Translations under genes and position numbers: made by a program
Source: Halosimplex rubrum
GTDB lineage: Archaea > Halobacteriota > Halobacteria > Halobacteriales > Haloarculaceae
Direction: 5' to 3'
Length of the DNA stretch: 64,000 bases
Assembly: GCF_013415885.1 (NCBI RefSeq)
Contig: NZ_CP058910.1
Location: 2,542,001-2,606,000 of the forward strand
Shown here: positions 1 through 64,000 of the stretch, in pieces
Layout of the letters: each line of letters opens with the position of its first letter
How positions within the stretch are numbered: position 1 is the stretch's first letter
Notes under the pieces: generated by a model
Database searches by the model: none
What the model saw: the letters and a program-made list of their open reading frames with translations, nothing else
What the model was told of the DNA's origin: nothing

Positions 1-125
1 TCTACTTGAACCTCTCGACTCCCGGTCGCCGTCCGCTCCGAGCGCGACGGCCGCGTGTCGTCGGGTGGGGGCTCCCGGACGGCGACCGGCAACGTTACGT
101 TTCGGGACGCGCCCATCGACGGACG

Positions 126-575
126 ATGAGTCTGCGCCGCGCCGTCGCCGTCCCGTTCCGGGCGAAGGGCCGCGACTCGCTCTCGGAGAGCGAGTTCGTC
201 GTCGCGCTCTCGCTCGACCGCGAGTGGTTCTCCCCCGAGCAGGCCAAGCGGCTCGTCGACGTGGCCGCCACCGAGGGGCTGCTCGCCCGCGAGGACGACG
301 ACCTCCGACCGACGTTCGAGCCGCGGGAGGTGACGGTGCCCGACGGGTTCGCCCCCGGCGACGACGTGTTGCGCCAGCGGTCGAACTTCGAGCGCGCGCT
401 CGACGCCGTCGTCCAGACCGGCGTCGAGAAACAGGACGCCGTCGCCGCGGTCAACCGCCTGCAGTCGGAACTCGGCGTCACCGTCGAGGCCGCGGCGGTC
501 GTCTACGCCCGCCGCGAGGGCGTCGAACTCGGCGACCTCGCCGACCGCGCCGCCGACGAACTGGGGGGCGACTGA
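126..575 (+). CDS. DUF2240 family protein
   Basis: 149-aa acidic protein resembling the archaeal DUF2240 family, for which no function is established. The N-terminal half (SLRRAVAVPFRAKG, then a helix-rich stretch on how residues follow a 'FSPEQAKRLVDVA' segment) looks like a winged-helix or helical DNA-binding-like fold, and the C-terminal half is helical. I chose the ATG at 126 because the upstream in-frame extension has low-complexity arginine-rich sequence unlike the rest of the protein. Its stop overlaps the start of the next gene (TGATG), so the two are probably co-translated. Family assignment is by recall of sequence character, not by search. Confidence 0.7.
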   Translation: MSLRRAVAVPFRAKGRDSLSESEFVVALSLDREWFSPEQAKRLVDVAATEGLLAREDDDLRPTFEPREVTVPDGFAPGDDVLRQRSNFERALDAVVQTGVEKQDAVAAVNRLQSELGVTVEAAAVVYARREGVELGDLADRAADELGGD

Positions 576-949
576 TGGTCGAAGACCGCGTCACCGACGG
601 CAAGCGGATCGCACAGCTGCTCTCCTCGGAACTCTCCGGTCGCGACCGGGGCACTCTCGGAGACGTGTCCGTCGTCGACGCCGACCCCGACGCCGATCCG
701 TCCCCCGAAGGAACCGTCGCCTACGGCGTCGCCTACCGCGACGAACGGGTCGGCGCCGTCCGGCTCTACCCCGACGCGGCAGTACTGTCGATCGGGGGGG
801 CGGGCCCGGCGGACGCCGAGCGAGTTCGCGGCTCGGTCGACGGGCCGGGGCTGACGGCGACCGACGACGGAGCGCTCCGGATCGAGTCGGGCGCGGCCGT
901 CAAGCGGGCCGTCGACGCGCTGCTCGCTGGACTCCCGGACGGGGGGTGA
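575..949 (+). CDS. Conserved haloarchaeal hypothetical protein
   Basis: 124-aa acidic soluble protein beginning MVEDRVTDGKRIAQLLSSEL. I do not recognise a domain. A short alpha-helical N-terminus (residues 5-20) is followed by an alpha/beta region and a C-terminal helix. The ATG overlaps the stop codon of the upstream DUF2240 gene, which indicates translational coupling and suggests a related role. The codon use is typical for the host chromosome. Confidence 0.65.
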   Translation: MVEDRVTDGKRIAQLLSSELSGRDRGTLGDVSVVDADPDADPSPEGTVAYGVAYRDERVGAVRLYPDAAVLSIGGAGPADAERVRGSVDGPGLTATDDGALRIESGAAVKRAVDALLAGLPDGG

Positions 950-1061
950 ACTCGGCCGCGCGGGCACCGCGGACGGCGGACTGCGATTCGCCGACGCCGA
1001 ACTGCATTTCGCCGACACCGGACCGACCGGTTTTTGGCCGCCGGGCCGCTACTATCGCGCA

Positions 1062-1742
1062 ATGACGGGGCCAGTGGCGGCCGTTCTCTTCGACCTGGAC
1101 GACACCATCTGTACGTACGAGCGCAGCGCCGACGACATCCTGGCGATCGCCTTCGACCGCGTCGGCGTCGACCCCTTCTTCGACGGCGCCGAGTACGTCG
1201 ACCGACTGGGCGAGTTCTCCGACGCCGGCGACGACATCCGCGACACCCGTCGCGCGGCGTTCGGCACCTTCGCCGCCGAGGCGGGCCACGGCGAGGCCGT
1301 CGGCGAGGAGATCGCCGACATCTACACCGACGAGCGCGACCAGGCCAACGTCCGCTTCCTCGACGGCGCCGAGCGCGCGCTGGACGCGATGACCGACGCC
1401 TACCGGGTCGGCATGGTCACCAACGGCGACCCGTGGATGCAGTCCCAGAAGCTCGCCGGCCTCGGCATCGAGGACCGCTTCGAGGTGGTCGTCCACGGCG
1501 GCCACGACGCGCCGTACAAGCCCGACCCGGAACCGTTCCACCTCGCGCTCGACGAACTCGGGGTCGCCGCCGACCGTACCGTCCACGTCGGCAACTCCCA
1601 CGCCTCGGACGTGACCGGTGCCCACGCCGCGGGCCTGCGCTCCGTCTGGCTCGCCGACGGCGACCCGCCGTTCGACCACAACCCCGAACCGCACCACGTC
1701 GTCGAGTCGCTCCACGACCTCGTTGAGGAGCCCTGGGACTGA
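1062..1742 (+). CDS. HAD family hydrolase
   Basis: 226-aa cytosolic HAD-superfamily hydrolase. Motif I is VLFDLDDT with the nucleophile and general acid at D11 and D13; motif II is the VTNGD segment; motif III includes the KPDPEPF lysine; motif IV is HVGNSHASD. A helical cap lies between motifs I and II (about residues 20-95), as in the phosphoglycolate phosphatase/haloacid dehalogenase-like class. It is probably a small-molecule phosphatase, but the substrate cannot be read from sequence. It stands alone, and its start is preceded by a short T-rich promoter-like tract. Confidence 0.88.
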   Translation: MTGPVAAVLFDLDDTICTYERSADDILAIAFDRVGVDPFFDGAEYVDRLGEFSDAGDDIRDTRRAAFGTFAAEAGHGEAVGEEIADIYTDERDQANVRFLDGAERALDAMTDAYRVGMVTNGDPWMQSQKLAGLGIEDRFEVVVHGGHDAPYKPDPEPFHLALDELGVAADRTVHVGNSHASDVTGAHAAGLRSVWLADGDPPFDHNPEPHHVVESLHDLVEEPWD

Positions 1743-1764
1743 GCGGGCGGTCCGCGACCGACGG

Positions 1765-2625
1765 TCAGTCGGCGGTCGCTCCCGCTCGTTCGACCCCGGA
1801 CTCGGCCGAGCCGCCGTATCGCTCCGCAAGCCACGCCTCCCAGGTCACGGTCCCGACGGCGCGGTCGGAACGGGTCGCTCTTCCGTCGCGGAACCCCTTC
1901 GCGACGGCCCCGGGGACGGGGAGTCGGACGATAGCTCGCCGGAGTCCTCGGGTCTCGCGGTACGCGGTCGCCAGTTCCCCGAGCGTGCGGACTGCCGGCC
2001 CGCCGACGGGCTCGGCGCGGCCCCTCGGCTCGCCGGCGAGGCAGTCGACGAGTTCGCCGGCCACCTCCCGGTGGTCGACCGGCTGGACCCGCAGCTCCGT
2101 CGGCAGCGGCCAGACGGGGAGATTCGCGACCGTCCCCAGGAGCTCGTCGACGAACGCGTGGAACTGCGTCGCCCGCACGATCGTCGACGGGGCGGCACTG
2201 GCTCCGACCGCCCGCTCGGCCTCGCGCTTGCGCTCGTAGTACGAGAACGGGATCGCGCCGACGCCGACGATGGACGGATAGACGACGTGCTCGACGCCCG
2301 CGGACTCGGCGGCGTCGAGCAGGCGCTCGGTCCCACGAACGTCGACGGCGGCCGCGTCGCCCCGTGGCGCCGTCGCCGCGTGGACGACCGCGTCGGCGTC
2401 GGCGACTGCGGCGTCGATCCCGGTCCCGTCGACGAGGTCGAGTTCGACCCACTCGACTCCGCCGTCCGCGCCGGCGTCGCTCGACCTCGCGGCCGCCGAA
2501 GCTCCGGGCGGCGTTCGGCTCGCCGCCAGCACTCTCCACCCGTCGTCGGCGAGCCGCTCGACCAGCGCCCCGCCGAGGGTCCCGGTCGCGCCGGTCACCA
2601 GTACGTCGTTCACACTCGGGATCAC
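1765..2625 (-). CDS. NAD(P)-binding atypical SDR / NmrA-like protein
   Basis: 286-aa protein with an N-terminal Rossmann glycine motif VTGATGTLGGALVERL (about residues 10-25), then a D-to-V core (ELDLVDGTGIDAAVADADAV) and an atypical active-site region (YPSIVGVGAIPFSYYERKREAE) containing a Tyr-x3-Lys-like pair. This is the arrangement of atypical short-chain dehydrogenases of the NmrA/complex I NDUFA9-like group, which act as reductases, epimerases or redox sensors. The start is a GTG at 2625; a second GTG at 2613 (VNDVLVTG) is also plausible. It is convergent with the HAD gene and divergent from the regulator at 2699. Confidence 0.82.
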   Translation of the reverse strand: MIPSVNDVLVTGATGTLGGALVERLADDGWRVLAASRTPPGASAAARSSDAGADGGVEWVELDLVDGTGIDAAVADADAVVHAATAPRGDAAAVDVRGTERLLDAAESAGVEHVVYPSIVGVGAIPFSYYERKREAERAVGASAAPSTIVRATQFHAFVDELLGTVANLPVWPLPTELRVQPVDHREVAGELVDCLAGEPRGRAEPVGGPAVRTLGELATAYRETRGLRRAIVRLPVPGAVAKGFRDGRATRSDRAVGTVTWEAWLAERYGGSAESGVERAGATAD

Positions 2626-2654
2626 GCGGGCGACGACCGTGTCTGTACTGCCGC

Positions 2655-2698
2655 ATTAATCCGGCTGATTTATTTCAGAAGCGGGTGGACCGTCGACC
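2655..2698 (+). promoter_or_regulatory. Promoter for the HTH gene at 2699
   Basis: An AT-rich island (gcattaatccggctgattta, then tttcag) lies about 25-40 bases ahead of the GTG start in otherwise GC-rich sequence. This is the normal TATA/BRE spacing for a leaderless haloarchaeal transcript. The same intergenic region must also serve the divergent reductase gene. Confidence 0.5.
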
Positions 2699-3361
2699 GT
2701 GAAGCGCCTCAGAGTGTCGATCACCGCCCACGGCAGGGAGGCGGAGGTCCACCCGATGTACGGCGTCATGACGAACGCGCCGTTCGTCGAGCGGGCGACG
2801 GCGCTGCAGTGGAACTTCACCGGCGACGCGCTGGGGATCCTCCACTACGTCGAGGGCGACGCCGACGCCTTCGCCGCGGCGGCCGACGACATCGGGGAGG
2901 TCGTCGGCTACGACATCGAACCCGTCGGCGACGACGCCTTCTACGCCTACGTCCGCGACGCGACGACCGCGGCGCTCGCGGCGCTGTTCGACCCGGTCAG
3001 CCGGGGCGGAATCGTCGTCGTCCCGCCGGTCGTCTACGGCGCCGACGGGACGGTGACGCTGACGATATTCGGCCCGGACGAGGAGCTCCAGGCGGCGATG
3101 GGCGAGATCCCGGAGCCCATCGAGGTGACCGTCGAGGCGGTCGGGTCGCTGGCGACCTCCCGCGTCGCGCCGACGGCCCGGCTCACCGACCGCCAGCGCG
3201 AGGCCGTCGAGGCCGGTCTCGACCTGGGGTACTACGACGTGCCGCGGACCGCGGACCACGAGGCGGTCGCCGACGCCCTCGACTGCGCGCCCAGCACCGC
3301 CGCCGAGCACCTGCGAAAGGCCGAGTCGAAGCTCCTCCGGGCAGTCCTGCGCGGCGAGTAG
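2699..3361 (+). CDS. Bacterio-opsin activator-type HTH regulator
   Basis: 220-aa probable transcription factor. The N-terminal ~150 residues form a sensor-like domain (KRLRVSITAHGREAEVHPMY onwards) typical of the Bat/HTH-10 regulators abundant in haloarchaea. The C-terminus (about residues 160-215) contains LTDRQREAVEAGLDLGYYDVPR followed by a helix-turn-helix (VADALDCAPSTAAEHLRKAESKL), the hallmark of the HTH-10 domain. The start is GTG at 2699, placed about 27 bases after a TATA-like element. The target genes are unknown; the divergently placed reductase is a candidate. Confidence 0.88.
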   Translation: MKRLRVSITAHGREAEVHPMYGVMTNAPFVERATALQWNFTGDALGILHYVEGDADAFAAAADDIGEVVGYDIEPVGDDAFYAYVRDATTAALAALFDPVSRGGIVVVPPVVYGADGTVTLTIFGPDEELQAAMGEIPEPIEVTVEAVGSLATSRVAPTARLTDRQREAVEAGLDLGYYDVPRTADHEAVADALDCAPSTAAEHLRKAESKLLRAVLRGE

Positions 3362-3438
3362 CGACCGGGTTCCCGTCCGGACCGGTCCTTTCCAATGCCG
3401 GCAGACGACTCTCCGGCGGGGCGGCGCTACCGCTCGGT

Positions 3439-3714
3439 ATGGCGAGTTCCCGATCGATCCAGGGCGTCGAACAGTCGGAGAACTACTACCACGTCCGGTA
3501 CCGCGACCCCGACGACTTCGACGAGATCCGGACGCCGGACTGGGCGGCGAACGTCGCCGGTTCGGTCGTCTCGGGCGCCGAAGTCCGCACCGGCGACGAG
3601 CACGGCAACGACGACTGGACCGCCCAGAGCGTCCTCGTTCCGGTCGACGGCGTCGCCGACGAGAGCGAGGCGCGCGACGCCGCCGGCGAGATCGTCGCGA
3701 AGATGGAGTCCTGA
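3439..3714 (+). CDS. Small conserved hypothetical protein
   Basis: 91-aa acidic protein (MASSRSIQGVEQSENYYHVR...). The pattern of alternating short strands with one terminal helix (DESEARDAAGEIVAKM) suggests a compact alpha/beta fold. I recognise no family. ATG 3439 was chosen over longer in-frame extensions because the extension overlaps the preceding gene and is arginine-rich. Confidence 0.6.
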   Translation: MASSRSIQGVEQSENYYHVRYRDPDDFDEIRTPDWAANVAGSVVSGAEVRTGDEHGNDDWTAQSVLVPVDGVADESEARDAAGEIVAKMES

Positions 3715-3851
3715 CACCGGTATCGCCCTCCTCCGCGAACGTGACCCTCCGCCAGCGGCGGAGGGCCACAGCCGACGCTACGGGGACGGGACCCGAAAAA
3801 TAGCCGGTATCGCGGTGTCGACCGCTGGCGGGCGGTGGCTGTCCCAGGCGC

Positions 3852-4604
3852 CTACTGCCAGTTCTCCTGCTGGGTTCCGATCTCGGGCTGCTGGGTCTGC
3901 TCCGAGCGCTGGGCGTATATCTGACCGCCCGACTGACCCTGCCGACGCTGCTGTCCCTGCTGGCCCCCCTGGTTCTCGGAGCGGAACTGGCCTGTCTGAG
4001 GGTCTCGCGGCTGGTTCTCTGCCTTCTCGTGCATCCGCTGGCGGAACTGCTGGGAGCGGCGTCGGTCCTGAGTGCCCTGGTCGGCGCCGCGGCTCTGCTG
4101 GCCGGGGAAGCCGGCCTGCTGCCCGCTGGGCTGCTGGGCGGTCGAGACGGGGTTCTGCTGGGCCTGCCCTAGCTGCTGGGGCTGGGGCTGTTGGCCCGTC
4201 TGCTGTGTCTGCGGACGCTGGCTGAGCTGTTGCTGAGCCTCGTGCTGCTGTCCGATCTGCTGGCTCTGCGGTTGCTGACTGAACTGCTGGGACTGGGGCT
4301 GTGTGCCGAGTTGCTGCGTTTGTGGTCGCTGTCCGATCTGCTGGCTCTGCGGCTGTTGACCGAACTGCTGGGTCTGTGGCTGCTGACTCAGCTGTTGCTG
4401 GTTCGCCTGCTGGGGCTGCTGATGCTGCTGGGCCTGGGGTTGCTGGTACTGTTGCATCTGCGGGTGCTGGCCGAGCTGCTGTGTCTGGGGCTGCTGATTC
4501 ATCTGTTGAGCCTGCGGTTGCTGATTCATCTGCTGAGCCTGCGGCTGCTGGCTCGTCTGTTGTCGCTCGATTCCCCGTCGTCCGGGCTGATTCTCGAAAC
4601 TCAT
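3852..4604 (-). CDS. Glutamine-rich low-complexity repeat protein
   Basis: 250-aa protein dominated by Gln (about residues 15-170). It is built from tandem degenerate units of the form QQPQ(A/T/S)QQ(M/L/F/I)(G/N/S)Q, with an Arg/Gln-rich C-terminus that includes RDPQTGQFRSE. There is no signal peptide or membrane segment. Composition like this, unlike the acidic host proteome, is prion-like or phase-separating in character. The DNA is a tandem repeat of ctgctg-type codons, so long open frames on the other strand here are artefacts. I chose ATG 4604 (MSFENQPGRRG) over upstream extensions because the sequence before it is Arg-rich leader. It is monocistronic, with no recognisable functional context. 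Confidence 0.65.
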   Translation of the reverse strand: MSFENQPGRRGIERQQTSQQPQAQQMNQQPQAQQMNQQPQTQQLGQHPQMQQYQQPQAQQHQQPQQANQQQLSQQPQTQQFGQQPQSQQIGQRPQTQQLGTQPQSQQFSQQPQSQQIGQQHEAQQQLSQRPQTQQTGQQPQPQQLGQAQQNPVSTAQQPSGQQAGFPGQQSRGADQGTQDRRRSQQFRQRMHEKAENQPRDPQTGQFRSENQGGQQGQQRRQGQSGGQIYAQRSEQTQQPEIGTQQENWQ

Positions 4605-4887
4605 TGGTGATCTCCCGCGCGGAACCCACGCTCGTCGCGTCGTCCCGCACGCGTGTGGTCCCCTGGATGCCACCGGTCAAAGTTACCGACCGGCTGTCCG
4701 AGCGGTAGCGTACCGGTAGAAATCGAGGGACGGCGGTTGGGCGGCGTTTCTCGCGGTATCCGCGTCTTAGCGGAGCGTAACCGGTCGCTGGAAACGGACA
4801 TCCGTGGCTACCGCGCTCGTAACCGACGCCTGTCGGAGAACGTGGCCGTCCGCACGCGCCGGCGACTGCTCGCACGCGCCGACGCCG
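4605..4887. other. Intergenic region upstream of the Gln-rich gene
   Basis: 283 bases without a convincing gene. It holds the long leader and promoter of the Gln-rich gene on the minus strand (a gtaactttgacc tract near 4670-4685 in the plus-strand mirror is the only AT-rich island) and the 3' flank of the GTPase gene. I see no stable RNA signature. Confidence 0.4.
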
Positions 4888-6561
4888 CTACTCGTCGGGG
4901 CGGACGTCGGTGACCTTGCCGACGCCCTTGGACTGGCCTTCGCGGAAGACGAACCGCTGGCCCTCCTCGACCAGGTACGATCGGAACTTGAAGCGGACGC
5001 GGGTCGTCCCCGAGTCGCCGGGGAGCAGGCGCCCGTCCTCGGGGGAGAAGACGGCGGCCTCGCTGACCGTTTCGAGGTGGACGACCGGCTCGTACCCCTC
5101 GCCGATGCGGGTCGGGTGGTTCAGCACCATCACCTCGGCCTCGAACTCCCGGACGGGATCGGGGTCGGCGTCGCGGGGCAGGAGGACCATCCCGCGCTCC
5201 ACGTCGGCCTCGCGGACGCCCTTCAGCGCGATGCCGACGATGCGGCCGGCCTTGGCGCGGTCGACGCGGTGGTAGTGCATCTCGATGGACCGCACCTCGA
5301 CCTCGCGGAAGCCGCCGTCCTGCATCGGCCCGAGCAGGAGGTCGTCGCCGGCCTCCACACGTCCGGAACGGATGGTGCCGGAGGCGACGGCGCCGACGCC
5401 CGTGACCTTGTACGAGCGGTCGACGTACATCGCGAACTCGTCGTCGGTCGGGCCGGCGGTCTTGGGCAACCGCTCCAGCAGTTCGTCGAGGGTGTCCATG
5501 CCGTCCATCGTGACGGCGCTGGTCGCCAGCACCGGGACGACGGTGTCGTCGATCTCCTCGACGGCCGCGCCGACGCCGTGGCGCGCCACCGACAGCGGCG
5601 TCTTGCCCACGTCGCGGAGCTGGCGCTCGACCTCCCGCTCGACCTCGTCGAGGCGCTCGTCGCTCACGACGTCGGCCTTGGTGACGACGACCATCGTCGG
5701 CAGGTCCGTCGCGAGCAGGATCCCGAGGTGTTCGCGGGTGGTCTTCGTGGGGCCGTCGTCGGCGGCGACGGTCAGGAGGCCGTAGTCGAGCTTCTGCCCG
5801 ACCAGGCCGCGGATGGTGGTGCGCAGCCAGGGCTCGTGGCCGACGGTGTCGACGAAGCTCACGAGTCGGTCGGCCTCCTCGACGACCCGAGCGCGGTCGG
5901 ACTTGCGGTCGGGGTTGTCCATGCGGACCGGGCCGTCGTCGTCGAAGCCGTAGACGCCGTAGGAGAGATCGGCCGAGAGGCCGCGCTCGACCTCGTGGGG
6001 CTGCACGTCGAGATACGAGCGGGTGCCCCCTTCGCCGTCGTCGGACTGGCCGGTGACGAGCGTGCCGACGAGCGTGGACTTGCCGTGGTCGACGTGGCCG
6101 GCGGTGCCGACGACGATGTGTTCGTCGTCCTCCAGCACCGCGCCCTCCCGCACGGTCGCGACGCCGACGATGCCCTCGGCGGGCGCGTCGGCGGGGCCGG
6201 CGGAGTCGACGGAGCGAGCGTCGCCTTTCGGCTTGGCGCGGCCGTCGGCGTCGACGCCCCAGGTCTCGACGTTCTCGATGTGGGCGTCGGCCTCCTCGGC
6301 CAGCAGGCTCAGCACGTCCATCGACTCGGTGAACGCCTCGGGGGCGATGCCGGCGAGGGTCCCCTCGTCGGTGACGCCGACGACGTAGGTGGCCTCGCCG
6401 TCGCCGGAGAGGACGCGGTGACGCAGTTGGGCGGCCAGCGACTCACGGCGGCCGTCCGCCAGGTGGATCTCTTTCGTGAGCCGCTCTTTGAACTCGACGC
6501 TGCCGCCCTCGCGCTCACCGCGCTCGATGGCGCGTTCGAGGGCGGCCCGGTCGGGGCTCAT
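4888..6561 (-). CDS. GTPBP1-like translational GTPase
   Basis: 557-aa GTP-binding protein of the EF-Tu/GTPBP1 family. The G1 motif GTAGHVDHGKST lies near residue 150, G3 is DTVGHEPW and G4 is VTKADV, followed by EF-Tu-like beta-barrel domains II and III (VGAVASGTIRSGRVEAGDDL; FRSYLVEEGQRFVFREGQSKG). The ~145-residue N-terminal extension (SVEFKERLTKEIHLADGRR) is typical of the archaeal/eukaryotic GTPBP1 group, linked to ribosome rescue and mRNA surveillance. The ATG at 6561 was chosen because upstream codons read into a promoter region. Confidence 0.88.
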   Translation of the reverse strand: MSPDRAALERAIERGEREGGSVEFKERLTKEIHLADGRRESLAAQLRHRVLSGDGEATYVVGVTDEGTLAGIAPEAFTESMDVLSLLAEEADAHIENVETWGVDADGRAKPKGDARSVDSAGPADAPAEGIVGVATVREGAVLEDDEHIVVGTAGHVDHGKSTLVGTLVTGQSDDGEGGTRSYLDVQPHEVERGLSADLSYGVYGFDDDGPVRMDNPDRKSDRARVVEEADRLVSFVDTVGHEPWLRTTIRGLVGQKLDYGLLTVAADDGPTKTTREHLGILLATDLPTMVVVTKADVVSDERLDEVEREVERQLRDVGKTPLSVARHGVGAAVEEIDDTVVPVLATSAVTMDGMDTLDELLERLPKTAGPTDDEFAMYVDRSYKVTGVGAVASGTIRSGRVEAGDDLLLGPMQDGGFREVEVRSIEMHYHRVDRAKAGRIVGIALKGVREADVERGMVLLPRDADPDPVREFEAEVMVLNHPTRIGEGYEPVVHLETVSEAAVFSPEDGRLLPGDSGTTRVRFKFRSYLVEEGQRFVFREGQSKGVGKVTDVRPDE

Positions 6562-6715
6562 GCGAGTCGGTAACGGTGGCCGGTACAAAAGCCTTCTCCG
6601 GGTTTGCGCCCAGTTCACGTCGGGAGCGCTCCCGAGCGCTCCGTATCGGTTCCCAGCGCTCGTAAACGGGTCCGCCGACCACGAGCGACTTCGGCGGGCC
6701 GAGCGACCCCCGACG

Positions 6716-7387
6716 TTACCGCACCCGCTCGACCGCTTCGAGGAACCCCTCGCCGTAGGCGGCGTCGAGCACCTCGTCGGCGGCCGCCCGGGCCGGTTCG
6801 TCGGCGTTGGCGACGGCGAACGACCGCCCCGCGACCTCGAACGTCGACACGTCGTTGATCGAGTCGCCGACGGCGACGAACTCCTCGGGGTCGCGGTCGA
6901 GGCGGTCGGCGACCTCCCGGAGCGCAGCGCCCTTGCTCACGTCGGGCGATTTGACGTGGTAGGCGAAGCCGGTGTCGACGACCTCCAGCCCGTGGTCGGC
7001 GGCGATCCGCTGGAGCGGTTCGAGGGGCGCGTCGCGGCTGACGGCCACCTCCGTCTTGCGCCAGCGGTTGATCAGGTCGTGGGACCCCCAGCCGAGGTCG
7101 TGGCCCGTCTCGACGTACTCGTCGACGACGTTCTGGGCGGCCTGGCGGTCCCCGAGGAAGAGCAGGTCGTCGGTCGCGTGGACGAACGCGACGCCGCCGT
7201 TCTCGGCGACGACCGTCCGCTCGACGCCCGCGAACTCGCAGAGGGCGACCGGGTAGGGTACGGCCTTCCCGGTCGCGAGGACGACCGGCGCGTCCCACTC
7301 GCGCAGGACGGGTAGGACGGGCGGGTAGAGAGCGCGTTCCTCGTCGGTCAGCGTTCCGTCGATGTCGACGGCGAGCGGTGGGGTCAC
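6716..7387 (-). CDS. Phosphoglycolate phosphatase, archaeal type
   Basis: 223-aa HAD hydrolase of the TA0175-type archaeal phosphoglycolate phosphatase/Cof-like subfamily (class IIB). Motif I is AVDIDGTLTD at residues 5-14, motif II is VLATGK, and the C-terminal motif is VGDSINDVSTF, with an alpha/beta cap inserted in the middle (about residues 75-150). Expected reaction: 2-phosphoglycolate to glycolate plus phosphate. The start is GTG at 7387. It lies next to the J-protein gene on the same strand, with a gap of about 48 bases. Confidence 0.85.
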   Translation of the reverse strand: MTPPLAVDIDGTLTDEERALYPPVLPVLREWDAPVVLATGKAVPYPVALCEFAGVERTVVAENGGVAFVHATDDLLFLGDRQAAQNVVDEYVETGHDLGWGSHDLINRWRKTEVAVSRDAPLEPLQRIAADHGLEVVDTGFAYHVKSPDVSKGAALREVADRLDRDPEEFVAVGDSINDVSTFEVAGRSFAVANADEPARAAADEVLDAAYGEGFLEAVERVR

Positions 7388-7435
7388 TGGTGGAGTCTGA
7401 GCCGCGGAGGTGCAAACAGTATTCGGTCCCGGCAG

Positions 7436-8023
7436 TCAGTCGCCCGTCAGCCGTTCGTAGGCCGACTGGACTTCCTTGAACGCCTCCTCGTCGCCGTCGG
7501 GCGAGTCGGGGTGGACCTCCTTGACCTTCTCGCGATAGGCGGCCTTGACGGCGTCCTCGTCGGCGTCGCGGTTCAGATCGAGCGTGTCGTAGGCCTCGGC
7601 GGCCGTCGGACCGCTCGGCTGGGCGGCGGCGGCCGCGCGCCGGCGGCGACGCTGGCCCTGTGCGCGCGCCTGTCGGCGCTGTCGGCCGCCACCGCGAGCC
7701 TGCCCGCCGCGAGCGGTCCGCGCGCGCTGGCGGCCGCTCGCGTCCTCGTCCCGGGGCGGTTCCCACTCCTCGCGCGGGCCGGCGCCGAAGCCGCCGCGGC
7801 CACCGCGGCCGCTGCCCCCGGGCGCGGCCCGCTCCTCGACGCCGCGGTAGAGCCGCTGGGCGAACCGGCCCGAGGCGTGGTACCACATGAAGTACGCGAC
7901 CGCGCCGAACAGCGCGGCGACGGCGAAGAAGCCGACGTTCGCGGCGAACCCGAAGATAGCGAAGAGGACGGCTATGGCCGCGAACACGGCGGCGACCGCC
8001 GAGACGAGTCGGGACCCGTACAC
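7436..8023 (-). CDS. Membrane-anchored J-domain protein
   Basis: 195-aa protein with two closely spaced hydrophobic segments (about residues 5-48), a long Arg/Gly/Ala-rich low-complexity linker (about 60-125) and a C-terminal J domain. The J domain includes EAYDTLDLNRDADEDAVKAA and the essential HPD tripeptide (VHPDSPDGDEEAF). It should recruit DnaK/Hsp70 to the membrane. The start is a GTG at 8023 (VYGSRLVSAV), directly before the first membrane segment; longer frames would fuse an unrelated Arg-rich stretch. The basic linker is unusual in a haloarchaeal proteome. Confidence 0.85.
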   Translation of the reverse strand: MYGSRLVSAVAAVFAAIAVLFAIFGFAANVGFFAVAALFGAVAYFMWYHASGRFAQRLYRGVEERAAPGGSGRGGRGGFGAGPREEWEPPRDEDASGRQRARTARGGQARGGGRQRRQARAQGQRRRRRAAAAAQPSGPTAAEAYDTLDLNRDADEDAVKAAYREKVKEVHPDSPDGDEEAFKEVQSAYERLTGD

Positions 8024-8175
8024 GCTCGCCCCTTGGCGTCGGTGCCCCCTAAACGTCTCGGACGCGGCGGGCGCCGCTCGGCGATCCCCCTGCCGTGGGC
8101 CCACTGTCGACCCGATATGAAACCCCTCCAACGTCCCGCCCAACCCCTTTACGGGCTCGCGTGCTACGGTGTCGC

Positions 8176-8385
8176 ATGAGCGTGTCCGGGCTCTGCGAGA
8201 TCTGCCAGCGCCCCGAGGTCGACCACACCTGCGACCGCTGCGGGAATCTGGTCTGTGACCGCCACTTCGACGCCCAACGGGAGATCTGCAGCGAGTGCGT
8301 GGCTGAGGTCGAGGGCGGCGACCCCGCCGACCCGACCGGGACCGGCGACGACATGCCGGACGGCGTCGACACCTACGAGTTCTGA
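8176..8385 (+). CDS. Small HIT-type zinc-finger protein
   Basis: 69-aa protein with regularly spaced cysteine and histidine pairs: CEIC (residues 7-10), HTCDRC, VCDRHF and CSEC. This is a cross-brace zinc-binding pattern of HIT/B-box type. The tail is acidic (GDDMPDGVDTYEF). A TATA-like ccctttacgg lies about 27 bases before ATG 8176, consistent with a leaderless mRNA. Function unknown, perhaps an adaptor in protein or RNA interactions. Confidence 0.75.
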   Translation: MSVSGLCEICQRPEVDHTCDRCGNLVCDRHFDAQREICSECVAEVEGGDPADPTGTGDDMPDGVDTYEF

Positions 8386-8431
8386 GCGGGGACCGCCCGT
8401 GACCGACCGGTCGCACCTCTGGCGACCGCGC

Positions 8432-9067
8432 TCACTCCGCTCGCTCGCTCCCCAGCATCAGTTTCGTGTACTCGTCGAGCGCACGTGTCGCGAGGTTGCA
8501 GGCGTGCAGCGAGAGGAGGGCGACGAGGACGCCGGCGCCCGAGCACGCGAGCGCGACGGGAAACGACTCGACCGTCAGCACGCCGAAGTTGTAGTGGAAT
8601 CCGGGCACGTCGTACAGGACGGGAGCGAACGTCAACGCGACTGAGAGCGCCGCGGCCGTCGTCAGCGCCGTGAACGCGGCCGTCCCGATCGCGAACTTCG
8701 AGAGCAGGTACCCCAGGGCGCTGTAGCTGCGGATGTCGGTCGTGACCCGTTTCACGTACTCGACGAGGCTCTCTTCGGCCGGCCGGGGCCTCTCGTAGAT
8801 CACGTCGCTGTCGAGGAGCCCGCGCGCGAGGCGCGTCTCCAGATCAGCGAGGTGCGTTGCCACCGCCAGAACCCCGACGAGCACCGGTAGACCCAGCAGG
8901 AACAGCGGCAGGAGGGCGACTCCCGCCACGCCGCCGCCCCACAGGACCGTAAAGTACAGCAGCCCGAGCGGAAAGGTCAACAGCAGGTAGCTCACGTTCC
9001 TGTACGTCTGCGGGTCGGTCGCGACGCCGACGAAGCGTCGAAGCGCCGTACCGGCTGTCGTCGTCAT
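8432..9067 (-). CDS. Putative sensor-domain membrane protein
   Basis: 211-aa integral membrane protein with four hydrophobic segments: YLLLTFPLGLLYFTVLWGGG plus the following VALLPLFLLGLPVLVGVLAV, and two more in the C-terminal half around AFTALTTAAALSVALTFAP and FPVALACSGAGVLVALLSLH. The spacing and the central amphipathic segment match the 'putative sensor' membrane domain fused to kinases and PadR regulators in other prokaryotes; here it stands alone. A TATA element (cctttatacgg read on the minus strand, about 9093-9103) sits about 30 bases before the ATG. Confidence 0.7.
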   Translation of the reverse strand: MTTTAGTALRRFVGVATDPQTYRNVSYLLLTFPLGLLYFTVLWGGGVAGVALLPLFLLGLPVLVGVLAVATHLADLETRLARGLLDSDVIYERPRPAEESLVEYVKRVTTDIRSYSALGYLLSKFAIGTAAFTALTTAAALSVALTFAPVLYDVPGFHYNFGVLTVESFPVALACSGAGVLVALLSLHACNLATRALDEYTKLMLGSERAE

Positions 9068-9157
9068 GTCTACACCGTCGTCCCCCGGATCCGTATAAAG
9101 GCGGAGTCGGTTTCCGTGACGGAACCTCTCCCGAAAATTTAAGTACGGTTCCGGTGG

Positions 9158-9967
9158 CTACCGATACCGGTTCAGCCGCTTTTTCAGGCGTTTTGCGGCC
9201 TGTCCGGCGGCGTCGTCGAAGTTCTCGCCCTGGTCCTCGCCGGCGAAGATGATGCCCCGCGAGGAGTTGACGAGCCCGACGCCGTCGGCGAGGCCGTACT
9301 CGACGGCCGCCTCGGCGTCGCCGCCCTGCGCCCCGACGCCGGGGACGAGGAACGGGATGTCGGGGACAATCTCCCGGACCTCCTCCAGTTCCTCCGGCGC
9401 GGTCGCGCCGACGACGAGCCCGACGTTGTCGTTGCCGTTCCACAGGTCGGCCATGGCGGCGACCCGTTCGTACAGCGGCTCGCCGGATTCGAGTTCGAGG
9501 TCCTGCAGGTCCGCGCCGCCGGGGTTGGAGGTGCGACAGAGGACGATCACGCCCTTGTCTGCCCGCGAGAGGAACGGTTCGAGCGAGTCCCGACCGAGGT
9601 AGGGGTTGACGGTGATGGCGTCGACGCCCATGCCGTCGTCGTCGAGCAACTCGGCGTACTGGCGGGCGGTGTTGCCGATGTCGGCGCGTTTGGCGTCCAG
9701 CAGGACGGGCACGTCCTTGCCGTGGGCGTAGGCGACGGTCTCGCGGAGGGCCGTCCAGCCGTCGGGGTCCTCGTAGAAGGCGGCGTTGGGCTTGAACGCC
9801 GCGGCGTGTTCGTGCGTGGCATCGATGATCCGGCGGTTGAACGCCCAGCGGGGCAGGTCGCGGTCGGCGAGGTGGTCGGGGATCCGCGCGGGGTCGGGGT
9901 CGAGTCCGACCGAGACGACGCTGTCGACGGTCGCGATCCGGTCGGCCAGCCGGTCGAAGAAGTTCAT
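9158..9967 (-). CDS. pyrF: Orotidine 5'-phosphate decarboxylase
   Basis: 269-aa enzyme for the last step of UMP synthesis (OMP to UMP plus CO2). The catalytic D-x-K-x4-D motif is LLDAKRADIGNTA near the middle, and FKPNAAFYED plus the phosphate-binding LVPGVGAQGGD segment place it in the longer type-2 PyrF subfamily rather than the short archaeal type. ATG 9967 (MNFFDRLADRI) was chosen; an upstream in-frame ATG adds only promoter-derived residues. Monocistronic. Confidence 0.93.
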   Translation of the reverse strand: MNFFDRLADRIATVDSVVSVGLDPDPARIPDHLADRDLPRWAFNRRIIDATHEHAAAFKPNAAFYEDPDGWTALRETVAYAHGKDVPVLLDAKRADIGNTARQYAELLDDDGMGVDAITVNPYLGRDSLEPFLSRADKGVIVLCRTSNPGGADLQDLELESGEPLYERVAAMADLWNGNDNVGLVVGATAPEELEEVREIVPDIPFLVPGVGAQGGDAEAAVEYGLADGVGLVNSSRGIIFAGEDQGENFDDAAGQAAKRLKKRLNRYR

Positions 9968-10084
9968 ACGTCCCCTCTCACCGAGTCCGCTAAACAAGGT
10001 TCCGACTCCCTACCGTCGCTCGCAGACCACCGCGTTCCGGACTCTCCGGCGAATCGTTAACTCGCTGTAGCCGAAACGTCGGGC

Positions 10085-10303
10085 GTGTCCTGCCCGTTCC
10101 TCACGTACCGCGAATCGGCTGACGGCGCGAACTTCGACGAGGCGCGCGCCTACTGCGAGGCCGAAGGGCGGTTCGTCCAGCCGATGCGCGCCGACGTCTG
10201 CAACGACCGGTTCGACCTCGACCACGCCGCGGACTGCGAGATCTATCTCGACCACGCGAGCGACGGGGACGGGGCGAAAGCCCCCGAGGGGGACGAGCCG
10301 TGA
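10085..10303 (+). CDS. Small cysteine-containing haloarchaeal protein
   Basis: 72-aa acidic protein (MSCPFLTYRESADGANFDEA...) with four cysteines: C3, one in the AYCEAEGRF segment, one in DVCNDR and one in DCEIYL. The spacing could hold a metal or an Fe-S cluster. It starts at GTG 10085, and its stop overlaps the GTG start of the BKACE gene (GTGA), so the two are translationally coupled. Function unknown. Confidence 0.65.
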   Translation: MSCPFLTYRESADGANFDEARAYCEAEGRFVQPMRADVCNDRFDLDHAADCEIYLDHASDGDGAKAPEGDEP

Positions 10304-11142
10304 GCTACGAGCGCTTTCTCGCCGACGAGCCGGTCGTCGTCACGGCGGCGCTGACCGGCGGGATCCACCGCAAGGAGGCGAACCCGAACCTGCCGGAGAC
10401 GCCCGAGGAGATCGGGAAAGCGGCCGGGGAAGTCGAGGCGGCGGGCGCGTCGGTCGTCCACGTCCACGCCCGGACCGACAACGGCGAACGGGCGTTCTCG
10501 ACCGAGCGCTTCCAGGCGATCGACGAGGCGATCCGCCGCTACACCGACGACGTGATAATTCAGCACACGACCGGCGCGACGCAGGCGCCGACTGAGAAAC
10601 GGCACCTGTCGCTGCGGACCGACCCGCCGCCGGAGATGGCGTCGCTGGACATGGGGCCGCTGAACCGCTACGAGCGGCTGACGAGCGAGAACACGCTCGC
10701 GACGATCGACGCGCTCTACGACGAGATGGCCGACCGCGGGATCAAGCCCGAACTCGAGGTCTTCAACGACGGCCACCGCAACGAGGTCCACGGCCTGCTG
10801 GACCGCCGCGAGTTGGCCGACCCCGTCTACGCGACGCTCATCTTCGGGCCGGGGACGCTGACGCGGCCGCGACCCCGGAACTTCCTCAACGCCGTCGACA
10901 ACCTCCCCGAGGGCGCGCTGTTCAACACGCTCGGGTTCGGCCGCCACCAGTTGCCCTTCGCGACGATGGGGGTCCTGTTCGGCGGCAACGTCCGCGTCGG
11001 GCTGGAGGACAACGTCTACTACCGGCGGGGCGAACTCGCCGAGAGCAACGCGCAACTGGTCCAACGCGTGGTTCGGATCGCCGAGGAACTCGGCCGCGAG
11101 GTCGCGGACACCTCACAGGCCCGGGAGATCCTGGGGCTCTGA
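10300..11142 (+). CDS. Beta-keto acid cleavage enzyme (BKACE, DUF849)
   Basis: 280-aa TIM-barrel enzyme of the BKACE family (3-keto-5-aminohexanoate cleavage type). Members condense a beta-keto acid with acetyl-CoA and use a zinc ion. Visible features are the N-terminal VVTAALTGGIHRKEANPNLP, the metal-binding VVHVHAR and the later ELEVFNDGH region with the LIFGPGTL strand. The substrate of this member cannot be told from sequence. It starts with GTG overlapping the preceding small gene by four bases. Confidence 0.87.
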   Translation: MSYERFLADEPVVVTAALTGGIHRKEANPNLPETPEEIGKAAGEVEAAGASVVHVHARTDNGERAFSTERFQAIDEAIRRYTDDVIIQHTTGATQAPTEKRHLSLRTDPPPEMASLDMGPLNRYERLTSENTLATIDALYDEMADRGIKPELEVFNDGHRNEVHGLLDRRELADPVYATLIFGPGTLTRPRPRNFLNAVDNLPEGALFNTLGFGRHQLPFATMGVLFGGNVRVGLEDNVYYRRGELAESNAQLVQRVVRIAEELGREVADTSQAREILGL

Positions 11143-11333
11143 GCCGGTCGACGCCGGCGACCGCCGACGCGGGGGTCGTCGGTAACGCCGATGTCATCGG
11201 GTGACGCCGATGTCGGCGAGCGCCTTTGTAGGGCGACGCCGTAGGGACGTCCGTGACTGTCCAGCGACGCACGCCCGGCGCCGAACCGACCAACGAACGC
11301 ACGGCGGACCGCGGGGACGAGGAGGTGGCCTGA

Positions 11334-11975
11334 ATGGACGGCCCCCACCAGGGCCAGGGACTCGCCACGGGCGGGACGCCGCTGGACGAGGCCGAGGCGG
11401 CGATGATCCTCGTCCACGGCCGCGGCGCGACCGCACAGAGCATCCTGGGGATGGGGCGACAGCTCCACGCCGAGGGCGTCGCCCTGCTCGCCCCGCAGGC
11501 CGCGCGCAACACCTGGTACCCCAACTCCTTCCTCGAACCCGTCGAGTCCAACGAGCCCGGTCGCTCGTCGGGGCTGCAGGCGATCGAGGACGCTCTCGGC
11601 GAGGCGAGGGATGCCGGGATCCCCACCGAGAAAGTGCTCGTCCTCGGGTTCTCCCAGGGCGCCTGCCTCGGGACGGAGTTCGTGGCGCGCAACCCCGAGC
11701 GCTACGGCGGTCACGTCGCGTTCTCCGGGGGGCTGATCGGCGAGACGATCGACCCCGCGGAGTTCGAGGGGTCCCTGGACGGCACGCCGTCGTTCGTCGG
11801 CTGCAGCGACGTCGACCCGCACATCCCCGAGGAACGCGTCCACGTGACGACGGAGGTACTGGAGAAGTTGGAGGCGGACGTGGAAGAACGCATCTACCCC
11901 GGCATGGGCCACGGGGTCAACGACGACGAGATCGAGTACGTGAGCGGGATGGTCGCGGACCTAGTCGAGAACTGA
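11334..11975 (+). CDS. Phospholipase/carboxylesterase-type alpha/beta hydrolase
   Basis: 213-aa serine hydrolase of the carboxylesterase/thioesterase (LypA-like) group. The oxyanion segment is ILVHGRGA, the nucleophile elbow is LGFSQGACL and the catalytic His is in GMGHGVNDDE near the C-terminus; the Asp likely lies in GCSDVDPHIPEE. There is no signal peptide, so it acts in the cytosol. It probably hydrolyses small esters. Confidence 0.87.
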   Translation: MDGPHQGQGLATGGTPLDEAEAAMILVHGRGATAQSILGMGRQLHAEGVALLAPQAARNTWYPNSFLEPVESNEPGRSSGLQAIEDALGEARDAGIPTEKVLVLGFSQGACLGTEFVARNPERYGGHVAFSGGLIGETIDPAEFEGSLDGTPSFVGCSDVDPHIPEERVHVTTEVLEKLEADVEERIYPGMGHGVNDDEIEYVSGMVADLVEN

Positions 11976-12017
11976 GCAGCCGAGCGGCGCCCCGAGACGG
12001 TCGAACTCGCGACTCCC

Positions 12018-12737
12018 TCACAGCGTCTCCGAGGCGAAGCGACCGACGATCTTCTCCTCGGCGCGCTGGAGCCGATACTGCACCGTCGAGTGTGGCGTGT
12101 CGAGCCGCTCGGCCAGGTCCGCGACGGTGGCGTCCCGCGGCGTGCCGTAGTAGCCCGCTTCGACCGCGCTGGCGACGGTCTCGCGTTCCTCGGGGGTCAG
12201 GAGGCCGGCGGTGCCGAAGCCGCCGTTCCAGTTCTGCGGGTCGGAGACGTGGCCGAGTTCCAGCGAGATGCCGTCGCGCAGCTGGTCGTCGATCCGGTCG
12301 TACAGTTCGCCCACGGCGCAGTCGTCGGGGACGAGCAGCCGCCAGACGTACTCGTCGTCGCGACGCTCGGCCTCGATCAGGAGCCCGTCGCCGACGTGGT
12401 CGACGGCGAGATAGGGGATCGAGTGACAGTGCTGGATCTCCTCGCGGCGCGTGAAGTAGACGCGGTGCTCGGGGTCGGAACTGACGACCTGATACTCGCG
12501 GCTGGAGTCACAGCCCGCCACGTCCAGACACTCGTTGCACGTCGTCTCGTCGAGGAAGTGCGTCTCGACGGCGTCGAGCGCCTCCGGCGGCCCCAGCACG
12601 TGGTCGACCCGCCACATCGACCGGTCGTTGGCGAAACAGGCCGCCGTCTGCGCACGCAGTCCCGGACGCTCGACGAACACGTCCATCAAGTCGTCGGCAC
12701 CCGCTCGATAGGTGAGGACGAACTCGAACTCGCGCAT
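12018..12737 (-). CDS. Bacterio-opsin activator-type HTH regulator
   Basis: 239-aa transcription factor with a ~170-residue sensor-like N-terminus and a C-terminal HTH-10 domain (LTPEERETVASAVEAGYYGTPR followed by VADLAERLDTPHSTVQYRLQRAEEKI). It contains a Cys cluster (ETTCNECLDVAGCDSSRE, about residues 70-87) that could sense redox or bind metal. It is divergent from the small STAS-like gene at 12862, with AT-rich promoter DNA between them. Confidence 0.87.
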   Translation of the reverse strand: MREFEFVLTYRAGADDLMDVFVERPGLRAQTAACFANDRSMWRVDHVLGPPEALDAVETHFLDETTCNECLDVAGCDSSREYQVVSSDPEHRVYFTRREEIQHCHSIPYLAVDHVGDGLLIEAERRDDEYVWRLLVPDDCAVGELYDRIDDQLRDGISLELGHVSDPQNWNGGFGTAGLLTPEERETVASAVEAGYYGTPRDATVADLAERLDTPHSTVQYRLQRAEEKIVGRFASETL

Positions 12738-12825
12738 ACTCGGTCGGTCGGTTGGACATAGCTAATCGGTTTCGATCCCGTTCGCCGAGCGGTGACATCT
12801 AGTTTCGAAGTTTGATAATATCGGC

Positions 12826-12861
12826 AGTCTATTTATTTACCTCAGATAGTGAAGCGATCGT
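12826..12861 (+). promoter_or_regulatory. Promoter for the gene at 12862
   Basis: A strong TATA-like tract (ctatttatttacc, about 12829-12841) sits about 27 bases before ATG 12862 within a markedly AT-rich 60-base island. This is the normal spacing for a leaderless or near-leaderless haloarchaeal transcript. Confidence 0.65.
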
Positions 12862-13263
12862 ATGGCCGCTAAAACGATCGATGACGGCGAAAACTACACT
12901 ATCGAATGGGACGACGAGATCGGCGCAGTTGTTTTCACGTGGGATACTTACGTCTCGGGGGCGGCGTTCAGGGAGGGCTGTGAGGCGCTGCTGGACGCGA
13001 TCGAGCGGCGGGACGCCGCGAAGGTCCTGACCGACACGCGCGGGGTCAGCGCTCACGACGCGGAGGACCAGCAGTGGATGCAGACCGACTGGATGCCGCG
13101 AGCCCACGAGACGGGGCTGGAGTACTCGGCGACGGTCCACTCCGACAGCGTCATCTCCGAGATGGACGTGGAGAACATGCTGGACGGCATGGAGGGCGGC
13201 ACCGCAGAACCGTTCCTGACGTCGGATATGGCCGAAGCGCGCGAGTGGCTCGCCGCCAGGTGA
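12862..13263 (+). CDS. STAS/SpoIIAA-like hypothetical protein
   Basis: 133-aa soluble protein whose alternating strands and helices (YTIEWDDEIGAVVFTWDTY; FREGCEALLDAIERRDAAKV) and C-terminal MAEAREWLAAR resemble SpoIIAA/STAS-like folds found as single-domain proteins in prokaryotes. The assignment rests on pattern, not on a conserved catalytic motif. It has its own promoter and is convergent with the following gene. Confidence 0.55.
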   Translation: MAAKTIDDGENYTIEWDDEIGAVVFTWDTYVSGAAFREGCEALLDAIERRDAAKVLTDTRGVSAHDAEDQQWMQTDWMPRAHETGLEYSATVHSDSVISEMDVENMLDGMEGGTAEPFLTSDMAEAREWLAAR

Positions 13264-13282
13264 CTCGGTCGGGCCGAAGTTC

Positions 13283-13771
13283 TCACGCGCGCTCGGTCGA
13301 TCGGTACCAGTCGCCGTCCCGCGTCGCGAGCTCGAACGTCACGCACCAGCCGAGCAACCGCTCCGTTCGCTCGCGCCACTCGGCCTCCCAGTCGGTGCGG
13401 CGGTCGCGCTCCCACCGGGGGACGTGTTCGCGCAGTTCGTCGAACGCGTCCGCGACGGTCAGCGACTCGGCCGCGCGGAGCGCGTCGAGCAACTCGCTCG
13501 CGCCGAAGACGCGGCGCTCGAAGGCGTCTCCGAGGTCGGCTTCCGCCGCGTCGACGCGCCGCCGCTCGAACCCGCGCGACGTCTCCGTGACGAGTTCGAG
13601 CGCTTCGAGGAAGGTGAGATACTCCCGCGCGGCGTCCCGCGAGGGCGCCGCCGTCTCGTCGACGATCCGGAGACAGCAGTCCTCGACCGTCCCCGGGACC
13701 AGGGGGACGGCCCGCTGGGCGGCGTCGAGGAAGGCCCGGTCCCGGACCGGGGGCACGATCTTGTAGCGCAC
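13283..13771 (-). CDS. Conserved haloarchaeal hypothetical protein
   Basis: 162-aa acidic helical protein with no domain I can name. It begins at GTG 13771, one base past the mch stop codon, so it is co-transcribed with and downstream of mch. The repeated Trp/Arg-rich region (VPRWERDRRTDWEAEWRERT) is characteristic. Any role tied to C1 metabolism is inference from position only. Confidence 0.6.
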   Translation of the reverse strand: MRYKIVPPVRDRAFLDAAQRAVPLVPGTVEDCCLRIVDETAAPSRDAAREYLTFLEALELVTETSRGFERRRVDAAEADLGDAFERRVFGASELLDALRAAESLTVADAFDELREHVPRWERDRRTDWEAEWRERTERLLGWCVTFELATRDGDWYRSTERA

Positions 13772-13772
13772 G

Positions 13773-14705
13773 CTAGAGGCCGAAGCTCTCCGCGAGGCGC
13801 TCGTCGTTCACGTCGCCGAGGACGTGCGTGTCGCCGCCGACCACGTCGATCGTCACCTGCGCGGGCGCGAAGACGGACTCGGGCACCTCGACGAAGTCCC
13901 AGTCGGCGTCGGCGAAGATCTCGGCGAACGGCGTGTCGTACTCGTCGGTCGCGGACGAGGGCACCTCGTCGAAGCGGTCGAACGGCTCGTCGACGACGAG
14001 ATGCGCCTGGCCGCCGTAGGCCAGCGCGTCGTTCGTCCGCGCGATGGCCGTCTCCTCGTCGTCGGCGACCGGTGCCACGGGCGCCGACCCCGTCACCGAG
14101 AGGATGTCGAGGGGGTCGTACCCCAGCTCCGAGAGCCGGAAGGCGGCCAGCTCCGCCGCGCGGGCGGCCATCGCGACGCTGCCGGTGAGGCTGGCCGTCG
14201 AGAACGCCTGGACGAACACGCCGCTCTCGGCGACGCCCGCCCGTTCGGCGACGTGCTCGATCACGGCCTCCTCGGGAACCGTCTCCGTCTCGATCGCGAG
14301 GACGGCGAACTCGAAGTCGTCGCGGTAGCCGACGCGCTGGAACTCGTCCTCCTCGGCGACGAGCGCACGGGCGGGGCCGCTGCCCAGCCCCTCGAAGCCG
14401 TCGACGCTGAGCTCCCAGCCCGCCTTCTGCGAGCAGAGCAACGCCATCGCCGGGTGGTCGGTCGACAGTTCGACGTGAGTCAGCGGCGCGCCCGCGACCT
14501 CCTCCAGGGTGCTCTGGACGGTCGCCAGCCCCGCGGTCTGGATCTCCGCGAGCATCATCCCGGCCTCGACGCCCCCCGGCACGTCGACCCCGAAGTCGAC
14601 GACCAAGGCCTCGCTGTCCAGCTGGTGGGCCGCGACGTTCAGCTCGTCGGCGAAGTCCAACGCTTCGTCGACCAGGTCCGTCGCGGTCCGGTTGAGACTC
14701 TCCAT
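13773..14705 (-). CDS. mch: Methenyltetrahydromethanopterin cyclohydrolase
   Basis: 310-aa cytosolic enzyme interconverting N5,N10-methenyl- and N5-formyl-tetrahydromethanopterin-type C1 carriers. In haloarchaea it is thought to act in folate/pterin C1 interconversion. The length matches the family. Typical stretches are VVDFGVDVPGGVEAGMMLAE, HVELSTDHPAMALLCSQKAGW and the SVTGSAPVAPV region. ATG 14705 (MESLNRTATDLVDEALDFAD) was chosen; upstream residues are Arg-rich non-coding. The downstream hypothetical gene is adjacent by one base. Confidence 0.93.
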   Translation of the reverse strand: MESLNRTATDLVDEALDFADELNVAAHQLDSEALVVDFGVDVPGGVEAGMMLAEIQTAGLATVQSTLEEVAGAPLTHVELSTDHPAMALLCSQKAGWELSVDGFEGLGSGPARALVAEEDEFQRVGYRDDFEFAVLAIETETVPEEAVIEHVAERAGVAESGVFVQAFSTASLTGSVAMAARAAELAAFRLSELGYDPLDILSVTGSAPVAPVADDEETAIARTNDALAYGGQAHLVVDEPFDRFDEVPSSATDEYDTPFAEIFADADWDFVEVPESVFAPAQVTIDVVGGDTHVLGDVNDERLAESFGL

Positions 14706-14816
14706 ACACCGCCATCCACGCCGCCGGGCCTTCGGTCTTCGGTTCGCCGTCGCGGTCGCCCGGGCCGTCCGGCGGTCCGGCCGTCCGGACCGCATCGTCG
14801 ACCGCCCCGCCTCGGC

Positions 14817-15134
14817 TCAGTCCGAGCGCTCCCGCCTGGCCTCCCGCCCCAGGTGTGCCTCGACGGCGTCGACCTTCTCGCTCGCGGCCTGGTCGACCGT
14901 GCGCTTGTCGTCGACTTTGAGGAACGTGCTCACGCGGTCGGCGTCGACCGCCTCGTGGGCCGCTCCGGCCGCCGCGAACAGCTCCGCCGAGTCGTCGGCC
15001 TCGACGACCGTCCCCATCGGCGTCGTCTCGTAGCCCACGTCGAACTCCTCTAGGGCCGCGACGGCCTTCGCGACCTCCTCGGACATGCTCCCCTCGACGA
15101 CCGGTGCGACGCTCAGAAAGCCGATGACTGTCAT
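14817..15134 (-). CDS. MTH1187/YkoF-type thiamine-binding protein
   Basis: 105-aa small alpha/beta protein of the MTH1187 family: start MTVIGFLSVAPVVEGSMSEE, then FDVGYETTPMGTVVEADDSAE. Members form tetramers and some bind thiamine. Length and order of strands match. ATG 15134 lies directly before the conserved TVIGFLSVAP strand. It is probably monocistronic. Confidence 0.8.
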   Translation of the reverse strand: MTVIGFLSVAPVVEGSMSEEVAKAVAALEEFDVGYETTPMGTVVEADDSAELFAAAGAAHEAVDADRVSTFLKVDDKRTVDQAASEKVDAVEAHLGREARRERSD

Positions 15135-15264
15135 GGCCGACCCTACGGCAGCGCGAGCCAAAGGTTCTCCGCCCGTGTGGGCCGCTGGATTCGGCACGCT
15201 CGGGACCACCGGGACGGAGTGTCTGCCCACTGGTTGCGAGGTTCTCAAAGGAGAGATTCGGACC

Positions 15265-15300
15265 GAAAGGTTAAGTACCGAACTCGGGAGTCCGTAGAGT
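15265..15300 (+). promoter_or_regulatory. Promoter of the small gene at 15301
   Basis: The tract ccgaaaggttaagtaccg contains a TATA-like ttaagta about 27-30 bases before ATG 15301, consistent with a leaderless mRNA. Confidence 0.5.
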
Positions 15301-15474
15301 ATGACGGGCTTACCGGACTCGCCCTCCTACGAGGACGACGAGACGCTCGCGAAACTGCAGCAGGCGCTGGACGAGGCGACCGGCGTCGACCTGCGAGCCG
15401 CACTCGAAGGGGCCATCGAGGACCGAAAAGCGGAGATCCGGCGGGACGCGCGTACGACCCAGCCCGCGGACTGA
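15301..15474 (+). CDS. Small hypothetical protein, 57 aa
   Basis: Open frame ATG 15301 to TGA 15472-15474 encoding an acidic, largely helical peptide (MTGLPDSPSYEDDETLAKLQ...). Codon composition matches the host coding bias, and a TATA element is correctly spaced, which supports a real gene despite the length. The helical middle (DETLAKLQQALDEATGVDLR) resembles a small coiled-coil or dimerisation helix. Function unknown. Confidence 0.6.
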   Translation: MTGLPDSPSYEDDETLAKLQQALDEATGVDLRAALEGAIEDRKAEIRRDARTTQPAD

Positions 15475-15820
15475 GTCAGTCCTCGACCACCCGGCGCTCT
15501 GCACGCCGGAAAGCGACGATTAATCACGACCGTTTCGCGTCGCGGAGCCGGCACTTTCTGGAGGCCCACTGGAAAGCGGGTCCGCGTCGGGGAGGAGAGA
15601 CGAGGGCGGCGCGTCCCCGCCCGGATGCGAGCGACACGCGACGCGGTCGCTCACGGAGTACCGTTCGAGAGGAGTGCGACGGGCGAGATTTGAACTACGC
15701 CCGGACGTGCTCGCTCACGGTGTTCGCTGCGCGCGACCGGTCTACTTCAAATCTCGGGGACCACACATCCGCTCCGGTGGCGAGCGTACGAGGCGCTCAC
15801 CGGTTCGTTCGCGGAAGAAG
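15475..15820. other. Gene-free stretch with tRNA-derived integration scar
   Basis: About 345 bases with no convincing open frame. It contains a 24-base copy of the tRNA-Gly 3' end at 15673-15696 and, in the opposite orientation around 15744-15755, an 11-base ttcaaatctcg fragment. It is best read as the remains of one or more excised or decayed integrated elements. Confidence 0.6.
15673..15696 (-). repeat. Displaced copy of tRNA-Gly 3' end (att-like scar)
   Basis: These 24 bases (starting agtgcgacgggcgagatttg) are identical to 15819-15842, the 3' end of tRNA-Gly plus two flanking bases. Direct repeats of a tRNA 3' end are what tyrosine integrases leave at the ends of integrated elements. Only about 120 bases separate the two copies, so the element has been lost or replaced. 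Confidence 0.7.
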
Positions 15821-15891
15821 TGCGACGGGCGAGATTTGAACTCGCGTTAGGACCGTGGCAGGGTCCTGTGATACCACTACACCACCGTCGC
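15821..15891 (-). tRNA. tRNA-Gly (GCC)
   Basis: 71-nt tRNA read on the minus strand. The 7-bp acceptor GCGACGG/CCGTCGC is followed by a D-arm with gtagtggtatcac, an anticodon arm GGACC-CTGCCAC-GGTCC giving anticodon GCC, and a T-arm GCGAG-TTCAAAT-CTCGC. The discriminator base is A; CCA is not encoded. No intron. It serves as an integration target, judging from the nearby 3'-end duplicate. Confidence 0.95.
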
Positions 15892-16144
15892 TCACTTCGT
15901 TCGCGACGAGACTCGCGGACTACGTCCGCTCACCACCGTCGCACGCACGTTCGGCGTCCACCGGGCGACCCGGCGCGCCTCACATCATAATCGACTGGCG
16001 GAGAGGGATAAAAGACTTCCGAAACGACCGAGGCGGCGGGCGGTATCGGCGCGCCCCCTGCCGATCCGTGACGGGAGGCGGCGTCGGTCGACGGGGCGAC
16101 CGGCACCACGCTTTTCCGGCCAGCGACGCGTGGCTATAGGCGTT

Positions 16145-16267
16145 ATGCCGGGCGATCCAGTTCAGTGTCCAGTCTGCGGGTGGACAGGCCAGCCGAACGA
16201 CCTCGACGCCGGGCAGGGGCGCGGTAGCTGCCCGGTCTGCGACGAGACGATACCGAGCCACGACTGA
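16145..16267 (+). CDS. Tiny zinc-ribbon protein, 40 aa
   Basis: ATG 16145 to TGA 16265-16267 encodes a 40-residue peptide with two CPxC pairs (VQCPVCGW at residues 7-14, SCPVCDE near 28-34), a complete zinc ribbon. Such CPxCG-type microproteins are common and expressed in haloarchaea, where several affect motility or biofilm formation. The role of this one is not known. Confidence 0.72.
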   Translation: MPGDPVQCPVCGWTGQPNDLDAGQGRGSCPVCDETIPSHD

Positions 16268-16419
16268 TCGACCGGGCGCGCGACGCCGGCGCGACGCGTG
16301 CGCTCGGGTGCCGGTCGCGGCGAATACTACATCGACGACAAGCGGCGACCGTCGGAGGAGTATCGGAGGGCTCCGACCGGCCTCTGTGTGAACAGTAGCC
16401 ATGTGAACCCCTCTCATCC

Positions 16420-16481
16420 GCGCGCGTGAAGCGCGCTTTTTTTAAGGGTGGGCTGGGGATGTATCGCTACAGTCTAGTGGC
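16420..16481 (+). promoter_or_regulatory. Hairpin, T-tract and promoter before the ribosomal operon
   Basis: A GC hairpin (gcgcgc-gtgaa-gcgcgc, about 16420-16436) runs straight into seven T's (16437-16443) and then aagg. The T-tract with ttttaagg works as a TATA-like element about 38-60 bases before the possible starts at 16482 and 16503. The same sequence looks like a terminator hairpin for upstream transcription, so it may insulate the operon. Confidence 0.5.
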
Positions 16482-16502
16482 GTGGCGCGGAAGCGTCACG
16501 GC

Positions 16503-17405
16503 ATGACCACCAGCGTGCTCGTGCCGGCATCCCTCACCCGGGAAGCCGAAGACAAACGCGAGGCGACTCGCAAAGTCGGATACGTGGCCCGCGCGGCCAC
16601 TGTCTTCCGGGTGGACCGCCTGACGGTCTATCCCGACCCCGACGGGGTCGAGAAGCGAGGTGCCGGGTTCGTCGAAACGGTGCTGCGGTACGCCGCCACA
16701 CCCCCCTACCTCCGAAAGGAGGTATGGGACAGGCGGGGCGAATTAGAGTACGCGGGGGTCCTGCCGGCGCTTCGCACCCGCTCATGGACCGGCTCCGGTT
16801 CGGACGAATCGGGGTCGTTAAGACAGGGAATCGTGACCGAGGTCGGTGCTGATGGACGCGTACGGGTCAATTGCGGCCTGCAACACCCAGTCTCGCTCCC
16901 CGTGCCCTCCGGAATGGAGGTCGGGGAGAGGGAGCGCGTCTCCGTCAGGGTCTCTTCGCGACGACCGGTTCGGGCGAAGCTCGTCGACGAGCCCGCGGCA
17001 GGGTTCGTCGTCGACTCGACCGATATCGACGACGCACTCGCGCGTCCGGACGCCGGGCTGACCATCGCGGCCTCTCGCTACGGCGAGGAGCTGACCGTCA
17101 CGAAGCTCGACCAGCTGGTCGCACGGCTTCGTGACGGCGATGGCGCCCGCGGGACGGGCGGATCCGACGAATCTGACGCATCCGGCGACGAGGCGGCGCC
17201 CCTGGGTGACCTGACGGTCGCCTTCGGTGCGCCGGAACGGGGGCTGCCCCCCATCCTCGGCGAGGACCCGGACACCGTCGCGGCGGAGACAGGCGACGAC
17301 AGGTTCGACCTCTGGCTCAATACGGTTCCGAACCAGGGAAGCGAGGTCGTGCGAACGGAGGAAGCGGTGTTCGCGACGCTCGCGCCCCTCAGGCTGACGA
17401 GGTAA
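16503..17405 (+). CDS. SPOUT-superfamily putative RNA methyltransferase upstream of rpl3
   Basis: 300-aa protein at the head of the ribosomal operon, the usual archaeal location of the DUF171/SPOUT RNA-binding protein. It starts MTTSVLVPASLTREAEDKRE, has a central OB-like insert (RQGIVTEVGADGRVRVNCGL, about residues 100-150) and ends with the GAPERGLPPIL knot-like segment. It probably methylates rRNA. A GTG at 16482 adds seven residues; ATG 16503 fits the family start better. Its stop is six bases from rpl3, supporting co-transcription. Confidence 0.82.
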   Translation: MTTSVLVPASLTREAEDKREATRKVGYVARAATVFRVDRLTVYPDPDGVEKRGAGFVETVLRYAATPPYLRKEVWDRRGELEYAGVLPALRTRSWTGSGSDESGSLRQGIVTEVGADGRVRVNCGLQHPVSLPVPSGMEVGERERVSVRVSSRRPVRAKLVDEPAAGFVVDSTDIDDALARPDAGLTIAASRYGEELTVTKLDQLVARLRDGDGARGTGGSDESDASGDEAAPLGDLTVAFGAPERGLPPILGEDPDTVAAETGDDRFDLWLNTVPNQGSEVVRTEEAVFATLAPLRLTR

Positions 17406-17410
17406 GACAA

Positions 17411-18460
17411 ATGCCAGGAACGAACAGACCACGCAAAGGCTCGCTGGGCTTCGGCCCGCGTACGCGAGCGGCGAGTGAGACCCCGCGGTTCAACAGCTGG
17501 CCCGACGACGACGGCCAGCCGGGTCTCCAGGGCTTCGCCGGCTACAAGGCCGGCATGACACACGTCGTGCTGATCAACGACGAGCCCGACTCCCCCCGCG
17601 AGGGGATGGAGGAGACCGTCCCCGTGACGGTTATCGAGACGCCGCCGATGCGCGCGGTCGCGCTCCGAGCCTACGAAGACACGCCGTACGGCCAGCGTCC
17701 CCTCACGGAAGTGTGGGCCGACGAGTTCCACGGTGAGCTCGACCGGACCATCGACGTGCCGGAGGACCACGACGCTGACGCCGCAGAGGAAGAGATCCGA
17801 CAAGCACACGAGGCCGGCGACCTGGGCGACGTGCGCGTCATCACGCACACCGTCCCCACCGGGATCGCCGGCGTCCCGCGCAAGAAGCCCGAGGTCATGG
17901 AGACCCGAGTCGGCGGCGGCTCGCTCTCCGACCGTCTCGACTTCGGTCTCGATCTCGTCGCCGACGGCGGCGAGCACTCGATGACCGACGTGTTCCGCGC
18001 CGGCGAGTACGCCGACGTGGCCGCGGTCACCAAGGGCAAAGGGACCCAGGGTCCCGTCAAGCGCTGGGGCGTCCAGAAGCGGAAGGGCAAACACGCCCGC
18101 CAGGGCTGGCGCCGACGCATCGGCAACCTCGGCCCGTGGAACCCCTCGCGCGTGCGCTCGACGGTCCCCCAGCAGGGCCAGACCGGCTACCACCAGCGCA
18201 CCGAGCTGAACAAGCGCCTCATCGACATCGGCGAGGGCACCGACGCCACCGTCGAGGGCGGCTTCGTCAACTACGGCGAGGTCGACGGGCCGTACACGCT
18301 CGTCAAGGGCTCGGTCCCCGGTCCGGACCAGCGCGTCGTGCGCTTCCGGCCGGCGGTCCGCCCGAACGACCAGCCGCGCCTCGACCCCGAGGTCCGGTAC
18401 GTCTCGACCCAGTCCAACCAGGGCGGGCGCGGGACCGCCGCGACCACACAGGAGGACTAA
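17411..18460 (+). CDS. rpl3: 50S ribosomal protein uL3
   Basis: 349-aa large-subunit protein at the peptidyl transferase region. The N-terminus MPGTNRPRKGSLGFGPRTRA and the internal TKGKGTQGPVKRWGVQKRKG loop that reaches the catalytic centre are diagnostic. It carries the acidic insertions expected of haloarchaea (VPEDHDADAAEEEIRQAHEA). First ribosomal protein of the operon; rpl4 begins three bases after its stop. Confidence 0.97.
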   Translation: MPGTNRPRKGSLGFGPRTRAASETPRFNSWPDDDGQPGLQGFAGYKAGMTHVVLINDEPDSPREGMEETVPVTVIETPPMRAVALRAYEDTPYGQRPLTEVWADEFHGELDRTIDVPEDHDADAAEEEIRQAHEAGDLGDVRVITHTVPTGIAGVPRKKPEVMETRVGGGSLSDRLDFGLDLVADGGEHSMTDVFRAGEYADVAAVTKGKGTQGPVKRWGVQKRKGKHARQGWRRRIGNLGPWNPSRVRSTVPQQGQTGYHQRTELNKRLIDIGEGTDATVEGGFVNYGEVDGPYTLVKGSVPGPDQRVVRFRPAVRPNDQPRLDPEVRYVSTQSNQGGRGTAATTQED

Positions 18461-18463
18461 CAG

Positions 18464-19207
18464 ATGGAAACGACAGTACGCGACCTGAACGGCGACGACG
18501 ACGGGAGCGTCGAGCTCCCCGGCGTCTTCGAGACGGACCTCCGGCCGGACCTGATCCGGCAGGCCGTCCACGCCGCGCAGGCCAACCGGAAGCAGGACTA
18601 CGGAGCCGACGACTACGCCGGGATGCGCACGCCCGCCGAGTCCCAGGGGAGCGGCCGCGGTATGGCCCACGTCCCCCGGGAGAACGGTCAGGGGGCACGC
18701 GTTCCCCAGACCGTCGGCGGTCGCCGTGCGCACCCGCCGAAAGCGGAGAAAGACCGCGGGCTCGACATCAACACGAAAGAGAAGAAGCTCGCCGTCCGCT
18801 CGGCCGTCGCGGCCACGACGGACGCGGAAGTCGTCGCCGAGCGCGGCCACGACTTCGACGACGACGCGGAGCTCCCGCTCGTCGTCTCCGACGACTTCGA
18901 GGACCTCGTGAAGACCCGGGAGGTCGTCGACCTCCTGGAAGCGCTCGGCGTCGACGCCGACATCGAGCGCGCCGACGAGGCGACCGTGCGGGCCGGCCGC
19001 GGGACGACCCGCGGGCGCAAGTACAACCGCGCGAAGTCGATCCTCTTCGTGACGAGCGAGGAGCCCTCGACGGCCGCTCGCAACCTCGCGGGCGCGGACG
19101 TGACGACCGCACGCGAGGTCAACGCCGAAGACCTGGCGCCCGGCGGCGACGCCGGCCGCCTGACGGTCTGGACCGAATCCGCCGTCGCGGAGGTGGCCGA
19201 GCGATGA
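18464..19207 (+). CDS. rpl4: 50S ribosomal protein uL4
   Basis: 247-aa protein lining the exit tunnel. The Arg/Gly-rich extended loop (about residues 45-90, with RENGQGARVPQTVGGRRAHP) and the C-terminal alpha/beta domain match archaeal uL4. In bacteria L4 also autoregulates the S10 operon; no such role is shown here. Its stop TGA overlaps the ATG of the 21-codon mini-ORF that precedes rpl23. Confidence 0.97.
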   Translation: METTVRDLNGDDDGSVELPGVFETDLRPDLIRQAVHAAQANRKQDYGADDYAGMRTPAESQGSGRGMAHVPRENGQGARVPQTVGGRRAHPPKAEKDRGLDINTKEKKLAVRSAVAATTDAEVVAERGHDFDDDAELPLVVSDDFEDLVKTREVVDLLEALGVDADIERADEATVRAGRGTTRGRKYNRAKSILFVTSEEPSTAARNLAGADVTTAREVNAEDLAPGGDAGRLTVWTESAVAEVAER

Positions 19208-19269
19208 ACACCGTCGCACGCGGAGCGCGCGACGAGCTCATCGTTCTCACCGGAGGTGAGAGCCGATGA
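19204..19269 (+). CDS. 21-codon coupled mini-ORF between rpl4 and rpl23 (copy 1)
   Basis: ATG 19204 overlaps the rpl4 stop and TGA 19267-19269 overlaps the rpl23 ATG, so the frame is coupled at both ends. The peptide starts MNTVARGARDELIVL and matches the mini-ORF before rps19 at 12 of 21 positions. The RNA folds into two hairpins: 19212-19234 (10 positions, one A-C mismatch) and 19246-19260 (CTCACC-gga-GGTGAG), the second hiding the rpl23 Shine-Dalgarno. Whether the peptide is made is unproven; it may simply hold the ribosome path open through a structured spacer. Confidence 0.55.
   Translation: MNTVARGARDELIVLTGGESR
19212..19260 (+). promoter_or_regulatory. Two tandem hairpins before rpl23
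   Basis: Hairpin A is CGTCGCACGC-gga-GCGCGCGACG (19212-19234). Hairpin B is CTCACC-gga-GGTGAG (19246-19260), which contains the GGAGGTGA ribosome-binding site of rpl23. The same pair occurs before rps19 with a compensatory G-C to A-T change in stem A, supporting RNA structure. Confidence 0.65.
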
Positions 19270-19520
19270 ACTCGGTCATCAAGTACCCGAACATGACGGA
19301 GAAGGCGATGGACGACCTGGACTTCCAGAACAAGCTCCAGTTCGTCGTCGCCGGCGACGCGACCAAGCCGGAGATCGCCGAGGCGGTCTCCGAGCAGTTC
19401 GACGTCACCGTCGTGAACGTGACGACGCAGGTCCAGCCCGACGGCGAGAAGAAGGCGTACGTCGAGCTCTCGGAAGACGACGAGGCCGAGGACGTGGCCT
19501 CACGGATCGGGGTGTTCTAA
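19266..19520 (+). CDS. rpl23: 50S ribosomal protein uL23
   Basis: 84-aa protein at the tunnel exit, where it docks SRP and the SecY channel. The start MNSVIKYPNMTEKAMDDLDF and the QFDVTVVNVTTQVQPDGEKK loop are typical. Its Shine-Dalgarno (GGAGGTGA, 19252-19259) lies inside the second hairpin of the upstream mini-ORF element, so its translation is probably controlled by readthrough of the coupled frame. Confidence 0.96.
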   Translation: MNSVIKYPNMTEKAMDDLDFQNKLQFVVAGDATKPEIAEAVSEQFDVTVVNVTTQVQPDGEKKAYVELSEDDEAEDVASRIGVF

Positions 19521-19522
19521 CA

Positions 19523-20242
19523 ATGGGACGACGAATCCAGGGGCAGCGACGCGGGCGCGGGACCTCCACGTTCCGGGCGCCGTCGCACCGCTACAAGGCC
19601 GAACTGTCGCACCGGACGGTCGAGGACGGCGACGTGGTCGACGGGACGGTCGTGGACATCGAACACGACCCGGCCCGCTCGGCGCCCGTCGCGGCCATCG
19701 AGTTCGAGGACGGCGACCAGCGCCTCGTCCTCGCCCCCGAGGGCGTGGGCGTCGGCGACCGCATCCAGGTCGGCGTCAGCGCGGAGATCGCCCCCGGGAA
19801 CACGCTCCCGCTCGCGGAGATCCCGGAAGGGATCCAGGTGTGCAACGTCGAGGCCAACCCCGGCGACGGCGGGAAGTTCGCCCGCGCGTCGGGCGTCAAC
19901 GCCCAGCTGCTCACCCACGACCGCAACGTCGCGGTCGTCACGCTCCCGTCGGGGGAGACCAAGCGGCTCGACCCCGACTGCCGCGCGACGATCGGCGTGG
20001 TGGCCGGCGGTGGCCGCACGGAGAAGCCGTTCGTCAAGGCAGGCAACAAGCACCACAAGATGAAATCGCGAGGGTCCAAGTACCCGACAGTTCGTGGTGT
20101 CGCGATGAACGCGGTCGACCACCCCTTCGGTGGGGGCGGTCGACAGCACCCCGGCAAGCCCAAGTCCGTCTCGCGGGACGCCCCGCCGGGTCGGAAGGTG
20201 GGCGACATCTCCTCGCGCCGCACCGGCCGAGGTGGTAACTGA
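19523..20242 (+). CDS. rpl2: 50S ribosomal protein uL2
   Basis: 239-aa protein needed for subunit association and peptidyl transferase activity. N-terminus MGRRIQGQRRGRGTSTFRAP; the conserved C-terminal loop GVAMNAVDHPFGGGGRQHPG includes the key His. ATG 19523 follows rpl23 by two bases. The stop TGA (20240-20242) overlaps the ATG of the second 21-codon mini-ORF. Confidence 0.97.
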   Translation: MGRRIQGQRRGRGTSTFRAPSHRYKAELSHRTVEDGDVVDGTVVDIEHDPARSAPVAAIEFEDGDQRLVLAPEGVGVGDRIQVGVSAEIAPGNTLPLAEIPEGIQVCNVEANPGDGGKFARASGVNAQLLTHDRNVAVVTLPSGETKRLDPDCRATIGVVAGGGRTEKPFVKAGNKHHKMKSRGSKYPTVRGVAMNAVDHPFGGGGRQHPGKPKSVSRDAPPGRKVGDISSRRTGRGGN

Positions 20243-20307
20243 TGAGTTCCGTCACACGCTTCGCGCGTGACGACCTCATTAGTCTCACCAGAGGTGAGAA
20301 CGAATGA
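20242..20307 (+). CDS. 21-codon coupled mini-ORF between rpl2 and rps19 (copy 2)
   Basis: ATG 20242 overlaps the rpl2 stop (TGATG) and TGA 20305-20307 overlaps the rps19 ATG. The peptide begins [15 protein letters not shown] and shares V-x-R-x-ARD-x-LI-x-LT-x-GE with copy 1, at the same length and phase. The first eight bases (atgagttc) also copy the start region of rps19 itself, as copy 1 (atgaac) does for rpl23. This suggests an ancestral duplication of translation start regions or a mobile repeat that inserts at start codons. Confidence 0.55.
20250..20298 (+). promoter_or_regulatory. Two tandem hairpins before rps19
   Basis: Stem A is CGTCACACGC-ttc-GCGCGTGACG (20250-20272), with the same single A-C mismatch as copy 1 and an A-T pair where copy 1 has G-C. 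Stem B is CTCACC-aga-GGTGAG, which buries the rps19 Shine-Dalgarno just before ATG 20304. Confidence 0.65.
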
Positions 20308-20726
20308 GTTCGGAATACCAGATCGGCCACGAAGGTGAGTTCACCTACCGTGGTCACACGCTCGACGAGCTGCAGGACATGAGCCTGGAGGACGTCGCGG
20401 AACTGCTGCCCGCTCGACAGCGGCGAAGTATCACGCGCGGCCTCTCCGTGGAGAAGGAGAAGCTGCTCGACGAGGCCCGCGAGGCCGGCGAAGAGGAGAC
20501 CGCCAACGACCCCATCCGCACGCACCTGCGCGACATGCCGATCGTGCCGGAGATGGTCGGGATCACCTTCGCCGTCTACACCGGGCAGAGCTTCGAGCGA
20601 GTGAAGGTCGAGCCGGAGATGCTCGGTCACTACCTCGGCGAGTTCCAGCTGACACGGACCTCCGTCGAGCACGGCCAGGCCGGCATCGGGGCCACGCGCT
20701 CCTCGAAGTTCGTACCGCTCAAATAA
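20304..20726 (+). CDS. rps19: 30S ribosomal protein uS19
   Basis: 140-aa small-subunit head protein. The [20 protein letters not shown] strand and the [11 protein letters not shown] segment near the C-terminus are diagnostic. An archaeal N-terminal extension (about 45 residues) precedes the bacterial-length core. Start ATG 20304 overlaps the mini-ORF stop. Confidence 0.97.
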
Positions 20727-20727
20727 C

Positions 20728-21195
20728 ATGGGAATCAGCTACTCAGTCGACGCCGACCCGGAGACCACGGCGAAAGCGATGCTTCGGGAGCGTCAGATGA
20801 GCCACAAGCACAGCAAGGCCATCGCCCGCGAGATCAAGGGCAAGACGGCCGGCGACGCCGTCGAGTACCTGCAGGCGGTCATCGACGAGGAGCAGTCGGT
20901 GCCGTTCCGCCAGCACAACTCGGGCGTCGGTCACCGAAACGACATCGACGGCTGGGACGCCGGCCGCTACCCCGAGAAGGCCAGCGAGGGCTTCCTCGAC
21001 CTGCTCGAGAACGCCGTCGGCAACGCCGACGAGCAGGGCTTCGACGGCGAGAACATGGAGATCATGCACGTCGCCGCCCACAAGGTCGGCGAGTCTCAGG
21101 GCCGCAAGCCCCGCGCGATGGGTCGCGCTTCGCCCTGGAACTCCCCGCAGGTCGACGTCGAACTGATCCTCGAAGAGCCGGAGGGTGAGAACTGA
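20728..21195 (+). CDS. rpl22: 50S ribosomal protein uL22
   Basis: 155-aa protein lining the exit tunnel. N-terminus MGISYSVDADPETTAKAMLR; the central HNSGVGHRNDIDGWDAGRYP and the beta-hairpin region GRKPRAMGRASPWNSPQVDV reaching into the tunnel match archaeal uL22. It follows rps19 by one base, and its stop overlaps the rps3 start. Confidence 0.96.
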   Translation: MGISYSVDADPETTAKAMLRERQMSHKHSKAIAREIKGKTAGDAVEYLQAVIDEEQSVPFRQHNSGVGHRNDIDGWDAGRYPEKASEGFLDLLENAVGNADEQGFDGENMEIMHVAAHKVGESQGRKPRAMGRASPWNSPQVDVELILEEPEGEN

Positions 21196-22166
21196 TGGCC
21201 GACGAACAGCAGTTCATCGAGGACGGCCTCCAGCGCACCCAGATCGACGAGTTCTTCGGCGACGAACTGGGTCGCGCGGGCTACGGCGGCATGGAAGTCG
21301 CCAAGACCCCGATGGGCACCCAGATCGTCCTGAAAGCCGAGAAGCCCGGGATGGTCATCGGCAAGGGCGGGAAGAACATCCGCAAGATCACGACGGAGCT
21401 CGAGGAGCGGTTCGACCTCGAGGACCCGCAGGTCGACGTCCAGGAAGTCGACGAGCCGGACCTCAACGCCCGGATCGTCGCCGACCGCCTGGCCAACGCC
21501 CTCGAACGCGGCTGGTACTTCCGCAAGGCCGGTCACACCACGATCGACCGGATCATGGAGTCCGGCGCGAAGGGCGCCGAGATCGTCCTCTCCGGGAAGG
21601 TCACGGGCGCCCGCTCGCGCGTGGAGAAGTTCAACCGCGGGTACATCAAGCACAACGGCGAGCCCGCCGAGGAGATCGTCGACCACGGTATCGGCACCGC
21701 GGTCATGAAGCTCGGCACCATCGGCGTGCAGGTGAAGATCATCCCGCCCGAGGCCGAGCTCCCCGACGACTTCGAGGTCTACGAGGACATGGAAGTCGAG
21801 GACTACGTCGAGGACGTCGACGACGAGTCCGTCGAGGAGCTCCTCGAGGGCGAGCCCGACGAGGACGACGCCGAACCGGTGACCGAGTCCGAGGCCGACG
21901 ACGAGCCGGCCGAGCCCGACGTCGACGAGGAGGTCATCGAAGAGGCCGCCGAGGAGACCGAGGAGTTCGACGACGTGGACGTGCCCGACGACGAGGACAT
22001 CGAGGACGAACTCGAAGGCCTCGACGAGGCCGTCGACGAGGAGCTCGACGAGGAGACCGAGGCGGAAGCCGAGGAGCTCGTCGAGGAGATGGAAGACGCC
22101 GACGAGGCCGAGGACGAAGACGACGAGTCCGCGGCCGACGCCGACGAGGAGGGTGACGACGAATGA
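21195..22166 (+). CDS. rps3: 30S ribosomal protein uS3 with long acidic tail
   Basis: 323-aa protein of the mRNA entry channel. The KH domain contains [20 protein letters not shown] (about residues 52-71) and the C-terminal S3 domain has [20 protein letters not shown]. The last ~120 residues are almost entirely Asp/Glu/Ala, longer than in most archaea and typical of haloarchaeal extensions. ATG 21195 overlaps the rpl22 stop; the stop overlaps rpl29. Confidence 0.96.
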
Positions 22167-22378
22167 CCGTCCTCTACACCGAGGAGATCCGCGACATGAC
22201 GCCCGCCGAGCGAGAGGCGGAGCTGGAGGAGCTGGAGACGGAACTCCTGAACGACCGCGCCGTCAAGGCCGCGGGCGGCGCCCCGGAGAACCCGGGTCGC
22301 ATCAAGGAGCTCCGCAAGGCCATCGCGCGGATCAAGACGATTCAGAACGAAGAAGGCGACTTCGAGGAGTCCGAGTAA
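22163..22378 (+). CDS. rpl29: 50S ribosomal protein uL29
   Basis: 71-aa two-helix protein at the tunnel exit: [20 protein letters not shown] followed by [20 protein letters not shown]. The four-base ATGA overlap with rps3 indicates translational coupling. Confidence 0.95.
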
Positions 22379-22380
22379 CG

Positions 22381-22719
22381 ATGCTGGCACCCGAGACGCT
22401 CACGAGACACGAACTGGTCGGGCTGACCGCTCGCGTCCGCGCGGGCGACAACCCCGACCTGCTCGACATCGAGGGCCGCGTCGTCGCGGAGACGACGAAC
22501 ACCCTCGGCATCGAGCGCGAGGGCGACGAGTCCTCGGACGGCCGGACGGCCGGCGAGCGAGCGGATCGGGTGGCGACGGTCCCCAAGGCGGGGACCACCT
22601 TCGAGTTCACGCTCCCCGGGGCGGACGGCGCCGCGGAACTCGTGACCGTCGAGGGGCGCAGGCTGGTCGCACGGCCTGCACGACGAACGGAGAAATCTGG
22701 TGATAGCAAATGGCGCTAG
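22381..22719 (+). CDS. rnp1: RNase P protein component 1 (Rpp29/Pop4)
   Basis: 112-aa protein subunit of archaeal RNase P, which removes tRNA 5' leaders. It has the Sm-like barrel features RHELVGLTARVRAGDNPDLL, DIEGRVVAETTNTLGIER and a C-terminal FEFTLPG strand. Position between rpl29 and rps17 is the conserved archaeal location. Starts at ATG 22381, two bases after the rpl29 stop, and its end overlaps rps17 by ten bases. Confidence 0.93.
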   Translation: MLAPETLTRHELVGLTARVRAGDNPDLLDIEGRVVAETTNTLGIEREGDESSDGRTAGERADRVATVPKAGTTFEFTLPGADGAAELVTVEGRRLVARPARRTEKSGDSKWR

Positions 22720-23036
22720 GATTGAACGTACAAGAACCCGACGCGGCCTGTGACGACGATAACTGCCCGTTCCACGGCACGCTGAGTGTCCGCGGGCAGA
22801 CGATCGAGGGCACAGTCGCGTCGACCGACATGGACAAGACCGTCGTCGTCGAGCGAGAGTACGACGTGCCGGTGCCGAAATACGACCGCCTGATGAAACG
22901 GCGGAGCCGTGTTCCGGCCCACGCACCGGAGTGCCTCGACATCGACGAGGGCGAGACAGTGACGATAGCGGAGTGTCGACCGCTCTCGAAGACGAAGAGC
23001 CACGTGGTCGTTTCCCGCGAGGGAGGTGACGACTGA
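22710..23036 (+). CDS. rps17: 30S ribosomal protein uS17
   Basis: 108-aa OB-fold protein. The N-terminal [19 protein letters not shown] with its Cys pair is typical for archaea, followed by the [20 protein letters not shown] core. Overlaps rnp1 at its start and rpl14 by one base at its end. Confidence 0.95.
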
Positions 23037-23434
23037 TGGAGGCGATGAAGGCAGACGTGACCCAGGGCCTGGAGAAGGGCTCGCTGATCAACTGCGCTGA
23101 CAACACCGGCGCACGCGAACTCAAGGTCATCTCCACCGCCGGCTACTCGGGAGCGAAGAACCGCCATCCGAAGGCGGGTATCGGTGACAAGGTCACCGTC
23201 TCGGTCACGAAAGGGACCCCGGAGATGCGGCGGCAGGTGCTGGAGGCGGTCGTCGTCCGCCAGCGCAAGCCGATCCGCCGCCCGGACGGCACCCGCGTGA
23301 AGTTCGAGGACAACGCGGCGGTCGTCGTCGACGACAACGAGGACCCCCGCGGCACGGAACTGAAAGGACCGATCGCCCGCGAGGTCGCGGAGCGATTCGG
23401 GTCGGTCGCCTCGACGGCGACGATGATAGTATGA
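23036..23434 (+). CDS. rpl14: 50S ribosomal protein uL14
   Basis: 132-aa protein of the intersubunit face. Signature: [18 protein letters not shown], then [20 protein letters not shown] and the [20 protein letters not shown] segment. ATG 23036 overlaps the rps17 stop. Lengths agree with archaeal homologues. Confidence 0.97.
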
Positions 23435-23793
23435 GCAAGCAACCACGCAAACAGCGGAACGACGACGCTGCGGCGCCGCTGCACGAGCGCCACGAGAAGG
23501 TCCGGGCCACGCTGGCCGACGACCTCCGTGACGAGTACGGGCAGCGAAACGTGCGCGTCAACGAGGGCGACACGGTCGAGGTGCTGCGCGGCGACTTCGC
23601 CGGCGAGACCGGCGAGGTGGTCGACGTGGACCTCTCGGAGACCGCGGTCAGGGTCGAAGACGTGACGGTCGAGGCGGCGGACGGCGAGGAGGTTCCCCGT
23701 CCGGTCGACGCCTCGAACCTGCGGGTCACGGACCTGACACTCGAGGACGACCGGCGCCAGGAGCGTCTCGAATCGGAGGAGGACAGCGCATGA
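23431..23793 (+). CDS. rpl24: 50S ribosomal protein uL24
   Basis: 120-aa assembly initiator protein with a KOW motif: [20 protein letters not shown] (about residues 46-65). The N-terminus [20 protein letters not shown] is typical of archaeal uL24. ATGA overlap with both neighbours. Confidence 0.95.
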
Positions 23794-24557
23794 CGAAACA
23801 TCAGAAGCGACTCTCGGTGCCGAACAGCTGGCCGATCGAGCGCAAGACCGAGACGTTCACCGTCAAGGCCGACTCCGGTCCCCACGGCGAGGCGGGGGTT
23901 CCCCTGCTCATCGTCCTGCGGGACGTGCTCGGCTACGCGGACACCCGCAAGGAGACGCGCTACGCCCTCGACCAGGACAGCGTCCTGATCAACGGCAAGG
24001 CGGTCTCCGACGAGGAGCGTCCGGTCGGGATGTTCGACATCCTGGCGTTCGTCGAGCGCGACGAGTACTACCGCGTGTTCCCCGGCGACGGCGGTCGGCT
24101 CGCGCTGACCCCGATCGACGCCGAGGCCGCGGACTCCGCGCTCGGCAAGATCGTGAACAAGCAACACGTCCCCGGCGGCGACGTGCAGCTGACGCTGCAC
24201 GACGGGCAGACGCTGACCGTCGACGAGGGCGCCCCCTACGACGGCGGCGACTCCGTGGTCGTCTCGAACGACGACGGCGAGATCGTCGCTCACTTCGAGT
24301 ACGAGGAGGGCGCGCTGGTGACGGCCGTCGACGGCGCCCACGCGGGCGAGGTCGGCACGGTCGAGACCATCCAGGTCACGCCCGGCAGCGCCTCCAACAA
24401 CGTGATCGTCGAGCAGGACGACACTGACGGCTTCGAGACGGTCGAAGAGTACGTCGTCGTCATCGACGAGAACTTCACCGACGACGAGGGCGAGGGCCCC
24501 GAGGACGTGACCGAGGAGGCCGCGGCCGACGTCGAGGAAGGAGGTGACGACGAATGA
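23790..24557 (+). CDS. rps4e: 30S ribosomal protein eS4
   Basis: 255-aa archaeal/eukaryotic-type protein: [20 protein letters not shown], an S4-like domain ([20 protein letters not shown]), a central domain and a KOW-like [19 protein letters not shown]. The acidic tail of about 20 residues is lineage-typical. Coupled by ATGA overlaps to rpl24 and rpl5. Confidence 0.96.
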
Positions 24558-25087
24558 GCTCGGAGAGCGAATCCGGCTCGGAGTTCCACGAGATGCGCGA
24601 ACCGCGCGTCGAGAAGGTCGTCGTCCACATGGGCGTCGGCGAGGGCGGTCGCGAGCTCGCGAACGCCGAGGAGATCCTGGAGGACGTGGTGGGCCAGCAG
24701 CCGGTCCGCACGCAGGCCCAGGCGACCGTCGGCGAGTTCGGCGTCCGCCAGGGCGACCCGATCGGGGCGAAGGTCACCCTTCGCGCCGACGACGCTCGCG
24801 AGTTCCTGGAGACGGCTCTAGGTCTCGCGGACCTCTCGGAGTCGCAGTTCGACGACACCGGCAACTTCAGCTTCGGCGTCGAGGAACACACCGACTTCCC
24901 GAGCCAGGAGTACGACCCGAACACCGGCATCTACGGGCTGGACGTGACGGTCAACCTGGTCCGGCCGGGCTACCGCGTATCGAAGCGAGACAAGGCGTCC
25001 CGACAGATCCCGTCGAGCCACCGGCTGGACGTGGCGGACGCGGTCGCGTTCGTCGAGGGGGCGTTCGACGTGGAGGTGAGCGAATGA
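24554..25087 (+). CDS. rpl5: 50S ribosomal protein uL5
   Basis: 177-aa 5S rRNA-binding protein. Motifs [20 protein letters not shown] and [19 protein letters not shown] (the tRNA-contacting region) are clear. The C-terminus overlaps rps14 by four bases. Confidence 0.96.
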
Positions 25088-25266
25088 GCGAGAGCGAGAC
25101 AGACGAGCCCGAAACCGGCGAGCAGGTAGCAAAGCGGACCGGCCAGCTGGAGTCCTGTCAGCGCTGCGGGCGCGAGCAGGGACTGGTCGGCAAGTACGAC
25201 ATCTGGCTGTGTCGCCAGTGCTTCCGAGAGATCTCGCGAAGCATGGGATTCAGGAAGTACTCATGA
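25084..25266 (+). CDS. rps14: 30S ribosomal protein uS14, zinc form
   Basis: 60-aa zinc-binding protein: [15 protein letters not shown] with CRQC completing the four-Cys site (residues 25-28 and 43-46), then [14 protein letters not shown]. The N-terminal 20 acidic residues are an extension. The start ATG 25084 overlaps rpl5 and the stop overlaps rps8. Confidence 0.95.
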
Positions 25267-25655
25267 CAGGAAACGACCCACTCGCCAACGCACTCTCGGG
25301 CATCGACAACGCCGAGAGCGTCGGGCATCTCGACCACGAGGTATCACCCGCCTCGAACGAGATCGGCAGCGTGCTCGAGGTCTTCTACGACCGCGGGTAC
25401 ATCGACGGCTTCGAGTTCGTCGACGACGGCAAAGCCGGTCAGTTCGAGGTCGAACTGAAAGGAGCGATCAACGAATGTGGCCCGGTCCTGCCCCGCTATT
25501 CGGCGGGCGCCGACGAGTTCGAGAAGTGGGAGAAGCGATTCCTCCCCGCCCGTGACTACGGGACGCTCGTCGTCACGACCAGCCACGGGATCATGAGCCA
25601 CTACGAGGCCCGCGAGGAGGGCATCGGTGGCCAGGTCATCGCGTACGTATACTGA
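25263..25655 (+). CDS. rps8: 30S ribosomal protein uS8
   Basis: 130-aa protein of the 30S platform. Features: [20 protein letters not shown] at the N-terminus and the C-terminal [20 protein letters not shown] signature. ATG 25263 was chosen ([12 protein letters not shown]) because it gives the family length and the ATGA coupling to rps14; an in-frame extension exists but reads into rps14. Confidence 0.96.
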
Positions 25656-25657
25656 CA

Positions 25658-26194
25658 ATGCCACGCACAGAACTACAGATTCCAGACGAGGCGAGCGCCG
25701 AGATGGACCACCTCGAGCTGACGGTCGAGGGGCCCAACGGCAGCGTGACCCGACGGCTCTGGTACCCCGACGTGTCGGTCTCGGTCGACGGTGACACCGT
25801 CGTCGTCGAGAGCGACGAGGACGACGCGAAGACGATGTCGACGCTGGGGACCTTCGAGAGCCACGTTCGGAACATGTTCCACGGCGTCACCGAGGGCTGG
25901 GAGTACGAGATGGAAGTCTTCTACTCTCACTTCCCGATGCAGGTCGACGTCGAGGGCGAGGAAGTCGTCATCGAGAACTTCCTCGGCGAGCGCGCGCCGC
26001 GCCGCACCGAGATCCACGGGGACACGGACGTGTCGGTCTCCGAGGAACAGATCACGCTGTCCGGTCCCGACGTGGAAGCCGTCGGCCAGACGGCCGCGGA
26101 CATCGAACAGCTGACCCGCGTCACGGACAAGGACGTCCGCATCTTCCAGGACGGGGTCTACATCACACAGAAGCCGACCCGAGGTGACGCCTGA
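25658..26194 (+). CDS. rpl6: 50S ribosomal protein uL6
   Basis: 178-aa protein at the factor-binding site with two copies of the L6 fold: [40 protein letters not shown], and the C-terminal [20 protein letters not shown]. Starts two bases after rps8 and overlaps rpl32e by one base. Confidence 0.96.
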
Positions 26195-27045
26195 TGGCAG
26201 ACGACAACCCCGAACAGGAACCCCAGACGGACGCCGACGCCGACGAGGAGGCGCTCCCGCAGGACACGGCAGAAGACGACGAACTCGGCGAGTCGGAGCC
26301 GGCCGAGAGCGAGGACGACCTCGCCGAGGAGGCCGCGGCCGACGACGAGTTCGAGGAGCTGGAAGACATCAGCGGCGTCGGGCCCTCGCGAGCTTCCGAC
26401 CTCGAAGACGCCGGCTACGACACCGTCGACGACGTGCGCGGCGCCAGCCAGGAGGAGCTCGCCGACGTGGTGGGCAACGCCCTGGCGGCCCGCATCAAAG
26501 CCGACGTGGGCGGTCTCGAAGTCGCCGAGGAGACCGAGGCGGAGGTCGAAGAGGAGGAGACCGAAGCCGCCGAGGAGTCCGAGGAACCGGCCGAAGACGT
26601 CGAGACCGAGATGCGCCCGCGCATCGAGGTCGACTTCGAGCCGGACATCGACGAGAACACCGAACGGCTGCTCAACGAGCGGCGGACGACGAGCATGCCG
26701 CAGTTCAACCGGCAGGACCACCACAAGAAAAAGCGCGTCTCGACCTCGTGGCGCAAGCCCCGGGGGACGCTCTCGAAGCAGCGGATCGGTATCAAGGGCA
26801 AGGGCGACACCGTTCAGGCGGGCTTCCGCACGCCGACGGCGGTGCGCGGCCTGCACCCCTCGGGCTTCGAGGAGGTTCGCGTCCACAACCTCGACGACCT
26901 CGAAGACGTGGACGGCGACACCGAGGCCGTCCGCATCGCCTCGAAGGTCGGCGGTCGCAAGCGCGAGCGCATCGAGGACGAGTGCGAGGACCGGGAGATC
27001 CGCGTCCTCAACCCAACCTACGAGGAGGTCGAAGTCGATGACTGA
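26194..27045 (+). CDS. rpl32e: 50S ribosomal protein eL32 with HhH extension
   Basis: 283-aa protein. The C-terminal ~130 residues are eL32 ([40 protein letters not shown]). The first ~150 residues are a haloarchaeal extension: an acidic head, then a helix-hairpin-helix unit (residues about 56-106, with [20 protein letters not shown] and [13 protein letters not shown]), then another acidic linker. The HhH unit is strikingly like one in a protein of the mobile element at 53.7 kb. Overlaps both neighbours. Confidence 0.95.
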
Positions 27046-27475
27046 CCTGAGCGCACAGAAGCGAATGGCATCCGACGTGCTCGATGTCGGCGAGAACAAG
27101 ATCTGGCTCGACCCCGAACGCCAGGGCGAACTCGCCGAGGCGATCACCCGCGAGGACATCCGCGAACTCGTCGACGAGGGCGCCATCCGCGCCGAGGCCC
27201 CGAAGGGCAACTCACGCGGTCGCGCCCGCGAGCGACAGGAGAAACGCGCCTACGGCCACCAGAAGGGCCAGGGCTCCCGGAAGGGGACCGCGGGCGGCCG
27301 CGAGAACCAGAAGGAGAAGTGGCAGTCGCAGATCCGCGCACAGCGCGAGAAGCTCCGCGAGCTGCGCGACTCGGACGAGATCTCCAAGTCTCGCTACCGC
27401 GAACTCTACGACCGCGCGAGCGGCGGGGAGTTCGACAGCGTCGCGGACATCGAACGAACACTGGAGGACAACTAA
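27038..27475 (+). CDS. rpl19e: 50S ribosomal protein eL19
   Basis: 145-aa basic protein with a long helix: [20 protein letters not shown], then [20 protein letters not shown] and the Arg/Lys-rich [20 protein letters not shown]. Overlaps rpl32e by eight bases and rpl18 by one base. Confidence 0.96.
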
Positions 27476-28035
27476 TGGCGACAGGACCACGCTACACGGT
27501 GCCGATGCGGCGTCGCCGCGAGGCCCGGACCGATTACCATCAGAGGTTGCGCCTGCTGAAATCCGGCAAACCGCGCTTGGTGGCTCGAAAGAGCAACAAG
27601 CACGTCACGGCGCAGCTGATCACCACCGGGACCGAAGGCGACGAGACGGTCGCGAGCGCGCACTCGAGCGACCTCGAGGAGTACGGCTGGGAGGCGCCGA
27701 CGGGCAACATGCCCGCGGCGTACCTGACCGGCGTCCTCGCGGGGCTGCGCGCGGTCGAAGCCGGCCTCGACGAGGCCGTCCTCGACATCGGCCTCAACTC
27801 CCCGACACCGGGTAGCAAAGTATTCGCGGTACAGGAAGGCGCAATCGACGCCGGACTCGACGTTCCCCACAACGACAGCGTGCTCGCCGACTGGTCGCGC
27901 ACGCGCGGCGAGCACATCGCCGAGTACGCCGAGCAGCTCGACGACGGGCTGTACGGCGGGGACTTCGACGCAACAGACCTACCGGAGCACTTCGACGACA
28001 TGCGAGAACAACTGCTGGAGGCGGATGAACTATGA
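27475..28035 (+). CDS. rpl18: 50S ribosomal protein uL18
   Basis: 186-aa 5S rRNA-binding protein: [40 protein letters not shown] and [20 protein letters not shown] match archaeal uL18. ATG 27475 overlaps the rpl19e stop (TAATG), the stop overlaps rps5. Confidence 0.96.
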
Positions 28036-28664
28036 GTAGCGGCTGGGAGCCGCGGACACGGCTCGGCAACGCGGTCGCCGAGGGCGAGATCGACTCGATG
28101 CAGGACGCCCTCAACTCCGGCCTGCCGCTCAAGGAACCGGAGATCGTCGACCAGCTCGTCCCCGGCCTAGAGGACGAGGTGCTCGACATCAACATGGTCC
28201 AGCGCATGACCGACTCCGGTCGGCGCGTCAAGTTCCGCTGCGTGGTCGTCGTGGGCAACCGCGACGGTCTCGTCGGCTACGCGGAAGGGCGCGACGACCA
28301 GGTCGGCGGCGCTATCCAGAAGGCCATCGAGGTTGCGAAGCTGAACCTCATCGACGTCTCGCGGGGCTGCGGGTCCTGGGAGTGTGGCTGTGGGCGCGCC
28401 CACACCGTCGCGCTCCGGACGACCGGCAAGGCCGGCAGCGTCGAGGTCGAACTGCAGCCCGCGCCGCGCGGGCTCGGGCTCGCGGGCGGGGAGACGGTCC
28501 GCCACGTGCTCGAACTCGCGGGCATCGAAGACATCTGGACGCGCTCGTCGGGTAACACGCGCACGACGGTCAACTTCGCGAAGGCGACCTTCAACGCGCT
28601 GCAGAACACCGCCGAGGCCCGCGTCCCCCAGGAGACCTGGGAGAAGCGCGAGGTGATCGAGTGA
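28032..28664 (+). CDS. rps5: 30S ribosomal protein uS5
   Basis: 210-aa protein involved in decoding fidelity. The dsRBD-like domain [20 protein letters not shown] and the C-terminal [20 protein letters not shown] and [19 protein letters not shown] are typical. Coupled by overlap to rpl18 and rpl30. Confidence 0.96.
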
Positions 28665-29128
28665 TGCAAGCGCTCGTTCAACTCCGCGGCGAGGTCAACA
28701 TGAACCAGGACGTGGCCGACACGCTGGAGATGCTCAACGTCCACAGCGTGAACCACGCCGCCCTGGTCCCGGAGACGGAGGCCTACCGCGGGATGGTCAC
28801 GAAGGTCAACGACTACGTGGCCTACGGCGAGCCCAGCGTCGAGACGGTCGCGCTGCTCATCGAGCGGCGCGGCGAGCCGCTGGAGGGCGAGGCCGACATC
28901 GACGACTCGTGGGTCGTCGCCAACACCGACTACATGAGCGTCGAGGAACTCGCCGAGGCGCTCGTCGACGAGGAGACGACGCTGCGCGAGCAGGGACTGG
29001 CGCCGACGCTGCGCCTGCACCCGCCCCGCGGCGGTCACGACGGCATCAAACACCCCACCAAGGAGGGCGGCCAGCTCGGCAAGCACGACACCGAGGCCAT
29101 CGACGACCTCCTGGAGGCGATGCGATGA
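28664..29128 (+). CDS. rpl30: 50S ribosomal protein uL30
   Basis: 154-aa protein of archaeal length: [40 protein letters not shown] and the C-terminal LHPPRGGHDGIKHPTKEGGQ. ATG 28664 overlaps the rps5 stop; the upstream GTG is three bases earlier and less likely. The stop overlaps rpl15. Confidence 0.96.
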   Translation: MQALVQLRGEVNMNQDVADTLEMLNVHSVNHAALVPETEAYRGMVTKVNDYVAYGEPSVETVALLIERRGEPLEGEADIDDSWVVANTDYMSVEELAEALVDEETTLREQGLAPTLRLHPPRGGHDGIKHPTKEGGQLGKHDTEAIDDLLEAMR

Positions 29129-29622
29129 CATCCAAGAAGAAGCGACAGCGCGGCTCCCGCACGCACGGCGGCGGTTCCCACAAGAACCGCCGCGGCGCCG
29201 GCCACCGCGGCGGCCGGGGCAACGCCGGGAGCCGCAAACACGAGATGCACAACCACGGCCCGTGGGACAAACACGGGTTCGAACGACCCGACGACGTTCA
29301 GGACGACGTCGCCGAGGTCGACGTTCGCGAACTCGACGAGGACGCCGCCTTGCTGGCGGCCGACGGCGTCGCCGACGAGGAGGGCGACGGCTACGCCATC
29401 GACGCGCGTGACGTCGTCGAAGACGGTCACGAGGTCGACGTGGTGAAGGTGCTCGGTGCCGGCCAGGTCCGCAACGAGCTGCACCTGGTCGCCGACGCGT
29501 TCTCCGACGGAGCCGAGGAGAAAGTCGAGGACGCGGGCGGTTCGGTCGAGCTGACCGAGGCCGGTCAGGCCCGCGCCGAGGAAACCGACAAGGATACACC
29601 CGACGAGCAAGACGAGTCATAA
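29125..29622 (+). CDS. rpl15: 50S ribosomal protein uL15
   Basis: 165-aa late-assembly protein. The Arg/Gly-rich N-terminus (KKRQRGSRTHGGGSHKNRRG) threads into rRNA; the C-terminal globular part has VKVLGAGQVRNELHLVADAF. The tail is acidic. Last ribosomal gene before secY, two bases apart. Confidence 0.95.
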   Translation: MTSKKKRQRGSRTHGGGSHKNRRGAGHRGGRGNAGSRKHEMHNHGPWDKHGFERPDDVQDDVAEVDVRELDEDAALLAADGVADEEGDGYAIDARDVVEDGHEVDVVKVLGAGQVRNELHLVADAFSDGAEEKVEDAGGSVELTEAGQARAEETDKDTPDEQDES

Positions 29623-29624
29623 CC

Positions 29625-31109
29625 ATGGGCTGGAAGGACACCGCCGAACCGGTACTCACCCGCATGCCCACCGTCCAGCGCCCGGAGGGGCACGTCCCCT
29701 TCAAGCGCAAGCTGGGCTGGACGGCCGGCGTGCTGGTGCTGTACTTCTTCCTGACGAACGTCTTCCTGTTCGGCCTCGGTAGCGGACAGGGCCAGGACCT
29801 CTTCGGCCAGTTTCGTTCGATCCTCGCCGGCGGACAGGGCACGATCATGCAGCTGGGCATCGGGCCCATCGTAACGGCGAGCATCGTGTTGCAGCTGCTC
29901 GGCGGTGCCGACCTGCTCGGCCTCGACACGCAGAACAACCCCCGGGACCAGGTGCTGTACCAGGGACTCCAGAAGTTCCTGGTGCTCGTGATGATCTGCC
30001 TGACGGGCCTGCCGATGGTGTTCGCGGGCTCGTTCCTGCCGGCGAGCCCCTCGCTCGCGCAGTCGTTCCCCGGCGGGACGTTCGGCGTGAAGTGGCTGAT
30101 GTTCGCGCAGATCTTCGTCGGCGGTGTCCTCATCCTCTACATGGACGAGGTCATCTCCAAGTGGGGCGTCGGCTCCGGGATCGGCCTGTTCATCATCGCC
30201 GGCGTCAGCCAGCGACTGATCGGCGGGCTCGTCTCGACGAGCTTCATCGGCAACGAAGGGAACATCGGCATCATCCCCACGTGGATCGGCATCGTCACCG
30301 GCAGCGTCGACGTGGGTCCGATCCTCGGGAGCGGGCTGCAGACGCTCGTCTTCGGCCAGGGACAGATCCTCGCGCTGATCACGACGGTCCTGATCTTCGT
30401 GGTCGTCGTCTACGCCGAGAGCGTCCGCGTGGAGATCCCGCTGTCGAACACGCGCGTCAAGGGCGCCCGCGGTCGCTTCCCGGTGAAGCTCATCTACGCG
30501 AGCGTCCTGCCGATGATCCTCGTTCGCGCGCTGCAGGCAAACCTCCAGTTCCTGGGCCGTATCCTCTACGCCCAGCTGGGTAGCCTGCCCGCGTTGCTCG
30601 GCACCTACCAGGAAGGTGGCGGCGGCGTCGCCAACCCGGTCGGCGGCCTGTTCTACTACATGGCTCCGGTGCGGAACCCCGAACAGTGGATGTGGTGGCT
30701 CGGTCAGACGACCAACGCCCCCTGGCAGATCATGCTTCGGGTCGGCGTCGACCTGACGTTCATGGTCATCGGCGGCGCCATCTTCGCCATCTTCTGGGTG
30801 GAGACCACCGACATGGGGCCGGAGGCGACCGCCCAGCAGATCCACAACTCCGGGATGGAGATCCCCGGCTTCCGCCGCAACACCAGCGTCATCGAGAAGG
30901 TGCTGGAACGGTACATCCCGCAGGTGACCGTCATCGGCGGGGCCTTAGTCGGCCTGCTGGCCGTCCTCGCCAACATGATGGGCACCATCGGGAACGTCTC
31001 CGGGACCGGACTGCTGCTGACGGTCTCGATCACCTACAAGATCTACGAGGAGATCGCCGAAGAGCAGCTCATGGAGATGCATCCCATGATGCGCCAGATG
31101 TTCGGTTAG
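29625..31109 (+). CDS. secY: Preprotein translocase subunit SecY
   Basis: 494-aa channel-forming subunit of the Sec translocon with ten predicted membrane spans: the first about residues 28-52 (LGWTAGVLVLYFFLTNVFLF), the plug region after it, and later the cytoplasmic loop ARGRFPVKLIYASVLPMILV that contacts the ribosome. Ends YKIYEEIAEEQLMEMHPMMR. Co-transcription with ribosomal protein genes is the standard archaeal order. Confidence 0.97.
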   Translation: MGWKDTAEPVLTRMPTVQRPEGHVPFKRKLGWTAGVLVLYFFLTNVFLFGLGSGQGQDLFGQFRSILAGGQGTIMQLGIGPIVTASIVLQLLGGADLLGLDTQNNPRDQVLYQGLQKFLVLVMICLTGLPMVFAGSFLPASPSLAQSFPGGTFGVKWLMFAQIFVGGVLILYMDEVISKWGVGSGIGLFIIAGVSQRLIGGLVSTSFIGNEGNIGIIPTWIGIVTGSVDVGPILGSGLQTLVFGQGQILALITTVLIFVVVVYAESVRVEIPLSNTRVKGARGRFPVKLIYASVLPMILVRALQANLQFLGRILYAQLGSLPALLGTYQEGGGGVANPVGGLFYYMAPVRNPEQWMWWLGQTTNAPWQIMLRVGVDLTFMVIGGAIFAIFWVETTDMGPEATAQQIHNSGMEIPGFRRNTSVIEKVLERYIPQVTVIGGALVGLLAVLANMMGTIGNVSGTGLLLTVSITYKIYEEIAEEQLMEMHPMMRQMFG

Positions 31110-31239
31110 AACCGCCGAACGTCCGGCGACCTTCGACGTCATTCTTTCCGCGCTCGATATCGGCCAGCGACGGCGCCGGCCGCGGCCGAGCGGGACCGAA
31201 CGGCGCCCGCTCGTGTGGCCCGCGTTCGTCGATACCGGT

Positions 31240-31277
31240 CCCAGCTTATTAGTGGGTCCCAGGCAACGGGGGCAAAT
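31240..31277 (+). promoter_or_regulatory. Promoter of the ABC-importer operon
   Basis: A TATA-like cttattagt (31245-31253) lies about 27-33 bases before ATG 31278, consistent with a short leader. It marks the start of a transcription unit separate from secY. Confidence 0.6.
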
Positions 31278-32933
31278 ATGGCACGTGATATCGACAGACG
31301 GGATTTCCTGACGCTAGCCGGGACCGCAGCGGGGGCGGCCGCGGTGGCGGGCTGTTCGGGCGGCGAGGGGACGCCGACGGGGGACGACGGTAGCGGAGGC
31401 GGCGACGGCGACGACGGCGACGACGGCGGAACCGATACCGGGACGCCGCTGCCGGAGCCGGAGACGCGGGTGGGCTACCTCGAACGCGCCAACCGCGTCC
31501 TCAACGAGGAGGTGCCGTGGATCTACCTGAATCGGCAGTACTCGGTGTACGGCAAGTCGGCGGACGTGAACTGGGAGGCGCGCCGGGACGAGCGCATCGA
31601 CGGCTACGCCATCGAACCGACGGGCGACCGGGACTCGGTGCAGATCACCCAGTCGGCCATGGACTCGGGGCTGGACCCCCACGACCACCGCGAGACGCCG
31701 ACGGACAACATCGTCCTGCAGGCCTACGAGGGGCTGCTCTCGCGGGACCGGGAGGGGAAGGTCGTCCAGGAGCTGGCGACGGGGTACGAGCGGCTCGAAC
31801 CGGGCCGGGTGCGGTTCGACCTCCGGTCGGGCGTCTCGTTCCACAGCGGCGACTCGCTGACGAAGGAGGACGTGGCCTTCTCGATCAACCGGATCGTCGA
31901 CCCGGAGGTCGGCGGGCTGGACAGCCCGCAGTCCGACCAGCTGGCGGGCGTCACCGGCGCCGAGCCCGCGGACGGCGACAGCGCCGTCGTCGTCGAGTCC
32001 GAGGGGATCAACCCCGTGGTGTTCGCGCTCTTCGCGACCTACTGCGACGTGATGAACAGGTCGTGGGTCGAGGACAACGACGAGGCGTACATCAACTCCC
32101 ACATGAACGGGACGGGGCCGTTCCAGCTGGCCGAGTACGAGCAGGACGTGTCGGTCACCTACGAGGCGTACGGCGACTACTGGAAGGACGGTGCGCCGGC
32201 CGACGAGCTGGTGATCACGGCCGCGAGCGAGGCGAGCACGCGGGTCAACCAGCTGGTCAGCGGCGAGACGGACGTGATCGTCAACGTCCCGCCCCAGAAC
32301 ATCAGTCAGGTCGACGGGGCGGACAACGCCGAGATCAGCCCGGTACCGAGCACCCGCGTCATCTACAACGCGATGATCTACGACCGGGAACCGTTCGACT
32401 CCGTGCAGTTCCGGCGGGCGATGAACTACGCCGTCGACCTGGAGAGCATCATCGAGAGCGTCCTCTCGGGGTTCGCGGACGCGACCTCCCAGCCGACGCT
32501 GGAGGGCTTTACGGGGTACAACTCGGATCTCGACCCCTACCCGTACGACCCCGAGGAGGCCGAGCGGCTGGTCGAGGAGAGCGGGTACGCGGGCGCGGAG
32601 ATCGAGTTGCACACGCCCAACGGTCGGTACCTGAAGGACCTGGAGATAGCCCAGGCGGTCGTCGGCTACATCGACGAGCTGGAGAACGTCTCGGCGTCGG
32701 TCAACCAGCGTGACTTCGGGAATCTGACGGACGTGCTGCTGGACGGTGACATCACGACGGGCCCGGCCTTCTACCTCATCGGCTGGGGCAACGCCACCTT
32801 CGACGCGAGTCAGACGCTCATCCCGCTGTTGACCTCCGACGGCTCGCTCACGTCCTACAAGAACGACCGGGTCGACGAGCTGATCGACCAGGCCCAGAGT
32901 ATGGGCGGCGGGGAGCCCGGGACCGACAGCTGA
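31278..32933 (+). CDS. ABC-importer peptide-type binding protein, apparently circularly permuted
   Basis: 551-aa lipoprotein of the SBP_bac_5 (DppA/OppA) family. A Tat signal (DRRDFLTLAGTAAGAAAVAG, residues about 6-25) ends in a lipobox Cys (AGCSGG), followed by an Asp/Gly linker. The next ~45 residues (ANRVLNEEVPWIYLNRQYSV) match what is normally the C-terminal end of this family. Only after that comes the usual N-terminal QITQSAMDSGLDPHDHRETP. The protein then stops right after NDRVDELIDQAQSMGG, exactly where that terminal segment would be expected. So the order of segments is rotated relative to the family. The rest (FHSGDSLTKEDVAFSINRIV) is normal. First gene of the importer operon. Confidence 0.85.
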   Translation: MARDIDRRDFLTLAGTAAGAAAVAGCSGGEGTPTGDDGSGGGDGDDGDDGGTDTGTPLPEPETRVGYLERANRVLNEEVPWIYLNRQYSVYGKSADVNWEARRDERIDGYAIEPTGDRDSVQITQSAMDSGLDPHDHRETPTDNIVLQAYEGLLSRDREGKVVQELATGYERLEPGRVRFDLRSGVSFHSGDSLTKEDVAFSINRIVDPEVGGLDSPQSDQLAGVTGAEPADGDSAVVVESEGINPVVFALFATYCDVMNRSWVEDNDEAYINSHMNGTGPFQLAEYEQDVSVTYEAYGDYWKDGAPADELVITAASEASTRVNQLVSGETDVIVNVPPQNISQVDGADNAEISPVPSTRVIYNAMIYDREPFDSVQFRRAMNYAVDLESIIESVLSGFADATSQPTLEGFTGYNSDLDPYPYDPEEAERLVEESGYAGAEIELHTPNGRYLKDLEIAQAVVGYIDELENVSASVNQRDFGNLTDVLLDGDITTGPAFYLIGWGNATFDASQTLIPLLTSDGSLTSYKNDRVDELIDQAQSMGGGEPGTDS

Positions 32934-32976
32934 ATGTCGCCGACGTGGACGCCCGCGGCGGGCCGGGGGCGATAGC

Positions 32977-34008
32977 GTGGCGTCGATGGGTCGGTTCCTC
33001 GCGAAACGGGTGATACAGGGGATGGCGGTCGTTCTGGGCGTCGTGACCGTCGTCTTCCTGCTGCGGTACGTGACGCCGGGGAACCCGGTCGACTTCATCG
33101 CGCCGCTGGACGCCAGCCAGGAGACCCGCCGCCGGATCGCCGAGGACCTGGGGTTGAACAGACCGCTGTACCGCCAGTACGTCGACTACGTCGGGGACCT
33201 GTTGACCGGGGACATGGGCTACTCCTACCGGTCGCGGACGCCCGTGCGGCCGCGGGTGCTGGCGAAGGTCCCGGCGACGCTGGAGCTGGCGCTGGCGGCG
33301 ACGCTGGTGGCGGTCGCCCTCTCGATCCCGCTCGGCGTGATCAGCGCGACTCAGCGCCACGGTCCGGCCGACTACGGCGCGACGCTGTTCTCGCTGGTCG
33401 GCATCTCGACGCCGAACTTCTGGCTGGGCGTGATGCTCGTCATCGTCTTCGCGGTGCAGTTCGACGTGTTCCCGACGAGCACCCGTCCGGTCGGCCTGCT
33501 CGACGCCGTCGGCAACCTCGTCGTGGTCGCGGGGCCCGAGCGGGGCTGGGCGCTCCCGCTGGACGCCTCGGGCTTCCTCGCGGACCTGCGGTCGTGGCTG
33601 GCCTACATCACCCTCCCGGCGATCACCCTGGGAACGTACTTCACGGCGCTGATCACGCGGCTGACCCGCTCGGGGATGCTCGACCAGCTGGGGGAGGGGT
33701 ACGTCCGCGCGGCGCGGGCGAAGGGCCTGCCCGAGACGCTGGTGCGGTACCGCCACGCGCTCCGGAACACGCTCATCCCGGTGATCACCGTCGTCGGCCT
33801 CCAGATGGGGACGCTCGTCGGCGGCGCGGTGATCACGGAGGCGGTCTTCGACTGGCCGGGCCTTGGAACGCTCGTCATCGACGCCATCGGCAACCGCGAC
33901 TGGCCGCTCATCCAGGGCTCGCTGGTCGTCATCGGTATCGGCTTCGTGGTCGTGAACATCGTCGTCGACGCGCTGTACGCGACGCTGGATCCACAGGTGA
34001 TGGACTGA
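32977..34008 (+). CDS. ABC-importer permease (DppB-type)
   Basis: 343-aa inner-membrane permease with six predicted spans (first at residues 10-30, AKRVIQGMAVVLGVVTVVFL). It has the binding-protein-dependent permease EAA-like loop ARAKGLPETLVRYRHALRNT that contacts the ATPases. Start GTG 32977 or ATG 32986; the GGGGG tract before the GTG favours the former. The stop overlaps the next permease gene (TGATG). Confidence 0.9.
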   Translation: MASMGRFLAKRVIQGMAVVLGVVTVVFLLRYVTPGNPVDFIAPLDASQETRRRIAEDLGLNRPLYRQYVDYVGDLLTGDMGYSYRSRTPVRPRVLAKVPATLELALAATLVAVALSIPLGVISATQRHGPADYGATLFSLVGISTPNFWLGVMLVIVFAVQFDVFPTSTRPVGLLDAVGNLVVVAGPERGWALPLDASGFLADLRSWLAYITLPAITLGTYFTALITRLTRSGMLDQLGEGYVRAARAKGLPETLVRYRHALRNTLIPVITVVGLQMGTLVGGAVITEAVFDWPGLGTLVIDAIGNRDWPLIQGSLVVIGIGFVVVNIVVDALYATLDPQVMD

Positions 34009-35138
34009 TGGGACGACTCGACACGCTACTCCGGTATCTGAACCCGTGGCGACTCGCCGCGGCGCTCCGCTCGTCGGTGTCGCCGCGGACGAAGCGCAAC
34101 CTCCGCCGGGAGTTCGACCGGAGCCTGCTGGCGAAACTCGGGGTCGTGCTACTGGTCGTGGTCGTCGGGGCGGCGGTGTTCGCGCCGCTGGTCGCGCCCT
34201 GGAACCCGACGAACCAGAACCTCGACAACGAGCAACAGCCGCCGCTGGGCTTCAGTCGCGCCGAGACCCAGACCGGCCAGGAGATGGTCAACGGGTCCCT
34301 GGAGCTCACCAACGAGACGGTCGTCGTCGACGCGACGACCGCCCGTCCGCTGGGGACCGACGGCCTCGGTCGGGACATGCTCTCGCGGGTGATCTACGGG
34401 GCGCGCACGTCGCTGCTGGTCGGGCTGCTCGGGACGACGCTGGCGATGCTGCTCGGCGTGCCGACCGGGCTGGTCTCGGGGTACTACAGCGGGCGGGTCG
34501 ACGACCTGCTGATGCGGGTCGCGGACGTGAGTCTCGCCTTCCCGTCGCTCGTGCTGGCGATCGCGCTGGTGGGGCTGTGGGGCGAGGCGAGCGTCGCCGT
34601 GCCGGACCCGCTCGTGGTGAGCGGGATCGCGCCGGCGATACGCGGGGTGATATCGCTGCCGGGCGGGCTGACCTACCCGACCGGGATGCCGGAGACGTTC
34701 ACGCTACCCGGGACGGTCATCGTCGTGGTCGGGCTGGTCAACTGGGTGTGGTTCGCCCGCGTGGCCCGCGGCGAGGCCCTGGCCGTCCGCGAGGAGGAGT
34801 ACGTCACCGCCGCCGAGTCGCTGGGGGCCTCCGACCGGTTCGTCATCCGCAAGCACGTCCTGCCCAACAGCCTCACGCCGATCCTCGTGTTGGCGACGAT
34901 CCAGGTGGCGGCGATCATCCTGCTGGAGAGCGCCCTCTCCTTTTTGGGCTTCTCGGGGACGACGCTGTCGTGGGGCTTCGACATCGCGCAGGGCCGGGAG
35001 TACCAGACGACCGCGTGGTGGATCGCCGCGATGCCGGGGCTGGCGATCGTGCTCACGGTCATCGGAATCAACCTCGTCGGCGACTGGTTCCGCGACGCCC
35101 TCGACCCCGGTATCGAGGGCGAGGGGGGAGGTGTGTAG
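34008..35138 (+). CDS. ABC-importer permease (DppC-type)
   Basis: 376-aa permease. The first span (residues about 44-66, LGVVLLVVVVGAAVFAPLVA) is followed by an extracytoplasmic domain longer than usual, then the RPLGTDGLGRDMLSRVIYGA motif typical of DppC and the EAA loop AAESLGASDRFVIRKHVLPN. ATG overlaps the previous stop; the stop abuts the first ATPase gene. Confidence 0.92.
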   Translation: MGRLDTLLRYLNPWRLAAALRSSVSPRTKRNLRREFDRSLLAKLGVVLLVVVVGAAVFAPLVAPWNPTNQNLDNEQQPPLGFSRAETQTGQEMVNGSLELTNETVVVDATTARPLGTDGLGRDMLSRVIYGARTSLLVGLLGTTLAMLLGVPTGLVSGYYSGRVDDLLMRVADVSLAFPSLVLAIALVGLWGEASVAVPDPLVVSGIAPAIRGVISLPGGLTYPTGMPETFTLPGTVIVVVGLVNWVWFARVARGEALAVREEEYVTAAESLGASDRFVIRKHVLPNSLTPILVLATIQVAAIILLESALSFLGFSGTTLSWGFDIAQGREYQTTAWWIAAMPGLAIVLTVIGINLVGDWFRDALDPGIEGEGGGV

Positions 35139-36401
35139 ATGGGCGACGCCGACGAGGAGCCGCGTCGCGATGGCGCCCCGAGCGGGACCGACGGCGGCGA
35201 CGGCCGCGACCTCCTGCGAGTCCGCGACCTGTCGACCCGCTTTTTCACGGAGCGGGGGCAGGTCAACGCCGTCGAGTCGGTCGACTTCGACGTGCGCGAG
35301 GGCGAGATCCTGGGGATCGTCGGCGAGTCGGGGTCGGGCAAGTCGGTGACGGCGCTGTCGCTGGTCGACCTCGTGGAGTCGCCGGGACGGGTGACCGACG
35401 GTGAGGTCCGCTATCGCGACCCCGGACTCGCCGAGGAGTTCCCCGACGCCGCCGACGGGGAGATGGTCGACCTCCGGGCGGTCCCCGAGCGCGTGCGACG
35501 AGCGTTGCGGGGGCCGGACTTCAGCATGATCTTCCAGGACCCGATGAGCAGTTTCAACCCGTCGCTGACGGTCGGCGAGCAGATCGCCGAGGCGGTGGAG
35601 GTCCAGCGGCGCGCGAGCGCCCGGCCGCGCTCGACCCGCTCGCGGACTCAGGGGTACGGGCTGGGGTCGTACCTGCTGGACGGGGTGGTCCCCGGCCGCG
35701 ACTACACGGATCCGGAGAGCCGCGAGCGGGCGGTCGAGCTGCTGGACCAAGTCGGGATCCCGGACCCGGCCGAGCGGGTCGACGAGTACCCCCACGAGTT
35801 CTCCGGCGGAATGCTCCAGCGGGCGATGATCGCCCAGGCGCTGGCCGGCGAGCCAGACCTGCTGATCGCCGACGAGCCGACCACCGCGCTGGACGTGACC
35901 ATCCAGGCCCAGATCCTCGAACTCCTCCGGGAGATCCAGGCCGAGCGGGACATGAGCGTCCTGCTCATCACGCACGACCTGGGCGTCATCGCGCGGATGA
36001 GCGACCGGGTCTGCGTGATGTACGCCGGCGAGGTCGTCGAGCGCGGCACGCTCGCGGATATCTTCGAGGACTCGGTTCACCCGTACACGCGGGGGCTGCT
36101 CGGTTCGATCCCGGATCTCGCGGACCCGGCCCGGCGACTGCAGCCGATCGAGGGGTCGGTCCCGAGCCTCCGGGACGCCGAGATGGACGACCGCTGTTTC
36201 TTCGCCGACCGCTGCCCGAAAGCGATGGAGGACTGCCTGGAGAAGCCGCCGGAGTTCGACGCCGGCGGCGAACACGGCGCCAGGTGCGTCCTCGCCGAAC
36301 GCGAGTACAGCGAGGCGGCCGCGCTGCCCGAGGGGTTCTTCGACGACGGGGGCGGCGAAGCGGGGCGGACCGGCGCCGACGGGGGTGAGCGCCGTGAGTG
36401 A
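35139..36401 (+). CDS. ABC-importer ATPase (DppD/OppD-type)
   Basis: 420-aa ATPase. Walker [10 protein letters not shown] (about residue 66), Q-loop [19 protein letters not shown], signature [15 protein letters not shown], Walker [15 protein letters not shown] and the C-terminal Cys-containing oligopeptide/dipeptide transporter domain ([15 protein letters not shown]-like). It has an extra ~30-residue stretch ([20 protein letters not shown]) between the Q-loop and signature. Immediately follows the permease gene. Confidence 0.92.
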
Positions 36402-37749
36402 GCGCGGCCCGCTGCTGGAAGTCGGGGGGCTGAAGAAGCACTACGCGGACGACGACTCGCTGCTGGACCGGTTGCTCGGCGCCGAGAGCCGGAGCGTCAG
36501 GGCGGTCGATGGCGTGAGCTTCGACATCGCCGAGGGGGAGACGCTGGGGCTGGTCGGCGAGTCGGGCTGTGGCAAGTCGACCACCGGCGAGACGCTGCTC
36601 GCGCTGCAGGAACCGACCGCCGGCGACGTGCGCTTCGACGGCGAGTCGGTGTTCGACCGCGACGATATGACGGAGTTTCGACGGCGCGCGGGCGTGGTGT
36701 TCCAGGACCCCTTCTCCAGTCTCGACCCGCGCCAGACCGCGGGCGCCATCGTCACCGAACCGCTCGAGATCCACGGGCTGCCCGAGACGGACCCCGGAGT
36801 CGCGACCGAGGCGGACGTGACCGTCGAAGGGGTAGACCCCGGCCGGGTCGAGATCCGCGTGGCCGACGACGTCGACCTCGTCGTCGATCCGGTCGACGGC
36901 GTCGCGACCGTCCACGTGACCGTTCGGCGGCGCGACGGGGCCGTCTCGGCGTCCGCCGCCGAGGACGTGACCGCGACGGTCGTCGAGGGCGGCGGGGCGT
37001 CGGACGACGCGAGCGGTGGGTCCGGTAGCGAGCCGGTCGTCGTCGAGGTGCGCGTCGACCGGTCGCTCGGCGAGATCCGCCGCGACCGGGCGAAGGAGCT
37101 GCTGGAGCGGGTCGGGCTCTCGGCCGACCAGGTCGACCGCTACCCACACGAGTTCTCCGGCGGCCAGCGCCAGCGGCTCGGTATCGCCCGGGCGCTGGCG
37201 CTCGAACCGGACTTCCTCGTGCTCGACGAACCGGTGAGCGCGCTGGACGTGAGCGTCCAGGCGCAGATCCTCAACCTGCTCGACGACCTGCAGGCGGAGC
37301 TGGGGCTGACCTACCTGTTCATCGCCCACGACCTCTCGGTCGTCCGGCACATCTCCGACCGCGTCGCCGTGATGTACCTCGGCGAGATCGTCGAGCGCGG
37401 CCCGGTCGACGCCATCTTCGAGGACCCACAGCACCCCTACACGCGGGCGCTGCTGGAGAGCGTTCCCCGGGCGGACACCAGCGAACAGGGCCGACGCGTC
37501 GACCCGCTGGCCGGCGACGTGCCCTCGCCGCGGGACCCGCCGGCCGGCTGCCGGTTCCACACCCGCTGTCCTCACGCCCGGGAGGTCTGCCGCGCGGAGG
37601 CGCCCGAGGACTACGACGGCGACGCGAGCGGTCAGCGGGCCGCCTGCTTCCGGCTGGTCGACGACCACCCGTACTGGGAGTCGGAGCCGATCGAGGTCGG
37701 CGCGAGCGCGACGGGCGAGTCGGACGAACCCGCGGCGACGGACGACTGA
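36385..37749 (+). CDS. ABC-importer ATPase (DppF/OppF-type) with inserted domain
   Basis: 454-aa ATPase. Walker [11 protein letters not shown] (residues 58-67), Q-loop [17 protein letters not shown] (104-120), signature [15 protein letters not shown] (257-271), Walker [15 protein letters not shown] (277-290), and a C-terminal zinc-type oligopeptide domain ([14 protein letters not shown]). Between Q-loop and signature, about residues 136-228 form an insertion of strand-rich, acidic sequence ([20 protein letters not shown]) absent from ordinary family members. Overlaps the preceding ATPase by 17 bases. Confidence 0.9.
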
Positions 37750-37797
37750 CCGTCGACGAGCGACACCTTTTCCGCCCGGCCCGTCGGAGTCCGTGGC

Positions 37798-38301
37798 ATG
37801 ACCGAAGACGAGGAGGACGCCGCGGCCGGGCCGGCGTTCGCGGGGACGGGCGCGGCGAGCGCGGTCCGCGAGCACTGGGAGGACTTGCTAGGGGACATGG
37901 ACGCCACGGCGGCGGAGTTCGAGGACGCCGGCTGGGAGACGCTCCGGCTCCACCCGGGCGACGTGACGGCCGTCACCGGCGACCGCTGGGGGTTCGACGT
38001 GCTGGTCCCCGACGACGAGTTCGAGCGACTTCGCGAGTGGGTCGATGCCGGCGACTTCGACGAACACGACGTGTATCGCGTCGAGAGCGGGATCAACTTC
38101 GCGCTCGTGGTGCTGAAAGACGACGACGGCGAGCGGGCGGTCTGCTGTCCGCTCTACTACGACGACGCCGCGGTCGAGGGGCTGGGCGAACTGGCCGAGC
38201 GACGGGGCCGCGTCGAGACGCACGTCCGCAACCTCGCCGAGGCGTACGTCACGTTCACCCACGACGAGCCGGACCTGTTCTTCTCGGACGACGCGGACTG
38301 A
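37798..38301 (+). CDS. Conserved haloarchaeal hypothetical protein
   Basis: 167-aa acidic protein (MTEDEEDAAAGPAFAGTGAA...) with a plausible alpha/beta core, AWETLRLHPGDVTAVTGDRWG-like in the first half and EAYVTFTHDEPDLFFSDD at the end. I recognise no named family. A TATA-like element precedes it. It is followed by the disrupted methylase, possibly on its own promoter. Confidence 0.6.
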   Translation: MTEDEEDAAAGPAFAGTGAASAVREHWEDLLGDMDATAAEFEDAGWETLRLHPGDVTAVTGDRWGFDVLVPDDEFERLREWVDAGDFDEHDVYRVESGINFALVVLKDDDGERAVCCPLYYDDAAVEGLGELAERRGRVETHVRNLAEAYVTFTHDEPDLFFSDDAD

Positions 38302-38370
38302 CGGGGTGGTCGGTCGTCCGGGCGAGAGCGATGGCCGGGCTTAAGACGGTGAGCGTCCACGGTCCGGTGA

Positions 38371-39039
38371 ATGGCGAAGCCGGTACTGAAGTGGGCGGGC
38401 GGCAAGCGCCAGCTGCTCGACGAGCTGTACGCCCGCTTCCCGGCCTCGTTCGACCGCTACCACGAACCGTTCTTCGGGGGCGGCGCGGTCTTCTTCGACC
38501 TCGAACCGGCCGCGGCGACGGTCAACGACACCAACCCCAGACTGGTGAACTTCTACGAGCGGGTCCGGGACCGACCGGAGGACCTGATCGACCGGTTGCG
38601 CGACTTTCGGGACCCGGAGGCCGGCCCCGACCCCGACCTGCCGTTCGACGACGAGACGCGACGGGGGAAAGCGGTCGAGCAGTACTACTACCAGCAGCGC
38701 GCGCGGTTCAACGAGCGCGCCTACGGCGACGGGTGGCCCGCCGATGACGGCGACCGGCTGGAGGAGGCCGCGCTCCTGCTGTATCTGAATCGCACCTGCT
38801 ACAACGGGCTGTACCGGGAGAACGGTGACGGCGGGTTCAACGTCCCGATCGGCCGCTACGCCGACCCGGACTGGGTGCAGGCCGACCGGATCCGGGCGGC
38901 CGCCGGGACGCTCGCGGGAACCGAGGTACGGAACGGCGACTTCGAGTACGTGCTGGACGCGGCGGAGCCGGGCGATCTGGTCTACTTCGACCCGCCGTAC
39001 GAGCCGATGAGTCCGACGGCGGACTTCGCCGAGAAATAA
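38371..39039 (+). pseudogene. DNA adenine methylase (Dam/D12 class), truncated at 3' end
   Basis: The first 222 residues match a D12-class N6-adenine methyltransferase: AdoMet motif KWAGGKRQLLDELYARFP (residues 5-22), PFFGGGAVFFDLEP, the LYLNRTCYNGLYRENG segment, and the catalytic DPPYEPMSPTADF near the C-terminus. A complete family member needs roughly 70-90 more residues. The frame breaks right after Glu (codon gag at 39031-39033) into AAATAA, at the point where the base composition also changes. The gene is host-like in composition and is cut by the element. A TATA-like gcttaag lies about 30 bases upstream. Confidence 0.82.
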
Positions 39040-39066
39040 ACTGACTGGCACACACTACTGACACAC

Positions 39067-39110
39067 AACACAGGCTGGCGACGGGTACTCTATCTCCTAA
39101 GAGAGTGAAA
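39067..39110 (+). repeat. Short copy of the structured element at the left end
   Basis: The 19 bases aacacaggctggcgacggg (39067-39085) are identical to 54931-54949, the start of a longer structured element. Here only the start is present, followed by an own hairpin-like tract. Its place at the edge of the mobile element suggests an end motif or a degraded copy. Confidence 0.5.
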
Positions 39111-39157
39111 TTGAACACACGCACGAGCGCACCCAGAAAATCGAAACAATCGAAAAT

Positions 39158-39376
39158 TCAGAACGCACCTGATTGAACCAACTCGACCCCGAACCACAGC
39201 ACACCTATCACGATAAGATATAGCCATATCGGAACTCCACCCTCATCATCTTCCTGTACTTCCTGCACGAGTTCACGATACTCTGACTGAGATATTTCGT
39301 TACCGCAGTTAGGGCACGGTACTTCGACCTCTTCTGAATCACCTGATGTACGCCGACTTCGAGAATCCTGAGACAT
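39158..39376 (-). CDS. Small zinc-binding membrane protein
   Basis: 72-aa protein with one CPNC pair (VPCPNCGNEISQSEYREL, residues about 19-36) and a single hydrophobic span near the C-terminus (VPIWLYLIVIGVLWFGVELV). The single CPxC suggests zinc shared in a dimer. First gene of the element on the minus strand, close to the left boundary. Function unknown. Confidence 0.6.
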   Translation of the reverse strand: MSQDSRSRRTSGDSEEVEVPCPNCGNEISQSEYRELVQEVQEDDEGGVPIWLYLIVIGVLWFGVELVQSGAF

Positions 39377-39531
39377 ACTATAGAGTATGCTCTCTAAGGT
39401 TAGTGGCGTTCGGGAACAAAGGAAAGGCGTAGTCGGATTCGGTGTGACAGAAGTGCATATGTCGGCACAGGACTGACCGTCCTAACTTGCGATTGCTAAA
39501 CAACTCCGACTACACTCGTATGTCTATTATC

Positions 39532-39600
39532 AAACACTAAATACTTATTCCCGAATCGAACGGGAGAGCACCAAAAAGGTTCGAGCGACAAATATCCCAT
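39532..39600 (+). promoter_or_regulatory. Promoter region for the gene at 39601
   Basis: The motif aaacactaaatacttattcc (39532-39551) strongly resembles the acactaaatatttagtccc palindrome that drives the divergent genes at 43.8 kb. It suggests a shared TATA/operator sequence within the element. ATG 39601 lies 50 bases downstream, leaving a short leader. Confidence 0.5.
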
Positions 39601-40188
39601 ATGACTTCTGACGATAATTTTGAACTCAGAGACGGACAGTATCACTGCACGAATCCTGATTGTGACTGGTGGGTCCCTGAAGGTATGGAGTATCTCGCAG
39701 ACGACCACGACTGCGAAGAGTGGAGAGAAAACACAGACGAAGAAGACCCAGATTTTTTTGAAGGTTTAGATGTATCTTCGTTCTTAGACCAAAATCCACA
39801 AGGCGACGAATTGGAGGCGATGTTTGAGGGTTGTGTTGAGGAAGGTGAGATGACCGACCTCGAACGAGAAGTCATCGAAGAACGGATGGAAGATATAGAG
39901 GACGAAGAGAAACGTGGCGATATTGACGAACTGATTGAGCGGCTCGAAGACCCAATTTTCGCTGACGAGCCAGAAGTCGAACTCGATGCTGAAAACGACG
40001 ACCTAAGCGATATTCCCACACAGGAAGAAATAGAAGAGCGGCTTGAAGAACTGAAGGAAGAAGTTGAAGAGGAAGAGAGTCTTTGGGATGAGGTTGACGT
40101 TGATGAACTCCTCGAAGAGACTACTGGCGAATCCGAAGCTGAAGAGATGGTTGACCGCAACAGAGAAGATGAAGACAAGAGCGCCTAA
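39601..40188 (+). CDS. Acidic coiled-coil protein with N-terminal zinc-finger-like motif
   Basis: 195-aa strongly acidic protein. Residues 14-38 contain C16, C21, H36 and C38 (YHCTNPDCDWW...HDCEEW), a zinc-finger-like arrangement. The rest is predicted coiled coil with long runs of Glu and Asp (IEERLEELKEEVEEEESLWD). Not recognised. Possibly a DNA mimic or a chaperone-like protein of the element; this is inference only. Confidence 0.6.
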   Translation: MTSDDNFELRDGQYHCTNPDCDWWVPEGMEYLADDHDCEEWRENTDEEDPDFFEGLDVSSFLDQNPQGDELEAMFEGCVEEGEMTDLEREVIEERMEDIEDEEKRGDIDELIERLEDPIFADEPEVELDAENDDLSDIPTQEEIEERLEELKEEVEEEESLWDEVDVDELLEETTGESEAEEMVDRNREDEDKSA

Positions 40189-40212
40189 CAAGCTATAGAA
40201 CAACTACATAGT

Positions 40213-40467
40213 ATGGGCGACCAAGATTCTGCAGGCGACGGAATCACCGACCACGTACCTGAGGATGCGGAGAGTACACTCTCACCTGAAGACAAACTAC
40301 AAAACGCTGACGACGAAGAACTCCTGAGAGAATACTACGATACGGTTCATCACCTCGGCGTTTGTGACGCTGAAGGACAAATCGATAACCAGCAACAGAA
40401 TTGGGAAGGTGTACTGTTTCAAGAAATCCTGAGTAGGATGGACGAGGACTACGAGCCAACTTACTGA
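40213..40467 (+). CDS. Small acidic hypothetical protein
   Basis: 84-aa acidic protein (MGDQDSAGDGITDHVPEDAE...). Starts 25 bases after the previous gene and probably shares its transcript. Helical C-terminal half. No recognised domain. Confidence 0.5.
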   Translation: MGDQDSAGDGITDHVPEDAESTLSPEDKLQNADDEELLREYYDTVHHLGVCDAEGQIDNQQQNWEGVLFQEILSRMDEDYEPTY

Positions 40468-40496
40468 GATTGTTATCTATACTTATTCTAGCCAAG

Positions 40497-40533
40497 TTAG
40501 CAGCTGCTAAGATTGTTGCTAATTAGCAGCTTT
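40497..40533 (+). repeat. 37-bp palindromic repeat, copy A
   Basis: Contains the perfect palindromes TTAGCAGCTGCTAA (40497-40510) and GCTAATTAGC (40518-40527) joined by gattgtt. Lies between the convergent genes ending at 40467 and 40563. Identical to copies C and (inverted) D. Confidence 0.8.
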
Positions 40534-40562
40534 GTTTCTAAGTACTATAATAGAGAAAGTAG

Positions 40563-43500
40563 TTAGAGGACTATCTTCAGAAACTTCCCTATCATCTTGA
40601 ACGGGAAGAACAGAATCCTGAACGGGAGAGTCACGGTCTTCCAAACCGACTTCACCACGACCAAGATAACGATGAGGCCGAGCAGAGTGCTGCCAAACAC
40701 TCCGACAATCAACATCAACTGTTGACCGACGAGTTCTCCGAACACATCTTCAGGTGAATAATCGGAGCCGCCTGAACCAACAATCACTTCGACCGTATCG
40801 GTTTGCTCGTACACAATCGCCACCGACTGATGCTGGTTCGAGTCGTAGACGATTTCTTCAGAGTATAACAACTCGCCTGTGCTTGCGTTGTGGATGTGGT
40901 AGAGGTGCGTGGGCGTGTCGTTAGCTAAGTCCTGCCCGCCGACTGTTTGGTACGTGTGGATGCGTCCGCTCTTGTAATCGACTTCTGCGAACCCTGCGGT
41001 CGTGTTGTCAGGAATAGAACCGTCATACAGTACAGTCTGGTTGCCCGAATCTCGCTCATACGAGTATAGGCTTGCGCCCACTCGTGCGTAGATGGTATCC
41101 TGCCCGTTCGAGGTCGCACCGTGAAGCCTGAGTGTTCGAGCCGTTGAATCACTCCACACAACATCTCTATCCAAAGTGTTCCGTAGCGAGATGTTGTTCT
41201 CATCTTGGTACAGGAAGCCAATCTCCGTGTGCTGAATCGAGGAGATGTTCTGTGTCGTGTAGGCTTGGTATTGTTCAGTATCTCCGAGATAGGTCGTGAT
41301 GTAATCGCTTCCGTAGGTGCTGATAGCCGCCTGTCCGTCAGAGAATCCGATTGCGTAGCCTTCAGCAGGCGGCGTGTATGAGTTGGTGGAAGTCAGGTTC
41401 TCAGTCTCAAAATCGTATGTATAACGGCCTGCGTCGGTCGTGAAGTATAGCGTCCCATCCCGAGCTATCGAGTCTTTGCCGATTGCATCTGGTGTGAGAT
41501 TGAGATGGTGTACATCCTCGACCTCGCCCGTGGCGTCCTCAAGTTCATATAGATGGATACTGCCGTCTTCCTCCATCGAAGTTGCATAGATGCGGTGTTG
41601 TGATTTATCCCAGGCTACCGAGTAGACGATGTTGCCGTTAGTCGAGTCGTTGAGGCGTGTTTCCCAAGCGACCTCACTCGTGTTTGGGTTGAGGGCGACC
41701 ACCTTATCTTGCGTCTCCTGAGCGACCTGTGATTTGTTCTCCGCCGCTGTGAAGACGAGCAGGTCAGCGGTTTCGTACTCAGGTGTGTCCGTTTGAGCAG
41801 ATGCAGGACCGACCATATACGGAGCGACACCTGAAATCAAAACCAACCCTATCAGCATAAGTGCGAAGTTTGGACCGAACAACCCTCCGTTTCCACCACC
41901 ACCATCACGACGCCGACGAAGCCAGAGCAAGACGAAGAACAAGATTGTCAGCGAGAACGGGAAGGCGATGAAGCCAATCACAGCAGCGAGTAAGCCACCG
42001 AGCTGAGCAATCAACCCACTACCAGCGTCACCACCAACGAAGACACCATCATCAGAATCGTCCGTGGATGTGGTATTATCGGTTGAATCGCCGTCGTCTG
42101 TTGTGTTGTCGGTTGAATCTCCACCATCGCTACTGTCGCCAGATGAAGAAAGTGTGAACGATGTAGTCGAGGTTGTGTCGTCGGTGATGGAGACGGTCTC
42201 GTTCGTCGTGTTGTAGCCGTCGGCGAGGACTGCGACCGTATAGGTCTGGTTCGCAGGTAACGATGTGTTGTACGGTGCGGATAGATTTGACTCAGAGTGG
42301 ATGAGAGAATCGTTACTATCGTAGACCTCAACCGACCAGTTTGATACGCCTGTCCCGCTGTCGTTCGTTACTGAGTCAATTTTGAGGGTTCCAATCGCCT
42401 CCTGAAGTGTGTAGTTGAGGAGAGCTGTCTGTTCTCGCTCGTCAATCGATGCGGAATAGACTGTCCCATCATACCCGTCCGCTTCAACTCGAACCGAGTA
42501 GTCGCCAGCGTAGGCGTCGATAATATAGTTCGACTGGATTTCCGTTCCGTTGATATCTGAGCGCTCGAAAATCTGGTGTCCGTTGTCGTTGAAAATCTTG
42601 ACTGTTGCAGTAGAGTTGATTGCGCTTCCGTTCACGTCACTAACGGATAGAGAGAGTTCGCCGAGTGGGACAAAAGTCACATCCTCAGCGAACCCGTTGC
42701 GAAAAAAATCGACTTCTACTGGCGACCTCGTATCAACTTCTCCGTCGTCGTTGAAGTACGATTCAACTTCGCCTGATTGATTCTCGACTACAGTTCCGTT
42801 CTCGTAGTCAAATCGAACGAAGTAGTGTGTATTCGGAGAGTTTTGTGCTGTGTATACTTCGAGTTTGATTTCACCGTCAGGTGATGCGACAATCCGACTC
42901 GTGTTATCATACTGGATTCCTTTATCACCACCGTCTACACCTTCGATTTCGTACTCAGATTGGCCCGTATCTCGGTTAACGATGTGTAGGTCATGTCGAG
43001 TACCGACCTGCACCCATACGACGACATACCCATCTGTAGATTCGAGGACTGTGTTTTGACTCCCAGTCCCTTGAATCTCAGAATCGTATGATGCGTTAAT
43101 TGTCTTCTCAAGCGTTCCGTCACCTGTTGTGTTGCTGGTGTTGTAAACTTCGATAGTACCGTCGTCTAAGAGATTGTATCGAGTATCCTTGCTCAGAGAG
43201 TACGTGCGCTGAAACTCATCGTATCGCAGGTTGCCGCTCTTATCTACCCGTATGATTGAAGTTGAAGTGTTGCGACCGATTTCATCGACAATATTTCCTG
43301 TACTCTGATTGAGTTTGTAGACGATTGATTTGGGGCCTGCTTCGTCGTTGTCGAAGTTAACTGAAACATAGACATATTTGTCGTCGGTGGCGATATTGTT
43401 GAGCCACTCCATATTCTGGATTGGGCGAGTTTCGCCTTGGAGTCTCTCCACTCGGAAGTCATCTGGATATTTGTCGTTGAGATTCGTTACCCAAATCTTG

Positions 43501-43760
43501 TCTCCGTTCTCATCGTAGAGCGTTGTTTGCGTGGTGTTGTTGCTGGTATACGTGGTTGCGTCTACCCACGCTACATCGGTCGTGGCTGTTGTCGTGCTAG
43601 TAGTGATGTTGTTGTCACCGACTGGTTCGGTGTCGCCGATAACTCCCGCAGCTGCCGCTCCGATAATAGCAGTCGATACGACTGCTCCGATAAGTAGCAT
43701 ACCGAGGACTGCTACGGTTAGTTTAGTGCCGATACCCGATTTTGATTCAGAAGAACTCAT
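40563..43760 (-). CDS. Giant membrane protein with two propeller-like domains and an internal signal-peptide-like segment
   Basis: 1065-aa protein. An N-terminal membrane anchor (residues 13-38, KLTVAVLGMLLIGAVVSTAI) is followed by an extracellular region of propeller-like repeats (55-365), rich in N-x-S/T sequons, and two Ig-like/carboxypeptidase-regulatory-like modules (about 366-455 and 456-540; DGYNTTNETVSITDD). A Ser/Asp/Thr linker (540-575) leads to a second span (582-614) followed by RRRR. Then comes a third hydrophobic stretch (632-651) ending with ASAQ, like a signal-peptidase site, a second propeller-like domain (657-1005, ALNPNTSEVAWETR) and a C-terminal span plus basic amphipathic tail (1008-1065). 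Likely a particle or vesicle surface/coat-like protein. No similarity search was possible. Confidence 0.75.
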   Translation of the reverse strand: MSSSESKSGIGTKLTVAVLGMLLIGAVVSTAIIGAAAAGVIGDTEPVGDNNITTSTTTATTDVAWVDATTYTSNNTTQTTLYDENGDKIWVTNLNDKYPDDFRVERLQGETRPIQNMEWLNNIATDDKYVYVSVNFDNDEAGPKSIVYKLNQSTGNIVDEIGRNTSTSIIRVDKSGNLRYDEFQRTYSLSKDTRYNLLDDGTIEVYNTSNTTGDGTLEKTINASYDSEIQGTGSQNTVLESTDGYVVVWVQVGTRHDLHIVNRDTGQSEYEIEGVDGGDKGIQYDNTSRIVASPDGEIKLEVYTAQNSPNTHYFVRFDYENGTVVENQSGEVESYFNDDGEVDTRSPVEVDFFRNGFAEDVTFVPLGELSLSVSDVNGSAINSTATVKIFNDNGHQIFERSDINGTEIQSNYIIDAYAGDYSVRVEADGYDGTVYSASIDEREQTALLNYTLQEAIGTLKIDSVTNDSGTGVSNWSVEVYDSNDSLIHSESNLSAPYNTSLPANQTYTVAVLADGYNTTNETVSITDDTTSTTSFTLSSSGDSSDGGDSTDNTTDDGDSTDNTTSTDDSDDGVFVGGDAGSGLIAQLGGLLAAVIGFIAFPFSLTILFFVLLWLRRRRDGGGGNGGLFGPNFALMLIGLVLISGVAPYMVGPASAQTDTPEYETADLLVFTAAENKSQVAQETQDKVVALNPNTSEVAWETRLNDSTNGNIVYSVAWDKSQHRIYATSMEEDGSIHLYELEDATGEVEDVHHLNLTPDAIGKDSIARDGTLYFTTDAGRYTYDFETENLTSTNSYTPPAEGYAIGFSDGQAAISTYGSDYITTYLGDTEQYQAYTTQNISSIQHTEIGFLYQDENNISLRNTLDRDVVWSDSTARTLRLHGATSNGQDTIYARVGASLYSYERDSGNQTVLYDGSIPDNTTAGFAEVDYKSGRIHTYQTVGGQDLANDTPTHLYHIHNASTGELLYSEEIVYDSNQHQSVAIVYEQTDTVEVIVGSGGSDYSPEDVFGELVGQQLMLIVGVFGSTLLGLIVILVVVKSVWKTVTLPFRILFFPFKMIGKFLKIVL

Positions 43761-43783
43761 ACTTATAACAATTTATTTACAAC

Positions 43784-43797
43784 ACTAAATATTTAGT
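43784..43797. promoter_or_regulatory. Palindromic bidirectional TATA/operator
   Basis: ACTAAATATTTAGT is a perfect 14-base palindrome. Its centre is 30.5 bases from the ATG of the giant protein (minus strand, 43760) and 29.5 bases from the ATG of the small HTH gene (plus strand, 43820). One symmetric element thus sits at the normal TATA distance for both leaderless transcripts. Confidence 0.7.
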
Positions 43798-43819
43798 CCC
43801 TGACATACTCTTTTCATAT

Positions 43820-44014
43820 ATGACTTCGACACCACGGGACGAAATATATCGGGTAGTATACACAACTGGTTCCTTTCGACTCACCGTCGCCGATGTGCAA
43901 CAACAAGCGAAAGTCGAACTCTCACAATATACGGTTCGGCACGCTCTGAACGGGCTTTCAGAAGTTGATGTACTCGCTCATAAGAGCGGTAGTCCGTACT
44001 GGTATGTGAAATAG
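43820..44014 (+). CDS. Small winged-helix regulator
   Basis: 64-aa protein with a winged-helix pattern: TSTPRDEIYRVVYTTGSFRL, the recognition region VADVQQQAKVELSQYTVRHA and the wing DVLAHKSGSPYWYVK. Its gene is divergent from the giant membrane protein and just upstream of the particle-type block, so it is a likely regulator of the shared promoter palindrome. Confidence 0.72.
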   Translation: MTSTPRDEIYRVVYTTGSFRLTVADVQQQAKVELSQYTVRHALNGLSEVDVLAHKSGSPYWYVK

Positions 44015-44053
44015 TACGGGCACACGTATGCGTTAAAGTATCAATTCACAATA

Positions 44054-44087
44054 ATACTTTTAGTGATTGAATTATATAATAATTCAT
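44054..44087 (+). promoter_or_regulatory. Promoter and inverted repeat before 44088
   Basis: A TATA-like acttttagtg (about 44056-44063) is followed by the inverted repeat TGAATTA-tataa-TAATTCA (44068-44086), which ends one base before ATG 44088. The repeat could be an operator or a start-codon hairpin. Confidence 0.55.
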
Positions 44088-45392
44088 ATGGGTAATTACC
44101 TAAATAAATCTAATTCAAATTCGTCTACTGCCTCTTCAGGTAGTGACGATGACGGCCCAAGTAGTATCGCACAAGCACTAGCAATTTTCGCAGTCTTCGG
44201 ACTCATCCTGTCGTCCTTCGCTGCACCTGTTGCCGCTCACTCCGCCACAGGCGTACAGGTTGACAACACGAGCTACAACTCTTATGACGACGAATATTCC
44301 CAGAGTGGTTGGGTCAACAACTTGACCTACAACGATTCTGAGACTGTTTCCGTCCGATTCTCTGCAGACGGAGTGGACTACACTAACGCTTCGCCTCAGG
44401 TTGTGACGGGTGACGCTCAGGTAGTCAACCACTCTGTCATCAATAACGGCAGCACTCTCGAAGTTGAAATCCAGTCCGACTTCGCATCTGGCGTGAACGA
44501 AACCACGCAGGATGTTGAAGTCGTAGCTACTGGACTTCAAGTTGAGTCAGATGGTTCCGTTGGTACGTTTTATTACACTGACACCAACGGAACGACCTAT
44601 ACTGACTCGTTCAGTTATTCGGTAGAGTCCTCAACTTCGACAACCGCTACTGGTAGTGTTGCACTCGGTAACATCAGCACTTACGACAACGGTTCTGTTG
44701 ATTCGGTTGATATCCAAATCGAGAACAGCTCGGGCGACCTTGTAGTTGATGAGTCCAACGTCTCTGACTTCGATAATTTCTCGAAGGAACTCGACACTGG
44801 CGACTACACGTACACGCTTGTTGCTGACGGCTACGCTGACGCCACAGGTAGTTTCTCCGTCACGGAGAACAACACCACTCAGATTAGTCCTGAGTTCGGG
44901 AAGATGCAGGTAGACTACGAATTCACCATCGAAAATAACGGTAGTGCGGTCGATTCCTTCGACTTCGCAATCTATGATGGCGACAGTATCGGTGACAACG
45001 AGACGGCTATTGTCTCCACTTCTGTCACCTCCAACGACAGTAACACTGTATCCACCCTCAACCTCGATGATGGGTCACAGAAGGTCGTAGAAGTTACCTA
45101 CACGGACGCTGACGGGAACGAGACGACTTACACGGAGACAATCACCGTAGACAGCTCTCAGGCTGAGAACGGCACGGTCTCCCAGACTGTCGATGTTGCC
45201 ACATCGTCTGATGATGGCGGCTTCATCGGTGGCGTTCCGTCCTTCGATAATCCGTTCAGCGGACTTGGCGACCAGCTCCCAGATGACCCTGTAGTCCTTG
45301 TACTCACAATCATCGCTGGCTTCGTTGCGGCTGTTGGGACAATCTTCACCCTCCTTTGGGTCAAGAACGGCCTCAAGTTCAACAACCTCTGA
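44088..45392 (+). CDS. Surface glycoprotein / spike-like protein
   Basis: 434-aa protein. A hydrophilic N-terminal 25 residues (MGNYLNKSNSNSSTASSGSD) precede a signal-peptide-like segment (about 31-58, IAQALAIFAVFGLILSSFAA) ending in VAAHS. Then come repeated beta-rich modules with many N-x-S/T sequons, and a single C-terminal span (about 399-422, VVLVLTIIAGFVAAVGTIFT) with a short basic tail. This is the architecture of haloarchaeal pleolipovirus spike proteins and of S-layer-type glycoproteins. The length before the signal segment is unusual. First of a run of co-oriented membrane genes. Confidence 0.7.
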   Translation: MGNYLNKSNSNSSTASSGSDDDGPSSIAQALAIFAVFGLILSSFAAPVAAHSATGVQVDNTSYNSYDDEYSQSGWVNNLTYNDSETVSVRFSADGVDYTNASPQVVTGDAQVVNHSVINNGSTLEVEIQSDFASGVNETTQDVEVVATGLQVESDGSVGTFYYTDTNGTTYTDSFSYSVESSTSTTATGSVALGNISTYDNGSVDSVDIQIENSSGDLVVDESNVSDFDNFSKELDTGDYTYTLVADGYADATGSFSVTENNTTQISPEFGKMQVDYEFTIENNGSAVDSFDFAIYDGDSIGDNETAIVSTSVTSNDSNTVSTLNLDDGSQKVVEVTYTDADGNETTYTETITVDSSQAENGTVSQTVDVATSSDDGGFIGGVPSFDNPFSGLGDQLPDDPVVLVLTIIAGFVAAVGTIFTLLWVKNGLKFNNL

Positions 45393-45502
45393 ATAGCTAA
45401 CTAACCACTCCTCACGGAGTTTCAGGCGTGCTGGCTTGCCTTGCTGTGGGTTCAAATCCGCAGGCGTCACTATACAAGCAAAACATCAAATAAGTGATAA
45501 AT
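45393..45502. other. Spacer with tRNA-like hairpin
   Basis: Within this 110-base spacer, gcgtgctggcttgccttgct is followed by a T-arm-like gtgggttcaaatccgca. It resembles the better conserved ~103-base spacers at 49.7 and 50.6 kb and may belong to the same family. Confidence 0.45.
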
Positions 45503-45760
45503 ATGATTCAAGAACTACTCAACTCAAGTGAACCAGCAGGAAACGCATCGTGGACGAGCGGTAAGATGCTACTCATCCTCTCTATCTTAGCGATGAGCGG
45601 GATGATGTTTATCGTCGGGATTGCCGTTCTCGCTCCTGAGTTAGTCAAGACGCTCGGGATGGTAGTTCTCGGTCTCGGTGGCTTCCTGCTTTCGATTATT
45701 GCTGTCGTGGTATTGCTCTACAACTTCAATCAAATCCTGCGAGAAACAGGTTTCCGATGA
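45503..45760 (+). CDS. Small two-span membrane protein
   Basis: 85-aa protein with two hydrophobic segments (about 20-45, GKMLLILSILAMSGMMFIVG; about 50-75, VVLGLGGFLLSIIAVVVLLY) and a short linker. An upstream in-frame GTG at 45494 would add three residues. Its position between a spike-like gene and a large membrane gene resembles the small membrane protein of pleolipovirus blocks. Confidence 0.65.
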   Translation: MIQELLNSSEPAGNASWTSGKMLLILSILAMSGMMFIVGIAVLAPELVKTLGMVVLGLGGFLLSIIAVVVLLYNFNQILRETGFR

Positions 45761-45769
45761 TATTCAACT

Positions 45770-47470
45770 ATGACTACTCAAAATCTCTTCTCGATTCTGG
45801 CTATTCTGTTGGTGCTTACTTCGTCAGTCGGTGCTATCGGTACGGCTGCAGCATCTTCGCCACAACCAGCGGACATACAGTTCCAACAGGAGACGCCAAC
45901 GCCAGAAAACGAAACACAGGCGAATAACTCAACGAACAACACGACCTCGACTCCGACGGCCACTCCAACGTCTACACCAAGTGATGACTTTGCGTCCTCA
46001 AACTCTTCAGATGATTCTGGTGATACTGTCGTCGTAGTAAACGGTAACTCGAATAATCAATCAAACGAGTCGAACGCCTCAACAACCCAATCTTCAGAGC
46101 CACCGTTTGACCCTGCGGACGCTGAACACGAATTCAACAACGGAATTCTCCTGAACGAGCGGTCGCACAATCAGACGCACGCTTCGTTCACTATCTACAA
46201 CCCAACGAACGAAACACAGTGGGTAGTCACCAACAACAACGCAGGACAAGAGCCACGTATCAAATCCTACGAACTCAAGCCGAACGAATCGAAGAACCTG
46301 ACGACACCAACCACAGGAGGTCTACTCGGATGGGCTGTATCCGTTACTTCAACTGAATCTATCCAATCTATCGAAACAGGAGCGCAGTACAACATCCAGT
46401 ACTCAGCGTTAGTGATTAACTGGAATCCTGCGGGCGACCTCGGACCTGCGATTGGTTTCGTTGGCGGGCTAGTGATTATCATCATGTTCGTTGCAGTGAT
46501 GAAATTCAATCTCCGTGTGGGCAAGATTGCGATTCCACTCACAGGACAGCCTGTACAGGGCGTCTATCAGGACGAAGACCTCCCGAGTCGGGACGACCCG
46601 TACTCGAAGCAAGCAAAGGATATGATTCACGGGTTTGGCTTGCTCGGTGTCGTTATCTTCAATTGGGCGATTGGTGTGTTTGCGTTCTGGGATATCTATC
46701 CGCCCGCTTGGTTCGCTAAACTCCTTTCAGGATTCGGGCGACTATACGACCCGTCATCGTTAGTTACAGTTACTGAAGTCTACTCGAACCTGATGGTGTA
46801 CTGGGCGTATGATGTGGTTGTCTTCGCTCCTGTCGTCTACATCATCGGTAAGTGGTATCTCCGACGGAACGGCATCTACCTCCACGATATCGACCCTCGA
46901 ACGGGCGACAATCACACGTACCTCCTCTCGCCAACTCGGTTCGCTGACCTGCAAGTGTTCAAGAAAGGTCGTGACCCAAATAGTGGACGGAAACTCAAAC
47001 CAAAGCCTGTAGATAAGAAACGCCTCGCTGAGAACAATAAAGATACAGACAGGCGCTCGTATGAAGCGCAGAAATACAATCCACGGGATAACGCCGCCTA
47101 TCTATCGTGGGAAGGCGAGAAGAAGCAGGTCAAACCATCCCAACTCCGACGCCACGAGCGGCTCGTCGATTACCTGCTTGAAACTTCCTCGACGCTCTGG
47201 GACCGATACGGAAACCTCCGAGACAAATTCACCATCCTCGCACAGCAAGAGTCTCGACGCCTCAACGCAAAACAGACAGCGCAAATCGAGGGCGGAATTC
47301 TCGAAGATGGTGAGAACACCCGAGACCGCCTCGACGCTGAACTCCAGGATGCTGGCTTTGACGATGTTGTCGAAGGTGAAGAGCGGACGATTGAGGATGT
47401 GGTTGAATCGGCGACTGATGAGAGCGCACCGCACCTAGATTCCGACGAATCGTCGGATGGTAACAGATGA
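45770..47470 (+). CDS. Multi-span membrane protein with glycosylated ectodomain
   Basis: 566-aa protein. Signal-like N-terminus (residues 5-28, NLFSILAILLVLTSSVGAIG), a Thr/Ser/Asn-rich ectodomain with many N-x-S/T sites (30-190), a span around 225-247 (AIGFVGGLVIIIMFVAVMKF), then two or three more spans (about 285-365, with VVIFNWAIGVFAFWDIYPPA), and a soluble basic cytoplasmic C-terminus (about 370-566). The overlap ATGA with the ATPase gene suggests they act together, with the cytoplasmic tail a possible docking site. Confidence 0.7.
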   Translation: MTTQNLFSILAILLVLTSSVGAIGTAAASSPQPADIQFQQETPTPENETQANNSTNNTTSTPTATPTSTPSDDFASSNSSDDSGDTVVVVNGNSNNQSNESNASTTQSSEPPFDPADAEHEFNNGILLNERSHNQTHASFTIYNPTNETQWVVTNNNAGQEPRIKSYELKPNESKNLTTPTTGGLLGWAVSVTSTESIQSIETGAQYNIQYSALVINWNPAGDLGPAIGFVGGLVIIIMFVAVMKFNLRVGKIAIPLTGQPVQGVYQDEDLPSRDDPYSKQAKDMIHGFGLLGVVIFNWAIGVFAFWDIYPPAWFAKLLSGFGRLYDPSSLVTVTEVYSNLMVYWAYDVVVFAPVVYIIGKWYLRRNGIYLHDIDPRTGDNHTYLLSPTRFADLQVFKKGRDPNSGRKLKPKPVDKKRLAENNKDTDRRSYEAQKYNPRDNAAYLSWEGEKKQVKPSQLRRHERLVDYLLETSSTLWDRYGNLRDKFTILAQQESRRLNAKQTAQIEGGILEDGENTRDRLDAELQDAGFDDVVEGEERTIEDVVESATDESAPHLDSDESSDGNR

Positions 47471-48873
47471 GCCAAGCAAGCAATCGAGGGCGTGCGCTAG
47501 GGCGTACTGCATCGGACGTGCGAGATGAAACGGAAGGGAAGGACGCTGAGAACCACATCTATGAGTGGGCGGTCAAAGTTCTCGATGAAGAACTATCACG
47601 GGTGCTTGCTGACCGTCGTGAATCCTGGCACGAATTCCGAGAAGAGTTTGGATATGAGAATCTCCCGTATGTCGAGACTGAAGAATTCCGAAAGATAGTT
47701 TCGAAAGAGACGACAGTAGACCTCGGCGGCCACATGAAGAACGAACGGATGGCGATTCTCAAATACTTCGTGTCTCGTGCAGAGCGTCCTGAACTCAAAC
47801 ACAAACGCCTGTGGATGTGGCTCTATCAGTACCTCCAAACGCACGGGAACGACTACATCACACAACACCTGTCAGGCGATATGGGGTCGGGGAAAACCGA
47901 CTTCGCTATCTTTGAAGCAAGACTCTGGAAGCTGAATCATCCAGACGGTGAAATCCTCTCCAACATCGAATCGTTCGAGCAGGCGACGACTGTCCTGAAT
48001 CAGGACGAACTTGATGAGTGGATAGAAGAGAATCCTGATACAGACTACTTCTTCGTATTTGACGAAGCCAACAAGCACGCCAGCGGGACTGGTGACTCTT
48101 CCGCTGTTGAAGACCAGCTCTATCCGCTTGTTACCTTCATCCGTAAGAACGACGGCAACCTCGTCATCATCGGCCATAACCCGAAGGATATCCACAAGTG
48201 GGTGAGAGAACTCTGCGACTTCGTTCACAAGACTGGGTTGAAGACAGCGAAATTCTACAACTCGGTCGGGGAGAACGGCGAACCTGAAGGACACTTCAAA
48301 ACACTCCGCAACATCCCACAGACCAGCTACGACTACGACACGAACGAGGTCTCGGATTGGTCGTGGGCGGACGATAAAGTCCAGGTGTGTATTGGAACGA
48401 ACAAGGAAGGAGAGCGTTGTTCTACACCGCTTCGGTTCGATTACGATGAAGAAATCGAATACTTCTGTGATACGCACCACAATCAGTCTGAGCCGCATCC
48501 TGATGTTCCTGCAGAAGAACTCGAAGAGACGCCATACGCTCCTACTGACGGCTCTGACGATGACCGAGGCGAGCCTGTGCTCTCTGAAGATGAGGAGGAG
48601 AACGTGGACGGACAGACAACACAGGCTGGCGACCGACCCGAAGAGACGCCTGAGGAAGTCCGTTCATCCGATACTGACGAAGAAAACCCTACCCAAACTG
48701 CAGACGCTGATAACGAGCAGGACACGTACACCATCGAGAACATCCCGAGTGAAGGTTGGAAGATGATATATGAGAAATCGAGGATGGTAGCCGATGATAT
48801 CGATGACTGGGATATGGTTGAGAAAATCCTGAACGACCGAGAACTGAGTGACTTGAAGCGGATGATGGACTGA
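47467..48873 (+). CDS. Zot-like P-loop ATPase (particle assembly/DNA transport type)
   Basis: 468-aa cytoplasmic protein. Walker A is GDMGSGKTD (residues 137-145), followed by ILSNIESFEQ (163-172), a hallmark position of Zot/pI-like ATPases, and Walker B YFFVFDEAN (194-202). The IIGHNPKDIH segment fits sensor I. A cysteine/histidine motif (CIGTNKEGERCSTPL and CDTHHN, about 305-335) could bind zinc. The C-terminus is acidic, then helical. By motif and position (directly after the membrane genes) it is comparable to the ATPase at the end of the pleolipovirus conserved block. It overlaps the preceding gene by four bases. Confidence 0.78.
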   Translation: MSQASNRGRALGRTASDVRDETEGKDAENHIYEWAVKVLDEELSRVLADRRESWHEFREEFGYENLPYVETEEFRKIVSKETTVDLGGHMKNERMAILKYFVSRAERPELKHKRLWMWLYQYLQTHGNDYITQHLSGDMGSGKTDFAIFEARLWKLNHPDGEILSNIESFEQATTVLNQDELDEWIEENPDTDYFFVFDEANKHASGTGDSSAVEDQLYPLVTFIRKNDGNLVIIGHNPKDIHKWVRELCDFVHKTGLKTAKFYNSVGENGEPEGHFKTLRNIPQTSYDYDTNEVSDWSWADDKVQVCIGTNKEGERCSTPLRFDYDEEIEYFCDTHHNQSEPHPDVPAEELEETPYAPTDGSDDDRGEPVLSEDEEENVDGQTTQAGDRPEETPEEVRSSDTDEENPTQTADADNEQDTYTIENIPSEGWKMIYEKSRMVADDIDDWDMVEKILNDRELSDLKRMMD

Positions 48874-48902
48874 CGACGATTGTTTTCTTTGAGTTGTTTC
48901 TA

Positions 48903-48945
48903 ACGATGTTGCTAATTAGCAGCTTTCTTAGCAATTAGCAGCTTT
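48903..48945 (+). repeat. 43-bp palindromic repeat, copy B
   Basis: The 43 bases beginning acgatgttgctaattagcag and containing two GCTAATTAGC-like sites are the exact inverse complement of 59186-59228 (copy E). Starts 30 bases after the stop of the Zot-like ATPase gene. Confidence 0.85.
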
Positions 48946-48994
48946 ACTTATTTACTGTTCTAACAACTGTTACTATTCCTGTTATTATATTGAG

Positions 48995-49031
48995 TTAGCA
49001 GCTGCTAAGATTGTTGCTAATTAGCAGCTTT
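48995..49031 (+). repeat. 37-bp palindromic repeat, copy C
   Basis: Same 37 bases as copy A (TTAGCAGCTGCTAA, gattgtt, GCTAATTAGC-containing arm). Same strand as A and B. Confidence 0.85.
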
Positions 49032-49059
49032 TGTTGAGTGGGTTGTGAGTGCGGAGATA

Positions 49060-49242
49060 TCTTAACCAACATACTGTGTTGTCGGTCTATTCTTCCGTTC
49101 GTGTTGGTTAAGAGTACAGGCTGGCTCCCGTCAGTTTCTTAGCGGCTCTATCGCCTGTTTTCGGATAGTATCAACTCCGTACTGTTAGAATCTGGCAGGT
49201 AGAGCGTCTCTCCGTCTTGCGGGCACGGCTACACGTTCGCCG
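49060..49242 (+). repeat. Structured imperfect-palindrome element R1
   Basis: Begins with the 11-bp inverted repeat TCTTAACCAAC/GTTGGTTAAGA (49060-49070 and 49103-49113), then acaggctggctcccgtcagt (49115-49134), GTAGAGCGTCT (49199-49209) and cgggcacggc. The same blocks, in the inverse orientation, make up the element at 63.2-63.4 kb, and the first part matches the inverse of 54.93-55.06 kb. Confidence 0.65.
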
Positions 49243-49308
49243 AGTCTTTATTTCACGAATTACTTGACCGAAACTTTTATATAGGTGGGGTACATATGTA
49301 TATTTGTT

Positions 49309-49653
49309 ATGAGTCAGAATACTTATACTTTTGATAGTACTGAAGCAAAGTGGGCCAAGCTCGGAGAAGTATATCAAGACCTCACCGACGAATTCGGTCA
49401 AGAGAACACGGAACGATTGTCAAGTACTGATGTATCTGTTGAAGGTATGGGAAACTACGGACACAGACAAGAAGTGATGATTTGGTACGACTGGACTCGG
49501 GGCGATGGCGTCAACGAAGGTTGGATGGTGAAGCTCGAAGACGGCGACGAAACTCGAAAGAAAATCTTCAACGAGGACTTCGCATCCGCACTCGAATTCT
49601 TCCAGAAAGGAGTCCAACGCCTCCGTGACGGAAGTTCAGTATACACAATCTAA
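49309..49653 (+). CDS. Hypothetical element protein, 114 aa
   Basis: 114-aa protein starting MSQNTYTFDSTEAKWAKLGE, with a predicted mixed alpha/beta core and a helical C-terminus (FASALEFFQKGVQRLRDGSS). No family recognised. A clear TATA box (aaacttttatata) lies about 27 bases upstream of ATG 49309, so the mRNA is probably leaderless. First gene of a plus-strand run of small genes. Confidence 0.62.
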   Translation: MSQNTYTFDSTEAKWAKLGEVYQDLTDEFGQENTERLSSTDVSVEGMGNYGHRQEVMIWYDWTRGDGVNEGWMVKLEDGDETRKKIFNEDFASALEFFQKGVQRLRDGSSVYTI

Positions 49654-49753
49654 GCGTGCTGGCTACACGAGGGTTCGATTCTCTCGACGCTCCTCCAAAC
49701 CACCTACGGAAACTCTGGACGCCTGACAACAAAGAACGGAGAAGCAAACTATG
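49651..49753 (+). repeat. ~103-bp conserved spacer with T-arm-like hairpin (copy 1)
   Basis: Begins with the stop codon of the gene at 49309 and ends with the ATG of the gene at 49751. It is almost identical to 50601-50705. It contains gaggg-ttcgatt-ctctc (a 5-bp stem and 7-base loop like a tRNA T-arm), enclosed by agcgt and acgct. The right part ends gagaagcaaactATG, a shared ribosome-binding region. Confidence 0.75.
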
Positions 49754-50107
49754 AGTACGAATCAATTCAACACTCACGACAACAGTAGTACAGTCGCACA
49801 AACTCAGAATCTCGTCAACGCCAACAGCGGCGACCGAGTGTACGTCTACAGAGACGGCGATGAGTTAGCCGTCGAGAACGCAATCCAGACTGCCGAGTTC
49901 CACTTGGACGATATGGTCTGCATCTATCAGGGACAGATGGATGTGTTTCATCAAGTGTTCGAGGGTGCAGGACAGATTCTCGAATTTTGGTGGACGCCTG
50001 AAGGATTCTCGATGGTGATTCACGATGGCCTCGAACGACACCAGATTCAGTTCATCGTCAACCCTGACTCTGACTCTACTCGCCAGCGTGCGGGTGATAC
50101 GTTATGA
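49751..50107 (+). CDS. Hypothetical element protein, 118 aa
   Basis: 118-aa soluble protein (MSTNQFNTHDNSSTVAQTQN...). The middle has alternating strands (RVYVYRDGDELAVENAIQTA; DMVCIYQGQMDVFHQVFEGA). No family recognised. It follows a duplicated spacer and overlaps the next gene by four bases (ATGA). Confidence 0.6.
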   Translation: MSTNQFNTHDNSSTVAQTQNLVNANSGDRVYVYRDGDELAVENAIQTAEFHLDDMVCIYQGQMDVFHQVFEGAGQILEFWWTPEGFSMVIHDGLERHQIQFIVNPDSDSTRQRAGDTL

Positions 50108-50391
50108 AACGACGAATCAAAATCCTCGGCTCTGCAGTAGTTGTCGGTATCGGGTTCGTCGTCAAACAGGCACTCGAACCAGACAAAAAACACATCGTTG
50201 AGCAGAAATTGAACGGTAAGTTCGAACTCCACTCAGTTGAGCCGAGCAAACTCGAATCGCTCGAAGTCGTTAGTATTGACAACTTAGACTTATTTTACGA
50301 CTGTGGATATGAAGTCTATGAGTACGACCCAGAGACGAATTTAGTATATGTAATTCCTGAAGAGCTCGCATCTGCGGGTGATGACCGATGA
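50104..50391 (+). CDS. Small membrane-anchored hypothetical protein
   Basis: 95-aa protein with a hydrophobic N-terminal segment (MKRRIKILGSAVVVGIGFVV) that could be a membrane anchor or uncleaved signal, followed by a soluble alpha/beta domain (LDLFYDCGYEVYEYDPETNL). Overlaps both neighbours by four bases. Confidence 0.6.
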   Translation: MKRRIKILGSAVVVGIGFVVKQALEPDKKHIVEQKLNGKFELHSVEPSKLESLEVVSIDNLDLFYDCGYEVYEYDPETNLVYVIPEELASAGDDR

Positions 50392-50603
50392 CCCGAAAGT
50401 ACACTCAGCGGGACTATGTGCATATGAGCGTGATGCGGGTGCGTGACTGGGAGTTCGACGCCCGTGATATCCAAACCGTCATCGCCGACGATTACGACAC
50501 AGAAGTATCGTATGAGACGATTCGAGGCGCTCTAAAAACTTTGCGAGAAGAAGGTCTCCTGGAACTTACTGACGACGGCAATCACTACAAGCGGAACTTC
50601 TAG
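50388..50603 (+). CDS. Winged-helix DNA-binding protein
   Basis: 71-aa protein with a winged-helix pattern: WEFDARDIQTVIADDYDTEV, the recognition helix VSYETIRGALKTLREEGLLE and a wing ending in DDGNHYKRNF. It overlaps the upstream gene. It could control the duplicated spacers or promoters of this gene run. The 105-base spacer copy 2 starts at its stop codon. Confidence 0.7.
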   Translation: MTRKYTQRDYVHMSVMRVRDWEFDARDIQTVIADDYDTEVSYETIRGALKTLREEGLLELTDDGNHYKRNF

Positions 50604-50705
50604 GCGTGCTGGTGCTACACGAGGGTTCGATTCCTTCGACGCTCTTCCAAACCACCTACGGAAACTCTGGACGCCCGACAACAAAGAACGGAGAAGCAAA
50701 CTATG
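50601..50705 (+). repeat. ~105-bp conserved spacer with T-arm-like hairpin (copy 2)
   Basis: Matches 49651-49753 except for a handful of changes (two extra bases tg in ggtgctacac, and a few point differences). Again it runs from a stop codon (TAG 50601-50603) to a start codon (ATG 50703). Conservation extends across the hairpin and the 3' translation-initiation region. Confidence 0.75.
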
Positions 50706-50978
50706 ACAGCGAAAAAATTCAGATTAGACGAAGCATCGACAGTTAGAGAAAACGGCTACGACTGGAACGTCGTGGAGTGTACAGAGTGTGGTGAGCAAGT
50801 CCAACAGCGACACGTCGAGGACGACGGCCATCGACAAGATGTGTGTCCTGCCTGCGACCAGGAGATGACGTTCGACACTTCAAACGAAATCGAGATTCCA
50901 AGCGTGAAGAGTCAGTCTACGATTGACTGGGAAAATAACCACGGCGAAAACGGAGGTGATGCTCCTGATGCGGTGTGA
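50703..50978 (+). CDS. Zinc-ribbon hypothetical protein
   Basis: 91-aa protein with two Cys pairs (ECTECGEQVQQRHVEDDGHR and VCPACDQEMTF), a zinc ribbon with an intervening H-D. The C-terminus is hydrophilic (TIDWENNHGENGGDAPDAV). Sits downstream of duplicated spacer copy 2 and overlaps a 30-aa frame at its end. Confidence 0.62.
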   Translation: MTAKKFRLDEASTVRENGYDWNVVECTECGEQVQQRHVEDDGHRQDVCPACDQEMTFDTSNEIEIPSVKSQSTIDWENNHGENGGDAPDAV

Positions 50979-51067
50979 TTGGGATTGCTGAAGTCGGTGT
51001 CATCTTGCTTGTCACAGGCGTCCTATTCCGAAACGAAATCTCAGAAATTCTGAGTGATATCTTATGA
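50975..51067 (+). CDS. Possible 30-aa membrane micropeptide
   Basis: GTG 50975 to TGA 51065-51067. The peptide has a hydrophobic core (VIGIAEVGVILLVTGVLF) and a short acidic end. Its stop overlaps the ATG of the methylase gene (ATGA), and its start overlaps the preceding stop. A GGAGGTGA lies 15 bases upstream. Reality is uncertain because of its length and start codon. Confidence 0.42.
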   Translation: MIGIAEVGVILLVTGVLFRNEISEILSDIL

Positions 51068-52059
51068 GCGGACTGAGAGTCTTTGATATCTTCTGTGGAG
51101 CAGGCGGCTTCTCGTGTGGCTTTGAACAGGCAGGCTTCGATATTGAGATTGGGTTCGACTTGAACGAGGACGCTCTGCGAACTTTCGTCAACAACCACAA
51201 CGCCGACGGTGGACTGTGGGACCTGCAGGAGATGGACCCAGGCACGATGGACACGCAGTACGGTCTCCACGGCGGTCTCGTGGATGTGATGATTGGTGGT
51301 CCTCCGTGCAAAGGATTCTCCACGATGGGTGAGCGGGATGAGAGCGACGTTCGCAACCGCCTCTATTACTGTGCTATCGATTACGTGAACCATCTCAGCC
51401 CCGATGTAGTTCTCTTCGAAAACGTGGTCGGCTTGAAATCGATGGAAGACGGTAGAGGAGAAAACGTTCTGGACAACATCGTCCAAGCGTTTGAGTTGTG
51501 CGAAAATCCCACTTACAACGTATCTTGGAGAGTCTTCGACGCTGTTGACTTTGGAGTCCCTCAGACACGCAAACGACTTCTCGTATGTGCTGTATCCGAA
51601 AACCTCCACTTCACTTCTGAGGATGTACTCTCTATCGAACCTGATGAGTCTGAACGCTCTCTCGAAGATGTAGTCGAGGTCGAGGATAGATATGATGTGC
51701 AGACTTCGCCTGCTAACGAGGGTCGGCAACTCCGTCAGGAAACAGCACTCCGTGGAATCGACGAGCCGAGTTACACAATCAAAGCAGATGTGCCGAACTC
51801 GCTCCTCAATTCAGATGACTTGCCTGTAGACAGCATCAAAGATATCGACAGTCGGCGTCTCACGATAGACGAAATCAAGCGGGTCCAATCGTTCCCAGAC
51901 GACTACGAATTCCACGGTGACACGAAGACTTCGATGTACAAGCAAATTGGTCACGCCGTTCCACCACAGATGGCCTATCACTTCGCCGTCCGCATCCGAA
52001 AATTGTTGCAAGGTGAGCCTGTGGACGGTGGACTTCAAACTGAATTAGGTTCGTTCTGA
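51064..52059 (+). CDS. DNA C5-cytosine methyltransferase
   Basis: 331-aa complete enzyme. Motif I FDIFCGAGGFSCGFEQAGF (residues 6-24), motif IV GGPPCKGFS with the catalytic Cys (about 82-90), motif VI ENVVGL, motif VIII DFGVPQTRKR, then IX (RRLTIDEIKRVQSFPDDYEF) and X (YKQIGHAVPPQMAYHF). The gap between VIII and IX (target recognition) is short. No restriction partner is adjacent, so it is probably an orphan that protects the element or regulates it. It is coupled to the micropeptide upstream. Confidence 0.9.
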   Translation: MSGLRVFDIFCGAGGFSCGFEQAGFDIEIGFDLNEDALRTFVNNHNADGGLWDLQEMDPGTMDTQYGLHGGLVDVMIGGPPCKGFSTMGERDESDVRNRLYYCAIDYVNHLSPDVVLFENVVGLKSMEDGRGENVLDNIVQAFELCENPTYNVSWRVFDAVDFGVPQTRKRLLVCAVSENLHFTSEDVLSIEPDESERSLEDVVEVEDRYDVQTSPANEGRQLRQETALRGIDEPSYTIKADVPNSLLNSDDLPVDSIKDIDSRRLTIDEIKRVQSFPDDYEFHGDTKTSMYKQIGHAVPPQMAYHFAVRIRKLLQGEPVDGGLQTELGSF

Positions 52060-52067
52060 GAGGGTTA

Positions 52068-52109
52068 GAGAACACAGGCTGGCGTCAGGTTATTCTAAAG
52101 ACGCTCTAC
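52068..52109 (+). repeat. Short copy of the structured element
   Basis: aacacaggctggcg at 52071-52084 and AGACGCTCTAC at 52099-52109 are the two ends of the R-family element in compressed form. It follows the methylase stop directly and runs three bases into the 3' end of the next gene. Confidence 0.55.
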
Positions 52110-52612
52110 TCGCTGTTCTTCACCTTCTTCACGTACTCCACAACCTCGATTCCTTTCTCTTCAAGCGCCCACCGAATCCCGTTCAAACGCACACGATTCT
52201 CCTTCACCACATCGGCGACCGACTCTACTCGGGACCGTACATCATCTAACAACTGCTTGTTCGCCTGCGTCTTGTTCTCGACCTGTTCGAGCTGCTCTTC
52301 CAGTTCATCAATCCGTGCCTCAAGTGCAACTCGCTCAGGGTCTCCGCTGTCGTCTGTGAAGATATCTCCAATCAATCCACGTTCAATCTCCGCTGTTCCG
52401 TAGTCCGTTAACTCGTGGACCCGTGTTTCTGTTCCCTGCCGCTCTTCGTACCAGTACTCGATGATGCCTTCAGGCTTCAACTTCTCTCGTACCGAGTAGC
52501 CAATCGCATCTGTACCAATCCCAGTTGAGGACTTCAGCTCGGTCGTGGAGAGTGGGCGGTCGTTCTCGTACAACGCTTCGAGAATCAGTTTCTCTTCAAT
52601 TCTGATATTCAT
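52106..52612 (-). CDS. HTH and coiled-coil regulator
   Basis: 168-aa protein: N-terminal winged helix (about 5-65, EEKLILEALYENDRPLSTTE and IGTDAIGYSVREKLKPEGII) then a predicted coiled coil (about 98-160, RIDELEEQLEQVENKTQANK). Likely a DNA-binding regulator that oligomerises through the coil. It is convergent with the methylase, with the gene ends meeting in a structured repeat. Confidence 0.7.
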   Translation of the reverse strand: MNIRIEEKLILEALYENDRPLSTTELKSSTGIGTDAIGYSVREKLKPEGIIEYWYEERQGTETRVHELTDYGTAEIERGLIGDIFTDDSGDPERVALEARIDELEEQLEQVENKTQANKQLLDDVRSRVESVADVVKENRVRLNGIRWALEEKGIEVVEYVKKVKNSE

Positions 52613-52656
52613 ATCGCTTTGAATATATTATTTCCAACCCCAGAGAACCTTGGAAA

Positions 52657-52676
52657 CGCCTGCGGATATTCAGGCG
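52657..52676. repeat. Hairpin in spacer
   Basis: CGCCTG (52657-52662) and CAGGCG (52671-52676) form a 6-bp stem with an 8-base loop in the spacer upstream of the regulator. The surrounding 200 bases (52613-52841) show no gene; a TATA-like element (about 52807-52816) precedes the gene at 52842. Confidence 0.45.
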
Positions 52677-52841
52677 CTCTTCAGACTGATTCAGAACCAA
52701 AACCGACGCCAGCGACATAATTAGACAACGAGACCCCTGCGTTACCCACCAAAGACAGGACCACCACAACTCCACAGATTAAGACTCAGAAACACCCAAT
52801 ATGACACAAAAGTAATAGGTATAGAAGCTAGAGTATTTTGT

Positions 52842-54185
52842 ATGACAGGAAACTGTTCTTTTAACTTAGAAGGTATAGATGAAGAAGGAAGACTACAGCT
52901 AGTCACAGGAAAGATTGCCTCTGGAAAGACGAGTTTTGGAATCAGTCTTGCTGAACAAGAAGAAGAGATTATCTCGAATCTTGAGAGCGTAGAAGGAGCG
53001 TTCTATGCGAACTCACCTGAAGCAGTAAAGGCTATTCTCAAGCTCAAACCAGAAACGAAGTTTGCTGTACTACTTGATGATATCACAGCGAATCTTAGCT
53101 ATGATGTAGAGAGGAGACAGATTGTAGAGTTGGTTTCTAATTTAGTAGATGCAGGACACCGAGTTATCCTCACAGGAACCGTCTTAGATGACTTCCCTGC
53201 TGAGTTGTTGTACTTTGGCGAAGGTGAGTGGGATGATGCTACAAGAGATGTATATCACCTTCCAGAGCGTGGGCGAGCTGAATACAGAGAGATTTACAGA
53301 GTTGGTGGTCAGTTAGATACTGAAACTGCTTGCTCGTTCCCTGCGGCTCACCCATCACAGGCGTTTGATTCTCAGGAGATTCCTGAGTTCGAGTTCGACG
53401 TTGATGAGGATGACCAGAAAAACGAGCCGAAATACGATGAAGGAGATTTAATCCTCACGCCTGAAGAGTACGATAAATCTGACCCACAAACCTACATCCG
53501 AGATGGATTCAAAATCGTCGGCTGGTATGAGTCGGGAGACGAGATAGTCTACCAGTTATCGTATGTTCCTGAAGACCAGGACGACGGAGAGATTTTCGAG
53601 TCTGATATCGAAGAGAAGGGTTCCATCGAGGTCGTAGAAGATGGTGGGTATATTCACAACTATAAGAAGAACCGTGAAGAGGATTTGACCAAGGTTAGTG
53701 GCGTAGGTCTTGTTGAAGAAGCTCGGTTGCGTCGTGAAGGATATACGACGGTCGAAGACTTGCAGGTGGCTACACAGTCCGACCTCTCCTCTGTAGATGG
53801 TATTGGAAACGCTCTCGCCGCTCGTATCAAAGCCGATGTTGGAGAAGTAGAACAAGATGAAGAATTATCTCTCAGCGAGTTTTTAGAGTTGTCACGGGGA
53901 CAGCAACGCAAGCGAGTAAAAATCGCTCTAGCTCAACAGACAGCGGATGACGAACTCCCTGACGACCTCTTCCAACCAGACGAGCGATTCCCACCACAAA
54001 TCCATCTTGACCACCTCGAATCACAACTCGACTACAATCTCGGTCAGGTAGACGGATTCTTTGAGTTAGACTGGTCGGAGAAGTGTGATGTTGCTAAGAT
54101 TGCAGCGAATAACGACCTCGGCCTCGAAGCAACTGAGAACATCATCCAGAGAATTCTCGCATCTGCGGGGGATGCTTCATGTTAG
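52842..54185 (+). CDS. Second Zot-like P-loop ATPase with HhH domain
   Basis: 447-aa protein. Walker A GKIASGKTS (residues 23-31), IISNLESVEG (43-52) and Walker B KFAVLLDDI (73-81), i.e. the same order and motif content as the ATPase at 47.5 kb but without its N-terminal ~130 residues. A helix-hairpin-helix domain (about residues 283-333; ends [13 protein letters not shown]) follows and is nearly identical to the HhH unit in host ribosomal protein L32e. The rest is acidic and helical. Overlaps the next small gene by seven bases. A role in DNA handling or transport is inferred. Confidence 0.7.
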   Translation: MTGNCSFNLEGIDEEGRLQLVTGKIASGKTSFGISLAEQEEEIISNLESVEGAFYANSPEAVKAILKLKPETKFAVLLDDITANLSYDVERRQIVELVSNLVDAGHRVILTGTVLDDFPAELLYFGEGEWDDATRDVYHLPERGRAEYREIYRVGGQLDTETACSFPAAHPSQAFDSQEIPEFEFDVDEDDQKNEPKYDEGDLILTPEEYDKSDPQTYIRDGFKIVGWYESGDEIVYQLSYVPEDQDDGEIFESDIEEKGSIEVVEDGGYIHNYKKNREEDLTKVSGVGLVEEARLRREGYTTVEDLQVATQSDLSSVDGIGNALAARIKADVGEVEQDEELSLSEFLELSRGQQRKRVKIALAQQTADDELPDDLFQPDERFPPQIHLDHLESQLDYNLGQVDGFFELDWSEKCDVAKIAANNDLGLEATENIIQRILASAGDASC

Positions 54186-54403
54186 AGTACAAGCGGTCGA
54201 AGCGCAGTTTCTTCATCAAGTGTTGGTGGTGCGACGAGGAGTTCTACACTGAAGGAGAGCGGTTTGTTCACTTGTACTTCCAACACCCTCGATTCTTCGA
54301 GGAGTTTGACCGAGTAAACGACTCGTGGCTACCGTGGCGGATGACTATTCCAGAGAAACCTGAAGATGAAACTCGCACGAAAGCGGGTGATAACGATGCG
54401 TGA
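54179..54403 (+). CDS. Small C2H2-like zinc protein
   Basis: 74-aa protein with CWWCDEEFYTEGERFVHLYF and a following H (QHPRF), giving C-x2-C...H-x5-H, a C2H2-type finger. It overlaps the ATPase gene upstream and the basic membrane protein downstream. Confidence 0.6.
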   Translation: MLEYKRSKRSFFIKCWWCDEEFYTEGERFVHLYFQHPRFFEEFDRVNDSWLPWRMTIPEKPEDETRTKAGDNDA

Positions 54404-54791
54404 GACGATTCAGTCGCTCGGTCAGCGAGCAGGTGATGTTGCGAGCACGGTCGCACGTAAAGGCGGACGAGTAGCACGCAAAGGCGCTCGGGTCGCTCGT
54501 GCAGGCGGACGGACGCTCGGACGTTCCCTCGTGCGTGCAGGCAAGCGTGCTGGTCGAGGAGTTAAGTATGCGTTCCACAATCGTTCTGAAGTTCGTCAGA
54601 ACAGTCGAGATGGTATCGTGACGATGATGCTCGGCTTCGGTGTTGCAGGCATCATCGTTGCGATTAGTGCGGCTGTAACGCTCGCTGTCGGTGGCGTACT
54701 TGGGTCGATAGCAACGCTCGGAGGATTGGTCCTCTCGCTCGGCGTGATTGCTCTCACAGTTCAGTCCGTATTCAGTATCTTCCAACCATGA
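54396..54791 (+). CDS. Basic repeat membrane protein
   Basis: 131-aa protein. The first half is a highly basic repeat (TVARKGGRVARKGARVARAG and similar, residues about 14-50), then two spans (about 76-97 and 101-126; IVTMMLGFGVAGIIVAISAA, GLVLSLGVIALTVQSVFSIF). ATG 54396 overlaps the upstream stop; an upstream in-frame ATG is possible. The basic arm could bind nucleic acid or acidic proteins at the membrane. Confidence 0.62.
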   Translation: MRETIQSLGQRAGDVASTVARKGGRVARKGARVARAGGRTLGRSLVRAGKRAGRGVKYAFHNRSEVRQNSRDGIVTMMLGFGVAGIIVAISAAVTLAVGGVLGSIATLGGLVLSLGVIALTVQSVFSIFQP

Positions 54792-54919
54792 CAGGCTCAT
54801 ATTCTTCCTCGGCGACGTGGGATGCAGAAGCGTATGCAGGCGGACTTCTCGTGAGCGTCGTGTTCGTTGTAGGGATGGCCGTCGGCGCAACTCTTTCTCT
54901 CTTGTTCAAACGGTTCTGA
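54788..54919 (+). CDS. 43-aa single-span membrane protein
   Basis: ATG 54788 overlaps the previous stop (ATGA); TGA at 54917-54919. The peptide has a polar head (MTGSYSSSATWDAEAYAGGL) and one hydrophobic span with a basic end (LLFKRF). A short gene typical of membrane complex accessories; no expression evidence. Confidence 0.55.
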   Translation: MTGSYSSSATWDAEAYAGGLLVSVVFVVGMAVGATLSLLFKRF

Positions 54920-54925
54920 TTTTCT

Positions 54926-55062
54926 CAGAGAACACAGGCTGGCGACGGGATGATAGAGAAGTCCTCTAACGGGAGAATACAAGCAGAACAGAGTTAGTAC
55001 TCTTTGAAAACAGTAGGTAGAGCGGCTAAGAAACGGACGGGAGCGAGCCTGTGCTCTCAGGC
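54926..55062 (+). repeat. Structured imperfect-palindrome element R2
   Basis: Terminal inverted parts: gagaacacaggctggcgacg at the left and gcgagcctgtgctctc at the right (about 55042-55060), pairing over the outer 12-13 bases. Internal GTAGAGCGGCT at 55017-55027. Homologous blocks are found at 49.1 and 63.3 kb. It starts a few bases after the coupled membrane cluster. Confidence 0.65.
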
Positions 55063-55269
55063 GACTTGTCGGAACTCGTCAGGGATATTGTAGTCCTCGT
55101 TCGGGTCCTGGTCTCGCTTCCGCATCTGTTCAACATACACATCTTCGAGTTCGTCAGTAAGTTGGTCGTCCCGAACCTCAATAATCACATCAGGAAACTC
55201 ATCGAGACCGTAGTTTCGTGGTTGTTCAATCATCATCTGTGCCTTCTTCTGATAATCTTGAGAATTCAT
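55057..55269 (-). CDS. Small acidic hypothetical protein
   Basis: 70-aa protein (MNSQDYQKKAQMMIEQPRNY...) helical, with acidic C-terminal half. Divergent from the gene at 55362. No recognised family. Confidence 0.5.
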   Translation of the reverse strand: MNSQDYQKKAQMMIEQPRNYGLDEFPDVIIEVRDDQLTDELEDVYVEQMRKRDQDPNEDYNIPDEFRQVA

Positions 55270-55361
55270 CTGTGTACACTAAGATACGGCTCCGAGGATT
55301 AGAGGAGTGGCGGTCAGCCCGTCCAGTAGTTACTTTAAACCAGACTGATAGTCTTCACCTG

Positions 55362-56066
55362 ATGGATAGAGACGATATTGAACTCTTTGTCGCTATTCTC
55401 GGTACGGTTGGTACTTTTATACTCGTCTACCTCAACCTCGACAGCTCGGACACGTCTAATCTCACTTCTTGGATTCCCTCAATCTTCAGCGGGTGGGTTG
55501 GTACTGCCCTCATCATCGTCTTCATACTCTACATCCTCTGGTACATCCTCAAATTCATCGGAGGAGAGTCAGGCGGGATGTTTGAGGACGCAGAAGCAGA
55601 TGTAGGCTTACGAGAATTGGATTCTATCGAAGGATGCATCGAGAGACAAGGTGTTGCGTGGAAAGGGACTGCTCATCTGAATAGAGGCGATATCACAAAC
55701 ATCGAAGTCCCGTTCGACCCAATTTGCCCAAACTGCCAAACAGGATTCATCGATACGACAGACGACCCATCTCTCCAAGAACAACGGCAGAATCCGAGTT
55801 ATAGCCCTGAAGCTCAGTCAACACCAGTCTTCGCCTGTCCGAACGATAACTGCGGACATACGGTTGAACGAGATGCAGAACAGTACGATGCGGCGAAGCG
55901 ACTGTTCGAGCGAGAGGTGAAACAAATCACGGAAAGTCGAGATAAAGACTACTCACTTCGAGCACTAATCCTGAATATCGATGGCCCTGTCACTCCGAAG
56001 AAAGTCTGGGAAGAGTACGCCGAGGTAGTAGACAACGAGTATGTCTCAACAAACTGCTTCCACTAA
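55362..56066 (+). CDS. Membrane protein with zinc ribbon domain
   Basis: 234-aa protein. Two spans (about 5-24, IELFVAILGTVGTFILVYLN; about 41-67, GWVGTALIIVFILYILWYIL), then a soluble domain with a zinc ribbon (CPNCQTGF about 131-138, CPNDNCGHT about 168-176). ATG 55362 fits a TATA-like ttactttaaac about 27-33 bases upstream. Its 3' end is convergent with the MCM operon, with palindromic repeat D between. Confidence 0.62.
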   Translation: MDRDDIELFVAILGTVGTFILVYLNLDSSDTSNLTSWIPSIFSGWVGTALIIVFILYILWYILKFIGGESGGMFEDAEADVGLRELDSIEGCIERQGVAWKGTAHLNRGDITNIEVPFDPICPNCQTGFIDTTDDPSLQEQRQNPSYSPEAQSTPVFACPNDNCGHTVERDAEQYDAAKRLFEREVKQITESRDKDYSLRALILNIDGPVTPKKVWEEYAEVVDNEYVSTNCFH

Positions 56067-56080
56067 TACTACTTACTAAC

Positions 56081-56117
56081 AAAGCTGCTAATTAGCAACA
56101 ATCTTAGCAGCTGCTAA
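56081..56117 (-). repeat. 37-bp palindromic repeat, copy D
   Basis: Inverse complement of copies A and C (aaagctgctaattagcaaca onwards). Located between convergent genes ending at 56066 and 56143. Confidence 0.8.
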
Positions 56118-56142
56118 AATCATAAAAAGAAGTGTTGAGTGT

Positions 56143-56250
56143 TCAAAGGAAAGCAAGGTGAACTCGCTTCCCATCTTCACTCAAATCGGCGAAATCGTAA
56201 TCGTTGAACTGTTCTCCGTTCTTGTCTTGGTTTGAATTGTTTCGTGTCAT
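56143..56250 (-). CDS. Possible 35-aa micropeptide downstream of MCM
   Basis: ATG at 56250 to TGA at 56143-56145 on the minus strand, 12 bases past the MCM stop. The peptide is hydrophilic (MTRNNSNQDKNGEQFNDYDF). No Shine-Dalgarno is obvious; support is only position and frame. Confidence 0.35.
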   Translation of the reverse strand: MTRNNSNQDKNGEQFNDYDFADLSEDGKRVHLAFL

Positions 56251-56262
56251 AGTATCTTATCG

Positions 56263-58266
56263 TTAGTTCTTGGTCGTGTGCAGTACACCGTCGTCACCTT
56301 CGTAGAGCGCATCATCTTCAAGGCGACTCTCAATCGCCCATCGGACGGTCTCCTGGTCGAGTTGGTGATTCATCACAATCCGCTTCTCGACTTCTGTTCG
56401 AGTCGGGTCGTCATCGTCAGCGTGGTGGAGAGTATCCACAGCATCAACAACACGTTCCTTCGCTTCCGTCTGTTCCGAGTTCTCACCTGTCCACAGTACG
56501 GATTTGTCGATGTTGGCTTCATCGAGGCGGTTGACGGAATCGATGAGCATCTCCGCTCCACGAGTCATATCTTGCTTCTCGATTTGGTCGTGTCCGTTGA
56601 GGCGAGCGAACACGGTTGCGAGTCGCATAATCGTCGGGAGTTTACGAAGGTCGATGTGGTCACTATCATCAGCTCGGAGGGAAGCGAATTCCGAAGCGAC
56701 GAACTCGACAACATCTTCACTTGGTGGCGACGGTTCGGATTCTTTGAGGTATTCCACGAACTTGCCGAACTCGGTTTTGGTGAGTCGGTCGTGGTCTGTT
56801 TCATCAGCAGCGGCTTCTTGCCAGCGAGTCATCATCGCCGTCGCTTTCTGCTTATCCGTTTCTTCATCCTGATTGTCTTGGATGATGTAGATGAGACCGA
56901 ATCGACTGAGTAGCGCAGGGTCGAAATTAAACTGGTCGTCTAACGCTTCGTGTTCGTTGAACTTCCCGTCGATAGGGTTGCTTGCGCCGATGAACGAACC
57001 TGTCGTCGTGAGTTCTTGGTCTACACCACCGCTAGTAATCGAGTACGATTGGTGTTCGAGCGCCGACTTCATCCCTTGCATCTCTTCGGGATTCATATCG
57101 GCGACTTCATCCATCATCACATCTCGGTATCGGAAGAACGGTCCACTATGAGCATACCATCCGCCCTTAGTCTCATCTTCTTTTGCGAACCCGAGGAGTC
57201 CTGCCTTTGATGACCCGCTCCCTTCAACCATCTTTGAGCGATTCACTGATTCCTCGACAAATTCGAGAATCTTGGTTTTACCAACTGCAGGAGAACCAAT
57301 CCCGATGATGTTCATGTCGCTACGGTCCATCCACTCCACGTCACCAGAGACGACGGCGGCGAGAACACCTTGCTTGAAGTCCTCAATCTCTTCACCGACA
57401 ATATGTGGGGCGAGTGATTCGAGGAGAAGGTCTTCCGCATCACCTGACTCAACGATTTCTTCGAACCGTTCTCGTTCTTCATCAGAGACTTCAATCGACT
57501 CCTGTTCGTTATCGATTCCAAGGGCGACTAACTCTCGCTCTTTCACAGCGTCGTTCTTCTGCTCTCGATACGTTCGAGGGATGGCCGTAACCGTGACAGT
57601 CTCACCAACCTCAACCGAATCAAGTAGTGGCGGGTAGAGGTGAGTAAGAATATCCTCGCCTTGTCGGTCAGCAGTTGCATCATCGCTGAGTTTGATGAGT
57701 TGGCGGGTTTGCTCTACTTCCTCTTCCTCGATGATTTTGAACTTCGACTGCGCCGTGTTATTGCAGTCTTCGGACACACACGAGTGCGGCTTGTCGATTT
57801 GACCGTCTACCGTGTACTGGCTAACGCTGTGCCGAGTGCCACAAACAACACACCGCCATACGGTGTCGATTGTAATCGGCTTCTTTGCGTACACTTGTTC
57901 AACCGTCGCATCTATCTGAACGAGTCGGTCGTGGTCAGCGGTCTTGAGTTCATCAACTCGCTTTCCGTCCTGTTCGGTTTCCACGACAAGGTTCGTGTAC
58001 TTGATTTCGTCCGACTCAATCAAGCCCTGTTCAACAGCTCGCTCACATCCAATAATTTCGAGGTTATGGAGAGCGCCATCTGGGTCGTTCTCGAACATAC
58101 GTGGGAGGTTTTCGTTGAGGTCGCTCAGATTATCGAAGTCGAGCGTGACTGTAACCGTCACATCATCCACGTCGATAGTGGCGAGGTCTTCATCGTAGAT
58201 TTGTTCCATAGTCTGTACGAGTCCTTCGTTTCGTTCAAAGTTGTATTTAGTTAGATAATCAATCAT
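56263..58266 (-). CDS. MCM-family replicative helicase
   Basis: 667-aa protein. An N-terminal MCM domain with a zinc module (CVVCGTRHSVSQ and CVSEDC, about 138-170) is followed by a linker and the AAA+ core: Walker A GSPAVGKTK (about 328-336), MCM-type Walker B VMMDEVADM, sensor 1 IGASNPI, arginine-finger LLSRFGLIY, and a C-terminal winged helix (about 600-665). Walker B reads MMDEVADM rather than the usual IDELDKM. It should drive replication of the element. Second gene after the RHH protein on the minus strand. Confidence 0.9.
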   Translation of the reverse strand: MIDYLTKYNFERNEGLVQTMEQIYDEDLATIDVDDVTVTVTLDFDNLSDLNENLPRMFENDPDGALHNLEIIGCERAVEQGLIESDEIKYTNLVVETEQDGKRVDELKTADHDRLVQIDATVEQVYAKKPITIDTVWRCVVCGTRHSVSQYTVDGQIDKPHSCVSEDCNNTAQSKFKIIEEEEVEQTRQLIKLSDDATADRQGEDILTHLYPPLLDSVEVGETVTVTAIPRTYREQKNDAVKERELVALGIDNEQESIEVSDEERERFEEIVESGDAEDLLLESLAPHIVGEEIEDFKQGVLAAVVSGDVEWMDRSDMNIIGIGSPAVGKTKILEFVEESVNRSKMVEGSGSSKAGLLGFAKEDETKGGWYAHSGPFFRYRDVMMDEVADMNPEEMQGMKSALEHQSYSITSGGVDQELTTTGSFIGASNPIDGKFNEHEALDDQFNFDPALLSRFGLIYIIQDNQDEETDKQKATAMMTRWQEAAADETDHDRLTKTEFGKFVEYLKESEPSPPSEDVVEFVASEFASLRADDSDHIDLRKLPTIMRLATVFARLNGHDQIEKQDMTRGAEMLIDSVNRLDEANIDKSVLWTGENSEQTEAKERVVDAVDTLHHADDDDPTRTEVEKRIVMNHQLDQETVRWAIESRLEDDALYEGDDGVLHTTKN

Positions 58267-58272
58267 AGTTTG

Positions 58273-58821
58273 TTAAAGGTTGTATTTGTCTGCAAGGTCT
58301 TGTTCATCAGCCGATGCTACAATCGAGTCTGGGAGGTAGTCCGCAGGGTCGATATCATCAACCCGCTGTTCAGCGAGGTCGAGAACAGCATCCACGGAGT
58401 CACACTCATCTTCAAGCTGCAGAACAGTCTCGACCGAAGATTGAGCGGCCACCGTCACATCCAGTTCTTCGTCGCCAACAGCGAGATACGCCGCTACTGT
58501 ATTGAGAGCCTCTTCGAGTTCTTCTTCAGCCGACTGTTCTCGTTCCTGCTGCTCTTCGAGTTGGTCTCGCTTGTGTTCCAAGAGAGCCTTCTTCGATTTG
58601 ATATCCTGCTCGATGCTTGCTTTCTGCTGTTCGAGCGAATCAATCTCATCTTCAAGCCGAGCGATTTCGTCTTCGAGGTCGCCAGGAGAGATTGCCTGCG
58701 AGAGGATATCCCGAATCAGAGCCGCTCGTGAAGAGTACCCTCGACGTTCTTTGATAGCGTCGAGTTCATCGACGAACTCCGCATCCATCGGAACGGACGG
58801 GTTGCACTTCTTGTTATTCAT
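58273..58821 (-). CDS. Ribbon-helix-helix/coiled-coil protein
   Basis: 182-aa protein. N-terminal RHH-like segment (NNKKCNPSVPMDAEFVDELD then RRGYSSRAALIRDILSQAIS) followed by a ~70-residue coiled coil (DLEDEIARLEDEIDSLEQQK). Start ATG 58821 overlaps the upstream stop and follows a GGAGGTGA ribosome site. Co-oriented and adjacent to the MCM gene; a DNA-binding initiator or segregation partner is possible (inference). Confidence 0.68.
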   Translation of the reverse strand: MNNKKCNPSVPMDAEFVDELDAIKERRGYSSRAALIRDILSQAISPGDLEDEIARLEDEIDSLEQQKASIEQDIKSKKALLEHKRDQLEEQQEREQSAEEELEEALNTVAAYLAVGDEELDVTVAAQSSVETVLQLEDECDSVDAVLDLAEQRVDDIDPADYLPDSIVASADEQDLADKYNL

Positions 58822-59032
58822 CACCTCCCTGAGCAACTACACTCTTTGAATCTTCAATTGGGACTGATTTGAGGAACTCTACTTGGACTGTGCCATCATC
58901 GAACCAGCGCAGAAGAACGCTATCGGCATCTTCTGGGCGGTTTTTCTTTGAAAAGGTAACTTGCCCGTAGTCAGTCATATTCTTTTTCTCGGTCGCTACG
59001 ACTTCTCGTGAGTTATCAGATTCTTTACTCAT
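58814..59032 (-). CDS. Small hypothetical protein leading the MCM operon
   Basis: 72-aa protein (MSKESDNSREVVATEKKNMT...), beta-rich middle (VLLRWFDDGTVQVEFLKSVP). First gene of the minus-strand MCM operon. Its 3' end overlaps the RHH gene by eight bases. Confidence 0.5.
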   Translation of the reverse strand: MSKESDNSREVVATEKKNMTDYGQVTFSKKNRPEDADSVLLRWFDDGTVQVEFLKSVPIEDSKSVVAQGGDE

Positions 59033-59386
59033 CCTGTATATATGTATATTTAGCCAACCCTATTAAACCATCGGCAATATGACACGAATAGAACGGCAAT
59101 AGAGTACTGAGGATGTGATTTAGTTGGAGTTCAAAGTATTATTGATGGCTTCTTATGAGAATACTACTTAATAGTGATTAGAAACAAAGCTGCTAATTGC
59201 TAAGAAAGCTGCTAATTAGCAACATCGTATTGAATAGCTCAACGAGTTTAGCTAAACTATCAAATAAACTACCTATATTACCCTGGAGTGTCTACCTCCT
59301 GATGTGCCAGGAACATCTTTAGACAGACAGCGAAAAGACGATAACCTCCACTCCCAACCATCTGAACAAGCGACTACGCATCACGC
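59033..59386. other. 354-bp AT-rich intergenic region with palindromic repeat E
   Basis: No gene. Separates the divergent MCM operon (minus) and the methyltransferase gene (plus). Holds repeat E (59186-59228), TATA-like tracts near 59040-59055 for the MCM side and 59260-59280 for the other side. Strongly AT-rich and adjacent to the helicase operon, hence a candidate replication origin. Confidence 0.55.
59186..59228 (-). repeat. 43-bp palindromic repeat, copy E
   Basis: Exact inverse complement of copy B (48903-48945), with two GCTAATTAGC-type sites. Located in the divergent, AT-rich promoter region of the MCM operon. Confidence 0.85.
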
Positions 59387-60730
59387 ATGACTAACTCACA
59401 CCAATCTACTATCGACGGTGTAGTAGCCGACGACGACAGTCTGGAGTCGTATAACTGGACTTTCGAGAAGTCGGATACGCAGTATCTCACGCACGGTCTC
59501 CACAATTATCCTGCTCGGATGATTCCGAAAATTCCCGACACGCTTCTCGGGCACTACAAGCAAACTGGTGTCATCGAGGAAGGCGACCTCGTATATGACC
59601 CGTTTTCGGGAAGCGGGACGACAGCCGTCGAGGGGCGACTTCACGGATTGAACGCTGAAGGAAACGATATCAATCCGTTCGCCGTGATGCTCTCCGAAGC
59701 GAAGGCAATCCCGTTGGAACGTGGCGGACTGAGTGAGGCTCGGGACGCACTTGTTGACGGCCTATCCGAAGACCTCCGAGAAGTTCGTGAGGCATACGAC
59801 GAGTCGGGCGAAGTCGAGTGGCTAGAGATGCCCGATGTTCGAGACGGGTGGTTCCCCGAACCGCAGCTCCACGAGTTGACTGCACTTCGAGACCGTATCG
59901 ATTCGGTTGAGGATGAGTTTGGTGAGGCGTATGCCCGCTTCTTCCGTATCGTTCTCTCTCATACGACCCGTAAGGTATCCTACCAGCGCAACGGCGAGTA
60001 CAAGCGTTACAGACTCGCCGAGGAAGACCGAGCTGACCACAATCCCGATGTTGAGGCTATCTTCACGAAGAAACTGAAACAGAATATGGAGAAGATGCGG
60101 GATTACAGCAATCGTGTTGACCACGACCTCGACACGACCATCCACTACTCTGACTCCCGAACCGCTGTCGAGGATGTGGGTGAGAATCAAGCCGATATCG
60201 TCATCACCTCGCCTCCATACGGCGACCATCAAACAACGGTTGCCTACGGTCAATTCAGTCAGGACCCTGCACTCCTCACAGGGAAAGTTACCTACGACGA
60301 GATGAAGGACGTGGACAAGACGGGACTCGGTGGGCGATACGATGTTCTCGAACCGCTCTCTGAACTCGAAGAGTATTCGCCGACGCTCAAAGCAACGCTG
60401 GACACGCTACGGGAGAAGGACGGTCGTTCTGATGATGCGATGGACTTCTTCCGTGACTACTATGCGGTGATGGAGCAGGTCGGAGAAATCACGAAGAGTG
60501 GTCAGCCTGTGGCGTGGGTTGTGGCGAATCGGACGATGAGCCGAGTGAACATCCCGACGCACCTGATTACCCGAGAACTCTGTGAACACCTTGGGTACGA
60601 GTTCAATGTGAATCTTCCTCGGGAAATCCCGAACAAGACGCTTCCGTGGGAGAACGCACCCGAAAACGTGGAAGGGACGAAAGGCGATTTGATGGCGAAC
60701 GAGAATATCGTTATCCTGCGAGCGCCTTAG
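59387..60730 (+). CDS. Amino DNA methyltransferase (N4-cytosine or N6-adenine type)
   Basis: 447-aa enzyme. AdoMet motif I DPFSGSGTTAVEGRLHGLNA (residues about 66-85) precedes motif IV TSPPYGDHQTT (about 269-279), with the target domain between. The SPPY form favours N4-cytosine or beta-type N6-adenine enzymes. Its C-terminal partner is a convergent MvaI/BcnI-like nuclease whose stop overlaps this gene's stop by four bases, indicating a restriction-modification pair. Pairs of this type recognise CCNGG-like sites in known examples (established), but specificity here is inferred. Confidence 0.85.
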   Translation: MTNSHQSTIDGVVADDDSLESYNWTFEKSDTQYLTHGLHNYPARMIPKIPDTLLGHYKQTGVIEEGDLVYDPFSGSGTTAVEGRLHGLNAEGNDINPFAVMLSEAKAIPLERGGLSEARDALVDGLSEDLREVREAYDESGEVEWLEMPDVRDGWFPEPQLHELTALRDRIDSVEDEFGEAYARFFRIVLSHTTRKVSYQRNGEYKRYRLAEEDRADHNPDVEAIFTKKLKQNMEKMRDYSNRVDHDLDTTIHYSDSRTAVEDVGENQADIVITSPPYGDHQTTVAYGQFSQDPALLTGKVTYDEMKDVDKTGLGGRYDVLEPLSELEEYSPTLKATLDTLREKDGRSDDAMDFFRDYYAVMEQVGEITKSGQPVAWVVANRTMSRVNIPTHLITRELCEHLGYEFNVNLPREIPNKTLPWENAPENVEGTKGDLMANENIVILRAP

Positions 60731-61500
60731 AAGTCGCTGAGCCCTTGTTGCGGGTCTTCGGTGACTGTTGCATCTCGACCGATGCCGTCGATGAGCTGGG
60801 ACCGAGTTTCGAACGCTCTATCGAGTTTACTGGTGTCTTTGATGCGGAACGCTGTACCGTGGTTGCGTGCGCCGCCCGAATCCCGCAGGTGCATCCGCAG
60901 GTCGATTTTGATGATAGACTCCCGAATCAGGTTCAGGAACTCTTCGGCGTCGAATCCTTCCAGGTAGTACGCTTCGTTGTACCAGAAGTGTTCGTCGCCG
61001 TCGATAGTCTGTGTGTCCGCCTCCACGAGAACCATCTCGGGAACTTTCTCGACATACGTATCGTGGAGGAAGTCGAGCGGATAGGTAGCGATTATCCCGT
61101 CGTCTTCGTGTTCGATATGTACGCCGTCATCATCTGTGACGGTTCGGAATCCCTGATTGTTGTAGGTATCAACGTGGAGTGTGATTTTGAGTGCGGGCCG
61201 TCCGTCATCGTCTTCATAGCCGTATTTCTCCACCAGCGACGACGCCCACAGTTCACGGGAACCTCTCGGTGGCTCTTTCGTGAACAGCGTCATCATACTG
61301 CCCGAGTTCCGACGAGCGGACTTCAGCTCGACACCTGCGGCGTCAGGACCAGGGACGTTGTTCTCTGTGATACCGAGTAAGTCTTCAAGCGTCTTTCCGA
61401 TGCCTGTGTTCCCGCTTCGGTGGGATTTGACGTATCCCATCTCCTCTATCTCTTCGAGTTTCTCGACAAACTCTTCGAACGAGTCGAAGTTCCCGTGCAT
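60727..61500 (-). CDS. MvaI/BcnI-family restriction endonuclease
   Basis: 257-aa protein matching the MvaI/BcnI fold: TGIGKTLEDLLGITENNVPG (about residues 31-50) followed by DAAGVELKSARRNSGSMMTL, which holds the E-x-K active-site element. ATG 61500 (MHGNFDSFEEF) was chosen because the alternative start two codons earlier is a TTG. MvaI/BcnI enzymes act as monomers that nick each strand of pseudo-palindromic sites. It is convergent with the methyltransferase gene, forming a type II pair. Confidence 0.85.
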   Translation of the reverse strand: MHGNFDSFEEFVEKLEEIEEMGYVKSHRSGNTGIGKTLEDLLGITENNVPGPDAAGVELKSARRNSGSMMTLFTKEPPRGSRELWASSLVEKYGYEDDDGRPALKITLHVDTYNNQGFRTVTDDDGVHIEHEDDGIIATYPLDFLHDTYVEKVPEMVLVEADTQTIDGDEHFWYNEAYYLEGFDAEEFLNLIRESIIKIDLRMHLRDSGGARNHGTAFRIKDTSKLDRAFETRSQLIDGIGRDATVTEDPQQGLSDF

Positions 61501-61710
61501 CTGCAACCGACTTTTAGCTCAGTAGCTTTAGCTTTTGGCACCAAGTGAGTCACTTGATGGAAGAGCCATATTTTGAGCAGAACACATAACAACCAAATTT
61601 TCGCCGTCACATCAGCCTAATTCTCTTCTCGAATCTGTATACAGCGGACAATATATTGTCGCCTGTGTACAGTGAATAGCGCCTATGTGCTGACAGGTGG
61701 GGGTCGGGGT

Positions 61711-62220
61711 TTACACTAGGAAGTGTTGTTGGAGAGCAATCGCAACTGCAACTCCGTTCGCCACGAGACCGAGCAGATAGAACGCCCAGTTACCGATGAA
61801 CGAGCCGCTCTTTGTTAGGCCGAGTGCGTGCTTGTGCGAGCTAATTGGTTTGTACGGGCGCACCCCTGAAGGAGTCATACTATCACCGACGATGTGGAAC
61901 AGCACCGAACAGAAGCCGACGAAGAACAGGAACGCCACGGGAACCGCAACCGCAACAACTCCAATCTCATCGAGTCCGTATTGAATCCCAACCCCGAGAC
62001 CTGCGAGTCCAAGCCCAACCAAGACCGCAAACCAAATTGTGTGCGTTGGTCCTCGATGCGGGAGGAGAGCAATCACCATATCTTTGTCTGGGAGCATCGA
62101 GAGAAACAAGATTGTCACCAACCCACCGATGGCTAAGATTGGGCGTCCCGCTTCAAGCAGGATGTAGGTTATCGGCGAGTAGAGCAAGAGGGCGATTCCT
62201 TTGTGTCCTTGACCGTGCAT
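61711..62220 (-). CDS. YdjM-like membrane-bound metal-dependent hydrolase
   Basis: 169-aa membrane protein with the family's metal-binding His/Asp pattern: MHGQGHKG at the start, MLPDKD, HRGPTHT and HIVGDS, set among four spans (e.g. IWFAVLVGLGLAGLGVGIQY and NWAFYLLGLVANGVAVAIAL). The ATG at 62220 is preferred to an upstream TTG. Such proteins are common in haloarchaeal viruses and may act on lipids or phosphoesters. Co-oriented with the HTH gene at 62452, with only four bases between them. Confidence 0.82.
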   Translation of the reverse strand: MHGQGHKGIALLLYSPITYILLEAGRPILAIGGLVTILFLSMLPDKDMVIALLPHRGPTHTIWFAVLVGLGLAGLGVGIQYGLDEIGVVAVAVPVAFLFFVGFCSVLFHIVGDSMTPSGVRPYKPISSHKHALGLTKSGSFIGNWAFYLLGLVANGVAVAIALQQHFLV

Positions 62221-62224
62221 GGTT

Positions 62225-62452
62225 TCATAATTCAACCCGTTTCAGAGCGTATCGTTCCTTAGATGATTCTGCGAGCGGTGCGACAATCTCCATCTCCCTA
62301 AGCGACGAGATGATGTTGTACGTCTTCATCTTCGTCCACCCAAACTGAGATGAGAGTTGGTCTACGGTTGCGGTTCCAGCTCGGCGGAGATACATCACGA
62401 TGAGTTTGCCTGCGTCCGATTCTACACGAGAAAGTAATTGTTCTAATTTCAT
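62225..62452 (-). CDS. Small winged-helix regulator
   Basis: 75-aa winged-helix protein (KLEQLLSRVESDAGKLIVMY; TVDQLSSQFGWTKMKTYNII; wing ending RYALKRVEL). First gene of a two-gene unit with the metal-dependent hydrolase. Divergent from the nuclease-like gene at 62583 and probably controlling that intergenic region. A TATA-like catatttaga lies on the minus strand about 30 bases before the ATG. Confidence 0.7.
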   Translation of the reverse strand: MKLEQLLSRVESDAGKLIVMYLRRAGTATVDQLSSQFGWTKMKTYNIISSLREMEIVAPLAESSKERYALKRVEL

Positions 62453-62582
62453 AACTGAACAACTGTAAATATATTCTCGAAGTCTAAATATGTTGTTGTA
62501 GTTATACTTTGGGTGCGCCCGTGCGTGGGTGTGGTTTGGTACACAGGAGCACCTTAAGGGATTCATATAATTATATTGGTAT

Positions 62583-63185
62583 ATGCTTTCTGCGGTGACA
62601 GAAGACTTACGAAGTGAAGCACAGACAGACGGAATTTCGAACGCTGAAGATTACGACCGCTCCCCATCTGAGCGAGAGTTCGACAGGCTCGCTGGTGAAC
62701 TCGGTGAGTTGGCGTTCGCTCGATTTCTTGAAGAACAGACTAATTTTGCGTTCGAACATCTCGGCGGCAAGACTGAGTGCGACTTCAACGTCGAAGGAGT
62801 CGAGATTGATGTGAAGACTCGAACAGAGATTGACGATAACAAGCGAGACCTCATCGTCCCGACCGACCTCCCAGACGGCCTCCACGATATGTACATCCTC
62901 CTGCGTTGCGTGTACGATGAAGATGAGATGGACAAGCAACGTCACAAGCGCAGCATCCAAGGAATCGAAGTCATCCAACGATGGGACAAGGAGACAGTTG
63001 AAGAGAAAGGCGAGGCGTTCAACCCACCACAAGTGCAAGGGCGAGCATCAGAGAATTATCGAGATACAGTCATCGTTGATTTTGAAGACGGTGACGGACT
63101 GCTCGATGTTATCCCGACTATCGAGCGGATGGTTCGGGAGACCGTTCAACTCTCTGCTGAACCGCAAGCACAGCCTGCTGACTGA
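62583..63185 (+). CDS. PD-(D/E)XK-like nuclease-fold protein
   Basis: 200-aa protein. After a helical lead (GELGELAFARFLEEQTNFAF) comes VEGVEIDVKTRTE (about residues 73-85), where D-x-K with an upstream Glu fits a PD-(D/E)XK active site. The remainder is alpha/beta with an acidic end. Likely a nuclease for defence or replication; target unknown. A TATA-like ccttaagg lies about 30 bases before ATG 62583. Confidence 0.65.
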   Translation: MLSAVTEDLRSEAQTDGISNAEDYDRSPSEREFDRLAGELGELAFARFLEEQTNFAFEHLGGKTECDFNVEGVEIDVKTRTEIDDNKRDLIVPTDLPDGLHDMYILLRCVYDEDEMDKQRHKRSIQGIEVIQRWDKETVEEKGEAFNPPQVQGRASENYRDTVIVDFEDGDGLLDVIPTIERMVRETVQLSAEPQAQPAD

Positions 63186-63204
63186 TTCACATCTTTTCTC
63201 TAAC

Positions 63205-63395
63205 TCTTAACCAACACTCGAACGCTCAGAGTAACATCTGTTGGTTAAGACTTTCTGGCGGGTTCTCCGCCGTGCCCGTTCGATTGTTAGACGCTCTACT
63301 TACCGAATTCGGACAGTAATAACTCTGTTCTGCTTGAAAACACGGAGTAGAAGGCTTCTCAACACCTCCGTAGCTAGCCTGTGCTCTCTAAGCGT
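63205..63395 (-). repeat. Structured imperfect-palindrome element R3
   Basis: Starts with the 11-bp inverted repeat TCTTAACCAAC (63205-63215)/GTTGGTTAAGA (63240-63250), also seen at 49.06-49.11 kb. Continues with ccgtgcccgttcgattgtta and AGACGCTCTAC (63289-63299), then actctgttctgcttg and the end agcctgtgctctc. Read on the minus strand it aligns block by block with R2. Confidence 0.65.
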
Positions 63396-64000
63396 TATAC
63401 GGATTACTCCCCCAGAATTGTTTGTACTTTCTATCAACTAACTCAAGTCCTAACGCTCGTGGAGGTTCACTTTTATAAGTACTATTGATTTCAGAATTTC
63501 GTACAACATCATAGACGTAATAGTGATGTTCAGTTTGAATAACGACTGTTTCGTTTTGGTCTACTCGATTCCACGACAAAGGAAAGTCTCCATCAGACAT
63601 ATCAGAAGAATCCCACCACTCTTCATATTCAGGTATTCCTGAATATTCTTGTTGGTTATTTCGAAGAACCCACACTCTTTGATAACTATCTTGTTGCTCG
63701 ATTTCAAGGTAACACTGCCACGTTGAAGCGTTCTCTTCACTATCATCACTAGAATAATCTCGGAAAGATTCACAGTGGGAAAACCATATATTTGGCTCTT
63801 CTTGGAGAGCGTAACTCTTCGAGTCGAACGTATAATCTTGGATGGTTTGCGACTCGATATCTGTATCTAATCGCTCGTTCTCTTGTTGTAATTTATCAGT
63901 TCGCTCTTCGAGTTCACCGATTCTATCTTGTTGTTCGGCGAGCTGGTCCTGGTGGTCTACATAAGAGTATCCCAGATACCCGATGCTAACAATTACAAAA
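63388..64000 (-). CDS. Partial membrane/coiled-coil protein running off the window
   Basis: Open frame on the minus strand from the window end down to its stop at 63388. The visible part starts with a hydrophobic FVIVSIGYLGYSYVDHQ, then a coiled coil (QDQLAEQQDRIGELEERTDK), a middle domain (YALQEEPNIWFSHCESFRDY) and a C-terminal domain (YVYDVVRNSEINSTYKSEPP) ending NPYNA. The start lies beyond 64,000. It looks like a membrane-anchored protein with a soluble sensing or binding domain. Continuity was checked by translating across 63676-64000 in one frame without stops. Confidence 0.7.
   Translation of the reverse strand, partial: FVIVSIGYLGYSYVDHQDQLAEQQDRIGELEERTDKLQQENERLDTDIESQTIQDYTFDSKSYALQEEPNIWFSHCESFRDYSSDDSEENASTWQCYLEIEQQDSYQRVWVLRNNQQEYSGIPEYEEWWDSSDMSDGDFPLSWNRVDQNETVVIQTEHHYYVYDVVRNSEINSTYKSEPPRALGLELVDRKYKQFWGSNPYNA

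What the first reader, a model, noticed from the sequence alone, without database searches (positions are those of the whole stretch)
19204..20307. Duplicated 21-codon coupled mini-ORFs with covarying hairpins in the ribosomal protein operon
Before rpl23 (19204-19269) and before rps19 (20242-20307) sits the same ~66-base element. Each is a 21-codon frame that overlaps the upstream stop and the downstream start. Both encode V-x-R-x-ARD-x-LI-x-LT-x-GE (12 of 21 identities). Both contain two hairpins, the second burying the downstream Shine-Dalgarno, and stem A shows a G-C to A-T compensatory change with the same A-C mismatch in both. A leader that couples translation of these ribosomal proteins, or a mobile repeat inserting at start codons, would explain it.
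Basis: partly seen in the sequence, partly recalled or inferred. Interest (0 to 1): 0.8.

Follow-up and report, generated by a model that had tools for sequence, protein, structure and literature searches.

The report
Start-codon-hopping mini-gene in salt-loving archaea
A tiny DNA element with a 66-letter mini-gene, found again and again exactly where one gene ends and the next begins in salt-loving archaea, carries an RNA hairpin that hides the next gene's start signal, so it can probably sit inside an operon without breaking the relay of ribosomes from gene to gene.

Summary
The element before rpl23 and rps19 belongs to a family dispersed through Halobacteriales. The same genome holds two more copies, at trpB-trpA and before a nuoC-like gene. 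A covariance model gave 41 strong hits in 35 of 392 genomes; 41 of 41 lie exactly between the stop of one gene and the start of the next, in frame, at unrelated operons. Related species of the same genus lack it at the same junctions; the start codon is shifted by 62 nt where it is present (the 66-nt mini-ORF counts ATGA twice). About seven nucleotides around the start codon recur on both sides, as after target duplication. Stem A covaries strongly. Frame is kept in all 62 copies examined; the peptide shows no sign of selection. Best reading: an archaeal counterpart of mycobacterial MIRUs, an element that rebuilds the junction it splits and keeps serial translational coupling. Translation, coupling strength and mobilising machinery are untested. 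Ten searches of an open-access library listed no earlier report.

The parts
18464..19207 (+). rpl4 (50S ribosomal protein L4), upstream partner of copy 1
   Evidence: TIGR03672 344.6 bits over cut-off 269.75
19189..19196 (+). native Shine-Dalgarno-like GGAGGTGG in the end of rpl4, now upstream of the mini-ORF of copy 1
   Evidence: sequence; many empty junctions of relatives show the same motif
19202..19208 (+). left copy of the repeated 7-nt target around the start codon (offsets -1 to +5), copy 1
   Evidence: left/right identity statistics over the family
19204..19269 (+). copy 1: 66-nt, 21-codon mini-ORF between rpl4 and rpl23; start codon shifted by 62 nt
   Evidence: (E 1.8e-18)
19212..19234 (+). 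stem A of copy 1 (element columns 9-31), with the recurrent A.C mismatch
19237..19243 (+). internal 7-mer (columns 34-40), partner of the downstream start region 19264-19270
   Evidence: formed in the fold of this copy
19245..19261 (+). stem B of copy 1 (columns 42-58); Shine-Dalgarno GGAGGTGA at 19252-19259
19264..19270 (+). right copy of the repeated target, containing the rpl23 start codon
19266..19520 (+). rpl23 (50S ribosomal protein L23)
   Evidence: NF011118, TIGR03636
19523..20242 (+). rpl2 (50S ribosomal protein L2), upstream partner of copy 2
   Evidence: NF007180
20240..20246 (+). left copy of the repeated 7-nt target, copy 2
20242..20307 (+). copy 2: 66-nt, 21-codon mini-ORF between rpl2 and rps19; start codon shifted by 62 nt
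   Evidence: (E 5.7e-20)
20250..20272 (+). stem A of copy 2
20275..20281 (+). internal 7-mer of copy 2 (columns 34-40)
   Evidence: in this copy the minimum-energy fold pairs it with the left start instead
20283..20299 (+). stem B of copy 2; Shine-Dalgarno-like AGAGGTGA at 20290-20297
20302..20308 (+). right copy of the repeated target, containing the rps19 start codon
20304..20726 (+). rps19 (30S ribosomal protein S19)
   Evidence: NF003121, TIGR01025

Best explanation
It is a short element, mobile over evolutionary time, that occupies stop/start junctions of translationally coupled genes and rebuilds the junction it splits. SHOWN: the same structured unit sits at many unrelated junctions, in the same place and frame; related genomes lack it there, the start codon being shifted by 62 nt where it is present; about 7 nt around the start codon recur on both sides; two hairpins covary; the frame is kept while the peptide drifts. 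INFERRED: insertion duplicates the NNRTGAN target, so the upstream gene keeps its stop and the downstream gene its start. The inserted sequence provides an open frame from one ATG to the next and a Shine-Dalgarno for the downstream start. In the mRNA, stem B extended by the internal 7-mer hides both that Shine-Dalgarno and the start codon. Only a ribosome that has come from the upstream gene, re-initiated on the mini-ORF and melted the hairpin can terminate there and re-initiate on the downstream gene. The element therefore keeps strict serial coupling with little harm. UNKNOWN: what moves it, and whether it changes the ratio of the two proteins.
For: Copies: own genome, third copy at trpB-trpA and fourth, 87 nt, before a NuoC-like gene; 41 hits at E<1e-8 in 35 of 392 order genomes; 39 of 146 family genomes at E<=0.001. 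Position: 41 of 41 at a stop/start junction. Frame: all 62 copies examined in frame, nine of nine non-66-nt versions multiples of three. Empty sites: three named Halosimplex species at both ribosomal junctions; six of eight genomes of the window's genus at trpB-trpA; 15 of 19 readable etfB-etfA junctions. Start-to-start distance of 62 nt in all 53 copies of 66 nt. Target repeat: base after ATGA identical left and right in 51 of 60 (shuffle mean 26.2, maximum 38), the two bases before it in 33 and 39 of 60 (maxima 30 and 36); one copy per site and genus 39 of 46 (maximum 33 in 20,000 shuffles). Structure, 48 copies: 24 pairs, 87.7% paired, 119 both-side changes against 33.1 in shuffles and at most 32 in slid controls. 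The four 66-nt copies with a GTG start all carry the compensating C at column 38. Peptide: no third-position excess in unpaired columns. Background: in Haloferax volcanii 9 of 9 tested gene pairs were strictly coupled and a Shine-Dalgarno did not drive de novo initiation (PMC6728339, passages); about 20 nt of spacing nearly abolishes coupling (PMC10666635, abstract).
Against: No transposition event, mobilising enzyme or autonomous relative was seen; the two resident Y1 transposase copies have unrelated ends. Copies at one site are partly inherited or recombined: site labels need 19 changes on the copy tree against 29.8 in shuffles, least possible 6, and 28 of 49 inner branches are drawn open, so the number of independent moves is uncertain. 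The G000 and G001 trpA copies lack the left/right identity. The identity could in part reflect common constraints on start regions. The 7-mer's partner is not settled at every position: where left and right differ at +5 it follows the left in 5 and the right in 3 of 9 copies, the left helix alone is 91.3% paired, and copy 2 folds that way. The count of different pair types is not above shuffles (36 against 33.6, 99 of 500 as high). One of six folded junctions is hardly more stable than shuffles (z -1.48). Frame openness alone is weak: another frame has stops in only 6 of 60 copies. In H. volcanii a Shine-Dalgarno is not essential for re-initiation and its effect varies by gene pair (PMC6728339, passage). 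No Ribo-seq or reporter data.
Confidence: 0.8

Rival explanations
1. A regulatory leader dedicated to ribosomal proteins: an autoregulatory or attenuation structure recognised by L4, L23, L2 or S19.
For: Two copies in one ribosomal operon; conserved stem A with a recurrent mismatch that a protein might read.
Against: The same element sits before trpA, etfA, an aminotransferase, aconitase-family genes, a CoA ligase, MoeA and other genes, and is absent from the two ribosomal junctions in 78 and 77 of the 80 loci kept.
Confidence: 0.03
2. An old, non-mobile coupling device: present at a few junctions in a haloarchaeal ancestor, lost many times by deletion between the direct repeats, and exchanged only by homologous recombination at the same junction.
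For: Three junctions (rpl23, rps19, etfA) hold 46 of 62 examined copies, and site labels cluster on the copy tree. Flanking direct repeats would allow precise loss.
Against: About a dozen or more different junctions if weaker hits are counted, several seen in only one or two genera of those sampled; tandem copies sharing an ATGA in G114; left/right identity of bases that differ between sites.
Confidence: 0.13
3. A family of functional microproteins of about 20-37 residues encoded between operon genes.
For: The frame is always open and a motif recurs.
Against: Unpaired columns show no excess of third-position change: 137, 211 and 164 differences at codon positions 1, 2 and 3 over 3, 6 and 5 columns; the motif follows largely from the hairpins; no Pfam or NCBIfam match for three of the peptides.
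Confidence: 0.03
4. A single-strand (HUH/Y1) or guide-directed element: the internal 7-mer recognises the NNRTGAN target, as guide sequences do in IS200/IS605 ends (recalled), and a trans-acting enzyme inserts it at ATGA. This differs from the best explanation in the step of target choice.
For: No terminal inverted repeat; hairpins near both ends; the 7-mer lies just 5' of the right hairpin and pairs with the sequence just 3' of it; it also fits the left flank well at offset -1 (32 of 53, shuffle maximum 28) and +5 (39 of 53, equal to the shuffle maximum).
Against: Where left and right differ at offset 0 the 7-mer follows the right in 19 of 24 and the left in 2 of 24, as expected for selection on RNA structure; no guide seen next to the left hairpin; the Y1 elements of this genome have other ends.
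Confidence: 0.15

Closest known systems
MIRU, mycobacterial interspersed repetitive units (Supply et al. 1997; paper not held; read through one passage of PMC12548453)
   Same: Short, repetitive, apparently mobile; insert at start codons; carry an ORF coupled to the next gene with the -4 nt spacing; proposed to insert with minimal effect on expression.
   Different: Different domain of life, and 66 nt as the common size (MIRUs are larger as I recall). Two covarying hairpins, one hiding the downstream Shine-Dalgarno and start codon, are shown here; I recall no such structure for MIRUs. Sequence relation to MIRUs was not tested.
Bicistronic design (BCD), a synthetic expression cassette (PMC6302717, passages)
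   Same: A short first cistron precedes the gene; its translation is thought to melt structure around the second ribosome-binding site.
   Different: Man-made, at the start of an expression cassette; here natural, dispersed and in the middle of operons.
Rickettsia palindromic elements (RPE) and other protein-coding MITEs (PMC2229807, passages)
   Same: Small, structured, dispersed units; RPE carry reading frames that are read by ribosomes.
   Different: RPEs lie in intergenic DNA and fused in frame inside protein genes, and have terminal inverted repeats; this element lies at stop/start junctions and has none.
Native ATGA overlap coupling in haloarchaea (PMC6728339, passages; PMC10666635, abstract and passages)
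   Same: Uses the same termination-reinitiation junction, often with an intragenic Shine-Dalgarno and often between subunit genes.
   Different: Here the junction is doubled by an inserted mini-ORF with its own sequestering hairpin.

Membership tests
MIRU-like element | Dispersed short repeats at many loci | tested here: met
   41 strong hits in 35 of 392 genomes; four in the own genome
MIRU-like element | ORF overlapping the flanking stop and start codons (-4 nt spacing) | tested here: met
   57 of 62 copies with the upstream stop at offset +1, four at -2, one at -3; right end ATGA in 52, GTGA in 8, and 2 that read on to a GTGA
MIRU-like element | Insertion at start codons, seen against empty sites | tested here: met
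MIRU proper | Sequence homology with mycobacterial MIRUs | not tested
   no mycobacterial sequence was fetched
MIRU proper | Occurrence in mycobacteria | not tested
   genome searches stayed within the window's phylum; the 14 genomes hit in the phylum sample are of its order
MITE | Terminal inverted repeats | tested here: not met
   ends of the consensus core match at 5 of 14 positions, shuffles 5.7 on average
MITE | Target site duplication | tested here: met
   about 7 nt, offsets -1 to +5, by left/right identity; indirect
IS200/IS605-derived element | Guide next to a subterminal hairpin pairing with the cleavage site (recalled definition) | tested here: inconclusive
   present at the right end, not seen at the left
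IS200/IS605-derived element | No target duplication (recalled) | tested here: inconclusive
   left/right identity speaks against, unless it arises from guided target choice
IS200/IS605-derived element | Ends shared with a resident Y1 element | tested here: not met
   two resident copies have unrelated ends
Rickettsia palindromic element | In-frame insertion inside protein genes | tested here: not met
   41 of 41 strong hits between genes
Known RNA or protein family | Match in Rfam, Pfam or NCBIfam | tested here: not met
   0 matches for window 19000-20500 (Rfam) and for three peptides

The most novel reading that the evidence does not exclude
The internal 7-mer is a re-targetable guide: the element recognises stop/start overlaps of the form NNRTGAN by base pairing, inserts there with duplication of the target, and the same pairing then serves in the mRNA as the lock on the downstream start codon. 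One short sequence would both choose the site and make the insertion safe for expression.
Probability: 0.15. Interest if true: 0.9.

Novelty: new variant of a known kind. Interest (0 to 1): 0.7.

Why it matters
It would show that mobile elements which hide in translational junctions arose or spread in archaea as well as in mycobacteria, in a small form whose RNA structure can be read from covariation. Because a Shine-Dalgarno did not drive de novo initiation in a haloarchaeon (PMC6728339, passage), the element is a natural test of termination-reinitiation: two serial re-initiations between genes whose products are often partners (tryptophan synthase, electron transfer flavoprotein, ribosomal proteins). 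Pairs of related species with and without it allow direct measurement of its cost or benefit. It also explains mini-ORFs inside core operons that annotation may pass over.

Tried and rejected
Ribosomal-protein-specific leader: rejected by copies at unrelated genes. Conserved microprotein: rejected on codon-position counts. The helix between columns 1-5 and 34-38 (mini-ORF start with the 7-mer) was first taken as the third helix; with more copies the downstream start fits better at the base before ATGA and at GTG starts, but not at +5, and both pairings stay possible. Y1/IS605 origin: resident copies have unrelated ends. Viral carriage: an exact pattern found 0 in viral contigs, weak evidence because the pattern was exact. 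A home-made gene finder for counting RTGA sites in the window covered only 54% of it (the last 24 kb have other composition); its figure (7 junction sites against 496 sites called non-coding) is only an order of magnitude and carries no weight here. The codon test counted columns 39, 40, 61 and 62 as unpaired; one search repeats it on the extended structure, with the same outcome; its 112 pairs overlap and are not independent.

Rows dropped: the structure counts use 48 of the 53 copies of 66 nt. Left out were one copy identical to copy 1 (G002) and four weak ones (G092 twice, G067, G114; E 3.5e-5 to 8.7e-4). Weak hits: of 25 hits between 1e-8 and 1e-3, 14 are at junctions and 11 fail the automatic test. 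Of these 11, one is the second of two tandem copies in G114, two are longer in-frame forms before an aconitase C-terminal-domain gene (leuD by my reading), and eight are not at such junctions and are left as unrelated or unresolved. Of the hits between 1e-3 and 0.05 only a few were looked at. The trpA junction was read in 22 of 23 loci tried, out of 30 fetched. The etfA motif failed on all 21 loci and was redone (19 of 21 read, out of 30 fetched).

Literature: 10 searches listed no paper whose title or shown abstract start describes this element in haloarchaea; most papers were seen only as listings. Passages read: PMC6728339, PMC12548453, PMC2229807, PMC6302717; abstract and passages: PMC10666635.
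Full report
What was checked. The flanking genes are rpl4, rpl23, rpl2 and rps19.

A family, not a local duplication. Searching the own genome with copy 1 gave a third copy at trpB-trpA, again 66 nt and in frame; copy 2 as query found only itself. A pattern on the second hairpin with up to three mismatches found these three; the reversed control pattern matched once. Sixteen copies from relatives and named loci were aligned, and a covariance model R1 was built and run over 392 genomes of the order: 89 had a hit at E<=0.05, and 41 hits in 35 genomes had E<1e-8. A second model from 48 copies hit 39 of 146 genomes of the family at E<=0.001 and added an 87-nt copy in the own genome at G000:C1:2123128-2123214. 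Its downstream gene is NuoC-like: a 200-residue fragment scored 105.4 bits against a cut-off of 122.45. In a phylum-wide sample 14 of 392 genomes had hits at E<=0.001, all in the window's order; how many of the 392 lie outside that order is not shown.

Where copies sit. All 41 strong hits have an upstream open frame of at least 60 codons that stops at the element's start and a downstream open frame of at least 60 codons that starts at its end. Both models contain the ATGA ends, which favours such places somewhat; I take it that the 58 or so other positions carry most of the score (inference). With 14 weaker hits that pass the upstream test and seven copies found outside the model search, 62 copies were examined. 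Sites by motif: etfA 19, rpl23 15, rps19 12, trpA 3, aminotransferase (argD/lysJ type) 2, metE 2, others 9. Pfam matches at representative junctions, on the first 200 residues or fewer, are ETF, Trp_syntA, Aminotran_3, Meth_synt_2, CoA_binding with Ligase_CoA, Aconitase, Aconitase_C, OB_ChsH2_C, ABC2_membrane_2 and MoeA_N. Names such as argD, leuC, leuD and sucD, and those of the upstream genes trpB and etfB, are my assignment; etfB and etfA are annotated in a plasmid record.

Empty sites. Of 80 loci kept in a search with L2 (the best of 531), 2 hold an element at rpl4-rpl23 (Haloarcula LUM.49, and a 60-nt variant in an uncultured genome) and 3 at rpl2-rps19. The others have an overlap or a gap of a few nucleotides. 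Three Halosimplex species, the closest by L2 identity, are empty at both. At trpB-trpA, 22 loci were read: G000 and G001 are filled, and the six other genomes of the window's genus (G002-G007) are empty. At etfB-etfA, 4 of 19 loci read are filled; G072 and G110, of the same genus as the filled ones, are empty. In copies of 66 nt the downstream start lies 62 nt after the mini-ORF start (53 of 53), so the net shift is 62 nt, the 66-nt frame counting the overlap at both ends.

Target repeat. In 60 copies with a TGA-containing right end, I compared bases around the left and right starts. The base after ATGA agrees in 51 (shuffle mean 26.2, highest 38), the base just before it in 33 (19.8, highest 30) and the one before that in 39 (22.5, highest 36). 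No other offset tested exceeds its shuffle maximum, though offset -2 is about two standard deviations up (31 against 26.0) and offset -8 equals its maximum (22). With one copy per site and genus, 39 of 46 agree at +5 (mean 20.8, highest 33 in 20,000). This is the pattern left by duplication of about seven nucleotides, NNRTGAN. Copies are related, so the shuffle figures are not probabilities.

RNA structure. On 48 copies, stem A (columns 9-18 with 22-31) has both-side changes at 9 of 10 pairs; the pair 15/25 is unpaired in 38 of 48. Stem B (42-48 with 52-58) is extended by 34-40 with 61-67. The whole of 24 pairs is 87.7% paired, with 119 both-side changes against a shuffle mean of 33.1 and at most 32 in slid controls; the number of further pair types (36) is not above shuffles (33.6). 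RNAalifold found part of the extension by itself on 48 copies, but on the first 16 it chose the helix with the mini-ORF's own start. Where left and right differ at the base before ATGA (24 copies), the 7-mer pairs with the right in 19 and the left in 2; one base further out (19 copies) right 10, left 6; at +5 (9 copies) right 3, left 5. In the three copies where the first start base differs (left ATG, right GTG) it pairs with the right. Minimum-energy folds show the long hairpin, wholly or in large part, in five of six junctions folded; in copy 2 the 7-mer pairs upstream instead. Their z-scores run from -1.48 to -4.25.

Coding. Of the 62 copies 53 are 66 nt; the others are 63 (three), 69, 84, 87 and 114 nt, and two that the model cut at 59 nt read on to 114-nt frames ending in GTGA. 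All are multiples of three. Two copies stop one codon early but still overlap the start as TGATG or TAATG. Among same-site pairs, differences in unpaired columns are 137, 211 and 164 at codon positions 1, 2 and 3 over 3, 6 and 5 columns (an earlier column set gave 208, 239 and 204 over 6, 7 and 7): no sign of selection on the peptide.

History. On a tree of 53 copies, site labels need 19 changes (shuffled mean 29.8, least 6), so copies are partly inherited or recombined within a site and partly moved between sites; 11 of 49 inner branches are starred as supported. In G114 two copies stand in tandem, sharing an ATGA.

Mechanism. In Haloferax volcanii, tested gene pairs were strictly coupled in 9 of 9 cases, and a Shine-Dalgarno did not support de novo initiation, though it is also not essential for re-initiation (PMC6728339, passages). 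Coupling is nearly lost at about 20 nt spacing, and overlapping pairs are enriched in subunit genes (PMC10666635, abstract and passages). An insertion of 62 nt without an open frame would thus be expected to uncouple the downstream gene. This element keeps the stop, the start, the frame and a Shine-Dalgarno, and locks the last-named and the start in a hairpin that a translating ribosome would open. Translation of the mini-ORF and its effect are inferred.

What it resembles. The review PMC12548453 (passage) describes MIRUs as apparently mobile repeats that insert at start codons so that an internal ORF is coupled with -4 nt spacing. That is the same logic; the mycobacterial paper itself was not available. 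No Rfam, Pfam or NCBIfam entry matches. A copy on a named plasmid (Natrarchaeobaculum sulfurireducens pAArc1-02) has no gene listed for the mini-ORF in the plasmid table, which is incomplete.

Noticed in passing
window 40001-64000: G+C drops from about 0.66-0.72 to about 0.49-0.50 and stays there to the window's end, with ORFs of up to 1065 codons: it looks like a large island or integrated element next to the core region.
   Followed up: no
L194 (G114), near 1501-1628 on the minus strand: Two tandem copies of a diverged 66-nt version, sharing one ATGA, before a metE-type gene.
   Followed up: partly
L282, L283, L277, L193 and others: A longer subfamily (84-90 nt) with extra GC-rich, partly palindromic sequence in the stem A part, still in frame.
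   Followed up: partly
L188, L190, L197, L200: A 59-nt hairpin match just before the gene MSKRNSNADRFRKQA... in four genomes, with no open upstream frame found there by the script; relation to the element unresolved.
   Followed up: no
L215 (G012), end of trpB: Extra sequence with a perfect hairpin (CGTGGGGCGAAGCCCCACG) near the end of trpB in one relative, compared with others; its frame was not checked.
   Followed up: no
L293 and L294 (G000:C1, about 107.6 and 2014.4 kb): Two copies of a Y1-transposase element sharing 1841 identical bases, with ends containing CCCCGCGCTGAAGCGCGAGG.
   Followed up: partly

Follow-up and report, generated by a model that had tools for sequence, protein, structure and literature searches.

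A gene at 31278-32933 of the window (the whole stretch of DNA analysed here, 64,000 nucleotides of the Halosimplex rubrum genome) encodes a substrate-binding protein of 551 amino acids, in which about 60 residues that are usually C-terminal in SBP_bac_5 proteins are found at the front. This raises the question of whether the fold is truly permuted, and if so by which route and how many times the rearrangement arose. As detailed below, the product is a permuted variant within the SBP_bac_5 family of substrate-binding proteins (family 5, cluster C), and I conclude with high confidence that its circular permutation is genuine; that the permutation occurred at least twice in haloarchaea is the less sure part of this reading.

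Sequence analysis and domain organization

A search against NCBIfam profiles places a Tat signal (TIGR01409) at residues 5-24 of the open reading frame, followed by the lipobox AGC, and the Pfam SBP_bac_5 'middle' domain (PF00496) covers residues 161-522, with an E-value of 1.6e-62 and an alignment to profile positions 1-365 of 368. Matches of the 551-residue protein to the NCBIfam profiles for NikA, GsiB and DppA are weak, far under their cut-offs. Behind the signal, lipobox and linker, residues ∼60-113 form the moved segment, PEPETRVGYLERANRVLNEEVPWIYLNRQYSVYGKSADVNWEARRDERIDGYAI; the canonical start, DSVQITQSAMDSGLDPHDH, follows directly, and the chain ends with NDRVDELIDQAQS and ten more residues. 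The canonical N-to-C order of elements is not kept, the last helix and strand coming first. The features of the gene are:

31278-32933, + strand: permuted SBP_bac_5 (DppA/OppA-type) substrate-binding lipoprotein, 551 aa (Pfam PF00496)
31278-31355, + strand: Tat signal peptide (RRDFL) and lipobox AGC, with Cys26 expected to be lipidated (TIGR01409 and inspection)
31356-31448, + strand: Gly/Asp/Thr-rich low-complexity tether linker (read from the sequence)
31449-31628, + strand: moved segment, residues 58-117, the canonical last helix and long strand, now N-terminal (unpermuted orthologues match it at their C-termini with E 2e-19 to 1e-7)
31614-31634, + strand: new joint EPTGDRD, linking the old C-terminus to the old N-terminus (alignment)
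31635-32900, + strand: core, from the canonical N-terminal strand to the penultimate helix (ending VDELIDQAQS), 53-68% identical to the nearer unpermuted orthologues over the same length
32901-32933, + strand: new C-terminus, a short disordered tail (pLDDT) and the stop codon, at the loop where the moved segment belongs

When searched on its own, the segment matches the extreme C-terminus of the unpermuted orthologue L021 with 66.7% identity over 51 amino acids (E 2e-19), that of L019 with 57% over 54 amino acids (E 5.5e-17) and that of L020 with 55% (E 7e-16), and it is still 30-40% identical to the C-termini of distant unpermuted relatives. In G038, a match to residues 119-543 of the query is followed, without a gap, by a match to residues 60-117. 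Core and segment thus lie end to end in unpermuted genes, in the reverse order. The earlier note had read the gene in just this way from its letters, as a Tat lipoprotein signal, then the usual SBP_bac_5 end, then the usual N-terminal part, with the chain stopping where the segment belongs, and this description is borne out in each of its parts.

The unpermuted relatives that the note had proposed to look for do exist. The nearer haloarchaeal ones (e.g., L114, L106 and L019) share the core, the slot before dppB and overlapping tether lengths with the permuted protein, but carry the segment at the C-terminus, like the solved relatives, whereas in the permuted protein it is N-terminal. The key residues of the segment in permuted proteins are those conserved in the unpermuted set, and over ten permuted pairs its dN/dS ratios (0.03-0.34) are close to those of the core (0.06-0.26), indicating that the segment is under purifying selection similar to that on the core.

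Two unpermuted sequences have peculiarities of their own. L153, from a draft assembly, contains a frame change or stop, with the C-terminal segment just past the break; this probably reflects either decay of the copy or an error in the draft. L144, a relative of the divergent permuted group described below, comes from an incomplete genome; about 30 residues are missing where its core begins, and its loop, NLPPGEER, resembles the ends of permuted proteins.

Structural modeling

I compared an AlphaFold model of the permuted protein, built with 49 permuted sequences, to one of the unpermuted L114. Both are confident (pLDDT 89.6 and pTM 0.86 for the permuted protein, pLDDT 95.4 and pTM 0.90 for L114). 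The moved segment is mostly modeled with a pLDDT of ∼75-93, and values under 50 are confined to the last 7 residues. The final elements of L114 (helix 431-448 and strand 451-464) are the first of the permuted model (helix 9-23 and strand 27-39), and the elements from strand 65-70 to helix 475-485 of the latter are ordered as those from strand 6-11 to helix 416-426 of L114, so that the two element lists are a single rotation of each other.

In Foldseek searches, the unpermuted model matches YliB/GsiB (1uqw) with a TM-score of 0.90 over 495 columns and chain F of 8z1z (the E. coli DppABCDF complex) with 0.90. The top PDB matches of the permuted model are all family-5 proteins, with TM-scores of 0.74 over 447 columns (1uqw) and up to 0.77 over 462; as Foldseek is order-dependent, these lower scores are expected, and they do not in themselves prove the canonical placement of the segment. 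By AlphaFold and Foldseek, the product is thus predicted to have the two-lobed cluster C fold, and the models strongly suggest that the moved segment takes its canonical place in it. In DppA/OppA folds, a single lobe contains both the old N-terminal and the old C-terminal elements; the permuted chain therefore most likely folds as the usual two-lobed binding protein, in agreement with the proposal of the earlier note that such a rearranged chain could still fold.

Distribution of the permuted order

The host genome is a single contig of 4.48 Mb, and the closest named relatives identified for it are Halosimplex pelagicum and H. salinum. The same order is present at 51 other loci of the sample, across genera and families and also on the complete H. 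pelagicum R2 chromosome; together with the single contig, this excludes mis-assembly. Among the matches listed, at least 38 of the 392 sampled genomes of the order contain a full-length match with this arrangement. The permuted rows cover the family-level groups f1, f4, f5, f7, f10 and f15, the main permuted form occurring in five family-level groups, and G442 encodes both forms (L083 permuted, L130 unpermuted). The permuted order is therefore old and widespread in haloarchaea.

A profile of the joint region, applied to 295 genomes of the phylum, returned only the two arrangements already known, and tblastn searches with the whole protein and with the joint region found the joint in none of the plasmid records. 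Bacteria were sampled through plasmids and through related loci from the homology search only. One such match, H5 from Haematobacter, starts at query residue 72 and was considered as a permuted candidate; since the gene begins later and runs ∼60 residues beyond the match, it is unpermuted.

Breakpoint, joint and possible DNA routes

Unpermuted proteins have the loop sequence IDEAQS-xxDPxxR-xxLLQEAN, while permuted proteins end in AQSLPG or ARTIPE and start, after the linker, with LPEPETR or LPEDPSR. The permuted proteins are therefore all cut in the loop that connects the last two helices, at positions no more than a few residues apart. In the alignment the new joint is a few residues long, and its length varies among permuted proteins.

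Two general models of circular permutation invoke either a duplication with truncation or a fission with fusion (PMC3320104). The segment is present at both ends in none of the 116 proteins compared, permuted and unpermuted together, and no relics of it were seen either downstream of the permuted genes or within the N-termini of the unpermuted proteins; the traces expected of an origin by tandem duplication, namely double-copy intermediates and relics, were thus absent from this sample. A plain tandem duplication is in any case insufficient, since the protein still begins with signal peptide and linker and the segment is set between linker and core. Candidate routes would be a tandem duplication with deletions or the transposition of ∼180 bp; it may be speculated that the similar 'LP' at the new start and the new end is an overlap left by duplication. 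A difference in tether length was considered as a cause, but the medians from the cysteine to the first element are 40 residues in permuted and 36 in unpermuted proteins, and since the ranges overlap this is not a clear one.

Number of origins

Trees were calculated from 52 permuted and 64 unpermuted rows, classed by the order of segment and core. The permuted rows consist of a main group of 45, which includes the 31278-32933 gene, and a divergent group of 7 (41-46% identical). A single clade uniting every permuted row is rejected on the core in three row sets (p-AU 2.9e-6, 6.0e-5 and 4.8e-7), on the neighbouring dppB (p-AU 3.5e-6) and weakly on the segment alone (p-AU 0.031); neither the main group nor the divergent group, each taken alone, is rejected as a clade on core or dppB. 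The divergent group joins the unpermuted L099, L141 and L143 at 100/100 support. Because the family at large is unpermuted, two gains from an unpermuted ancestor are the simplest account, and these sequence comparisons suggest that the permutation probably took place two or more times among haloarchaea, always in this one inter-helix loop, with both forms replacing the unpermuted one while the operon was kept.

The exact count is less firm. The dppB trees split the main group, although holding it together gives a p of 0.117, and in some trees the divergent rows are not one clade; for these reasons, there may have been a single event with later reversals or, as free trees sometimes split either group, more than two gains. 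A split of the main group in the first quick trees was set aside as untrustworthy, enforced unity having given a better likelihood in one row set.

The main competitor of repeated gain is a single ancient permutation, after which some lineages reverted to the unpermuted order or long-lived double-copy intermediates lost one copy or the other. Both groups are cut in one loop, within a few residues, and their flanks are alike (ELPEPETR and ELPEDPSR at the start, SLPG and TIPE at the end), as a common origin would explain, and with double-copy intermediates the same site could easily yield the same outcome again. I nevertheless regard this scenario as unlikely: it conflicts with the rejection of a single permuted clade on core and dppB (and weakly on the segment) and with the firm union of the divergent group with its three unpermuted relatives, the segments of that group also fall outside those of the main group, several separate reversals would be required, and none of the 116 rows is a double-copy protein.

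Capture of the N-terminal segment from the C-terminus of another binding-protein gene, a convergent replacement as raised for TpMglB-2, appears improbable. Donors exist, since there are many SBP_bac_5 paralogues per genome, but the segment of the main group falls among orthologous unpermuted C-termini, beside L107, L112 and L151, and that of the divergent group has LHQQFSIYG...DED, the signature seen in its own unpermuted relatives; the segment tree thus leans towards placing permuted segments within their own orthologous family. As for chance resemblance, mis-assembly or a degenerate gene, which the earlier note had in part anticipated as a coincidental match or an assembly error, I give such explanations almost no weight: nothing was found in their favour, the matches to real C-termini reach E-values of 2e-19, dozens of independent genomes have this order, and the segment is under purifying selection. 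Genuine permutation, probably on two or more occasions, is accordingly the reading retained here.

Operon context and proposed function

The gene is followed by those of a DppBCDF-type importer:

32977-34008, + strand: DppB-type permease, same operon (NCBIfam Opp2B 1e-92, DppB 7.8e-76)
34005-35138, + strand: DppC-type permease, start approximate (Pfam BPD_transp_1 and OppC_N)
35139-36401, + strand: DppD-type ATPase (NCBIfam 4.5e-96)
36385-37749, + strand: DppF-type ATPase with a ∼90-aa internal insertion (NCBIfam 9.5e-112; ABC_tran and oligo_HPY)

A dppB gene lies directly downstream at 51 of the 53 permuted loci with enough flank, and at 62 of 68 unpermuted loci. Judging from this context, the protein most likely serves the downstream importer as a tethered binding protein of the ordinary kind: it would be exported by the Tat pathway, anchored to lipid via Cys26, capture an extracellular solute, probably a peptide, and hand it over to DppBCDF. 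The chain would run from the tether linker through the moved helix and strand and the joint of a few residues to the old N-terminal strand, ending after the penultimate helix, so that the entry and exit points of the fold would be moved by one helix-strand unit. Because permuted and unpermuted forms fill one operon slot in related genomes, the topology appears to have changed but not the job.

The importer operon directly follows secY (region 29625-31278), with ∼170 bases between. An AT-rich, TATA-like CTTATTA is found ∼30 bases upstream of the ATG at 31278, a position that would fit a leaderless archaeal transcript. The insert in the DppF-type ATPase (about residues 130-225) lies between the Q-loop region and the helices before the signature motif; it has no Pfam match, and is kept in a second Halosimplex species (L038).

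Comparison with known permuted proteins

With the family-5 (cluster C) proteins DppA, OppA, GsiB and NikA (PF00496), the Halosimplex protein shares the sequence family, the two-lobed core fold (as modeled), the role of lipoprotein of a DppBCDF-type importer, and the moved-segment residues R..L..N and PW..L..Q.S.YG....W..R.DE. In those proteins the last helix-strand unit is C-terminal, whereas here it precedes the rest; the lipid tether therefore enters the permuted fold at the former last helix.

Permutation among binding proteins has a precedent. TpMglB-2 (Tp0684) of Treponema pallidum is a tethered, natural circular permutant of a cluster B sugar-binding protein, for which a 'cluster Bc' was proposed, and its authors suggested that tethering may favour permutation (PMC4990184). 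It resembles the Halosimplex protein in being a natural permutant of a membrane-tethered ABC-importer binding protein, common to relatives. However, it has the cluster B fold, with an N-terminal part moved to the C-terminus, while the Halosimplex protein matches family 5 in profile and fold; its permuted part is poorly similar to its counterpart, while the Halosimplex segment is plainly homologous to unpermuted orthologues. Saposin/swaposin and DNA methyltransferases (PMC3320104) represent the same kind of rearrangement, but the haloarchaeal case differs in having both topologies in close orthologues, and apparently two origins at one loop. No report of a permuted family-5 (dipeptide- or oligopeptide-binding) protein was found in the open-access literature searched, and permutation is not discussed in the OpuA paper.

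Profile-based annotation misses the permutation, the gene being called merely a substrate-binding protein. Many natural circular permutants are greatly diverged from their unpermuted relatives. The orthologues compared here come in both topologies, share one operon slot and are 53-68% identical, so that one can test directly how permutation affects folding, stability, ligand binding and handover to the permease. Two origins at one loop, if true, would amount to parallel topological evolution, possibly favoured by a shifted entry of the lipid tether into the fold, and would mean that such a change can be repeatable.
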